Below are positions 1-64,000 of a stretch of DNA of 64,000 nucleotides, in pieces (position 1 is the first letter of the stretch; each line of letters starts with the position of its first letter). The position numbers and the translations under genes were made by a program. Origin of the DNA: Cladocopium goreaui (lineage: Eukaryota; Sar; Dinophyceae; Suessiales; Symbiodiniaceae); the NCBI GenBank assembly GCA_947184155.2, contig CAMXCT020006500.1, positions 108,100 through 172,099 of the forward strand. Direction: 5' to 3'. The notes below the pieces were generated by a model. It was not told the origin of the DNA. It saw only the letters and a program-made list of their open reading frames with translations, and searched no databases.

Positions 1-234
1 AATTGTCATTTATAGTTAATTCCTGTTACGTAGCTATGGAAAATCACCATTTTAAAAGGTGACCGGCCTTGGGTACCGCGTTTGTTTTTTCACCGCATGG
101 AGATGACGGAATCATGTGGGGATCCCAGAAACCCATGCGACGTTTGGGAAACCATGGTTTTACCATGGGTTTTTAATGGGATTTCACCAAAAAAAGTAGT
201 GATTTACTGGGATTTAATGGGATTTAATCGGATT

Positions 235-354
235 TACCTGGCCTGGTAAACGTTTACATAACGAACTGGAAAGATCCACCATGCTATTAATGGGCAAATT
301 AACTATTTCGACTGGGCCATGTTCAATAGCTATGTAACAAATTACCAGAGGGTA
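235..354. repeat. Family 1 TIR element, mixed termini
   Basis: The left end reads TACCTGGCCTGGTAAACG and the right end TTACCAGAGGGTA. The core has the AATCACC/GGTAAATC-like blocks shared with other copies. Confidence 0.75.
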
Positions 355-463
355 TTCCCAATATAATCCCAATTAATCCCACCATGGTATAATGGCTAAT
401 AATGGTTACTATATAATGGTTAGTGATTGTCAGTAATGGTTAGTAATGGTGATTTATGGAATA

Positions 464-569
464 TACCCTCTGGTAATTTGTTACGCAGCTATTGAAAATT
501 GTCATTTATAGTTAATTTACCCATTAAAAATGGTGATTTTCCATGGCTATGTTGGGGTACCAGAGGGTA
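464..569. repeat. Family 1 TIR element (TACCCTCTGG subtype)
   Basis: It opens TACCCTCTGGTAATTTG and closes GGTACCAGAGGGTA. The core contains GTCATTTATAGTTAATTTACC. Confidence 0.8.
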
Positions 570-647
570 ACATTATCTAACCATTAAAATAAAAAAATGT
601 GATTTAGTGAGATTGAGTGGGATTTAACAAACACACCAACCATGATA

Positions 648-753
648 TACCCTCTGGTAGACTAAGATAGCTACGAAAATGACTATTTTTTATGGATAAA
701 TTTGCGAACTAGATGGGCAATCTATACCATATCTATGAGTTTACTGGAGGGTA
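648..753. repeat. Family 1 TIR element, diverged right end
   Basis: The left end is intact (TACCCTCTGGTAGAC). The right end has drifted to TTACTGGAGGGTA. Confidence 0.65.
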
Positions 754-1639
754 GCGGGCTTGAACCAACACGAATTAGAATATCATGGGATTTCATGAGA
801 TTCCACCAGCAAACTATTTGAACAGCTATGGAAAATTGCCCACTGACAAACGGTGGTGATGTTTCTGCGAACTGTTGAATTACCAGAGTGTAGGTGCATT
901 TAACCAAGCATTATACATACATATGGTGACATTGTTTGGGATATTTTCTGGGAAACAAAACTATGGGTGTATCACCCACATATTTTAGTGGGCTATGTCC
1001 AACAGAAATTTTCGGATTTAGATCAGGCTTAGTTCAGCACCAAAAGCTGTTCTCCCTGGATGGTTAGGATTGGCCTGATCCTTGCCAGGTCCAGCCGATT
1101 TTCCCCGAATGAATGGGACTCCAAATCCCATGGTTTCTGTTTTTGCCGTCAAATGCCGTGAAGTTCAATTGCCACCAGTCGCGGCAAATTGCCCAGATTT
1201 TTTTTGGGCAAATCGATGTAGCTAAGTCATGATTGCGATGATCCGTATCCATACAATCAGAAGCTTTGTATGCATAGTCAGCAGCGTATAACAATACCCG
1301 CAAGCCTGTGCGTACAATCTCCGCATTGATGCCAGAGTGCAATCTTGTATAGCCATAGTTTCAGGTTATGTAAACCCCACATATTTGTCGGTCACATGTT
1401 CTCATTTTTGGTTGTTGAATCATTATATAAATCACATCAGCCACACATCATTCATTTGGATTGTGAAATCCTTAGTTGTTCATGTTCATGCCTATAATCA
1501 TCATGCCTATAATAGTTATACTCCGGTAATAATTCGTATACATATAGCCACATTGACAACCAATAGAACCACTTTTTTTTGACAGCAATCCCCATGGCCA
1601 AACTGTGGATGGTGATTATGAAGCATGGTACATAATGGG

Positions 1640-1760
1640 ATAAACAATGATAAACCATGATAAACCATGATAAACCATAATAAACCATGATAAATCAACT
1701 ACTGGACCAACTGGTGCAGGATAACCATGATAAATCAACTACTGGACCAACTGGTGCAGG
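1640..1760. repeat. TAAACCATGA repeats and a 40-bp tandem duplication
   Basis: Four near copies of a 10-bp unit lead into two copies of a block that runs from ATAACCATGATAAATC to ACTGGTGCAGG. A related ACTGGTGCAGGATTTC fragment sits near 39550. Confidence 0.7.
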
Positions 1761-1837
1761 GTATTGTTCATCCACAATACTATTCAGCCGTGCCCCCCCC
1801 CAGCAATGTTTGTCGGTTTACACTCACCAACGATTTA

Positions 1838-1947
1838 TACCCTCTGGTAAACTGACAGTTTGCTATGGAAAATGGCCCATAGAAATAGATGGTTTCCCTA
1901 TTAAAAATGGTGATTTTCTATAGCTATGTAACAAATTACCAGAGGGT
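1838..1947. repeat. Family 1 TIR element
   Basis: It runs from TACCCTCTGGTAAACTG to AATTACCAGAGGGT. The core reads GGCCCATAGAAATAGATGG. Confidence 0.8.
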
Positions 1948-2503
1948 TCTTTCATCACCAATAACCTATGTCAACCAACTCACGAACCAGGGGCACCACC
2001 TGGCTATATATTTTCCATGAATAGACCGTCTAATTATTTCCCACTTCGTTCCCATAAAATGGTCGGCCGATTTTTTTTGTTGGTCAAGTCAAATCCTTTA
2101 ATATCACCAGCTTGGTAAAATCATGTGACATCCCAAGACATGCTCATTCTTTGTTGACCCAAACCCATTGAAATTGTAGTTTTGATACAGCAAATATCCC
2201 AGCCAATATCCCCACATGTTCCTGGTAAATCGCCATATATCATGGTTGGTTTGTTGGTTAAATCGCCGTGGAAATCAGAATTTTGGAGAATTCTCCTTGG
2301 TCAAATCATGCCGAATCGCCATTTCACCATACACGTCGCAACGGCACTGGCATGATGGGAATTGGATTGGGGTACTGTAACTAACCCCATATTTGGTGGA
2401 ATATACTGTATTGTTCATTGTTACAAGAAAACAGCTCACTAGAAAAATCAACATTTACCAACATGTTGAGTCTCTGAACCAAAGTTTCATGTGGACATCG
2501 CAG

Positions 2504-2569
2504 GCGGTTGACGAGAAGCCTCCAGCGGACGAACCAACCACAGGCTCCGCAGAGGCCCAAGGGGCCATG
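2504..2569 (+). CDS. Candidate exon, Pro/Glu/Ala-rich
   Basis: A GC-rich island begins after CATCGCAG and stays open for 22 codons in phase 0 (AVDEKPPADEPT, then GSAEAQGAM). A GT donor (GTGCGA) follows the ATG codon at 2567-2569. The composition resembles the linker exons of the large gene, but no similarity ties it there. It could belong to an upstream part of that gene or to another gene. Confidence 0.4.
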
Positions 2570-3111
2570 GTGCGACGGGATTCAACGTGATTTTGGCCCA
2601 AGATAATTTTTTGTTGTGTCTTATGGGTTTCATGTAATATATCTATAGTAGTATAGTGATATATATATATATATGTATATCAATGGTGGTTTCATGGGAT
2701 TTAAACTTTGAACCAACAAACTGGTGATTTTTTCTTATTTCTCTAATGGAATTTTTCAGGAAGATGATTTTGGTGTTTTCATGGGATTCAAAAACATTCA
2801 AAAATGGTGAATCGTGATGAAAAATAGCAATGAATTTATGGGGATATTCGGATGAAACATGGAGGGTACATGGGATGGAGTTCATATTTCTGACAAAAAA
2901 CACCATGGACTTCATACTGTACTATCTGTACTTGTGAAACAAGCATCATTGACCAACTCCGTGAGGCGGATTTTCATCGTAAAGATGAGGGATATTGCGA
3001 TTTTTGAATGTTGGTTGGTTTGTGGTTGATTCTTTTCAATCTGGCTCAAGCGACTGGATGGCGAATGTTTAATCCATTCTGAAAACAGCGATTTCCAAAG
3101 AATATATTGAA

Positions 3112-3218
3112 TACCCTCTGGTAAACGAACATAGCTATTGAACATGGCCATAGAAATAGTTGATTTTCCCATAAAAAAGGTGATTTTCCATAGTTATGTA
3201 AACGTTTACCAGAGGGTA
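3112..3218. repeat. Family 1 TIR element with long inner palindromes
   Basis: The left end is TACCCTCTGGTAAACGAAC. The right end is TAAACGTTTACCAGAGGGTA. Confidence 0.8.
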
Positions 3219-3929
3219 ACCAGCAAAGAATTTATGTTTTTTTTTTCAGGGTATTGTAGATTGGAACCTGTGAATGGGGGCTATTTACCGCGACAAGAAT
3301 TGGAGATTATGAACTGACCCCGTGTTTTTTATGGGACGAGACTGGGGCATTCTTTTCATGGTTCCACTGGGTAGTAGGCCCGAAAAAAACTGAGTATACA
3401 ATGGCTTACCTTGGGGTGATCAAACACAGCACTTGAAAATCCACGAAAAAAATGATGGTTTTACTGGGAAAATCATCTATCAGATATATCAGTGGGGGGT
3501 TTTCCAGCTAGCCTTGTTTGATGACCCGAGGATACATCATAGTAACCAGCAAAGGATATCTTGTTTTTTCCCACCTGCCAGCTGAGGGTCTCTAGATTTT
3601 TGCTTACAAAATGCCAGACATGTGGTGTTACAACATGCCCCCTCCAAGTACCTTCTCATAAACGCAAAAACACATACAAAAATACAATACACACAGACAT
3701 TCGCAACATATATGCAACACAAACATCTACATAACAAATGATAGTTATATAAAGCATACATGTCACATTGTGTTTCAACACTTCTGAACACATGTGTTAT
3801 CGTCTTTGTCGTTTGTGCCTATTTAGGCCACCACCTTATTGTGGTTACAAACTTTACACCCACTGTGCATTTCTCAATTGTTTACCCCCCTTGTTGTCCC
3901 TGCCGTCCCCAGCTCCGAGTTCTCACATC

Positions 3930-4770
3930 GTATTTATAGAATGCAAAAAAACAAATGCCTTTGCTGGGTACTTCCGTACAATCTGAAGAAGCAGGGCCAT
4001 TTTATAGAACCAAGTTGGGGGTTGTCCTGAAGACAGGCAGATGTCTACAGTATATGCAAATTCTCGCCCTTTCTTGCATTTATAGAATGCCTTTATCTGA
4101 AGATGGCTGGTATTTCTATTCTTCTTTTCACTGGAATCCATTTTATAGAACACAACCCAGATAAGTTTAAGATATCTATGCGACCACCGGGATATTTATA
4201 AAATGCTTTGTCCTGGGATTCATTGGTATTTCCCCCTCAGTTTCCAGAAAGGGCATTTTATAGGACACAGTGTAGGAGTTGAGGAGATTGCACATGAATG
4301 TATATTTCCAACAATAGAAGAACTACATTGGGTGCCATTTGATATTTCAAATGTTTGGCTTGATTACCTGCGTTTATTTGACTTTCTGCCATTACCTAAC
4401 CTGTAATTGAACATGCTGCCAGTGCGTAAACTGTAATTATTTTGAACCCGCTGCAAATACAGAAGCTAGTTTGGGTTTGACTTAACAGGGTATCCCAAAT
4501 GTGGTGGGTTTCTCTACTTTTGACGCCATTTGCTGTCAAACCCATTTTATAGATGGCATTGATGTGCATACATTGTTTAAGGGTTTTTCTAGCATCAAGG
4601 CATTTTATAGTGGTATTTGTTGCAAGTCCCATAAATGAACCCTGGCATTCCATAAAATCATAAATAAAAAATGTAAAACAAAATGTCATCGGGATATTTT
4701 CATCTTTGGACGCGTTGGCATAAAAACACAATTTTTTAAAATATCAATCTATATCTGCATTTTATATTGC
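3930..4770. repeat. Dispersed CATTTTATAGA motif cluster
   Basis: Variants of CATTTTATAGAA or TTTATAGAATGC occur near 3931, 3998, 4077, 4139, 4192, 4254, 4541, 4599 and 4756. The first six are 53-79 bp apart, and the intervals have little visible similarity. Confidence 0.6.
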
Positions 4771-4891
4771 AGAACTGCGGTTTTCCTAGGGCAACCCATT
4801 TTTATCAACTCCTAAAAATGCATATCATTTGTGAAATGCTAGGGTAGAGGTGGGTACCCATCAAGCAAGGGGGATATTTTATTAGAGTTGC

Positions 4892-4920
4892 CTTCTCCTT
4901 CTGCTTCTTCTCCTCGGGCA
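4892..4920 (-). CDS. Possible short minus-strand exon, Lys/Glu-rich
   Basis: On the minus strand, CCGGCAG is followed by codons for PEEKKQKEK and then a GC donor (AAG|GCAACT). The amino-acid make-up and AG|GC boundary match exons of the plus-strand gene. The exon is only 29 bp and on the opposite strand, so chance is a real alternative. Confidence 0.25.
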
Positions 4921-4983
4921 CTGCCGGACCTCAACTGCGAGCTCAGTCCCATTGAGATCTGGCGCTAGCGGTTGAGGTCAGGC

Positions 4984-5163
4984 AATGCCCATGTCAGAGA
5001 GACTGCCAGATAGAATGCTAGAATAGATGCCAGATAGAATGCCAACATGAATGAATCTGTGAATAGATGCCAGGTAGAATGCCAGAATGGATGCTAGAAA
5101 AAATGTCAGAATAGATGCCAGATAGAATGCCAGAAAGAATGTCAAAACAGATGGCAGACAGAA
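4984..5163. repeat. AGAATGCCAGA short tandem repeat
   Basis: Interleaved units of GATGCCAGATAGAATGCC and AGAATGTCAGAA continue for about 180 bp and run straight into the 64-bp satellite. Confidence 0.8.
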
Positions 5164-6938
5164 TGGTTCAATCCCAATTTTGCCACCATTTGTGTTGGTT
5201 CAACCCTGATTTTACCAGGATTTGTGTTGGTTCAATTCCCATCTTACCACCATTTGTGTTGGTTCAACCCTGATTTTACCAGGATTTGTGTTGGTTCAAT
5301 TCCCATCTTACCACCATTTGTGTGGGTTCAACCCTGATTTTACCAGGATTTGTGTTGGTTCAATTCCCATCTTACCACCATTTGTGTTGGTTCAACCCTG
5401 ATTTTACCAGGATTTGTGTTGGTTCAATTCCATCTTACCACCATGTGTAAGTTGGTTACACCTGATTTACCAGCGCATTATGTGTTGGTCAATTTCCCCA
5501 TCTTACCACCCATTTGTGTTGGTTCAACCTGATTTTACAGGCATTTGACTGTCGGGTTAAATCCATCTTACCACCATTTGTGTTGGTTCAACCCTGATTT
5601 TACCAGGATTTGTGTTGGTTCAATTCCCATCTTACCACCATTTGTGTTGGTTCAACCCTGATTTTACCAGGATTTGTGTTGGTTCAATTCCCATCTTACC
5701 ACCATTTGTGTGGGTTCAACCCTGATTTTACCAGGATTTGTGTTGGTTCAATTCCCATCTTACCACCATTTGTGTTGGTTCAACCCTGATTTTACCAGGA
5801 TTTGTGTTGGTTCAATTCCCATCTTACCACCATTTGTGTTGGTTCAACCCTGATTTTACCAGGATTTGTGATTGGTCAATTCCATCTTACCACCATTTGT
5901 AGTGGGTTCACCTGATTACCAGGATTTGTGTTGCGTTCAATTTCCCATCTTACCACCATCTTTGTGTGGGTTCAACCCTGATTTTTTATACCAGATTTGT
6001 GTTGGTTCAATTCCCATCTACCACCATTTGTGCCGTTCACACTAGAATTTTACCAGGATTTAGGTTCGAGTCAATTCCCATCTTACGCCACCATTGATGT
6101 TGTTCAACCCTGATTTACCAGGATTGCCTGTGCCGTTCAATTCCCACATCTTACCACATTTGTAGTTAGGTTCAACCCTGATTTTCACCAGGATTGTGTA
6201 TGGTTCATTCCACATCTTACCACAATTTGTGTTGTTCAACCCTGATTGTTACCAGGTTTGTGTTGGTCAATTTCCCCATTTACCACCATTTTAGTGCTGA
6301 TGACAAGCTTCAACCCTGATTTTACCAGGATTTGTGTTGGTTCAATTCCCATCTTACCTCCATTTGTGTTGGTTCAACCCTGATTTTACCAGGATTTGTG
6401 TTGGTTCAATTCCCATCTTACCACCATTTGTGTTGTTCAACCCTGATTTTACCAGGATTTGTGTTGGTTCAATTCCCATCTTACCACCATTTGTGTTGGT
6501 TCAACCCTGATTTTACCAGGATTTGTGTTGGTTCAATTCCCATCTTACCACCATTTGTGTTGGTTCAACCCTGATTTTACCAGGATTTGTGTTGGTTCAA
6601 TTCCCATCTTACCACCATTTGTGTTGGTTCAACCCTGATTTTACCAGGATTTGTGTTGGTTCAATCCCATCTTTACCACCATTTGTTTTGGTTCAACCCT
6701 ATTTTTACCAGGATGTGGTTGGTTCAATTCCCTTACCACCATTTGTGTTGGTTCACCCTGATTTTTACCAGGATTTGTGTTGTTGTTGGTTCAACCCTTT
6801 TACCAGGATTTGTGTTGGTTCAATTCCCATCTTACCACCATTTGTGTTGGTTCAACCCTGATTTTACCAGGATTTGTGTTGGTTCAATTCCCATCTTACC
6901 ACCATTTGTGTTGGTTCAACCCTGATTTTACCATAATT
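5164..6938. repeat. 64-bp satellite array, about 27 copies
   Basis: The unit contains GGTTCAACCCTGATTTTACC, AGGATTTGTGTTGGTTC and AATTCCCATCTTACCACC. Both flanks have nearly perfect copies. Copies at about 5430-5570 and 5865-6310 are littered with single-base indels. The long frames in it (MCWFNSHLTT...) arise because the unit lacks stops in one frame; they are not genes. Confidence 0.95.
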
Positions 6939-6982
6939 TTTCAATGTTTTGTTGTTTTCCCCCTTGGCACAGCCACTGTCAG

Positions 6983-7072
6983 GAGCCTCTGGCGGCTCCG
7001 AGTGAGACCTGCAAAGCAGCACAGGACGCGAGACCGAAAACAGCGCAGTCTTCAGCGACCCTACTTCGAGGG
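6983..7072 (+). CDS. Candidate exon, Ala/Pro/Ser/Thr-rich
   Basis: After the satellite, CTGTCAG|GAG opens a 30-codon phase 0 frame: EPLAAPSETCKAAQDARPK, then TAQSSATLLRG. It ends at a strong GT donor (GTAAAC). Its phase is compatible with the candidate exon at 2504. An earlier acceptor (CACAG at 6968-6972) is possible. The function of such a low-complexity segment cannot be told. Confidence 0.45.
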
Positions 7073-7171
7073 GTAAACCTTGATGAGTTTGGGAAACCAT
7101 GGCTTTTTACCATGGGTTTTTAATGGGATTTCACCCAAAAAAATGGTGATTTACCGGGATTTAATGGGATT

Positions 7172-7292
7172 TACCTGGCCTGGTAAACGTTTACATAACG
7201 AACTGGAAAGATCCACCATTTTGAATGGGTCAATCAACTATAAAGTATAAATGGCCATTTTCAATAGCAAACTGTTTGTTTACCAGAGGGTA
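7172..7292. repeat. Family 1 TIR element, mixed termini
   Basis: The left end TACCTGGCCTGGTAAACG is nearly the same as the copy at 235. The right end is TTTACCAGAGGGTA. Confidence 0.8.
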
Positions 7293-7499
7293 GTAATTGA
7301 ATATGCATCCGAGTTTCTAAGTCGGTAACAACGGTAGCAACCTTAGCATTTGCCAGCTAGATGAATTTTTAGACCAAGATTGGAAGCCACTTCGACTTGT
7401 GGAAAAGGTTCCACGTAGCGTAGCGTTTTGTGTAGCGCAATGTAATGCATGAAGTTGATGTAATAAATGTAATGATGGTATGTATGTTTGTCTGCTTTT

Positions 7500-7830
7500 C
7501 TGTATGTATGTACGCATGCATGTAACGTAATGTACTGTAGTGTAATGTAATGTAAGTTGTGATGTAAATGCAGTGAAAATTCTATGTAAATGTAATATTA
7601 AATATAGTGCAATGTAATGCCAATGTAATAACAATGTAATGTAATATGATGTAAGGTAAAGTAAAGTAATGTAATGTAATGTAGTGTGATGAAACTTAGT
7701 GTAATGAAATGTAGTGTAGTGTAACGTAATGTAAAGTAATGTAATGTAATTTGATGTGACGTGATGAAGCTTAATGTACTGTAATGTAATGTAATGTAGT
7801 GTAAAGTAATGTCATGTAATGTGATGTAAC
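7500..7830. repeat. (TAATG)n degenerate microsatellite
   Basis: GTAATGTAATG units interspersed with TAGTG and TGATG variants continue for about 330 bp. Confidence 0.9.
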
Positions 7831-7832
7831 GT

Positions 7833-7960
7833 AAGTATGTCTGTCTGTTTGTTTGTCTGTTTGTTTGTTTGTCTGCCTGTCTGCCTGTCTGCCTGCCTGC
7901 CCGTCCTTCCGTCTGTCCGTATGAACGAATGTATGTATGTTCGTATGTTCGTATGTAGTG
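7833..7960. repeat. CTGTTTGT / CTGCCTGT / GTATGTTC microsatellite
   Basis: A pyrimidine/G run grades from CTGTTTGT through CTGCCTGT to TATGTTCG. The frame through it (VCLFVCLFVCL) is an artefact. Confidence 0.9.
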
Positions 7961-8777
7961 TATGTTCCACTCAAGCGTATTTTCAGCATGGTAAGGATAA
8001 CTGTCGCAAAATGGCCGAAGGTTTCACGTTTGTGAACTGGAATCTGGTCTGCTACCATGATTACCATGTACATGATGGTACATGATAGCCACTTTTGGGA
8101 GTTATCATAAGTAAGTGTAAGATTTGCCTAATTTACAACCCATATATATATATACCATATACCAAAAACATGGTGAATGTGGACGGATATATATATATAT
8201 ATACACTAATTTACAACCCTTTGTAGCTACGGGGTGTTGAGAGCTACCCTTTGATTCATAAAACTTGGGTGCATCTCCCCCGTGGGGTCGTGACTGTCGC
8301 CCGAAAACGTCCAATTGGAAAAAGGGGAAAAAAACAAAAAGAATACCGTTTCCAATTTAGGTTCGTTTATTTTTTTCCAAATTCACTAGAAAGTTTCTAT
8401 TTGTAGTTTTATTTGAGCAAAAACATGTTCCCATGTCAAAAAGTGCAATCAACATAGGTCAGAGTAGCTGGAAAATCCGTTGCAGAGAAGAACACCTGCA
8501 GCAATTGACATAGCGCAGCACGAGTGTTCTGGGATTTCAGTATGTGACTGTGTGCATGTTTATATTACTTATAAGACCATATCAAACCAATATAGATGTA
8601 CATATTACACAATCATCGATTGAGCACCTAAATGTTTTTCCAAAATATGGTAAGCCAAATACAATAATCAAACATATTACACAAGACCTCAAGTGTGTTT
8701 TTTTTTCCTACGGCTTAGCAACAAACAAAGTGACCAGAAAGACCGTCGATGTCGTCGTCTCAACTCACAGACGGCAG

Positions 8778-8822
8778 GAGCAGGATGGGAGCTCCAATGT
8801 CCAAGAGGCAATGGTAGAAGAG
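8778..8822 (+). CDS. Candidate exon, Glu-rich
   Basis: GGCAG|GAG starts a phase 0 frame reading EQDGSSNVQEAMVEE and ending at an AG|GC donor (GAG|GCGGTC). A GT donor nine bases earlier (ATG|GTAGAA) is an alternative. It is compatible in phase with the exons at 2504 and 6983. Confidence 0.35.
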
Positions 8823-8992
8823 GCGGTCCGGGCGCTTCACCCCAGATCGATGTTGGGAGATTTCGGGGGGATTTTTGGGTTCTGGCTGGGGCCTTATCAA
8901 AATTTGGTGGACCCAAAAAAATGTTTCTGGGAAACTCACAAGTGGAGCCCAAAGCTCATTTTCACTTGATGCTACATGTTCACCATTTTCCA

Positions 8993-9113
8993 TTTGGTGG
9001 TTTGGAACATGAATGGATTATGTTTCCCATCATATTGGGAATGTCGTAACCCCACTGACGAAGTCCATCATTTTTCAGAGGGGTAGGGCTCAACCACCAG
9101 ATACCACCAACCA
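8993..9113. repeat. Family 2 TIR element
   Basis: It runs from TTTGGTGGTTTGGAACATG to ATACCACCAACCAG and carries the AACTGACGAA-like core (here CACTGACGAAG) and CATTTTTCAGAGGGGTAG. A partial family 3 sequence (TTATAAATTGGTTTATAATC) abuts it to about 9177. Confidence 0.75.
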
Positions 9114-9306
9114 GTCATAAGTTATAAATTGGTTTATAATCCCATTAACTAGTTCGTTATATCTACTATAAACCATAGAATTCAGCATAGAGGCTCAACC
9201 CATTAAACGTGGCTTTTCCATTTTCGGTTTCACTATTGGGCTCCACTGGTGAATCATCACCCACTTTTGATGGGACTGCCAGACGTCCCATGGAGGTTTG
9301 GGGCAG

Positions 9307-9345
9307 CCCAGCGGTGCACTCGCGAGGATGCGCGAATCCTGCTGG
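9307..9345 (+). CDS. Candidate short exon
   Basis: GGGGCAG is followed by 13 open codons in phase 0 (PSGALARMRESCW) and a consensus GT donor (GTGAGT). The other frame (QRCTREDARILL) is also open, so phase is not settled. It is a GC-rich island in AT-rich surroundings. I do not recognise it. Confidence 0.3.
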
Positions 9346-10372
9346 GTGAGTTGTGTATCCTCTGGAAATCATGGGAAAAATTCATGGGATTTTATGGGAA
9401 ATTCATGTAAATCATATAAGTTTCCCCTCTGAATTCATCTTTCATGGGAATTTCATGGATTTCACGGGACTGCCGAGCCGGCAGATCCCCGGTCACTCGT
9501 TCGAGCGAGCCGGTTGCTGGGATCTCCCTGGTGGCACCAGATGAATAACCTTTTTGTGGGATGAACATGAGATAGGTATTCATTGAACTCATCTGGTTAT
9601 ATGGAAATATCATCTGGTTTATGGATGTTTATGGTTAATATTCCCATAGATCTAAGGTATTCATCTGGTTTATGAATATATCTATGTGGGATGGTTGATG
9701 TGAGGTCATAGGTCATGTCGGAAATCTTTGTTCGGTTTATGAAACTGGACAAATCGCATACGGTACTCGTATCGTCCGATGGAAAAAAAACCCATGACAG
9801 TCATGTCATGGTTGGTTTGTGGGATGGTTTTTATGACATAAACGGTTTACCACGTATATTCCCATTGTATCTCATTATATCCCATATCCCGTTATATATC
9901 GTTATATATCGTTATTCCAATGCCATGAAAAATCCTCTACAGATCATGTCCATGATATGAGGATACGAAGCAACATATGAGGATATTTTCACAGGCGTGC
10001 TCCAGGCGACCAATCATCGCCATATTTTGGGCAAAATCCGCCACTTTTGGTGGAGCGCTGCAGATGTCCGGTGGGATTTGCACAGAGAAACTGGCAAAGA
10101 TTGAACAGATATGAACAGATCAACGGAACATGTCGGTGACTGATCAGTGATAATTTGTCAATCCTGGATGAATAACCCCAAGCGGCTGTTTAATTGGGAG
10201 GGTGCCATAAAAAAGTATTAGATTAATATGTCTATTGGAGTACCCCCCCTAATTGTCATGGTTTAGTTTCATCCGGGGTTGACATATTACTAACTTGCAA
10301 TGCTGCCACACTTCACAGAGACACCTTCAATTCATTGAGATCATCGTTTAGGTGCATTTCCTGGATGTTGGC

Positions 10373-10494
10373 TACCCGGCCTGGTAAACGTTTGCAGTTT
10401 GCGACATAGAAAATGCCCCTAGAAATAGTGAGTTTTCCCATGCAAAATGCATGGTGATGTTCCAGTTCGTTATGTAAACGTTTACCAGAGGGTA
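10373..10494. repeat. Family 1 TIR element (TACCCGGCCTGG / CCAGAGGGTA)
   Basis: The left terminus belongs to the CCCGGCC subtype and the right terminus to the CAGAGGG subtype. The core has GTTTGCGACATAGAAAATG. Confidence 0.8.
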
Positions 10495-11335
10495 ATTCAC
10501 TGATGGTCCAAAATCTTTCCCGTTTTCCATAGTTTCTGAACAGCAATTGCTGAGGACATCAGATTTCGACTTTTTGAATCTTTTTGACCCGTGATGAATA
10601 TATACAGCAATGTTGGACCTGTTTTCCAAATTCCGCTGTCGCCACCATTGAATTCCAGTATACTTCAATTTTTTTCTGGTTAAACACCATTTAGTTATAT
10701 TTCACTTGCATTCAATAGGGGTTGGTAATGGTTGGTAAATGTCCCTTTTTGGGGATTTTGAACATCACCTTCGAGTATTTGTTCGAGATTATATCCCCAA
10801 TAGTTGGGTGATGTATAATTAGGACATGTACCAACCCCTGTTCAATCACCAACAAACTTAGATGTGCCATGGAGTTAGTGAAATGACTATCCTATGTTTT
10901 ACCCCGTACTTTCGTTGGTTGAATTTCACGCAACGATCATTTTTTGTTCTGAGAAAATCGGAAGGAAACTCCGTGCAGAGCGATGCACTGGGAACAAAGG
11001 TGCATCCAGGGGGGAGTGGGCCATCAAGCAGATTTCCATATGGGGGGTTCCGTAAATGGGGGTACCCCAATTGCTGGTTGGTTTACAATGGACAGTCCCA
11101 ATCTAAAATGGATGATTTAGGGGTAGCCCCCATTTTAATTGTATTATGGTATCCCATTTTTAGACACAACCGGCAAACTAGCGAATTTCGGCTATAAAAA
11201 TAGAATTCAATCGGCATTTGGTGATACAAGGCATAGACGTTCGAACAAACGATGCGTATTTTCACCTTCGACCTACAAAACTGAGTATAGAAACGGTGAA
11301 AAGTGGTGCAAACATGAGATTGAATAAAAGATATA

Positions 11336-11436
11336 CTGGTTGGTGGTATGGAACATTTTTTTATTTTCCATAATATATGGGATAATCCTTCCCAGTGACT
11401 AATATTTTTCAAGATGGTTATTGCACCACCAACCAG
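11336..11436. repeat. Family 2 TIR element
   Basis: It runs from CTGGTTGGTGGTATGGAAC to TTGCACCACCAACCAG, with the AAGATGGTTATTGCACC right arm variant. Confidence 0.85.
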
Positions 11437-11568
11437 TATAGGCTATACGTGCCGTGCGTCTTGACAAGAGTGGTAGGGAACCACTTGAAATGGGAGCATC
11501 TTTGGTGCCATGGGGAATCAGCAGATGTAGCCGATCACCATTTTTCATGTTCACCCCAGTAAATGTGT

Positions 11569-11689
11569 TACCCGGCCTGGTAAACGTTTACAGTTTGCGA
11601 CATAGGAAATGGCCCAGTTGAAATAGTTGATTTCCCATGAAAAATGCATGGTGATTTTCCATAGTTATGTAAACGTTTACCAGAGGGTA
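11569..11689. repeat. Family 1 TIR element (TACCCGGCCTGG left end)
   Basis: It opens TACCCGGCCTGGTAAACG and closes AAACGTTTACCAGAGGGTA. The core has GGCCCAGTTGAAATAGTTG. Confidence 0.85.
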
Positions 11690-12240
11690 TATATAAATGT
11701 GGACGAAGTAAGCATCCTTACATATCCTTAGCCTACTGGTAACTGGGGTACAACTAACCGTAACTAAGCCACACACGCGATTCGTGGTGTGAAAGACTAA
11801 CCACAGGGTGATGAAATTAGGATGGTTTTTGAACGACACCACCGCATTGTTTCATGTTTGCTGATGGGAAACACTGGTATGGTTTCAATACGGTATCAGA
11901 ATCAGGTGAAAGTCCCTGGTATTTTGTTACAAGTGGGGGTGGCAGATTTAGATCCTTCAATGATGGAATTGATTGAACATAGGCTACATAACTATGGAAA
12001 ACCACCATTTTTTATGGGAAAATCAACTATTTCTATGGCAATTTTCAATAGCTTTTTCGGTGGGAAAGATGGCCTTCCATGATGGAACCAATGGTAAAAC
12101 ATGATGGAAAAAGGTGTCAAGCGCAAACATGAAAAAATATGCTCTTTTTGGATCCGACTTTCCCTCGCTTTCGGAACGAGCTGAACTCGATCCCTTTTGG
12201 GTTCTGGACGTGAAACGCCTTCGAAACGCATTTTTTTTTT

Positions 12241-12560
12241 TCAATTCTTTCCCGCTGTCCTCCGCTGGTGCCTGCTTGCTTGCGCCTTTCTGGTCGTTAC
12301 CTTTCTGCTTCTTCCTTCTTTTTTTGGCTTGTTTCCCGCCGTCTGGGCTTCGTGCCTGCTGGCTTGCGCGTTTCTGGCTGTCGCTTGCCTGCGCTGTCCT
12401 GTCCGGCTCGTTTTTGGCCGTCTGTGGTTCCTACCTGCTTGGCTGGGCGTCTCTGGCTGTAACTTGCCTGCGTTGTCTGGCTGTTGCCTGCCTGCTTTGT
12501 CCTGTCTGGCTCGTTTCCGTGGCCGTCTGCGGTTCCTACCTGCTGGGCTGGGCGTCTCTT
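12241..12560. repeat. T/C-rich degenerate repeat block
   Basis: Segments such as GGCCGTCTGTGGTTCCTACC and TGGCTGGGCGTCTCTGG recur at about 12417-12460 and 12521-12560, with a unit of roughly 80-105 bp. Open frames on both strands are long here, but the sequence is strongly biased and I do not call a gene. Confidence 0.6.
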
Positions 12561-12853
12561 CTGCTGTTACCTGGTGGTCTGTCTGATGTGGATTTTCCGA
12601 CAACACATAGCGGGTTTCAGCACGAATGTCTGGCTAAGTCCAAGGTTGCACGATTTTTTCGCTACATTTTGGTGAGTTCAACAAACCATTTTACTCTTTG
12701 AGTTCGTCGAAAATGCTGTGGGCTTTCTATCGCATCGAAGCTCAAAATAAAGCCATGAAATCCCCATGGAAATCACCATTTTTCGACCTCAAGGAGATTC
12801 CCATGGACATCACCATGGGTTTTTTCCGGTTGCAATTCGCTGAAACAAAACAG

Positions 12854-12889
12854 GTGCCCCGCGTCACGCGCGCGGCACCGGTGAAGGAG
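12854..12889 (+). CDS. Candidate short exon, basic
   Basis: AAACAG|GTG opens 12 codons in phase 0 (VPRVTRAAPVKE), closed by AG|GC (GAG|GCGCGT). The intron ends here and at 16675 share AGGCG, as seen at firmer introns. A longer version to a GA donor at 12901 is possible. Confidence 0.4.
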
Positions 12890-12993
12890 GCGCGTCTGGG
12901 GATCTGTTAGGATCATTCCAATCCGGTGATTTTGAGGGTGATTTCACCATATTTCACCTACCAGAAGTGAGAAAAACTGGAGTTTTTTGCTGA

Positions 12994-13103
12994 TTGGTTG
13001 GCGGTTTGGAACATGAATGGATGATTTTTTCCTATTGGGAATGGAATAATCATCCCAATTGACTTGAACTCCATCATTTTTCCGAGGGGTAGGTATAGAA
13101 CCA
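12994..13103. repeat. Family 2 TIR element, diverged
   Basis: The left arm reads GATTGGTTGGCGGTTTGG. The core keeps AATCATCCCAATTGAC and CCGAGGGGTAGGTATAG. Confidence 0.6.
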
Positions 13104-13261
13104 GCTGATTTTTATGGTGATTTGATGGAATTTCAGAAGAATTTGAGATTCGAAACGGGACTTCGTCATAGATTCGTCATAGATTTTTCCGGAACCCATT
13201 TCGGGATAAAGTGCATCCATCTCACCTTGATATATGGAAGTAAGTCTGAAAGGTCTGGAAG

Positions 13262-13300
13262 GCATCGAACATGGCAAACGGGGCTGACGGATACCTTTGG
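13262..13300 (+). CDS. Weak candidate exon
   Basis: GGAAG|GCA opens 13 codons in phase 0 (ASNMANGADGYLW) before a GT donor (GTAAAG). Boundaries fit the pattern, but there is no other support. Confidence 0.2.
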
Positions 13301-13794
13301 GTAAAGGTTTCGATGTGGAACAGCCGTTGGGGAAACCCGGAAAGTCATCGACAAATGGTGGAAGTGTTAGTCTACCCTAGGGCAGGTCATAATTTTCGAA
13401 GATTTTTTTAATAGCCAGAGGCACGGGAATGCCGCTACTTCACCAGGGGATCTGGGGGCGATATGATTGGGGATTTACAGGGGATACTACGGGGTATAGA
13501 AGCTGTAGAGCCAACAAGATAAGATTATATATATATATGTAATGGGGATAAACATCCCGGCGGACCTGGCACCGGCCCATGATTGCTTAAAAATTCTTGT
13601 TTCGCTGTGGCGCCAGCTCGATTTCATGTGGGAAACAACCATGAAAAAAAAACATCCGTTTTAGTGTGGTTTGCAACCCTTACAGGGTTTTGTGCTTCAA
13701 AACCCGGCGAACGAACAAAGTGGTCTTTTCTCTTCACCGCATGAGAGATCTTACAGCTTCGCCAGTGGCGGTCAGCAAGTCGAATGCTATCACA

Positions 13795-13814
13795 CCCCCC
13801 CCCCCCCCCCCCCC
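13795..13814. repeat. Poly-C tract of 20 C
   Basis: An uninterrupted C run bounds the left side of the 42-bp minisatellite. Assembly length is unreliable at such tracts. Confidence 0.95.
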
Positions 13815-13821
13815 ACCCCAT

Positions 13822-14325
13822 GCGTAGCGTAGCATCACATCATGTCTTGCAGTAGAGACGAATGCGTAGCGTAGCCTCCCATCATGTCTTGCAGTAGTGA
13901 CGAACGCGTAGCGTAGCCTCCCATCATGTCTTGCAGTAGAGACGAATGCATAGCGTATCCTCCCATCATGTCTTGCAGTAGTGACGAATGCGTAGCGTAG
14001 CTCCCATCATGTCTTGCAGTAGAGACGAGTGCGTAGCCTAGCATCACATCATGTCTTGCAGTAGAGACGAATGCGTACCGTAGCCTCCCATCATGTCTTG
14101 CAGTAGTGACGAATGCGTAGCGTAGCCTCCCATCATGTCTTGCAGTAGTGACGAATGCGTAGCGTAGCATCACATCATGTCTCGCAGTAGAGACGAATGC
14201 GTAGCGTAGCATCACATCATGTCTTGCAGCAGTAGTGACGAATGCGTAGCGTAGCATCACATCATGAGTAGAGACGAATGCGTAGCGTAGCATCACATCA
14301 TGTCTTGCAGTAGTGACGAATGCTA
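13822..14325. repeat. 42-bp minisatellite, about 12 copies
   Basis: The unit reads GTAGTGACGAATGCGTAGCG then TAGCCTCCCATCATGTC then TTGCA. It comes in GTAGAG and GTAGTG variants and in CCTCCC and CATCAC variants. Confidence 0.95.
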
Positions 14326-14356
14326 TCACACCCCACCCCACCCCACCCCACCCCAA
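14326..14356. repeat. (ACCCC)n tract
   Basis: The tract follows GAATGCTATCAC, the same sequence that precedes the poly-C run at 13781, so the minisatellite sits between two copies of one C-rich flank. Confidence 0.85.
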
Positions 14357-14464
14357 TTTGTGGGCCGGTAAAAGGTCCGTCTGCACAAACATGTATATAC
14401 TGGGTAATGTATGATACACAAGCAAGATATGTGAAGATTTCGATACATTCTAAATCATGAGAAA

Positions 14465-14572
14465 TACCCTCTGGTAATTTAACATAGCTATTGAAAATGA
14501 CCATAGAAATAGTGGATTTTCCCATTGAAAATGGTGATTGTCTATAGTTTTTTGTATGTTTACCAGAGGGTA
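14465..14572. repeat. Family 1 TIR element
   Basis: It runs from TACCCTCTGGTAATTTAAC to TATGTTTACCAGAGGGTA. Confidence 0.85.
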
Positions 14573-14660
14573 GTAGTTGGGTTCGTCCAAAAATGGGGTA
14601 TGCCGCGGTGTGCCCCAAAGTTGCTGTTTTCCCAATCCTGTCCCTCTGGCATCAATTCAG

Positions 14661-14684
14661 GTGAAGCCTCCCCGACGAAGCCAG
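14661..14684 (+). CDS. Weak candidate exon, Pro/Arg-rich
   Basis: ATTCAG|GTG is followed by VKPPRRSQ and an AG|GC donor (CAG|GCAATT), phase 0 to 0. It resembles the Ser/Arg-rich exon at 16676 in composition. Eight codons prove little. Confidence 0.3.
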
Positions 14685-15035
14685 GCAATTGGAAATGAAA
14701 CAAAAAACGGTGATTTTTTAATGGGATTTGATGGGGATTTATTGGAGTCAATGGAATTTGCTGGTGATTTCATAGGATCTTTTTATGGATTTTTTTCTGG
14801 TGATTTAGTAGGATTGGGATTTTGAGGTCATTTAATGGGATTTAGTGCATGTAGGCCAGAACCTCCCAAACTTCTGTAACCCTCCCATTGGTAGTTAAGA
14901 TTCGTCCTTCAAAACGTGGTTGTTGGTGCTTAAGACTAGAGTCATCCCATTAAAAGTTCGAAAAAGTGACTTATCTATCAGAAAACTATCAGAATTATCA
15001 GAAATTGATATATACTTATAACTTATAACTTATAA

Positions 15036-15425
15036 CACGACCGTACCACGTACCGTACCACGCACTACAATACCGTACCATGAGCCGCACGAGCGTACCA
15101 AAAATACGCACCACAATCGTAGCACGTACCGTACCATGTAACACAATACCGTACCATGAACCGCAACACCGTACCAAAAATACGTACCACAACCGTACCA
15201 CGTACCGTACCATGTACCACAATACCGTACCATGTACCGCACCACCGTACCGTAAATACGTACCACAACGGTACCACGTACCGTACCATGTACCGCACCA
15301 CCGTACCGTAAATACGTACCACAACCGTACCACGTACCGTACCATGTACCACAATACCGTACCACGTACCGCACCACCGTACCGTAAATACGTACCCGTA
15401 CCTGGGTCAGCTTTGGGCCCAACCG
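15036..15425. repeat. GTACC-rich tandem array
   Basis: CGTACC and CATGTACC units alternate with AATACC and form higher-order blocks starting at AAATACGTACC near 15179, 15254, 15309 and 15384. Open frames on both strands are by-products. Confidence 0.95.
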
Positions 15426-15946
15426 TACCGATTCCAGGAAGCCAATAGAGCATTGCTCTTGAAATTAGCCAATATATATATATATAATTTCACATTTTGG
15501 ATGTTCTGTTCCTATCTTTTTGGGGGAGAACGATAGGCATGCACAAAGATATAGACATGAATCAAGATAGGGTATGGATATACTAGTGCCAATATCCTTT
15601 TCTAATATCTATATTTATATCATTTTTTTTGTTGGATGTTACTTTTTTTTCACGCAGACATTGTTGTTTATGGGAGCTAAAAACCATAAAATCACCATAA
15701 ATAAATCACCATAAATAAGCCAGCCATGAAATCACATTGAATCACCTCAAATGTTCGTTAAATCCCATTAAATCACCATTCAATCCCATCAAGTCCAAAT
15801 TAAAATCCATTTCTGTTGGTTAAACTCCAGTAGTTCATCATTTTTCTGGGTCAAATCATCAATAAATCCAATTTTTCATGGTAAAATCACCATTTTTCTC
15901 ACCATGAAATCCATCAAAAAATCCCAAACACTCACCATTTTTCTAC

Positions 15947-16360
15947 CAGGTTCAGTGGAATAATTGGAATAATTGCTCAAATCACCATTGATCTAAATGA
16001 CTCAAAGTACCATGGTACTCGTCAAATAATGGATATACATATATATTATATTTGATATTTAACAAGTTCATCAAATTCTCATACTTGATTGAATATATCA
16101 ATGATTATTATATTAAATCAATGACTGGTACCATATTTAACCATTTATATATATCAACTTATCAGATAGTGGACATGGTATAAATGGTACTACTCAAGAT
16201 TAATCACCATTTTACTTCATGCTTACCATGGATGTCCTTTTCCTTTTCCCATTGGTTGGTTGATGAATAGAGGGGTTTGAAGAAACCCCTTTAGCAACAG
16301 GCAGGTTTGATGATAGATGGTATACCAAACCGGCCCTTCGATTTTTACCAAAACGACATT
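15947..16360. repeat. Segmental duplicate, copy 1
   Basis: CAAATCACCATTGATC, ACTCAAAGTACCATGGTACT and the sequence to about 16290 recur with few changes at 37970-38300. The last part (GGTTGATGAATAGAGGGG, then ACCGGCCC) recurs near 62060-62185. Confidence 0.8.
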
Positions 16361-16477
16361 ATTGGACTCCAAAGTATGGTTTTTGATACTTGTAACTAAA
16401 AAAACTATAGTTAAGTTGGTTTATATAGGTACAGTAACCAGGGTTTATGATACTTATAACCCACACCCAAAAGTTAC

Positions 16478-16605
16478 TACAAGGTGGTGCCCCCCAAGTT
16501 ATAAGTTGGTTTATAAACCCCATTAACTATAGCTATAAGTACCATAAACCATAGTTTTTGGAGTTATAAACCAACTGAACGCTATCTTGGGGGCACCACT
16601 TTGTA
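16478..16605. repeat. Family 3 TIR element
   Basis: It runs from TACAAGGTGGTGCCCCCC to GGGGGCACCACTTTGTA. The inner arms are AAGTTGGTTTATAAACCCC and GGAGTTATAAACCAACTG. Confidence 0.9.
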
Positions 16606-16675
16606 TAACCAACACCCAACGGTTACTATGGTTAAACCCCCAAAAGATCTCCACAGTGCCACCAGTGGGGTCCAG

Positions 16676-16722
16676 GCGTCCAAGTCTTCCAGCAAAGCCG
16701 AGTCTCCTAGCCGCAGCCGCAG
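16676..16722 (+). CDS. Exon, Ser/Arg/Lys-rich linker
   Basis: GTCCAG|GCG opens [15 protein letters not shown] in phase 0 and ends in phase 2 at CGCAG|GTGGGA. The next exon (18756) starts in the matching phase and completes an Arg codon. An acceptor at 16656 would add ATSGVQ upstream. Ser/Arg/Pro composition suggests a disordered linker. Confidence 0.5.
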
Positions 16723-19700
16723 GTGGGAAAATCGGTGGTGAGTTCATACCTGGGGAATCCTTTTTGGGAACTTCTGCCGAAATTACATGCTTGAATTCTA
16801 AAACTTCTGCCGAAAACAGAAAAAATTGCCGGCAATTTTCAATTCTGCCGAAATAGGGTTTTCATGGGCTGTGCTTATTTGTATAACCAAAGCTGAGTCC
16901 GGGTAATTCCGCCGAAATTGCTGGCAATTCCGCCGAAATTGCGGGCAGTTCCGCCGAAATCTGCCGACATTTTTTCTGACTTTATTGGGGCAAACATTCA
17001 ACAATCAATTCCGCCGAAATTGGTCTCCAATGATGGAATTCCGCCGAAAGCCGTTTTTAAAAGCGAAATCTGAAAATTCTGCCGAAATCCTAAACCGGCA
17101 AAAACTTCCATACATTTGGAGTTCTCAGGTATCTGGAGAAAATGGGCATTTTTCTATGGGATTTGCTAGGAAATTCATGGGAAATTCATAGGAAAGTCAT
17201 GGGATTTGATGGGGTTTAGTGGGATTTCATGGAATTTCATGGGAGATTCATGAACATTACTATGGGATTTCATGGGAAAATTAGTGGGAAATTCATGGGA
17301 AATTGTTGGGAAATGAATGAACAATTAATGAGAAACTACAAAATCATAGGGAAAGTAATGGGAAATTAATGGAACATTAATGAGAAATTAATAGGATTAA
17401 ACGGGATTTCACTACCCAACAGTGGGGATTCAATAGGATTTAATTTTGATAGGATTTAAACATACGTCAATGGTTTTTCTCACGGGATTTAACCAACACG
17501 AATGGTGAATTGATGTTCATGGTTGTATCAGCAGTCGTTGTAACTGTATTCGCCATAGACTAGAGTATAGAAGATGATTTATATACTAATTGAAATTGGG
17601 ACCCATTAGTGCTGTACACACACATATATATATATATACACATATTGACACACACGTACTTAAAATGCATAATATAAGATAGACATACGTGTTTGTATAT
17701 ACTACATTCAAAGTTGTGCCCCCAAACATCATGTTTGTTGGTTAATGTCCACCCCGGAACGGCCCGGCTTATTTCATTATCATAAGGCCGACAGTTGGGC
17801 TAGTTATGTCTGCCAAACTTTTATACATTTGGCTTGGTCTGAAAACAGGGTATAGCAACCGCAAAAATATGCGGAAGAGTTGGACACCTGGAAATTATAG
17901 GTTTAAAACCTGTATTTCCAACTAATTGTACAGGATGGGGCCCCAGTTCGTTAGCTAAGTTGGTTTATAACTACAATAACCATAGTGTATGATACGCAAA
18001 TAACTATATTTAGATGGGGTTATAAACAAACTTATAACTGGAGGGCCCCATCCTGTACTAGAATGGGAATTAATGTATTCCAAACATATTTCCTATTCCC
18101 AGTATTACTATGCAACATATGGAAGATCTGGGAATTAATGGTATTAGAATGGGAATAGAATAGACATGTATGGGTCTTACCATCCTTAGGGAGGAAGGAT
18201 TTAAGAAGCAACTTAGATCCCATGAAAAATCACCATAAATATTCTTGGTTAAGTTAAAATCCAATGAAACATCACAAAATATTGTTGGTTAATTCCTTCA
18301 TAAGGTTGGTTAATTCCCAGCAAAATCTACATGTGGGTATGGATCAATACCTATTAAGACAATTTTTAATGGGATGAACATCCATATACCAGCTATTTTG
18401 ATGTTCACCAGGGGTACAAGGTTTTGACACACTGCCATGTTGGTTAGTTCAACATCCGAATATTGTGGGTTATCTCACGAAATCTCGCTATTTGAACCAT
18501 TTCGCTACGTGAAATCCAAGTAGTTCACCATTTGTTCTTAGTTAAATCACCAATAAATCACCATTTTTGCTGGTAAATTGCCCATACACCAGCATAAAAA
18601 TGATTTTTTTTGTTGGTTAAATCAGTTCAATCCTATGAAATCACGATTTTTGCTGGTAAATCTGGTAAAATTCCAAGACATCACCGGTAAATCCACCATT
18701 TTTCTTGGTTCAACCACCATGGTCAGCGTTTTGCTGGTGAAAAACGAAACCGCAGGTTGCGACTGGGTCAACGTGTGGACGCACATGTGGAGGCGGCCAT
18801 GCAACGGGCCAAGGAGAGCGGCCATGGAATTTTTCGAAGTCAGTGGAATTCCAACATGGGTATGGGTCAATACCTATAGATACCATTTTTAATGGGATGG
18901 ACATCCATAAATCCCAGCTATTTTGATGTGAACTACAGGGGTACAAGGTTTTGACACACTGCCACATGGTGATTCTAAGCAGCAGAAATCGTGATTTCAT
19001 GGTGATGAAATGATGATTTCATGTCGGATCTAAGCAAGAAACATGGTGATTTCATGGTGATTTATGGATGATTTTACCAGCAAACATATTCATTTAGTAG
19101 GATTTAAGCAACAGAAATGGTGATTTAATGGTGATTTCATCAAGCAAAATGGTGATTCACTGGAATATCAGCAGGAGCATTTCAATGGGAATTAAGGCAA
19201 GAAACATTGTGTTTTTTGGAATTTTGGGAGTTTCAGCGGAACACATGATATATATATATATTATGGGGCTTCGGCAGGAAAATGGTTCTTCAATGGAATT
19301 TCAGCAGGAGTATGGTTATTTAGTTAATGGGATTTACATGGATTTACAAAGCCAAGAAACACGGTGATTGAATGGAATTGTGAACTTCAGCACCCCAAAA
19401 GAACGCTCGGGTGTTGGAGGCTCGGGTGCCGTGTTTGATTCTTCTCCGGACTGATGGCGATGAAAAAATTACACATGGCAGGCACCACCATGCAATGCCA
19501 AAGCGCCAGATGTGAAACAAAAGCGGTGGACATTTGGGCGAGTACCACATAATATATATATATATAGATGAATGTGTATGTATATATATATACATATTTA
19601 TATATGAATGTATATATATATATATATTTGAATGTGTATATGTGTATATATATATGAATGTATATATATACATATGAATGTATATATATATATATTCTTG

Positions 19701-22700
19701 CAGATGCATATGTAAATAATAATATGCATATACACATACACATATATATATAATATTTATGTATTAAAGATATATACACTGTATATAATGTATATCTTAA
19801 ATTCCAATGGTCCCACAGATTCACCTGAGGAGCAATGGCGCCAGCAGCAGATTGACGAAGAAGAACGACGGAAGGTGCGGCGTTGCGTTTTGCGTCGATG
19901 TCACCGGTTGTGTCATGTGTCACTACATGGAGTGTGTTGAATGCAAGGTGCAATGTTTTATGTTTTTTTCTTTTCAATGTGTAAAAACCATGGAATGTGT
20001 AGTGGAACGTGGAATGTAATGTGTTTTATGTGTTTTTAGTGTAGACTAGTGGGATTTAAGCTCCATTCTTGTTTTATGCCACTTCTTGTTGCTTAAACCC
20101 ATCAATTTTGGACACTCCAAAAGCTTCACATTGCCCAAAATGCTCATCCAACTGATTCCCTCTTTAGCTTCACATCACCAGTGACACCCTATTGTTGATC
20201 TTCATTTTTTCTTGCTTGAAGCTATCAACTCCCAGTTTTTTTTTTAAAATGTTTTTTTAACTCAACATCGCTTAGACGGGCGTTACTTGCTTAAATGGTG
20301 TTTGTAGGCGAACTAATCCGTTATAGACAAAGTTAGCTTTGAGAATGCTGACCAGTTACCCTCTCGTAATTTAACATAGCTATTGAAAATGCAAATTTTT
20401 AATGGGAAAATCAACTATTTCTATGGCAATTTTCAATAGCTACGTAACAAATTACCAGAGGGTAACTAACTAATCATAGCCCATCTAAGTCTCAACTATC
20501 TCACTGACGGTTAATCCACTCAAAGCATGGACTGAGAATTGGAACAAACTATTGGTTTTCACAGTGGCTGCCTAGCCACCTAACTGATGTACTCGTCAAT
20601 TACCAATGGTTTTCTGTGTTATTACTATGACTCATGTTTTCGATACTTTCTCCCCAACTTCTCTAAAAACCATTGCGCCAGCATGATATCCGAATTTTGT
20701 ATCCCCATATGTCCATATCTTGAATGGTTATTTCACATGTTATAATCACAGCATTTTTTTCGCAAAATGTATCCATGTACCGCCGGTGAAACTATGGTAA
20801 AAAATCAGGGGTTTTGCAAAATAAGTCATGATGAATCCTACAGTAATCCCCTTTTTTATTGGAAACATATTGTTTTACCCTCTGGTTATTTGACATAGCC
20901 ATGGAAAATCCTTTATAAATGGAGGTTTAATGGGAAGATCATCTATAAATGATTGTTTTATGAAAACTATCTGATTGGTGGTTTGGAACATTTGCATTAT
21001 TTTTCCCATTATATTTGGAATAATCATCCCAACTGACTGAAGATGATTTTTGCTGAAGATGAATTTTTATTTTCTCCATGGGAAATCCACTACGACTGGG
21101 GAATCAATTAAGGGACTATTTTTGGCATTTTTTCGTGGTTCCTTAAGCAAATCCATGTTATGAAAACTATTAAATCACCATGAATCTTTAAGCTTAGTTT
21201 CTATGATTCTGAGTGGACATGACAAATCATCATGTTTCTGGGTTTTAATCCGAGTAAATCATGATCGCCTTGCTGAAGCCCCATCAATTCACAAGTTGCC
21301 TGCTATATATATATATATGTAGCCTATCATATATACCTGGTTGGTTATATATCCCATTAAAGCTTAATACTTAAATATCGATTAAATCCAATTAAATCGC
21401 CATTCAACCAACTTAAACCCATGAAAATCCATTCAATCCTGCAATTTCCACATAAATCCCATTCATTAAATCACCATCAACAGTCTATAAAAGTCTATCC
21501 ACATCCATGACATAACCTTGAAAATCAATATTCAACCCCAAATAAACCTATGCAGACCACAATTAAATTATTTTTTGTTTAATTGTGTCATGATTAAACC
21601 GCCCTTACCATTAATTTTCATTAAATCCCATTATCACTATTAATCTCCATTAAATCCCAACAGTGAATCCCGATTAAGTCCCAATGAATCCTACAACGGG
21701 TGATGCCCATGAAATCACCGTATTTGGTGGTTACATCCCCATGAAATCCCCCCAATTTCCATACTAAACCTATATTAAAAGTCCCATATGAAGTCCCGAA
21801 TTTAGATAGTACCATATTTAGTTTTTTTTTTTTTTTTCTGGTGGTTATATGCCCATCCAATGAAAAATCACTAGTAGATCCCATATGGAGGTTTCCTAAA
21901 ATGAGGGTTTTATATATATATAAACCTATATCAAATCCCATCTTTCGTGGTTTTTCTGGTTTCTTATATCCCAGAAGAAATCCCATGACATCACCACTTT
22001 CTGGATTTAACGCTATTGAAACCATGGCCATAGCAATAGTTGATTTACCGAACTTAAAGATGATGATTTTCCAGCAAACTGTTCGTTTAGAGGGCAGTAG
22101 ATCTCATACTGGTTGGTGGTTTCAAACATTTTGAATTTTCCATTTCATATATGGGATGTCATCCTTCTCAGCTCACTTTCACTCCATCATTTTTCAAGAT
22201 GGTGAAATTGCACCACCAACCAGATTGTTATTGGAGAATCCCATATCAATCCTATAAACTATATAATTAGTATAATCCTATATCAATCCCATATCAATCC
22301 CATATCAATCCCACATCAATCCTATATCAATCCCATATCAATCCTATATCAATCCCATATCAATCCTATATCAATCCCATATCAATCCTATAAAACTATA
22401 TAATCCCCATGATCATATCATTGTTATCCCCCAGCTTCGCCAGCTGTCCTTCATCCTCCGCCTCCAAGCGGCCTTGCGCGGCCGTGCCGCGCGCCGCCGC
22501 GTGGCAGAACACCGGAGAAGGTGCCTGGAAGCGGCGCCCGTGCTGCAGGCGACCGGTTTTTGGATGTTGAACCAACTATTGGTTGGTGGTTTGGAACATG
22601 AATGGATTATTTTTCCACATATATATATATATATATATATTGGGAAGAATCATCCCAACTGACGAAGTCCATCATTTTTCAGAGGGGTAGGTATATCACC

Positions 22701-25700
22701 AAGCAGTTGAGGTTAGGGGAATTTAGAGTATACCAAAACTGGTTGGTGGTTTAAAACATTTTTTATTTTCCATCATATATTGGGAATGTCATCATCCCAA
22801 CTGACGAATTCATATTTTTTAAGATGGTGAAATTGCACCACCAACCAGCCAAAATATTCTAATCTTGATAAGGGAGATGGGAATCTTTACCCCAAATCTC
22901 TGGGCAGCTTGGTCAAGCAGCTACGGTATCATAGGGTATGATTGTGGGTAAACCACAAGCGAGGGGTAAATCATGGTAAATCAACCAAGAAACAAAAGCT
23001 TCTGATATACTTTACCCATAGAAGCTGTAGTATAAACAGAAAAATGGGGGGCACTTGACCAACAGAATTGAGCTCGGATCAAGAAGCCCTCATGGATGAT
23101 TTGTACCACGGATCAACGAATCCTGGGATGATCTTATAGATTGAAAGGAAAATCAGGACCCAAGAGTCTTTAACCTAAGACATACGATTTTCCTCAAAAT
23201 TCCTGTTTTTTTTTTTTCCGGCCCCGTCTACCAGGGCCCTGGCCCAGGTACTATTGAGGAGTAAGATGGCTCAACTGAAACTGCAAGGCTTGGAAACCCC
23301 TTGGAGGCTTCATTTTTCAGCTGGTGACGGTGGATTTTTCAATCCAGACAACCAGTTGGTAGATGGGCAAATTCCCGTTCTAATCCCATATCGATGGGAA
23401 TGACTCAGGATCCTAAAATGGAGGTACGTTAGTACCATATTTTTGGCCATATTTTCTGGGGATATTCTCATAGGCCTTATATAGGCCTTATATATGGTAG
23501 GTATACAGTACCTCCAATTTAGGTTCCTGAAATGGCCATTGATTATAAACCAATGTTTCATAGGAATCCCAATCGTCCCCCTGCCTGGTGCAGGATTTCG
23601 CAACCATCCAAGGAAACGCATCACCATCAAGTTCCATCAAATCACCTGTTGGAGTTACATGAAAAAGCCCATAAAATCGCTATCAATCCAATTAAATCAC
23701 CTAGAAAAGTGTTCAGCATAACTTGACTGATGATGAAAAATGGGACTTAATGTGAATAACTTACCCTCTGGTAAACCAACATAGCTATGGAAAATCACCA
23801 TCTGTAACAGGTAAATCAACTGTTAATGAGCCATTTTCAATAGCAAACTGTTAAACATCACCAGAGGGTATGACGATTGCTGGGATTCTTTTCGGAGAAA
23901 ATGATCGGATTTACGACTGATTTCAAGAAAGTTGAACTGGATGATCTCTATAGTTAGCCTCTGGTAATTTGGCAGAGTTTGCTGGGGAATAGATAACATG
24001 TTTAACACTAATAATAATCTATAAATGGACCAGAAAAAAAAACATATGAGCCATTTATAGATTATTATGGGCCCTTAAAATCAACATTTATGGTGAATCC
24101 CTTAAAAGCAACGGCCAGGGCCATAAGATCACCATTTTTCATCACCATTTTTCATCCCATTGAGACCGATTTTTTCATCCCCAGAAAGTCGCGGCCATTT
24201 AAATTCCTGTCGTCATTTTCAGTGGGGATGTATTTAACCTAACCATCCAAGTGAACATTGAGGCTCTTTTTAAGGGTTATTTTTTTTGCTATCATATTGG
24301 GAATTTCATAACCCCAACTGAAGAAGTCATATTTTTCAGAGGGGTAGGTCAACCACCAACCAGAGAACATTGAGGCTCTTTTTAAGGGTTAATTTTTTTT
24401 CCATCATATTGGGAATTTCAGAACCCCAACTGACGAAGTCATATTTTTCAGAGGGGTAGGTCAACCACCAACCAGAGAACATTGAGGCTCTTTTTAAGGG
24501 TTAAATTTTTTCCATCATATTGGGAATTTCATAGCCCCAACTGACGAAGTCATATTTTTCAGAGGGGTAGGTCAACCAACAACCAGAGAACATTGAGGCT
24601 CTTTTTAAGGGTTAATTTTTTTCCATCATATTGGGAATGTCATAACCCCAACTGACGAACTCATATTTTTCAGGGGGGTAGGTCAACCACCAACCAGAGA
24701 ACATTGAGGCTCTCTAAGGTTGGGCATCAGAAGTTGTGGAACAAACAAATGGTCGTGACAGGTATGAATAATCCAGGAGAATAGTCCAGGTATGAATGTA
24801 AAAAAGTCTTATGGCTGATATTTCGATGAAAAGAGCTGGCACCCAGTGATTCTTCACTTACAAGTCCTGATTTTGCTTTATTTCCCTGGTTTTCATGGGT
24901 AACCACCATGGCCAAACTAGATTCCCCAAGAGCTACTTGGTGGCTCATCACACGAATCGTAACTAGGTTGTAGCTACGGTGATATAAAGTGGGGCCCCCG
25001 TTTATGATAGCGTTCAGTTGGGGGCCACTAATCATTCCAATTTCACTACGGTTTATGATACGCTTAAATAAACAACGAACTAGTTTTCATGGTGTTTACA
25101 AACATTTATAAAACATTTGATAACGTATCATAAACCATAGTGAAATGTTTTTTTGTTCAACCAACGTTCACATCACTGGGTGGCACCATCCTGTGCGGCA
25201 TCCCCAAAAAGGTTTTTTAAGGCTAGCCCCAAGTTATAAGTTGCGTATTACTCCGTAGTTATAAGTATGAAAAACCATAGTTAAAAAACGTAGTTATAAG
25301 TATCATAAACCATTCTTATTATATCTTATTATATCTTGTAGCTATAAACAATCTTTGCTGTCGACATGGGCCTCACATTGCGCAGGTGAGAAGAAAGCGT
25401 CTCTGAAGATCCAAGCGTCGCGCCGAGGACAAGTGGAACGAAAAGAAGTGGAGAAGAAAAAGCAGGCGAGTCGCTATCGTCACTTTCGACACGGTCGACA
25501 CGGATAAGTCGCGAGAATTTGTTCAGAACTGGATGACATTTATCATTGGAACATCGGTTTTTAATAACAGGGAAAGAACATAAATACATGGGATGAATAT
25601 CATCTGGTTGGTGGTTTCAAATATTTTTATATAATTTTCCATTTCATATATGGGATGTCATCCCAACCCCATTGACTTTCACAACCCATCATTTTTCAAG

Positions 25701-28700
25701 ATGGTGAAATTGCATCAGTCCAACCAGTTTTCCCTTAATCATAGATTTTCCATTAACCATAGATTTTCCATAGATTTTCATATTTTTCAAGATGGTGAAA
25801 TTGCACCAGTCCAACCAGTCATCTATTCATTGGAATAGGGCTTCGTGAATTCATCGTTTGGGATAGGTGGAATAGCTATGGAATATCCTCCGGTAATTTT
25901 TCGCTATGGAAAATGGTCCTTTTTTTGTGGTCCATTTATGGATGATTTACGTATATTTAAAGCTATTAAACATGGTGATTTCCATAGCTATGTTGAAATG
26001 TTGAATCACCAGAGGGTAGTTAAATTAAGGGTCAAGCTTGGATGGGTATCGTTCGATGAATCGAGAATTGTTATGAGATAAGTGGGAATTCACGGGATAA
26101 TTTGAATTCACATGTGGAACAACACTAGGTTTCCATTAATAATCATTAAACACCATAGTAATTGAAACCATAGTTTCAGTAAAATGTATGGAGATGGACC
26201 ATGGATAATATTAAACACATGTGGAACACCCCATAGTTTCGCCTTGCGGGATTCATCGTTCCAATTTTTCATAGTTGGAATATGTATTGCTGGCATGAAT
26301 TGGGGTTTCCTAAAATTGGGGGGTATGGAAGATCCAAGAAAATCCAAAAAAACACATGGATGATTTGAGGGTACCGATATTTTAGGACACCTCCGTATCA
26401 TGAATTAGGGATATAACCAGCAAGAACGGGGAATGTACCCGGCCTGGTAATTTGTTACAGTTTGCGACATTGAAGCCATGGCCCAGTCGAAATAGTTGAT
26501 TTTCCTATTTTTTTTAGCATGGTGAATCTTTCATGGAGATGTAACTTCATAATTTACCCGGCCTGGTAAACGTTTACATAACTAGGGAAAATCACCATGC
26601 TATTAATGGGTAAATCCACTATTTCTATGGCCATTTTCTATGTCGCAAACTGCAAACGTTTACCAGTAGCTGGTGTGGTGGGAATACTCCGGACTTATTG
26701 GCTAATGGGGAGACTAAATCGTGGGATTTACCAGCTTTTCTATTTGAGGTCTTTGGGTTTTAAAATCTTGGAGGAAATTAATATCACCAACTACTGGGAT
26801 ACTTGGCAAATCATTGTTTTTTTTCTTGGGACGTTGGAACATCATTGGAATATGGAAGAAGATCTCTCCACGGCCCGTTTTACCTGGAACATGTGACCGT
26901 CGTGACAGTCGTATCGCAAGGAAAGGGACCACAGATACCAATGGCATCTTCACACATGATTGAATATTAAGGATTTGCAACCTGTACTTCCTGGAAATCC
27001 TAAGAGGATACAGCCTAGAAAAGAGGATACTGCCTACATTAACGACACATCTTTTCTGTCTAGGATACAGCCTATAGACTGGTTTTACAACGCCTTCCTG
27101 GACTGTACAATATGCCTATGTACCCACTGAACTATTCACTGGCGGAAAGTCATTGCAAATTGTTTACGAAGTCAAGAGGATGGATACCCTCTGGTAAACT
27201 AACAGTTTGCTATTGAAAATGGTCATTTATAGTTGATTTACCCATTAAAACTGGTGATTTTCCATAGTTATGTTAGTTTACCAGAGGGTATCCATTGCAA
27301 TACGGATTTGTCTGAACATATGCCCTAGAAATTCATGATTTCTTCGATCCTCATTTTCTGCCTGAAGAAAATTGGCATTTTTCATGGCCATCAATCGGAC
27401 GGCCCCAAAAATCTGCAGAGTATGCCCCCGATCCCCCAACCATCACCAGGGGCCAACATGGGCTCTGGCGAGGCATAATTTGGCACTTTGGAACCCCAAT
27501 GAACTATGCTGTAGATATTTCCAGTGAATTCCCTAAAATTCTTATCGGACTTGTGTCTGTTTTACAACCTACCCGGCCTGGTAAACTAACATAACTCGGG
27601 AAAATCATCATTTTTAATGGGTAAATCCACTATTTCTATGGCCATGTTCTATGTCGCAAACTGCAAACGTTTACCAGCGGGTATGTTTGTTGATGAAGTC
27701 CCAAAAAAGCCCCAAAAGGCACCCTATTTGCAATGCAAAAGTCCCCATAGATCCCCATAAAATGGTAGGTCTCAAAAACCCATTCTTGTTGGTTAACTTC
27801 TCCATGATTCTTATAATTCCCGTTAGTTAATCACCATAGTTGTTGGGTAGATCCCACTAAACTATCATATGTGCCATTTAAATCACACAAAATCCACTTC
27901 TTTGCTAGTATATTTGCTGGTAAAACACGTCACTTCGCCAATTAAATACCTTCTGGTAATTTAACGCAGCTTTTGAACTTTACCATTTTTTATAGGCAGA
28001 TCACCGAACTAAATGGGCCATGTTCATCCATTTTCCATAGCTATGTTAAATTACCAGAGGGTATATCCCCATTCAACACCATTAAATCCCAATAGATAAA
28101 TCACCATTAGATTTAAATCCCAATTAAATCGCAATAAATCCCAATTAAATCCCAGCAAATCACCAATGAATCCAAGTTAAATCACCATTAAATCACCATT
28201 AACTCCCCATGAAATCCCAATGAATTATATAGCAATTTTTGATTAACACCACCCCAGTTCCACCCGGCCTTTTTTGTGTCAGGAGATGAATGCGGCTGCA
28301 ACGAAGGTCCAAGCGAATTTCCGCGGGAACAAGGACCGCGAGAAGGTTCGAAAGGAGAAGAGGGCAAGAGAAGAGGCGGCCACGAAGATTCTTGGTATGT
28401 TCAAAATCGTAGGATATGATGTAACATAACCATTGGAAAATAGTTTGTGGATTGATTCTTGGTATGGAAAATAGTGGGGTTGATGATCCTTGGTATGGAA
28501 AAATCCTGGTTTCATTTCATGGGATATGATATACGTATATATATATAATATATGTATTCCATATGGAACAGTGTATTCTTCATCAATATTGGGATTTTCA
28601 TGTAATATGATAATATCGTTATCTAATAGTCTAATAGTTAATAGATTTTTCATGTTAAACATCTACCACTGATCGAGGGTTGCGACGACATAATCACTTG

Positions 28701-31700
28701 CCATGGAGAACACACATATTAGGCATTGGATATATACAGAATGACATATCAGTGATATCCAATTGTTATTCAATCCAATGGTAAGTGGTGGGTATAAATA
28801 GCTTTTGGAACATAATTAGTTGGTGGATTGATGATCCTTGCTATGGAAAAAATCCTGGTTTCATTTCATGGGACTTTCATGGGATTTTGCAATTCTTCAT
28901 CAATCTTTGTACCAATCAAATGAGATATTTCATGGGTAAACTTTGAAGATCCATGGGTAAACTACACATTCGGAGGCTATGACAATATGACAATCATCGA
29001 ATTGAGGGATCAACTACCCGGCCTGGTAAACGTTAACAAAAAACGAGGGAACATCACCATGCTATTATATAATGGGTAAATCCACTATTTCGACTGGGCC
29101 ATGGCTTCAATGTCGCAAACTGTAAACGTTTACCAGGCCGGGTATATTCCATCAATCACCATTACTAACCATTACTGACAATCATTAGCCATTACAATCA
29201 TATTAACCATTAGTAAATGGCCATGACTTCAAGATGGCTTTTTAACCGCTACTGCAGAGGGTAGAAAAAAGCCTGGTTTTCATGGCTCCTTGATATCTCC
29301 CCCATTGGAAAATCGCTGGGGGATTGAAAACCGAATCTGATGGAATCGGCATGGATGACCAGCTTTTTGACAATCTGCCAGGTGGCAACCGAGGTTTTCT
29401 CCCAACCGAGGTTTTCTCCCATTTTTTTGGAGGATTTTCCCATGAACATCATTTAAAATCCACATATATAAGTGATTTCCAATTGCCACGTTTGACTACC
29501 CAAGGGAGCAATGGACAAAACCCTGATAGAGTGCTATGGACCGTCAATGGATCCTTGAGTGAAATTTGACAAGTTTGAACCAACCAAAGAAGGTGTTTAA
29601 TAGTGATGGATGATGGATGATGGTATGTAAAATCGGGCACTTTGGTCATTTGTATGAGTGTTTTTTTCAACAAGAAATCTTGTAAAACCAACCTTTTTGC
29701 GGGGATCCTTGGGTAAAATATCTTTGTTTAACAATCAATCAAAGTCGGAACACACCATTCTTTGTACTCTTGGTCTAGAAGCTTCATTCTGTTCACCGCA
29801 TCTTTCAAGGATTCAATCAATCAAGCGTGGCAAAGATGCACGCAAACAAGCAGACGTTGAGAAGCAAGAAAAGCTGAAAGCAATCACCAAGATGCAAGCC
29901 GTTTACAGAGGCAAAGTTGCCCGCAAGGACGTGAAACAGATGAGAGAGCAACAAGAAGAGGCGGCCACAAAGATCCAAGCAATCAAACGTGGCAAAGATG
30001 CGCGCAAACAAGCGGACCTTGAAAAGCAAGAGAAGCTGAAAGCAATCACCAAGATGCAAGCCGTTTACAGAGGCAAAGTTACCCGCAAGGACGTGAAAGA
30101 GATGAGAGAGCAACAAGAAGAGGCGGCCACAAAGATTCAAGCAATCAAACGTGGCAAAGATGCGCGCAAACAAGCGGACCTTGAAAAGCAAGAAAAGCTG
30201 AAAGCAATCACCAAGATGCAAGCCGTTTACAGAGGCAAAGTTACCCGCAAGGAAGTGAAAGAGATGAAGGAGCAACAAGAAGAGGCGGCCACAAAGATTC
30301 AAGCAATCAAACGTGGCAAAGATGCACGCAAACAAGCGGACCTTGAAAAGCAAGAAAAGCTGAAAGCAATCACCAAGATGCAAGCCGTTTACAGAGGCAA
30401 AGTTGCCCGCAAGGAAGTGAAAGAGATGAAGGAGCAACAAGAAGAGGCGGCCACAAAGATTCAAGCAATCAAACGTGGCAAAGATGCGCGCAAACAAGCG
30501 GACCTTGAAAAGCAAGAAAAGCTGAAAGCAATCACCAAGATGCAAGCCGTTTACAGAGGCAAAGTTGCCCGCAAGGACGTGAAAGAGATGAGAGAGCAAC
30601 AAGAAGAGGCGGCCACAAAGATTCAAGCAATCAAACGTGGCAAAGATGCTCGCAAGCAAGCGGACCTTGAAAAGCAAGAAAAGCTGAAAGCAATTACAAA
30701 GGTGCAAGCCGTTTACAGAGGCAAAGTTACCCGCAAGGAAGTGAAAGAGATGAGAGAGCAACAAGAAGAGGCGGCCACAAAGATTCAAGCAATCAAACGT
30801 GGCAAAGATGCACGCAAACAAGCGGACCTTGAAAAGCAAGAAAAGCTGAAAGCAATCACCAAGATGCAAGCCGTTTACAGAGGCAAAGTTACCCGCAAGG
30901 AAGTGAAAGAGATGAGAGAGCAACAAGAAGAGGCGGCCACAAAGATTCAAGCAATCAAACGTGGCAAAGATGCTCGCAAGCAAGCGGACCTTGAAAAGCA
31001 AGAAAAGCTGAAAGCAATTACAAAGGTTCAAGCCGTTTACAGAGGCAAAGTTGCCCGCAAGGAAGTGAAAGAGATGAAGGAGCAACAAGAAGAGGCGGCC
31101 ACAAAGATTCAAGCAATCAAACGTGGCAAAGATGCACGCAAACAAGCGGACCTTGAAAAGCAAGAAAAGCTGAAAGCAATCACCAAGATGCAAGCCGTTT
31201 ACAGAGGCAAAGTTGCCCGCAAGGAAGTGAAAGAGATGAGAGAGAAACAAGATGGAGCAGCAAAAGTGATTGCCGATGGGGTCCAGCAAAGTCTTGTAGT
31301 TCATGAACAGCAGGAGCAGGTGCATGCGGGGTTTGCTGGGTGTGGCACAGTCCTTTCGGTTGTTGCACTTTCTTCGGAAGAATAGCAAGCTGGCATCGAT
31401 TTGGAAAGATGTGAAGCACTGCACTGAAGTTTCCTCTTATCCAATATGTTAACAGTTACTTAAGTGGCTTATGTTGTGGGAGGAAGAGGTCGCAAAGAAA
31501 AGAGAAGAGACCGAAGACTTGCAGAAGAAACTGCAGGAAGCCTCTGCAATGCAGGCTGGTTTCTTGCCATTGATGCGGCTGGATAATTTCATTGTTCATT
31601 CCAGCGGAATATACAGTATGAACAATTTGAAGGGTCGTGTCCCATCTTCCTCTTAATGTCAATTGTTTGCATAAGTGAAGTCAACGTCTGGTGCAAAATG

Positions 31701-34700
31701 CAAATGCCGTTTGGATACTGCATGCTGCATGGATTTTATGCTTAAAGATGCTTAAAGTCTTTGTGTCAAGAAGCGCAGTGAAATCTGAAAGTTTCAAAGC
31801 CAAAACCATTTCTGAAACTCTTGCTTTCAAACTGCCATGAACACTATGTAGTGGAAACGTGCAGGCAGAAATGGAGCAGCAGAAGCAGAAGAACGAAGAA
31901 TTGCAGAAGAAACTGCAAGAAACTGCTGCGCTGCAGGACCCATGGGACACATGTGCAGTGTCATGTGCAGGGGCCTCTTTGAATGTCCCACTTGTCAGCC
32001 GCTTTCTTCGGATGCGTATCTTGAGACACGATGTCTCCTTTTTGCAAGAATAGCAAGCTGGCATCGATTTGGAAAGATGTGAAGCACTGCACTGAAGTTT
32101 CCTCTTATCCAATATGTTAACAGCTACTTAAGTGGCTTATGTTGTGGGAGGAAGAGGTCGCAAAGAAAAGAGAAGAGACCGAAGACTTGCAGAAGAAACT
32201 GCAGGAAGCCTCTGCAATGCAGGCTGGTTTCCTGCCATTGATGCGGTTGGATAATTTCATTTTTCGTTCCAGCGGAATATACAGTATGAACAATTTGACG
32301 GGTCGTGTCCCATCTTCCTCTTAATGTCAATTGTTTGCATAAGTGAAGTCAACGTCTGGTGCAAAATGCAAATGCCGTTTGGATACTGCATGCTGCATGG
32401 ATTTTATGCTTAAAGATGCTTAAAGTCTTTGTGTCAAGAAGCGCAGTGAAATCTGAAAGTTTCAAAGCCGAAACCATTTCTGAAACTCTTGCTTTCAAAC
32501 TGCCATGAACACTATGTAGTGGAAACGTGCAGGCAGAAATGGAGCAGCAGAAGCAGAAGAACGAAGAATTGCAGAAGAAGCTGCAAGAAACTGCTGCACT
32601 GCAGGACCCATGGGACACATGTGCAGTGTCATGTGCAGGGGTCTCTTTGAATGTCCCACTTGTCAGCCGCTTTCTTCGGATGCGTATCTTGAGACACGAT
32701 GTCTCCTTTTTGCAAGAATAGCAAGCTGGCATCGATTTGGAAAGATGTGAAGCACTGCACTGAAGTTTCCTCTTATCCAATATGTTAACAGTTACTTAAG
32801 TGGCTTATGTTGTGGGAGGAAGAGGTCGCAAAGAAAAGAGAAGAGACCGAAGACTTGCAGAAGAAACTGCAGGAAGCCTCTGCAATGCAGGCTGGTTTCC
32901 TGCCATTGACGCGGTTGGATAATTTCATTTTTCATTCCAGCTGCATATGCAGTATGGACAACTTACAGGTCTTGTCAAAGCGTTTCAGTCTAAATCCATG
33001 AACTCTGGGTAGATAACTTGAATGCAGTTCTGAGAGTTTGAAAGTCAAAGCTTTTGAGATAGTCGTGTTTCGAAACTTCTCTGAACAGTACTGGTAGCTT
33101 GCAGGCCGAAATGGAGCAGCAGAAGCAGAAGAACGAAGAATTGCAGAAGAAACTGCAAGAAACTGCTGCTCTCGAGGACGTCTTGCACTATGTCTTGTTC
33201 TGCAGAACGACGATGTACTGTTACAAGGTGGTGCCCCAGTTGGTTTGCTTAGTTTGTTTACAACCAGGTTAGGGTTTGATATTGTGATTATAACATATAA
33301 GGTTTAAGGTGATGATAATCAACATATCATATAACAACAGATTACGACTATAGTGACTATTGCTAGGTGGGCTTACACAGCAATAAACACAACTGAGGGG
33401 CACCACCTTATAGGTATCATGCATCATATCTCCGTTTGGAAGAATGGCAAGCTGGCGATCTAGAAAGATACAGGTACAAAGGATGATCTTCTTCCCAATC
33501 CAATGTGTCAATATGTTGCAATCCAACATATTGCCAGCTACTTCAGTGGCTTATGTTGTGGGAGGAAGAGGTCGCAAAGAAAAGAGAAGAGACCGAAGAC
33601 TTGCAGAAGAAACTGCAGGAAGCCTCTGCAATGCAGGCTGGTTTCTTGCCATTGATGCGGTTGGATAATATCAGTTCGCATTCCAGCTGCATAATTATGC
33701 AGTATGGACAGTATGGACAACTTACAGGTCTTGTCAAAGCGTTTCAGTCTAAATCCATGAACTCTGGGTAGATACTGTAACTTGAATGCAGTTCTGAGAG
33801 TTTGAAAGTCAAACCTTTTGAGATAGTCGTGTTTCAAAACTTCTGTACACAGCACTGAGTACTGGTAGCTTGAAGGCAGAAATGGAGCAGCAGAAGCAGA
33901 AGAACGAAGAATTGCAGAAGAAGCTGCAAGAAACTGCTGCACTGCAGGACCCATGGGACACATGTGCAGTGTCATGTGCAGGGGTCTCTTTGAATGTCCC
34001 ACTTGTCAGCCGCTTTCTTCGGATGCGTATCTTGAGACACGATGTCTCCTTTTTGCAAGAATAGCAAGCTGGCATCGATTTGGAAAGATGTGAAGCACTG
34101 CACTGAAGTTTCCTCTTATCCAATATGTTGCCAGCTACTTAAGTGGCTTATGTTGTGGGAGGAAGAGGTCGCAAAGAAAAGAGAAGAGACCGAAGACTTG
34201 CAGAAGAAACTGCAGGAAGCCTCTGCAATGCAGGCTGGTTTCTTGCCATTGATGCGGTTGGATAATATCAGTTCGCATTCCAGCTGCATAATTATGCAGT
34301 ATGGAAAGTATGGACAACTTACAGGTCTTGTCAAAGCGTTTCAGTCTAAATCCATGAACTCTGGGTAGATACTGTAACTTGAATGCAGTTCTGAGAGTTT
34401 GAAAGTCAAACCTTTTGAGATAGTCGTGTTTCAAAACTTCTGTGCACAGCACTGAGTACTGGTAGCTTGAAGGCAGAAATGGAGCAGCAGAAGCAGAAGA
34501 ACGAAGAATTGCAGAAGAAGCTGCAAGAAACTGCTGCACTGCAGGACCCATGGGACACATGTGCAGTGTCATGTGCAGGGTCTCTTTGAATGTCCCACTT
34601 GTCAGCCGCTTTCTTCGGATGCGTATCTTGAGACACGATGTCTCCTTTTTGCAAGAATAGCAAGCTGGCATCGATTTGGAAAGATGTGAAGCACTGCACT

Positions 34701-37700
34701 GAAGTTTCCTCTTATCCAATATGTTGCCAGCTACTTAGTGGCTTATGTTGTGGGAGGAAGAGGTCGCAAAGAAAAGAGAAGAGACCGAAGACTTGCAGAA
34801 GAAACTGCAGGAAGCCTCTGCAATGCAGGCTGGTTTCTTGCCATTGATGCGGTTGGATAATATCAGTTCGCATTCCAGCTGCATAATTATGCAGTATGGA
34901 CAGTATGGACAACTTACAGGTCTTGTCAAAGCGTTTCAGTCTAAATCCATGAACTCTGGGTAGATACTGTAACTTGAATGCAGTTCTGAGAGTTTGAAAG
35001 TCAAACCTTTTGAGATAGTCGTGTTTCAAAACTTCTGTACACAGCACTGAGTACTGGTAGCTTGAAGGCAGAAATGGAGCAGCAGAAGCAGAAGAACGAA
35101 GAATTGCAGAAGAAGCTGCAAGAAACTGCTGCACTGCAGGACCCATGGGACACATGTGCAGTGTCATGTGCAGGGGTCTCTTTGAATGTCCCACTTGTCA
35201 GCCGCTTTCTTCGGATGCGTATCTTGAGACACGATGTCTCCTTTTTGCAAGAATAGCAAGCTGGCATCGATTTGGAAAGATGTGAAGCACTGCACTGAAG
35301 TTTCCTCTTATCCAATATGTTGCCAGCTACTTAAGTGGCTTATGTTGTGGGAGGAAGAGGTCGCAAAGAAAAGAGAAGAGACCGAAGACTTGCAGAAGAA
35401 ACTGCAGGAAGCCTCTGCAATGCAGGCTGGTTTCTTGCCATTGATGCGGTTGGATAATATCAGTTCGCATTCCAGCTGCATAATTATGCAGTATGGACAG
35501 TATGGACAACTTACAGGTCTTGTCAAAGCGTTTCAGTCTAAATCCATGAACTCTGGGTAGATACTGTAACTTGAATGCAGTTCTGAGAGTTTGAAAGTCA
35601 AACCTTTTGAGATAGTCGTGTTTCAAAACTTCTGTACACAGCACTGAGTACTGGTAGCTTGAAGGCAGAAATGGAGCAGCAGAAGCAGAAGAACGAAGAA
35701 TTGCAGAAGAAGCTGCAAGAAACTGCTGCACTGCAGGACCCATGGGACACATGTGCAGTGTCATGTGCAGGGGTCTCTTTGAATGTCCCACTTGTCAGCC
35801 GCTTTCTTCGGATGCGTATCTTGAGACACGATGTCTCCTTTTTGCAAGAATAGCAAGCTGGCATCGATTTGGAAAGATGTGAAGCACTGCACTGAAGTTT
35901 CCTCTTATCCAATATGTTGCCAGCTACTTAAGTGGCTTATGTTGTGGGAGGAAGAGGTCGCAAAGAAAAGAGAAGAGACCGAAGACTTGCAGAAGAAACT
36001 GCAGGAAGCCTCTGCAATGCAGGCTGGTTTCTTGCCATTGATGCGGTTGGATAATATCAGTTCGCATTCCAGCTGCATAATTATGCAGTATGGAAAGTAT
36101 GGACAACTTACAGGTCTTGTCAAAGCGTTTCAGTCTAAATCCATGAACTCTGGGTAGATACTGTAACTTGAATGCAGTTCTGAGAGTTTGAAAGTCAAAC
36201 CTTTTGAGATAGTCGTGTTTCAAAACTTCTGTGCACAGCACTGAGTACTGGTAGCTTGAAGGCAGAAATGGAGCAGCAGAAGCAGAAGAACGAAGAATTG
36301 CAGAAGAAGCTGCAAGAAACTGCTGCACTGCAGGACCCATGGGACACATGTGCAGTGTCATGTGCAAGGGTCTCTTTGAATGTCCCACTTGTCAGCCGCT
36401 TTCTTCGGATGCGTATCTTGAGACACGATGTCTCCTTTTTGCAAGAATAGCAAGCTGGCATCGATTTGGAAAGATGTGAAGCACTGCACTGAAGTTTCCT
36501 CTTATCCAATATGTTGCCAGCTACTTAAGTGGCTTATGTTGTGGGAGGAAGAGGTCGCAAAGAAAAGAGAAGAGACCGAAGACTTGCAGAAGAAACTGCA
36601 GGAAGCCTCTGCAATGCAGGCTGGTTTCTTGCCATTTTTTTGCGTTCTACTGTCTGTGGTGTCCGCAGACAGTAAAGTTGGTTTTATATCTGCAACAAGT
36701 ATCAAAAAACAGATGGGTTTGCTTCGTGGCACATTTCTACAAATGGATGGGTAGATGATCCAACGGATCCAAGCCCAGCAGTTTGGTTTCCAAAAAAGGT
36801 CCCCAACTCTGATCCAACTCTGGTGGGATAAAGCATCTTTGTATCACTGAAACCAAGGTGCTTAGCGGCTATGTACCATGCATGCACCGTGCAATTGCAC
36901 AAGCGCGTCAATTGATGTTTTGAATCAATTACAATCTTCCCATCTTCAGATCTGAAAACACACAGGTTATATCAGGTTATGGTTTCCGAAAAGTCATGGG
37001 TGCCCCAGTCATCATCCAACTCCTTAGATCATCTTCGTATTGTTTTCAACACAACGGTGACGGGGGATCCATGAGGCCGAAATGGAGCAGCAGCAGCTTC
37101 AAGCGGCTGCACTGCAGGCCAGGAAAAGATGCGAACGCAAACGCGAACCCAAAGTGGTTGGTGGTTTCAAACATTGGTTTAGTATGGGGTAATGATTGTT
37201 AATCATGGTTAATAATGGTTGATAATCACTGGTTGGTGGTTTCAAACATGGCTTTTATCTTCCATTTCATATATGGGATGTCATCCCAACCCCATTGACG
37301 AACTCATATTTTTCAAGATGGTTATTGCACGACCAACCAGCAAAAAACTGGCTTCAGAAAACCAAGATGTCATTTTGTTGTTAATCTGACATCGTGGTTG
37401 ATATATCGCCATTGGTATATAGAAATTATAAAACCAAGTGGGTTTGTCTATCATCGTGGTTTTCGATATATCCACTCGGCATATTGGTGTTTATTTTTTC
37501 ATTTGTGATGATCAGCGTCAATTCATCCAGTTGATGACTGAGGTATATCTTTGTAATGCTTAGTATTTGTCGGATATCGCTATATGGACTCCAGAATTCA
37601 TCCAGTTGCAGTACTACAGTTCTAGCAGTTATAGCCCTTAACAGCTGTAACTGGCTTATAATGATACATATATATATATATATGCATACAATTATATATA

Positions 37701-40700
37701 TACATATAATCATATGTATGTATAATAATAATAATATATTATTATTATTATATAACCTTAGTTACACGAGTTACGATCCCATCTATGACTGTTAGGGGGC
37801 CATAGCTGGTATATCTTGGCTTATGCTCCCAGCGGGAGCCACGGTTGGGTCAATCGACGTGCATGAGGATTTCCTGAAGATCCCCGAACTAAATGGAGGG
37901 TTACCATATTTAATCACTCACCATGAAATCCCTTTAAATCCCAAAAACTCGCCATTTTTCTCACTCAACTACCAGGTTCATTGGAATAATTGCTCAAATC
38001 ACCATTGATCTAAATGACTCAAAGTACCATGGTACTCGTCAAATAATCGACATATATCATGTTTTATATTTAACAATTTCATCAAATTCTCATACTTGAT
38101 TGAATATATCAATGATTATTATATTAAATCAATGACTGGTACCATATTTAACCATTTATATATCATTATATATCAAATTATCAGATAATGGACATGGTAT
38201 AAATGGTACTACTCAAGATTAATCACTGTTTTACTTCATGCTTACCATAGATGTCCTTTTCACACTGGTTGGTTGAGCAAAATAGAGGGGTTTCTTCAGG
38301 TATATCATTATATATCAAATTATCAGATAATGGACATGGTATAAATGGTACTACTCAAGATTAATCACTGTTTTACGTCCTTTTCCCACTGGTTGGTTGA
38401 GCAAAATAGAGGGGTTTCTTCAGACCCCTTCAACAACAGAAGTTTGAGATAGGGGATTAACCAGCTCCCGGCCCGGCCCCTTTTTTTTTTTCCCACAAGG
38501 ACATATTATTGATTTATAACTCAAACAGGAGAAATATGGGAAAATATGGGAAAATATGGGAAATGTGCTTGGGATGACCATACTGTATGTACAATTTGAA
38601 GTCAAAGAACTCAAATTGATAGCAAACACAACATGGTTAAAATGGGAGAAATATGGGAAAATAGTGGATGCCCATACTAATATATGACTCGTAGCTGGGA
38701 AGAGCAGATTAAAATTGGAGAAATATGGGATTTAGCCAAGATCATGGTGCTTTTTTGTTGGTTTTAGCCAGCAAGGATGGGGATGTTGCGGTGAGGTACT
38801 GGTGGTAAACTGGTGGTAAACTTTGATCAAAGGATCATCAATGCCAAAGTCGGTACCTTTATAATTCTGAGACCGGGGGCCATACTGGATTAGTTACCCT
38901 CTGGTAAACTACCACAGCTATGGAAAATCCCCATCTTTAATGGGTAAATCAACTATAAATGGCCATTTTCAATAGCTACGTTAAATTACCAGAGGGTATG
39001 CCATTTTCGAAACTCGTTATGCCCCTCTGCCAGAGAAGTGTTCTCTTTTTGAAGACTCCTTTTTTTGACCGGAAACTTCCTGACTCAGGCGGAACTGGAA
39101 AAACAGAAGAAGGAGAATGAAGAGCTTCAAAAAAAGTTGCACGACACGCCGACACAGGCCTTCTTGAATGACTGGACTTGAGCATGTCATCACTGGATGG
39201 TGGTTACCATAAGTCATGGGGAACGCAACATTTGATCTAACAATGGCTCGTTTTTAATGGGGAAGCCAATGGTTGAATGGGGACCGGGGACCCAATTTTT
39301 TCGAAATCATTTGGAACGCGTGAAAGTGTTGAACTCAGCCAATTGCCGTAGCTGAAAAAATTGGGGACTTGCGATCTAAGCATGGAAAGGGGAACAGCCA
39401 ACAGATGACAGGCTCCAAGACCTTTGAATCAATGGTTGACCTGGTTATCATTGATCATGCTGTGGACAAAATGCTGCAGCACTTTGGTCACTATTGGTGA
39501 CTATGAAACACTGTAGATAATGGGATTATAGTGGGCTAAACATTTAGCAACTGGTGCAGGATTTCTTCCATCCACAATATGTTTATACACAATCCATAGA
39601 TATAGCTGGAGGCAGTAAGTTGAAAATGAACTTTTGCAAGTACTGTAATCAAAGGCACTCAAAGGTTCTTGCAACGGCCAATCCAGTAATGAATGATTGG
39701 TAGTATTGGCTCATGATTTCAGAAATCCCAAAAAACTTTAGCCTCTGACCATTAGAGTCGCACTTGGGAATATGATCTTGCGCAAGCAGTGCTTTTTTGC
39801 GAATGACATAAGAATTTTAAGGCTCCTACCCATCAACCAACATCGATCAAAGCATCAAAGCAGATTTGTGGGGCCCACATTCTCTTCTTGCTTAAATCTC
39901 CAAACAATGTGGTGCCCCCAACAGTTGTTGCCCCTCTTCAAAGACAAAGCAATCTGGGTTGATCCATTTTTATCAATTTTTATCAATTTTTATCCTAATT
40001 TTAGTTGATGAGATATCTGGGCCAAGTGTAACTACCGAACCCTGTTCTCCCGAGCCCTGGAATCATTGTTCATAAGGGGAATCATCCCAAAATGGCCGCA
40101 AGTTTCATGTTAGCGTATTATAATTTACCCAGATTTAGCACTTTTGGGAAGATCCTACTAACCTTGCAATGTCGAGGCCCCCAAACGATAGCGAGACGTT
40201 GACGCACAGAGCATTGTATATAATTTGGCCAGAGATATCTATGGAAAATCACCATTTTTAATAGGTAAACCATGGTAAACCATCTACTGTATAAATGGGC
40301 CATCTATACCATGGCTATGTTAGTCATAACCAGAGGGTAAATCATCACTGGTTGGTGGTTTGGAACATGGCTTTTATGACTTTCCCATCATATTGGGAAT
40401 AGTACCCCCAACTGACGAACTAGATCCGGCTGGAGGTGTCCTGGGGGTACCCCCCAAATCCACGCCACTTCGTGGTTGATAATGGTTAGTAATAGGTAAT
40501 AATGGATAATAATAGTGGTTAATAGTGGTTAATGGTGGTTGATGATGGATAATAGTGGTTAATAGTGGTTAATAGTGGGTAATACTGGTTAATAAAGGTT
40601 AATAGTGGGCAATAGTGGTTAATGGTGGTTGATAAAGGTTCATAGTGGCTAATAGTGGTTAATAGCGGTTAATGGTGGTTGATAGTGGTTGGTTAACAGT

Positions 40701-43700
40701 GATTGATAGTGATTAATAGTGGTTAATAGTGGCTAATAGTGGTTAATAATGGTTAATAGTGGTTAATAGTGGTTATAGTGACTGATAGTGACTGATAATG
40801 GTTGTTCAAGCGTTAATCATTTATGTAATTGATACTGAGTTATCAATGGTTATGGCTACGAATGATTATTGATGCTATCAATGGTTCATCCCCTGCCCCC
40901 AATACTAAACACCCCCTAAATGGTCCAAGTATGTGGAAATCACCTTTTAAACCATGCTTTCGTTGATGGGATCGTTGAAACCTATGGTGACTAAAAAAAG
41001 GGGATCCCCCATGTCTCAGAATCCCCAGGTTCAAGCATGTTAAATCTCGATTCTTGGGCTGGCTTAAAGCATAGTACTTTGCCTTTTTGTGGTTCAATCG
41101 CATGAATTCACCGAATCAACATCAATGGTTATCTGTAGATACAATCATCCTGAAGTATAGATGATGTGGATGGAATATGGATTTTTCAACCATAGTCCCA
41201 CTTTGGTAGAGTTAGATTATATTCCATTCATACCCTCCACATTAGAATAGCGGACATAGTGTGGATATTCTATTATGGACACTCTCGTTAGTGGATTTTG
41301 AGTATGGTATTTTATCATATTTTATCATATTTTATCTATATAGTGGATCTAGATATATAATATTATATAATGATATATAGTGGGTGTAATCCACTAAAAT
41401 GTCCCACTACTATATATATATAATGTTATATGTAATATTAAGTATCTATCTGCTCCTGGATTGCTCTAAATGGATATAATCCCATCCACGAATTCAGATC
41501 CCCATTACTGCAATGAATTAATTCATATCCAGTGATAGTAGTGATAGTATCCAATATTGGATCTCCATGTTGAGTAGTAGATATGTTCCCATGAATTGAA
41601 TATGTATATATATATATAATTATATACATATATATATTGTAGTAAATGGTCTTGATGATATTTTTCAATGTCCACTGAAAGATAAACCGTAGTTATAAAC
41701 CCCAGTTATTATAGTGAACCCTTCGCCAGCTTAGCGAACTAAATCTCATGAAAGGACCAAATGAATTTTCTTACTTAAATCATGCATTCTTTGCACCACT
41801 TTGGCTCTTACATCCCATAAAATCTATAAACATCCATTAAATCCTATGAAGATTAAATCCCATAAAATCCTTTAAACATCTTACACAAATCCCATAAAAT
41901 CCTACACAAATCCCATGAACACATCCCATTAAATCACCAAGATTCTCTCATCTCTAGTCATGTCGTGTAATGTCCACATCTCCCACATCTCGCTCGTTGG
42001 AAAACGAGGCGGCGACCGATCATCGGGAAGCAACGTCCACGGCTCCGTGCGGGCTCCAAGCGGCTCCGTGCGGTGCATATTTCCTGCATACCCATAGGAT
42101 CCATGGTGCTGCTATATATGCTAACATTTACCATCAATATAGCCCAGTCATGTTAGCATATATATATATATATACCAGCACCATGGATCCGTCATGGGAT
42201 ATTTCATGTATCATCGCATATTTACTATAGCAATACCTGACAGCGCCATTCGGAAGTGGAAAGCTGGGCAAATTCTGCCGACAAATTGATCATTGTGAAA
42301 GATCAATGATTTCCCTTGCAGTGAGAATGACGCCCGAGCTTATTTCGGTGATTTCTGGCGATTTGTCCAGACATTTAAGTTTTGCGTTTTTTCGTTTTCG
42401 CGGAATCACATCATCTTTCATTTGATGGTCTAGTTTCGGAGTGTTATATAAATCCTGGTTGGCAAGGCTGCACATGTCCAAGAAACAACAATTCCCATCA
42501 TTGCGGGTATAGCCAAACTTGGGTATTCCGAAAAGCGGGAAGCAAAGACAGTTCTTGACTGCCCAGTAAGTCCGGAATTCTAGGGGCAGAGATAGCTTTT
42601 TTTTGGGTTCATTGAAGAGGTGCAGTGAAGAGGTCGCGTAGAGAAGTGGCTTAGGAAATGGCGTGCACTCCTCCATTCATTCATTCGCTGGTTCATTTGC
42701 TCGTTCAACCAATCATTCAATTCAATGGGAATTTCAGGATCCTAAAGTGGAGGTACCTACCATATATAAGGCCTATATAAAGCTTATGTAAGGGGATATC
42801 CCAGCAAAATATGGCCTTATATGTTACAGTACCTCCATTTTAGGATCTTGGAATTCCCATTGAGTCATCTTTTCGCCTTCGCTGAGGCAGCTGCCTCACA
42901 CCGGAAATTGGCATTCCAAGGATTTTCCTAACCAATGGTATTGAATATGTCTAATATGGCACCCCCAAATGAAGAGTGACCCCGTACTAAATCAGCTTTT
43001 CAAAAAATCATGAGTCTGATCGGCAGAAGGCATGAGTCTTCCTCGTTTCACCTCGTTTTGGGGGGCGTTCAACGTGTCGCACCTGGTGGGCGGCCATGGT
43101 TGTAAGGTGCATCCAGAGGTCAAGATGTGCGGCTTCGGCTGCGAATCACTTCACCGGGATTGGCCCAAGAATGCTCAACCAATTATAATGGTTGGGTGAT
43201 GACTTGGCTTCCATTGAAGATAACGGCATGCTAAAACGTCGTCCCAAGATTGCGTTTGAGATTTAGAATTTCCAAATGCTCCATGTATGGAATATTTACC
43301 TACATTCACCCCAAAAATGACCCAGTTTTGTAGGTCAATATTCCATACATGGAGCATCTGGGTGTAGAATTTCCAACATATGGATGCCCCATTGATAGGG
43401 GCTGAAGATCCGTGGAAAAACACATATTGCGACCTCAATGGATCAACTACTTGGCTGGCTGAGCCCCAATAAAGCGCTGGTTGACCTAAAAACAACCGGC
43501 ACTCGCTGCCTTAGATGGGCCATGGAGTTAGTTAGCTGGTTAGTAACTGGGGTTATATCCCCAGTTACTAACCAGCTAACTAACTCCATGGCCCATCTAA
43601 GGCGGTATTGTATTTTGTCCCGCTAAATTCGGTTACCATGTCTGCATTTCCCTGTCCAAGTCCTCGCTAAAATATGCCTTTGCCAAAGGCCCGGTTTTTA

Positions 43701-46700
43701 GCTTGAGGACAAGGGTCGGTTTTCTCTACGTTTTTTTTTTTTAGGTAGTATTTTGTGAGACTTAGCCAAGCAAGTCCCACCCCCAAAGATATCCAGTGCT
43801 TGAAAAATCGAGGGGGCACCTTCGAGATTTGCAAAAATAGTTGAACCATGAAAAAACCGTGAAGAGGCCATGAAAACCAGGGTTGAATGGGTGAAAAGGC
43901 CGTTAAAGGCCCGCGCCGCAAAATCAGGTTTGTGCGAACATAACAAAAACCACCTGCCTGATGTTGTGATTTTGTAAGCAAACTTTCTCATGAGTGCTCC
44001 CGCTGTATGTGACTGCTGCTGGTCTTACGGTGCGGAAATTTTGATTCTTTGCAGGGACTGAGTGTTGTGAACCCTTCAATCATGTAGGCCTTTTACTCAC
44101 ACGGCCCCGTTGAATTTTTCCTGACTTTGAAATATAACTACTTCCTTCAGGATTCAGCCTATATGCATATATCCGTTCAACCACATCACTGCGCACGCTG
44201 CGCCTTGATCTTGGATGCACAAGGAAAACTGGTGGGAAGATTCCGAATCTTTCCATTAAAAGAAATGTTTGTTCGCCCACCTTCGCCGCCAAAAAGTTTT
44301 TTGCTAGGGTTGCTGCCCGCCATCAGCCAACTCAACGTGCGCTGTCAAACTTTCGGTTGCCCGTCCACGTATTGATATATCCGCCAAAACATTTCGTTTG
44401 CGTGGCAGCCGGTTACTTTATCAGGGATAACTGTCGATCACTGAAATCCGAGGGTTCGAGGGAGAAACTTTTGTACCGTATGTATCCGTATGTAGGGGTT
44501 CAGGGATTTTGCACAGGTTTGAGGAAAACTTAACCACATGTGGCTTGAACAATGGCATGCACCTTCATGTCGGGAATTGAATAGGCCATTGGTATTGCAA
44601 AGCAGGTCCTCCAGTTTGTAAGACGCGTTGCTTGCACCATAAGCCCAGAAAATACTTCGGGTGTCTTCTTGTAAAGGTCCAAACCATGAAATTGTTTTTT
44701 AAACTTTTAAAGATCATACAATACAATATAATACTTAATCCCTTCGGCTAATTATATTGAATATCCCGCAGCCAAACTTTTGCTGAGTACTGGATCATTT
44801 ATTCATTTGGATTCCCATTTGAAGATATATGAAGGGTCTTGAATATTTGGAAGAAGTCAATACTCCAGAATAAGAATAAGGTTGAGAGTATGTACACCTG
44901 GGTTAGTAATCCCATCCGACGATAAGAACAAACCCCCGTTCCCAATATCACCTTAAGCCATGGTTTATGGGGGTTGGAAATATGAACAGGCGAAGGGGCC
45001 AATATTGTTGGTTGTATGTATATCCCCATGATACTAATATATCCCATTCCACCTCAGTAAATCCCATTAAATCTCATTAATGCCATTAAAACCCAATTAA
45101 ATCACCATTACATGCCATAAAATCACCGTTGTTTTTTTAAAGACATTGTCATATTTTCAGATCAGGGTGTCTCCGCACTTTGCGCTGAGGCATTCTGTCG
45201 TGGATGAGGCGAGGTGTGGATCCGGTATACGGGCTTGTCATGGTTTGTTTGTCATTCAAGTAGTATTCTTTGCGAGGTATACCTATGGTTAATGACCCTA
45301 GTATGTAAATGCAAAAAGACCGGGGGATATGCATGGTCCGAACTGATGAAGGTTTGAAACCATTGATTGACACGTGCATCCAAGAAGACAAGTCCTTGTC
45401 CTTGTGGGTTGCCCAATTGATCATAGTTGGGGATATGTTAGCCGCCACCTCCAGTATCCACTGCAATCGGAAAGAGCGGGTAAATAAATAATGAATAAAT
45501 AGATAATGAATAGATAAATAAAAATAAATAAATATATATATATAATATAAACACATATATATATATGCTTATAGATGCTTTGCAAACCGAAAAAATCATG
45601 CTTTGATTCTAGAGTTCAATTGCTGAACAGCTAGCATATATATATATATATATATGGGGGTTCATGATTCATGATCTATTTTTTTTTCGGTTTCCATCAA
45701 GCAATATATATGGCAATGAATCCCCATTATCCCATCCTCATAAAACCATCAACTAGCTTAGTGATTTCAACCAACTTGGCGATTCCGAACTCTGGTGCCA
45801 CCGGTTGGCTATATCAAGATATATTACCCTGTGGGAAACGTTTACATAACTATGGAAAAGCACCATTTTTCACTGGAAACATTAACTATAAATGGTGATT
45901 TTTCATAGTTATGTTAAATTACCAGAGGGTAACTATATTGTTGGCTATTGTTGGTACCCGCTAAACCACCATTTCTGTAAGTAGAAAATCCATTCACCAT
46001 CCATGGTCCTTACGTTACGCAGATCCCAGAAAAGTAGCCCAGTATCGGATTTACAAGTATACTCAAAAAAATACTATAACCTGACACTGACAAGGCTCTA
46101 CTATCAGACATGTCTGCAAAATTTCTCTGTAGGCCGACCTTTTACATCAGCAGCGTCAAATGTGCCATGGTTAGCACATGGGTCATTTCCCTCAAAGGTA
46201 TCGATTTTCAATCCACTAGTAAAGTTTCATACACCCATTACAATGATCCCAATATCAGATGGATGACCATAACCCCAATATCATGTTTTGACTATGGCAC
46301 ATATGACCACATGTAATCACATGTATGTATATGTTCACGCACATATATATATATATATATTATATATATTATATAGATCAACATATTATGATTATGCTTA
46401 TATGGGATGGATGTCCATAACTCCCATGATAACACCTCCGGGGTATACATCCCCATTATATCAGCATGTTCCATGGGGCTAGGCTGCCAAAAAGGCCGCT
46501 GTCGCAGAAGAGGAGCGAAACAAGGCGACCGGAAATTCCGGAATTCCCCGGTCATGTGCGTGGTATGAAAAGGAATGGATCGGAAAGGGTATCTTTTGAC
46601 TTTATTCGGCTTTAATAGTGGTTAATGGGGTTTGATGTAATGGCGCTTAATGAGGTTCAATGGGGTTGAATCATGTTTATGGCAATCTTCATTACCATGA

Positions 46701-49700
46701 TGTATATATAATATATATATATATAATTCATTAATTACCATGGTTCGTCACCATCATCGGCAAATATTCCATGTGTTTCAACAAGAACAATATGAAACAC
46801 CATTTCTTTGCATGTTTGGTTGAACACCATATCCTTATTATTTCACGAGTCACTAAATTTGAAACACCAACTTGCCATGGTTCATCCACGTCTGCTTGGG
46901 TTTACCATGGCTTTCCGGCAGGAAGAAACGCGCTTGAACGAGCTCTTGGCGAAAAGCAAAAGTCTGGAAGAGGCGAATCGGAGATGGGATTGAGGGATTA
47001 ACATCCTGGATTCAATGGATTGGTTTAAGGGCAAATCAAAATGCTGGTTTTATAGTGATTTAATGGGATTTCAAGGGGTTTTATTCACCAAAATGGCAAA
47101 ATTGTGATTTAATGGTGATTGAACACAGTGTGGGGCCCCCAAACATTATGTGAACGTTGGTTTATAAACCCCAGTAGCTATAGTTATTTCCTACCATAAT
47201 CCATAGTTATTGGAGTTATAGACCAACTTAACTATCTAGGAGGCCCCAGATTGCAGGAAACCATAGATTTTCCGATTTTCCCATGAAAAATATGGGGATT
47301 TCTTGTAAATGTTCCCTTCAACCAATCCATTGATGGATGTGCAGCAGCCAATAACCAAGTTACTCAGTTGGTAACAACATGTAGTAACCATATGTAACCA
47401 TCTGATCACCTAGTCTTTTTTAAATGGATATACCCTACGAAAAAAACATGGCTTATCATCCATTTACATTCCGGGTGGACCGCTTCCTCAGCGTGAGGCG
47501 AAAAAAATACCGTTCTGTTTATCCCATCCAAAAACGATGTTGGTGAATCCCATTTAGAATGGTTGGTTAATCATATAACCTATAATTAAAGATATTAGGG
47601 TTTTATATGATTAACCAACCATTCTAAATAGGATCCCATATAATGCTATATAGGGTTTATCCCCGAACCAACCAGCCCATTTATGATTAACCATATAGCA
47701 ACCCTTATATATAGATGGAACATAACATCATCCAATCATATAACTGATATTTTTTTAACTGATGGTTACCATCATAAGCGGATTGGTTTTTAAGGTACAA
47801 AATCAGTTCATCGTCTAAGGATCAGTTATGACTATTTAGATCCCCATGTTGGTTAAAGCCATGCACGTTCGGATGATCCTCGGTGATGGGGGCGGCCAGG
47901 GCCGATATATAAATGAGATAATATGAATGGGGCTATAAAGTGGACATCTCATATATATATATATATCATACATACATATATATATATACATATATATATA
48001 CACATATATATATATATACATACATACATATATATATACATATACACATATACATATATATATATATGTATATATACATATTATATTTATTCGATTACAC
48101 ATTGATATATCCATATTATACATATATCATCGAACAAGAAAAATTAACGTGGTAAACGCAAACCATCGTCAATAGAGGTTGCTTATTGGACAAAAACCCC
48201 TATGGGATGATGTGACATGATCCCCAAGTTTTGCCACATTACCCGGCCTGGTAAACGTTTACAGAAAAGGATGGAAAACCACCGTGCTATTAATGGGTAA
48301 ATCCACTATTTCAATGGCCATTTTCCATAGCTTTTTGTATGTTTGCCAGAGGGTAATCCAAACTAGGTTGTTCCAGCCTGTTATGGGTAAATCAGCCATG
48401 TCTGGGGCTGAAACTGGTCAGTTTACCTCTATTGGTTATCCAACTTACCACACGAAAGTGCCCCTTGTGCTGGGAACAACCCATGGAAAGGAACCTCTCT
48501 GGATAATGTGATTAATCTTTGGCATGCAAAATGGAGTCAAAAGATGAGTTCTACGATATATATATAATTGTATATATATATCGGTTTCATGTAGTATTCA
48601 CCAAGAATAATCGATTATGTCAACAGCCCCAACAACCCCTTTAAATTCACCCAGTGATGGTCAGAATAAGATGATATAAACACCCCAATGATCCAGCTAG
48701 GCGACGGCCGAGCTGGCGGCGAAGCGAAGTAAATTGGAAGAACAACTGAAGGAACAAGAGAGGCGTCAACTGATGGGAGTTTCCTAGAATTTCATGGTGA
48801 TTTCAATGGGAATCTCAGGATCCTAAATTGGAGGTACTGTACCATATAAGGCCATATTTTCTGGGGATATCCCAATGCCCTGTGTTGGTGATGTCCCACC
48901 TTGTATGAAGAAAACCACTTGCATCCGGGAAGATACCCCCAGTCAAGCCCCCAACTTTTGAACAAACCTGAATTACTTATATATATATATTCTGTGCTGG
49001 GTTCAACCCCCGTATTTGTTAGTTAGTATCCCATTCTGGCTGGTGAAGTCCAAACTTTTTTTTGGGGCGTTTTCAAAACTCGTTCATTGTCCAATCATAT
49101 TCCCTTAAATCCACATTTTGGCTGGTTAGATTTCATATGATGATTGATCAATGATGGTTAAATCATCAAGGTGTTGGTTTAGATCTCAGTCCAGATTCTG
49201 TTGAGCGAATTGAAATTAAATCTTGATATTTTTTTTGGTCGTATTGGTTGATTCAAACCATAGTTTCTTCTTTGAATCAGCGATTCTTTCAATGCATTGG
49301 CTTTCACGGGAAACCTTCGCCGGAAACCATCGATTTTCCTATATACATATATATATATTCCCATGGTATATCTCCAAACCATGGTATATATTTTTCTATG
49401 AAAGATGGGTGTTTCCTGTACCATTTTCCCTTCAACCAAGCCATAGATTCTCGTTGCTTGGATCCTGGTGAAACCACTATGGCTTTTATGCTTGAAGCCA
49501 CCACTTTTTTTGATCGCTGAAAGCGGCATTCTTTATGGCTAAACTAAACTACCATTTTCCATGGACAAACATATTTTCCCTTTTTAAGACCAGCATTTTT
49601 CGTTTTTTTCCATGGTAAACCGCCATTTTTTCATGTTTTTCCATGATAACATCGCCATTTTCCTGGTAAAACGACCATTTTTCCGTGGGGCAACCGGCCG

Positions 49701-52700
49701 GAGCTTGGAGGCTCCTGGCAGAGGAGCGACGCTTGGCGGAGGAGGCGGAGGCCAAGGTGAAGGCGAGCAAGAAGACCAAGGCTCGGCACGGAGATTTCTG
49801 GATCCGAATCGACCATAGTAATAATGATGATTCATGGTCATTTAATTTCTGCAGCATCTGGAAAGGTGAAAAAAGGTCATTTAACTCATAATGTATTGTT
49901 AATGAAGAATGGAATGTTAATCGAGATGATAATCATGAGAATGATCAGAAATCGGAGAATGATTTTCATTATACAAATGAATGATCAGAAATCGGAGTAT
50001 TGGAATTAATCATAAATACTAAGACTAATCATTAACATAATAATCATGATATCTGGATAATTAAGAATGTTAATGGTTAGTGCTAGTATTTATGATAAAA
50101 TCCAATAATATTATGGTCATTTAATGGTTAATTATGATTAATATTTATGATCACACTACAATCAGAATGTTAATGAAGAATGGCATGATTATGAAAATTC
50201 TCATATAATTCATCATATAACTAAAACTATTATTCGTAATATATTTAATAATGCTGTAATGTGTCCTAATCACCAAACAGTTGGGAGGTATAACCAACAT
50301 ACAGTATAGACATTATAAATAAATAAATATATATATATATGTACTAATGGAGCTGGTGTGTGTCATGTTTGAGGCTCAGAATTTATGTTCACATGTTATG
50401 TAAGTTCACCCAGGTGCCATACAATGTGGCCCCCGTTACAGTACACATTGGTTCATGAATCCCATGAACTAGTTCAAACAATTTAAGCGTACCATAAACC
50501 ACGGTGAAATGGGAGTTTTCTTCACCAATTTTTGGTGTTTTCGTATCTACGGAGCCTACGGGGCCCCAGGACTTGTATGATCATATCATGTGATTCAATG
50601 AAGCGACTAATGGCATAATATGTTTTCATAGAACTAGTAATATCATAGCTGGTTGGTGGTTTGGAACATTTTTTATTTTTCCATAATATATTGGGAATAA
50701 TCATCCCAACTGACGAACTCCATGATTTTCAGAGGGGTAGGTATACCATCAACCAGAAAAAACTCATAGGACATATATCATAGGATATTATTATATGAAA
50801 TGATGATGATTATATGAATGATCATACAAACTAATACATGTCATATCATAGGATATTCTAACAACTAGGACTTATGGTAGATATATCGAACTAGTTAATG
50901 GGATTTATAAACCGACAAACATTTTTATTTGGGGGGCACCACCGTGCATACATTTCATCTCCTAGGATATTATGAAATGATTTTAGCCCATACATAATGA
51001 GAAACAAATCCATAAGGATGGATCTCAACGATATCCATATCCATGATGTTCTGGATTGATGGCTTATGATAGTATAATAGAATACAACGGAATTTTAAAT
51101 GGAATATGATTTTTACGGTGATATTTATATATTTATAATGATAATATTTATAGTTCTGTGATATTTTTACAGTGATATTGTTACAGTGATTTTAAATGAT
51201 AACACGTCTATTCCATAATGTGATATTTATGGTTCTGTGGTATATATATAAAATAATAATGGTATATTATGATAGTAATGATATATTGGGTCAACCTGGG
51301 TTAGATACGAACTATACGAATTTTAATCTCTTGCTATGGTAAAATGTAGGGTTGGTCTACAGGGTTGATCCAGCCAATTAAACACCCCTTGTACCGGGGG
51401 TGCTGGGAGCAACCCTGATGCAATGGGATATTATGATAGTAGATGCAAGTAAATATTTATCTAGTGATGATTTAACCTGCCAAAATCGGATAGTTTTTGT
51501 GGGATTAGAATGGTGATTTCATGGAAAAACTTGGTGGTTTAATGGAGGGACTTGGTGGTTTAATGGAGGATTATTGGTTGATTTAACAACCCACCATTTG
51601 TAGATCATGTTCTTGGGGAAACCATGGGAAACTTAACATCTATGTTTGTTTACCCCAGAGTAAATTGATTTAATGATGATATACTAACATAGCGAACCGG
51701 AAAATCACCATGCTTTTCATGGGTAAATCAACTATAAATGGTGTATTTTCAATAGCTATGTAACAAATTGCCAGAGGGTAATGATGATTTAACGACGGAG
51801 ATATAGTAGAGATGTCATTGGATTTAACCCTGGGTCTTCCATGTGCTTTAAGTGATAGTTATTTACACTTATTCACAGTGATAAATGTAACTGAACTGTA
51901 ACTGAGCCCTTAGCGGACCCCTTAGCTTCTGTCAGATTTTGTCGCAGTGTTCAGCTGCTGTGTCCAATTTTGGTTCGATTTTAAGAGAACCTAAGCCCGA
52001 AATACACCGCAATGGATTTCTTTTAAATAAAACTAGTTTACTTTATATACATGATATGATGTGATATAGTAATAGTAGTTACCTATTCTATCTAATGTAC
52101 TATATATCTATAGATATCTACATCAAAGATATTTCTTTGATGAGTTCACTTGTACCTCAGCCCGGGAAGCTCCGTTCGATGGACTCCTTCAGGTGGGGTC
52201 TGAAGCCATGAAAAGCTCCGGAACTTCTGCTCGTTCAGGCGGCAATAAAAATGGTGAGTTCACGGGATTTCGTGGGATTTACCCGGCCTGCTCGACTAAC
52301 AGGATATACTACCCTCTGGTTATACTACCCTCTGGTTAGTGGTTTTAACCATCTTGAAAATGGCCATTTACTAATGGTTAACATTAGTAATGGTTAATGA
52401 TTGTCAGTAATAGTTAGTAATGGTGATTGATGGAATATACCCTCTGGTAGACTAACAGTTTGCGACATAGAAAATGGCCCAGTCGAAATAGTTGATTTGC
52501 TCATTAATAGCATGGTGATTTTCCAGCTCGTTATTTTGGTTTGCCAGAGGGTAGGTGCATTTAATGGGATTTAGTTACCATAGAAATAGTGAATCTCCAA
52601 CACCCCAAGGTGAGTCGCCAAGAGTAGGGCTTTACCTTTGGGTTTCTTAACCACCAGCAACCACTAAGGGTTGGCCATCCGCAAGTGTCAGTTGGTGCCA

Positions 52701-55700
52701 CCTTTGGGTGGGCTCTTGTGGCTGTTGGGTTCATATCCATCAACATATGTGTAACATATACCATGTTATGTGGCTTTCAATCGGATTTGATGATCAGAAT
52801 AATTGGAAATTTAGGGACACATCATAGTTGGTTGATGATGATTACCATTTTATAGTGAAATAATGGGACATATAATCGAGAACATAGATATCAATCCCGG
52901 TTGATGACTTATCCTGTGGGGATTCAATGATCATTTATAGTTGTTTTTGCCTGCGGACCGAAAACCGTGCTCGTAAAACGCACGTTTTTGAAAAACACAA
53001 TTTCGGAGGTTAGGTTGGGGTGGGGTGGGGGGGCATGTCAACGTTTCTTGTACTTCGTACATTATAGTTTGCTACGCTGCAGAGATCTCTGGGATCGTTG
53101 CTACGTTACTTGTTAGTACGCTGCAGAGATTTCTGGTGTTGTTGCTACGTGACATCATTCTACGTGACATCATTCTACGTTGCAGCGATGACGGTGAAAA
53201 GGCAGAAAACGCGCCTCAGATTTTGCAAGGTTTCCAACATCAGAAATCAATTCGGCACTGTGGTAAAATCACCCTTTTTGGACAAAATGTGCACACCGAT
53301 GAGCACGGTTTCCGGTCCGGCGGGTTGTTTTTTCAAATCGAGCATAGGGGGGATAGATCATTGACAAAAGCTGGTTGGTTGATGTCCGGGGCCATAGTAC
53401 CTTGTATTTATCGGGGGGTTCTATTTTGATGGGATCAGAAAGGTACCACAAGGTGGTGCCCCCAAGTTATAAGTTGGTTTATAATCCCATTAACTATAGA
53501 TATATCTAATATCTACCACAAGTCCTAGTTGTTAGAGTTATCAACCAACTTAGCTATCTTGGGGGCACCACCTTGCATCTTCCACTGATCAATAGATTCG
53601 GCCAAGGCCAAAACTGATTTTTGATGGTTCAATCCCATGAAATCCCATGAAATTCTCATCGAATCCCACGAACATCTCAGTTCTAGTTGGTGAAAATGCC
53701 ATTAGATCCCCCATTTTTTTCGGTTAAAACCCATGAAATCCCATTTTTCATGTTTAATTCACATGAAATCCAATGAAATCCCCATTGAATCACCATGAAA
53801 TCCACATTTTGCATGCTTAAATCCCATGGAAATCCCCATTTTTCCTGGTTCCACCATAAAAACATCCTCCAAAATTCGGCCCCTTGGCCCTTGGTCGGCC
53901 AGGTCAGGAGGAGGCGGCCACCAAGATCCAGGCGGTGGAGCGAGGACGCAGCGCCAGGAAGGCCACCAAGGAGAGCAAGACCAAAGGCGCCGGATTTCGG
54001 GATTTCTGCGGGATTTCTGCGGGATTTCCATTGGGATTTCTATGATGTTTCTATGGGATTTCTATGGGATTTCTATGATGTTTCTATGGGATTTCTGGTG
54101 GATTTCTGGCTAAGTTGGTGAACATAAATCCAATTTCACTATGGTTTATGATACCCATCACGAACTAGTATTTGTGGTGTTTATAAACCAACGTTCACAT
54201 AACGTTTGGGGGCCCCACCGAACGTACTACTTAGATGGGCCATGGGAAGCTGATTAGCGATTCCTGGTTAACTGGGGATTTGTTACCCACAAAAAATCCC
54301 AATGAAATAATCCATGGCTACTAACTAGTTTTCCCTAACTCCATGGCCCATCTAGCTATAGGGGACGGTTCCGATATTTCCATGGGATTTCCGGAGTTTT
54401 TTTGGGTGATTTTTTTTTGGTCCAAGGGGCATTCAGAATGGTGAAACGATGGTGGATTTCGGCGTGTTCTGCAAAATTTTGCGGGGAGATAAACTCCAGC
54501 AACAAATTTGGTGATGAAAATGATGGTTTAGTGAGGATTTAACCAAGAAATATTTGGATGGTAAGTGGTTAATACCCACAGTTCATCCATGAATTGACAT
54601 GTTTTTTTTTTTTTAAGTAGGATTTAACACAAAGAGTCGTGCTGATTTTTTAGAAGATTTTAGCTGGAGACCTGGGGATTTCTGATCTCAAATAGCCTTA
54701 ACTGGCAAAAAGCTGGTGCTTCAGTTGGCTTTTTCTCGCTCAGACACAGTAATTTAACCGTATTCGATATATGGGGGTTTCCATAGTCATGGGGGTACCC
54801 ATAAAAATCGCCGGATTGTGATTATTTCCATGGGAAAATCCCAAAATAAGATGGATGATTTTTTTCGGGTAGCCCTATTTTAGGACACCTCAAAAAAAAA
54901 AAAATGTCCAACATTGGCCATGAACCGGACATTGAGAAGCTGTGGGAACGGACCCAGGAACGACCTCGACAGAGCGAGGGTTGATCTTCGGAACAGACTG
55001 TGGCTTACTAAGATAACCCATAAGCCATAGCCCATTTATATAGAAGGGGCATAGAACGTAGTAATTCACCACATAGATCTTTGTGGCCCATCAATGTCAA
55101 ACCCCGGATCTATGTCAAGCCTGTAGGGCAAAACATGAGAATTTCTATGGTTTATCAGCCATTCATTTTATACAGAGAGCCTTTCTGGGTAGGAATCCAG
55201 GCGCCTGACATTTTTGGTGGATGTGGATTCCTGGCAGATGAGTCCATCGGTAACCCCGGGGAAACCTTCACCGGATCGCCGGGATCGTGGGCGGAGGTAA
55301 AGAGAAGACCCACACGCAAGTGAACGTGGGAATGCTGCCTGACTTGAATTGACTACACAAATGTTGGCAGGTGAAGGGTGACAAGGGTGGAGGGTTGGAA
55401 AACATGTTTTGAATGGCTCTGGGGCTTAGACTTCCATTGAAATGGATCGAAGAATTTGTTTTTCTAGCCACTTAGGCTTCGATCAACTTCGTTTTTGGGG
55501 TTGGGACGGTTGGGATGTACTTTCTACCACGTAACTTACCAAACTGACACTCTTGGCAGGGGAGCAACAAGCCACAAAGTCATGTTTAGCCATTTCTCAG
55601 AGGAATATCCACCATTCAAAATCCAGGAATAGACCTGCTTAACATTCACCAAGAGTGTTTTGTTCAACACTTCAACTTCATGTTTTTTCCCATCGTTTCC

Positions 55701-58700
55701 ATTCTTTTCCCATAATGTCCCCAACATTTCATCACGCTTCACCTGAAGGATGAGCATGCGAATCTGAGCCATCGAAGGAGACGCCATGGGAATTTGCGGC
55801 TGAGGCCTGGTCAAATGGATGTTTTCAGAGTTCTTGGTAAAAACAATAGGAAAACCATAGGATAATAGGAAAACCATAGGAAAACCATAGGAAAACCATA
55901 GGAAAAACATAGGATCTGGTTGGTTGGTTTGGAACATTTGGATTATTTTCCCATAATATATGGGAATAATTGTCCCAACTGACGAACTCCATCATCTTTC
56001 AGAGGGGTTGAAACCACCAACCAGGAAATATTGCGCCCATATGTTTTGATTCCATTACTGGGTCAACCTTGGATATCCTTGGATTAGTGAAAGGTACATG
56101 TTTTTTTCGCGCAAAAATTGGGGCACAAATTCACCGAGCCAGTTAGCAAAATAAGTTGTGGAAGATGGGCCATGGGAAAAACGCGACTCCTGGTAACTGG
56201 GGATATAACATAATTATATAATATTATAATCTTCAAAAAATCCCACTGACATAATCCATTTACTAGTTCACTAACTCCATGTCCCATCTAAGTATGGATG
56301 GTTTTCACGTCATGGACCACGAATCGTGGGTAGATCCGGTGGGTAGCACTCCATGGGATTGCTCAGGGCTTTTCACCCCACCTATATACATTACATGTAT
56401 AGATACACCATATACAATCCATATACCTGGTTGGTGGCTTCAAACATGGCTGGATTATTTTCCATTTCATATATGGGATGTCATCCTTCCCATTGACGAA
56501 CTCATATTTTTCAGAGGGGTGGCTCAACCACCAACCCAGAAACTACACTATAGTATACTATAGTTATATAAAACACCAGCTAGATTATATATTTATGTAT
56601 AATGGTTAGTAACTAGTAACAAAACACAATATTACCATATACCAGATACATAATGTATTTATAACACATCCCAACGTGCAAATGCCGAGGCTTCATCCCT
56701 CGCAATCTGGCCGGAACAATGGTTCGGAACAATTTTTTGGCCCCCCCAAACGCTATAAATGGGTTTATAAACCCCAAGAATACTATCCCAGATGCCAACC
56801 ATGGTGGTGGAATATTTACCTACATCACTGGGTCATTTTTGGGGTAAATGTAGGTAAATATTCCAGCACCATGGAGCATTTGGGTATAGTAGTAAGTACC
56901 ATAAACCATAGTTACTGGAGTTATGTTCACCAACTGAACGCTATCGTTTGGGGGGGCCCACGACTTGTAGGAAGCATGATCGAATTTTGTGGGTAATGGA
57001 AGTGTTGCCAATGTTCAAGGATGTTAAGAACATATCTGGTTGGTGGTTTGGAACATTTGGATTATTTTTCCCATCATATTGGGAATTTCATCATCCCAAC
57101 TGACTTTCACTCCATCATTTTTCAGAGGGGTAGGTTGAAACCACCAACCAGATGATTTTTCGGCCGGTGCCAGTAGTGTCACCATCCCTGGATACCGAGG
57201 ATCAGCTGGGTCACTCGGCAACTGGAGCCGAAGAACGACGGCAATGCGACGATATGGGGCCTGGATTTCCAAGGCCGGGTCGTCCTGCTACATTTACCTT
57301 CCAGTAGATTCAGAGTTTGACCCTGAAATTTTCAGTAACTCCAGTAAATCCGAATCATCTGAATTCAGAAATTACCCTCTGGAAAACTAACATAACTATG
57401 GAAAATCACTGTTTTTAATGGCTGCAAGAGTTTGACCCTGAAAATTTTGACCCTTTCTAGTGCAAACTCATTTTCCAACCCCCAACTCGTGGCAGGGGTC
57501 GTCATCTTTGACCAGTAAAGGAGGGCATGAAATGTGTAATCGTTGTGGTTTTGCGAAGTTTTGCGAATTGGTTTAGTGTACCATACTATGATAACAGATG
57601 ATCTAGGGTCTGGACTTAAGTCGCATCTTCTTGTTGAAGTCGCATCTTGCTTGGCGCCCGCCATACAAAACACAGTTGCACTCAAATCTTGTGATTTGAT
57701 ATTTGCACTAAATCATACATGATTGCCGTTTACCAGCGCGCCAGCTCGCTTTTTCCATGGTTGACCTAGTTCCATAGTTGACTTTTTTCCTCGTGTAGGT
57801 TCTTTTGCCCCAGACAGCGAAGCTATTGGGGGTATTACTTCAAGTATAGGCAGAGTTGCATGTTTGCGTTTTGGAGCTGGGTTGCTGGTGCCGCTGCAGG
57901 GTGCCGCTGCAAGGTGCGGCTGTCAGATTGCTGTTTGCGCTTTGGAGCTGCCAGGTGCTGTCCTGTCCCGGGCTTCTTTTCTTTTTCCCTCCTTGTTCTC
58001 CGGTCCAGAAGAGCCTTGGTGGGTTGGTATGCCTTTAGGCCTTGGCCTTGTTTTGGCTGCGTTTCTTTTTTCTTATGCTACACTTGCGGTGGTGCTGTGA
58101 GCAGCAAAAACAGCACCAGCAGAAACAGCAACGCACAAGCAGCAGCACCAGCAGCGAACCTGCTCGTGCTGCTCGTGCTGCTTCTGCTGCTGCTGCTGGC
58201 TCTGACCGGCGCCGCGTCGCACCCCCTGTTGATTTTCGAAGGTGATTTCAAAGGAAAAAGTGTATGTTGACTGCGCGAGCGCACTGTTTCCTTGAATTCA
58301 GCAACTTTCTATGATTTGTGGAATTCATTGGCGCCCGCAAAGAATCATTGCAAAAAACAATGCTCGTGATGTTACTTCAGCGGCGTGATGTGCGTAGTGT
58401 TTTTCACAGCGCTTGCCACACAAGATGTGCCTTCAGCGGTGTGATGTGAGTTAAATCGACAACTTGTAGATGAAACTAGATGATCATGGACAATAGATGA
58501 TAATAGTTGATACTAGATGATACTAGATGATCATAGAAGATCATAGATGATAATAGTGGTACAACATGCTATGATGATTATAGCAACATGAACATATATA
58601 TTATATACATCGTATCTCACTATAGACTGGTTAAGTCGTTTTTTTTTGGCTAAACACAACCAGGCTAACAATTGGATTGTTGGGGTATAGCATCTCGAAC

Positions 58701-60622: not shown

Positions 60623-61084
60623 GTGGACAACCAGATGTGGAGGTCATGATTAACCGCCGACAAATCCACTCTGAGAATCATATCCCCAGGTCATTATATT
60701 ATATGATATATCCTAATGTGGCAAAAAAAGGCTATAATGGCTATAATTATATGGTTATAATTATATGGCTATAATGGTCATATCCTAATATATATATATA
60801 TAGCCATTATAGCCATTGGCAATCCCCAGCAATCTGAGAATCGACCGCACGTTTCTCTAAAAAAAAATATCGCAGTTTTCTTTCCTGGACTTCCGCTGGA
60901 AAGTCGTCTAGCTAGCTCGATGATCTTTCTAGTTAGCCATGGCACAGGCTGCAGGGACCTGAAATTAGATGATACCAGAGACTGCCAAAAATTCAGGGGT
61001 CAATGGGTCAGAAAGTGGATCCTTTCGATGATTTTATTCTATGTTCACATGGTTCTCAGAGCAGCGGGTGTGTAGAGTAGAAGT
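60623..61084. other. Region between convergent genes
   Basis: Contains AT runs, a GGCTATAATGG/CCATTATAGCC fold-back (60729-60818) and otherwise plain sequence. No shared terminator or polyadenylation signal recognised. Confidence 0.45.
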
Positions 61085-61142
61085 CTATGAGCTTGCGAGT
61101 TTCTGTGCCTGCAAAGCAGCTGCAGCTTCCATGTTCTCGGCT
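61085..61142 (-). CDS. Terminal exon of a convergent gene
   Basis: On the minus strand, TATTTTAG|A enters in phase 2 and reads AENMEAAAALQAQKLASS to a TAG (61087-61085). Helical, Ala/Gln/Glu-rich, similar in flavour to exon B9 of the opposite gene ([14 protein letters not shown]). Phase fits the exon at 63097-63019. Confidence 0.55.
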
Positions 61143-61574
61143 CTAAAATAAAGACCGCCTTTGGGTACTTACAGTGCTTTAGGAAGACCTTTGCCGTTCG
61201 GAGGGATATATTTGGAGTTGTTTAACTTGGGGTCTGTTTACAACTTCTTAGGGGCTATTTGGAGCACTAGGGTGTATATAGTATATATAATGGTACTATA
61301 TATGATTGGAAACCATTATATATATATATTACTATGGTTCTGTCCTCAATTTCCCGAGCTTTCAAAGGCCACGATCCAAGTGAAGTCGCTATCCCACCAG
61401 ATTTTTTTTTACGCGACGACCGTGTCCCCTTTCTGAAATCCTTGAGTTTTTCACAGGGAATGACCATGGTGAGAAATGAGGGGAATCCCAGAAATCAGAT
61501 TCTATCTGACTCCGAAAAGGATCTTCCGGTTTAGCCGAAAGGGTTTTTGGAGCAACACGTTGGTCATTGTTGGA

Positions 61575-61770
61575 GATGCTTTAAGACATGGTTTACGATA
61601 TGATATGATCTAAGACTATTTAAGATATGATTTACGATATGATTTAAGCATATTTAGTTCAAAATATGTTTTAAGCATATTTAAGATATGATTTAAGGCA
61701 TGCTTTAAGACATGCTTTAAAACATGATTGAAGATATGATTTAAGATATGATTTAAGCTGATTTAACCAT
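61575..61770. repeat. TTTAAGATATGA degenerate tandem repeat
   Basis: GATATGATTTAAG, ACATGCTTTAAG and GCATATTTAAG units of 11-13 bp. Confidence 0.9.
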
Positions 61771-62059
61771 CAAGAAAATCTGAATTTAACTTGATTTAAA
61801 CAGCAATTCATAGGGGCTGACCTTGGTTAAAATGGGTTTAAACATACCACCTGCTGAATGGTATAGAATCAATGATTGACATGTGGTACAGCCCTATACA
61901 CCTGGTCATATTCCTATTCTTGATTGTTTTCCAGCGTTTTTTTAGAACCAATCATAGGACATCCGATATTTTCCCATTAGCCGACCCACTTGGCTCAAAA
62001 CTGTGACTCAACTGTGCAAAAATCATTGGAGAGAGTGAAGGCCATAGATGTCCTAAATT

Positions 62060-62185
62060 CCCATTGGTTGGGTTGATGAAAATAGAGGGGGTTGAAGGTT
62101 TACCCCTTTAACAACAGGTTTGTTTGATGATGGATGGTAAATTTTAAACCGGCCCATCTATTTTTACCAAAAGGACCTTATTGGT
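62060..62185. repeat. Segmental duplicate, copy 3 (partial)
   Basis: TCCCATTGGTTGGGTTGATG to ATTTTTACCAAAAGGACC matches the right part of 15947-16360 with small indels. Confidence 0.8.
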
Positions 62186-62344
62186 GAAGGCCGGATTGTT
62201 CGGAAATCTGGCCAGATATTCCAGATGATTTCCATTGTGTCGCCCTTCGTTACCAGGATCTAAGCACAGACCTGGAGATCCCTGAAAATCTCCAAGCTTT
62301 AACGAAGAAGGGACTCATTGAAGTCCGAGGTCATTTCAAGGGGT

Positions 62345-62438
62345 AGCCTCTGGTATTTCTGGCCAGTCGAAATAGTGGATTTTTCCATGAAACCAGTGAT
62401 TTTCCCATGAGTTTTGTTAGTATGTTTACCAGAGGGTA
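62345..62438. repeat. Family 1 element, short form
   Basis: TAGCCTCTGGTATTTCTGG to TATGTTTACCAGAGGGTA, about 20 bp shorter than usual. Confidence 0.7.
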
Positions 62439-62692
62439 AATGTGGAATGTGAAAAGTATTCCAGTAAACTTCCAGATAACATGGAAGATTCATCAACATT
62501 ATTCCAGTTAGTATGTTAGTTTTGTTTCTAAATGTAAATGTGACAATTATTCAAGTATCTTCCAACATGTGATGAAGGGGGTATCATTGCTTAGCCAAGG
62601 CACTCCAAAAATCCACTAATCTCATCCTAATATTTAGACGTTGCCTAAACAGTCCCAGTGTTGTGGAAATTCTTTAATAAATCATGGTTTCC

Positions 62693-62802
62693 TGGTTGGT
62701 GGTTTGGAACATGCATGGATTATTTTTCCATTTCGTATATGGGAGAATCCTTCCCATTGACGAACTCCATCATTTTTCAAGATGGTTATTGCACCACCAA
62801 CC
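62693..62802. repeat. Family 2 TIR element
   Basis: CCTGGTTGGTGGTTTGGAAC to TTGCACCACCAACCAG. Confidence 0.95.
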
Positions 62803-63018
62803 AGATAATCATGTATACTTGGTGGCTCATCCCATGAATCCTAAGCAGCTTATATCGGTGATATCCCCAGTTACAGGATGTAAAAAAGCTGGGATTGGGC
62901 TTAGTCCACTTGTACCCTCTGGTAAACTAACAGTTCGCTATGAAAAATCACCATCTTTGATAGGTAAATCAACTACAAATGTGCCAAAATGAACGGGGGC
63001 CCCGGGATGAATTTTCAC

Positions 63019-63097
63019 CTGGCTTTCTGAATCCTGGCGATGGCACGCAGCGTGCCGCCGCGACGTGTCGTTGAGGCCACGATCTCGGGCCGGTAGC
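63019..63097 (-). CDS. IQ-like exon of the convergent gene
   Basis: On the minus strand, TTGGAG|GC enters in phase 1 and reads YRPEIVASTTRRGGTLRA, then IARIQKA. It leaves in phase 2 at CAG|GTGAAA, which fits 61142 and gives RIQKARAENMEAA across the junction. RIQKAR is a partial IQ motif. GC-rich against AT-rich flanks. A plus-strand reading (CGCAG|C, VPPRRVVEATISGR) is possible but joins nothing. Confidence 0.5.
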
Positions 63098-63830
63098 CTC
63101 CAACAGTTCGCGGATGGCCCATAGAAATAGATGGTTTACCTATAAAAAATGGTGGAAATAGATTGTTTACCTATAAAAAATGGTGGAAATAGATGGTTTA
63201 CCGAACTTAAAAATGGTGATTTTCCAGTTCGCAAAGTGTCACAAATCACCCATTTTTAGATGATTTTCCCATTGAAATCATATGTGTTAAATTACCAGAG
63301 GATCTATTTTTATAGGTTTATTCAATGATTTTCTATTTTTATAGGTAATAAAACCATCAACATTTTTTATAGGTAAACCATCAACATTTTTGGTTGTTGA
63401 AACCATCGGGTAGCCTTCATGGGTGATCCACTGGGAAGTTTATTTTATCTAAGGGTCAAAGATATCCCATGTCACTGGTGATTTAATGGACATCAAAATG
63501 GTGATTTAATGGAACATGAATCGGATTTAACGGGCTTCAATGAAGGTACATGCTGATTTTTGTGGGGTAAAAGATTCAGGATGGGATGTCACCATCTTTT
63601 AGATGACGTTGTGATTTTGATGAATAACATCAACCTTGACGTTTTGGGCGTTCACATTGACGTTTTGGAATTTGGGGGTTCTCCGTTCCCCAAAAAATGT
63701 GACCAGAGAACGCCATCGATATGGCTTGTGGTACCCAGCGCCTGGGTCGGGGTGAAACACCAAGGACTTGGGTTTTTCTCGATGGCCCATGAAAATAGCT
63801 ATGATGAATGAGGATTTACCTATGAATTTA
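63098..63830. repeat. Rearranged family 1 fragments
   Basis: AATAGATGGTTTACC and CTATAAAAAATGGTGG are repeated three times at 63124-63215. A right arm (AAATTACCAGAGGATC) follows at 63289. TTTTTATAGGTA words continue to 63380. No exon is called in the rest. Confidence 0.6.
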
Positions 63831-63955
63831 AGGGCCCCCCAAAGATAGCGTTCAGTTGCCGAAGATAAGTGGCTGAATTCTATAGTTTATGGTAGATATA
63901 ACTATAGTTAATGGGCTTATAACTAATTTATAACTGGGGGGCACCATCCTGTATG
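63828..63955. repeat. Family 3 TIR element, reversed order
   Basis: GGGCCCCCCAAAGATAGCG, GTTCAGTTG and, at the right end, AATTTATAACTGGGGGGCACC, then ATCCTGTA. Confidence 0.85.
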
Positions 63956-64000
63956 AATTTAATTTTATATTGGTGATGGTCCAGTTCGCGCCGCTAAGGT

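What the first reader, a model, noticed from the sequence alone, without database searches (positions are those of the whole stretch)
31483..36619. Exon-pair amplification builds a coiled coil in 48-residue steps
Nine A and eight B exons of exactly 72 bp alternate in a tandem genomic array. Introns of the 597-bp units are nearly as conserved as the exons, so the array grew recently by whole-unit duplication. Two unit sizes (668 and 597 bp) and shared intron markers (A5 with A8) suggest multi-unit steps. A and B share ExxLQKKLQExxAxQ, so the pair itself came from an older exon duplication, and B9 and B10 are older relics. Protein length would then vary between strains by units of 48 residues.
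Basis: partly seen in the sequence, partly recalled or inferred. Interest (0 to 1): 0.75.

Follow-up and report, generated by a model that had tools for sequence, protein, structure and literature searches.

The report
Dinoflagellate tandem exon-pair coil array
Inside what looks like a dinoflagellate gene for a calmodulin-binding (IQ) protein, a pair of 72-letter exons is repeated about eight times in a row, so the encoded rod-like stretch probably grows in 48-residue steps; other organisms have such exon arrays, but this one keeps a readable record of how it grew.

Summary
Nine A and eight B exons, each 72 bp and phase 0, alternate at 31483-36619. The nine A exons are identical; six of eight B exons are identical and the other two differ by 5 synonymous and 1 non-synonymous inferred changes. 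The genome is a dinoflagellate's. The exons follow, in frame, an exon of nine 54-residue IQ-motif units.

Units 4-8 are recent copies (4, 6, 7 identical). Units 1-3 are not simple copies: A-B introns are of two kinds that align only over the first 51-87 nt, while the A exons beside them are identical. Units 4-8 carry unit-3-like A-B introns but unit-2-like B exons and B-A introns; in unit 4 the switch falls within 8 bp at the B exon edge. So exchange at exons took part, not only whole-unit copying.

No transcript, strain or read data were at hand: splicing, coil formation and length polymorphism are inferred. Nearest known kinds are the Tetrahymena 90-bp exon arrays and the human LPA KIV-2 exon-pair repeat. 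I rate it a new member of a known kind, with an unusual 24-residue (7+7+10) period.

The parts
29808..31319 (+). IQ-motif exon: nine 54-residue units (each two 27-residue IQ-like halves), then a tail ...HEQQEQ; donor GT at 31320, phase 0. Exon start not determined (open frame from 29658)
   Evidence: Pfam IQ PF00612 E 9e-72, 9 stretches; 162-bp repeat x 8.9; frame and donor; units
31320..31482 (+). Intron before A1 (GT-AG); its last 115 nt match the second B-A intron at 97%, so it holds the left edge of the repeat unit
31483..31554 (+). Exon A1 ([24 protein letters not shown])
31865..31936 (+). Exon B1 ([24 protein letters not shown])
32151..32222 (+). Exon A2
32533..32604 (+). Exon B2
32819..32890 (+). 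Exon A3
33105..33176 (+). Exon B3 (last residue Q to E; most diverged B of the array)
33177..33564 (+). Third B-A intron, 388 nt, mostly unlike the other seven (alike only in two 3' pieces of 36 and 44 nt), holding a 185-nt insert at 33225-33409 with 13-bp inverted ends AAGGTGGTGCCCC
33565..33636 (+). Exon A4
33876..33947 (+). Exon B4; resemblance switches from unit 3 to unit 2 between 33870 and 33878
34162..34233 (+). Exon A5 (the following intron carries two markers shared with the one after A8)
34473..34544 (+). Exon B5
34757..34828 (+). Exon A6
35068..35139 (+). Exon B6
35354..35425 (+). Exon A7
35665..35736 (+). Exon B7
35951..36022 (+). Exon A8
36262..36333 (+). Exon B8
36548..36619 (+). 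Exon A9; likeness to the other A-B introns ends about 17 nt downstream
   Evidence: by eye
37076..37117 (+). B9: 42-bp B-like exon candidate ([14 protein letters not shown]), phase 0, AG before and GC after
39089..39157 (+). B10: 69-bp B-like exon candidate ([23 protein letters not shown]), AG before, GC after

Best explanation
This is part of a dinoflagellate gene for an IQ-motif (calmodulin-binding) and alpha-helical coil protein. Two 24-residue exons, A and B, have been multiplied into an A(BA)8 array. Every array exon is 72 bp with phase-0 borders, so any number of pairs splices into one open frame and each pair adds 48 residues (about 7 nm of helix; rise recalled). The array grew in steps. 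An old duplication made A and B from one exon. Distinct A-B units then existed with different introns. An exchange at the edge of exon B joined a unit-3-like A-B intron to a unit-2-like B exon and B-A intron. That hybrid unit was then copied, recently, to five near-identical units by unequal crossing over or a similar process. SHOWN by sequence: the array, frame, borders, exon identity, intron kinds, the mosaic switch, unit identities. INFERRED: that the exons are spliced and translated, that the product is a coiled coil, that copy number varies between strains, that crossing over rather than conversion made the exchange, and any cellular role (a long calmodulin-binding cytoskeletal scaffold is my guess).
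For: Array and identity. The 16 introns between A1 and A9 have dinoflagellate-type borders: 8 of 8 A-B are GC-AG, 8 of 8 B-A are GA-AG; 16 of 16 carry an in-frame stop if read through. GC/GA-AG borders are given as 25-74% in Symbiodiniaceae (PMC11453091, passages). In-frame link from the IQ exon through a GT-AG intron to A1. Coding-like change: 5 of 6 inferred changes among B exons are synonymous, expected fraction 0.18, P about 0.0009; A versus B2 dN 0.27, dS 1.54; B2 versus B10 differ at 8, 1 and 12 sites by codon position, dS not computable. Exon A shows 0 of 72 differences between units 3 and 4 where their A-B introns show 20 of 214, P 0.005. Mosaic: where U2 and U3 differ, U4 matches U2 at 5 of 5 exon B sites and 33 of 33 columns in the next 50 nt (gap columns included); over the whole B-A intron U4 differs from U2 at 3 of 214 and from U3 at 80 of 204. 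In the A-B intron U4 mostly matches U3 (20 of 214 differences against 97 of 226 for U2). Recent copying: U4 = U6 = U7. Coil: 24/7 periodicity of core residues reached by 22 of 5000 shuffles; A and B choose the same best register. Dinoflagellate: PCP family 150 scored matches, 0 of 14 control genomes; spliced leader 172 exact hits, 0 in the reversed control.
Against: No RNA, read or strain data. Power at 4.8 residues is as high as at 3.43 in the same test (51 against 42), so the structure could be a single charged helix. Pfam and PDB give no convincing relative of the A-B product (best E 0.0062 under its cut-off, and 0.085). The Fisher and synonymous tests rest on few, non-independent changes and were chosen after seeing the alignment; two of the six B changes are neighbouring bases. 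The first stretch of the A-B intron of U4 is mixed (10 sites like U2, 7 like U3, 2 neither), so the story has more than one exchange or later change in it. Copy number rests on one assembly. Outside the IQ exon, the other IQ-like stretches of the supposed gene are weak.
Confidence: 0.8

Rival explanations
1. The exons are real but used in varying number (cassette splicing), so one gene yields several rod lengths rather than one long rod.
For: Near-identical splice borders in all copies; all array exons are symmetric, so skipping keeps frame. Exon skipping is given as 77% of alternative splicing events in one dinoflagellate genome (PMC11453091, passage).
Against: Copies are identical in protein (9 of 9 A; 7 of 8 B), so choice among them would change only length; nothing here favours it.
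Confidence: 0.25
2. Exon identity reflects conversion or crossing over confined to exons, not selection on a protein; the array may be a decaying, untranslated duplication.
For: A exons are identical even between units whose A-B introns align only at their start; a switch of resemblance lies at an exon border.
Against: Changes among B copies are 5 of 6 synonymous; A-B2 dN is well under dS; 0 of 17 copies has a stop or frame shift; the frame is kept from the IQ exon into A1.
Confidence: 0.12
3. Copy number is an assembly artefact: identical units were multiplied or collapsed.
For: U4, U6 and U7 are identical, and the U5-only differences are 1-bp homopolymer losses. If the assembly is the Cladocopium one it is a hybrid short/long-read product (PMC9412976, passages).
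Against: Six of eight units are distinguishable as sequence types (6 distinct), though U5 is so only by losses and markers that could in part be errors; flanks are not repeated.
Confidence: 0.2
4. The product is a single charged alpha-helix rather than a coiled coil.
For: High charge: 77 K+R and 103 D+E of 408 residues, many i to i+3 and i+4 pairs; 4.8-residue power as high as 3.43.
Against: I/L/V/M at 57% of the 7+7+10 core positions.
Confidence: 0.3

Closest known systems
Tetrahymena LRR genes with tandem arrays of exactly 90-bp exons (Xiong et al. 2019, PMC6564038; abstract, outline and passages seen)
   Same: Alveolate; runs of exactly equal short exons in one intron phase, number variable between genes, explained by unequal crossing over and exon shuffling
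   Different: 90 bp, phase 2, LRR proteins, thousands of genes; here 72 bp, phase 0, two exon types alternating, charged coil, one locus found
Human LPA KIV-2 repeat (PMC4378929; passages seen)
   Same: Repeat unit is a pair of exons with two introns; protein length changes by whole pairs
   Different: Kringle domain, 5.5-kb unit, 1 to >40 copies shown between people; here units of about 600 bp and polymorphism untested
Nebulin triplicate region and titin segmental duplication (PMC9109913, PMC9142044; search listing with start of abstract only)
   Same: Blocks of exons repeated inside a gene for a long structural protein, with copy-number change
   Different: Nebulin: eight exons repeated three times; muscle proteins
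Tropoelastin alternating exon pairs (recalled; one search listed no paper on it among 10 of 14)
   Same: Two exon types alternate and are thought to have multiplied as pairs
   Different: Hydrophobic and cross-link exons of varied size, animals

Membership tests
Tandem uniform-exon array (Tetrahymena type) | Three or more consecutive exons of exactly the same length | tested here: met
   17 consecutive 72-bp exons by sequence; not confirmed in RNA
Tandem uniform-exon array (Tetrahymena type) | 90-bp exons, phase-2 introns, LRR protein | tested here: not met
   72 bp, phase 0; no LRR in the Pfam scan
Exon-pair coding VNTR (LPA KIV-2 kind) | Repeat unit made of two exons and two introns in tandem | tested here: met
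Exon-pair coding VNTR (LPA KIV-2 kind) | Copy number differs between individuals | not testable with these tools
   one genome held; it has no relatives here
Exon-pair coding VNTR (LPA KIV-2 kind) | Kringle domain | tested here: not met
   Pfam scan of the A-B-A-B product gives no kringle
IQ-motif protein | IQ motif above Pfam cut-off | tested here: met
   PF00612 230.6 bits, cut-off 20.3, in the upstream exon that joins in frame
Coiled coil | Regular hydrophobic core (a/d positions) | tested here: inconclusive
   core mean 0.62 for 7+7+10 against 0.25 for an unbroken heptad; the latter must fail on any 24-residue period, so it is a weak comparison
Dinoflagellate introns | GC/GA-AG borders | tested here: met
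   16 of 16 introns between A1 and A9
Dinoflagellate introner elements | Intron body repeated at many genome places | tested here: not met
   the type I A-B interior gives 2 matches, units 1 and 2; 12 of 12 matches of a whole unit-4 query lie in the array. These searches skip very common words

The most novel reading that the evidence does not exclude
Exons, not introns, are the recombination tracts: with A-B introns diverged beyond alignment, the 72-bp exons are what lets units exchange and homogenise. The gene is then a length-tunable rod whose exon size (24 residues, 7 turns at 3.43 residues per turn) fixes an overwound coil with one stammer per exon, and array length is polymorphic among strains.
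Probability: 0.2. Interest if true: 0.6.

Novelty: new member of a known kind. Interest (0 to 1): 0.4.

Why it matters
It is a compact record of how a repetitive rod protein can grow: an exon pair, phase-0 borders, two generations of introns and an exchange point within 8 bp of an exon edge. If length varies among strains it would allow a direct test of whether exon-pair number is tuned in a calmodulin-binding scaffold. Phrase searches of an open-access library for tandem exon duplication in dinoflagellates and exon duplication in Symbiodinium returned 0 papers; in a wider search I saw only the listing of 10 of 24 papers. Most subscription papers are not in that library, so absence from print is not shown.

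Tried and rejected
Looked for other copies of the array: none found in this genome. Looked for A/B-like stretches in about 20 kb at each of two IQ-array paralogues (C6004, C1861): best score 36 (a K/Q-rich stretch on the other strand), others 34 or less, against 71 for B10; some exceed the window's background of 25, none looks like A or B; rejected. Tested whether intron bodies are genome-wide introners: the type I A-B interior is found only here; the insert in the third B-A intron has end pieces at 12 other places. Looked for a 44-base piece of exon A in viral and in bacterial/archaeal contigs: 0 matches each, as expected for a eukaryote. Pfam for the A-B product: 7 families up to E 1, none reaching its cut-off (best DUF6468, E 0.0062); PDB: one row, a kinesin-like protein at E 0.085. 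Pfam rows XRCC4, GUN4 and DUF4942 on the IQ exon pass their whole-protein cut-offs but have 0 stretches passing alone; I take them as repeat or composition artefacts. Other IQ-like stretches picked by eye from a regular-expression list: 28307 reaches 19.6 or 20.5 bits, by the piece given (cut-off 20.3), 53926 reaches 17.0, 22462 and 25409 give no match; the piece given for 53926 was out of frame. Structure prediction was not run: the spliced product is not a contiguous translation of the window, which the tool requires. One search listed no elastin exon-pair paper; (exon duplication, exon pair, coiled-coil) gave one unrelated paper.
Full report
WHAT IS THERE. A mismatch-tolerant scan of both strands finds nine copies of exon A and eight of exon B, each 72 bp, alternating on the + strand from 31483 to 36619. 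The nine A copies are one sequence; the B copies are three: B2 and B4-B8 are identical, B1 differs from them at 2 of 72 and B3 at 5 of 72. A encodes [24 protein letters not shown] and B encodes [24 protein letters not shown] (B3 ends in E). They share 11 of 24 residues, with the common core ExLQKKLQExxAxQ (the finding wrote ExxL). Unit lengths are 668, 668, 746, 597, 595, 597, 597 and 597 bp.

SOURCE. The window is G000:C5859:108100-172099 of a 1.17-Gb genome in 6202 contigs. The peridinin-chlorophyll protein family matches at 150 scored places (169 candidates; 0 of 14 control genomes), and the dinoflagellate spliced leader (sequence recalled) matches exactly 81+91 times, with 0 for the pattern read backwards. 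So it is a dinoflagellate. Size and contig number are near those of Cladocopium goreaui (1.2 Gb, 6843 scaffolds; PMC9412976, passages), but the species is not established.

GENE CONTEXT. Directly upstream an exon holds nine 54-residue units, each with two 27-residue IQ-like halves; Pfam IQ E 9e-72. That exon is open to 31319, before a GT donor in phase 0, and A1 starts in phase 0. Other IQ-like stretches on this strand, picked by eye from a regular-expression list, are weak: 28307 is at the Pfam cut-off (19.6 or 20.5 bits against 20.3, by the piece given), 53926 under it (17.0), 22462 and 25409 unmatched. How far the gene extends is therefore open. B-like exon candidates follow A9: B9 at 37076 (42 bp) and B10 at 39089 (69 bp), both whole codons with AG before and GC after. 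B10 scores 71 against B, where the best background stretch scores 25; the 24-residue stretch at B9 scores 27, hardly above background, so B9 rests on its first six residues and its position. If A1-A9, B1-B8, B9 and B10 are all joined the coil stretch is 445 residues.

SPLICING AND CODING. All eight A-B introns are GC-AG and all eight B-A introns GA-AG; 16 of 16 have an in-frame stop if read through. Such borders are given as 25-74% in Symbiodiniaceae (PMC11453091, passages). The six inferred changes among B exons are five synonymous and one not (Q to E in B3), against an expected synonymous fraction of 0.18 (P about 0.0009; two of the six are neighbouring bases and may be one event). A versus B2 gives dN 0.27 and dS 1.54; B2 versus B10 gives 8, 1 and 12 differences at codon positions 1, 2 and 3, dS not computable. 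This is what translated exons look like. No RNA evidence was available.

HISTORY. A-B introns come as 310 nt (units 1, 2), 214 nt (unit 3) and 239 nt (units 4-8). BLASTN aligns the unit-2 intron with those of units 3 and 4 over the first 87 and 51 nt, and otherwise only in 9-14-nt scraps, yet the A exons beside them are identical. Units 3 and 4 differ at 20 of 214 aligned intron sites against 0 of 72 in exon A (P 0.005; a comparison chosen after seeing the data). B-A introns are alike in units 1, 2 and 4-8 (0-4 substitutions in 212-214) and different in unit 3 (388 nt; 78-80 differences in 202-204 aligned sites), apart from two 3' pieces of 36 and 44 nt at 83-86%. The unit-3 intron holds a 185-nt insert with 13-bp inverted ends; end pieces of about 40 bp occur at 12 other genome places, 11 for the left end and 1 for the right. 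So the two introns disagree: by the A-B intron units 4-8 belong with unit 3, by exon B and the B-A intron with units 1-2. At columns where units 2 and 3 differ, unit 4 matches unit 2 at 5 of 5 in exon B and 33 of 33 in the 50 nt after it (6 of these are gap columns). In the A-B intron it mostly matches unit 3, but the block 33656-33717 is mixed (10 like U2, 7 like U3, 2 neither), and two later blocks hold 5 of 28 and 4 of 22 U2-like columns, where aligning unrelated sequence means little. The last unit-3-like site is 33870 and the first unit-2-like one 33878. Units 4, 6 and 7 are identical over 597 bp; units 5 and 8 share two intron markers, so the five copies needed a multi-unit step or several single ones (inference). 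The two losses special to unit 5 are in homopolymers and may be sequencing error.

COIL. A 24-residue unit is not a whole number of heptads. Both exons score best in the same register of a 7+7+10 pattern (core V-K-T-L-L-A-M and M-Q-N-L-L-T-L). Power at 24/7 = 3.43 residues per turn is 42, reached by 22 of 5000 shuffles, but power at 4.8 is 51; an unbroken heptad over the array averages 0.25 against 0.62, a comparison that any 24-residue period would win. I read this as a coiled coil with a three-residue insertion (stammer; term recalled) in each exon; a single charged helix is the alternative. A search for papers holding stammer, coiled coil and 24-residue gave 0.

HOW IT LIKELY WORKS. The exons are symmetric and in one phase, so adding or losing a pair does not break the frame; the array can grow by misaligned exchange, and each step lengthens the rod by 48 residues, about 7 nm (helix rise recalled). 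Beside an IQ array, the protein is most simply a calmodulin-binding scaffold; that role is a guess.

UNIQUENESS AND KIN. No second array was found in this genome. Two other contigs carry IQ arrays 39-53% identical (C6004, C1861; 10 of 16 matches, 150 of 162 candidates scored), without A/B-like exons in the nearly 20 kb read at each. The A-B product reaches no Pfam cut-off, and its best PDB row has E 0.085. The mechanism has precedents: Tetrahymena 90-bp LRR exon arrays (PMC6564038; abstract, outline and passages) and the two-exon LPA KIV-2 repeat (PMC4378929; passages). [quoted passage not shown] this array is a small case in a related group (both alveolates, recalled), presumably independent.

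VERDICT. Real, probably protein-coding, and a new member of a known kind.

Noticed in passing
29808-31252: Second coding repeat joined in frame, inside one exon: nine 54-residue units of two 27-residue IQ halves; neighbouring copies 93-96% alike to the first, changes mainly at third positions (49, 22, 129 by codon position over units 1-8). Both arrays are built of pairs.
   Followed up: partly
33225-33409: 185-nt insert with 13-bp inverted ends (AAGGTGGTGCCCC) in the third B-A intron; end pieces of about 40 bp occur at 12 other genome places, so it looks like a short mobile element.
   Followed up: partly
46483, 48707, 49670, 53926: Further charged, coil-like or weakly IQ-like open stretches on the same strand, possible later exons of the same gene.
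   Followed up: partly
5164-6933: About 27 copies of a 64-bp tandem repeat.
   Followed up: no
13820-14323: About twelve copies of a 42-bp repeat, open as a protein repeat on the - strand within a 204-residue frame.
   Followed up: no
L055 (C6004:558500-568400): IQ-motif paralogue with an 859-residue open frame of tandem IQ repeats; a second frame is open over three stretches of 167-227 residues there.
   Followed up: no
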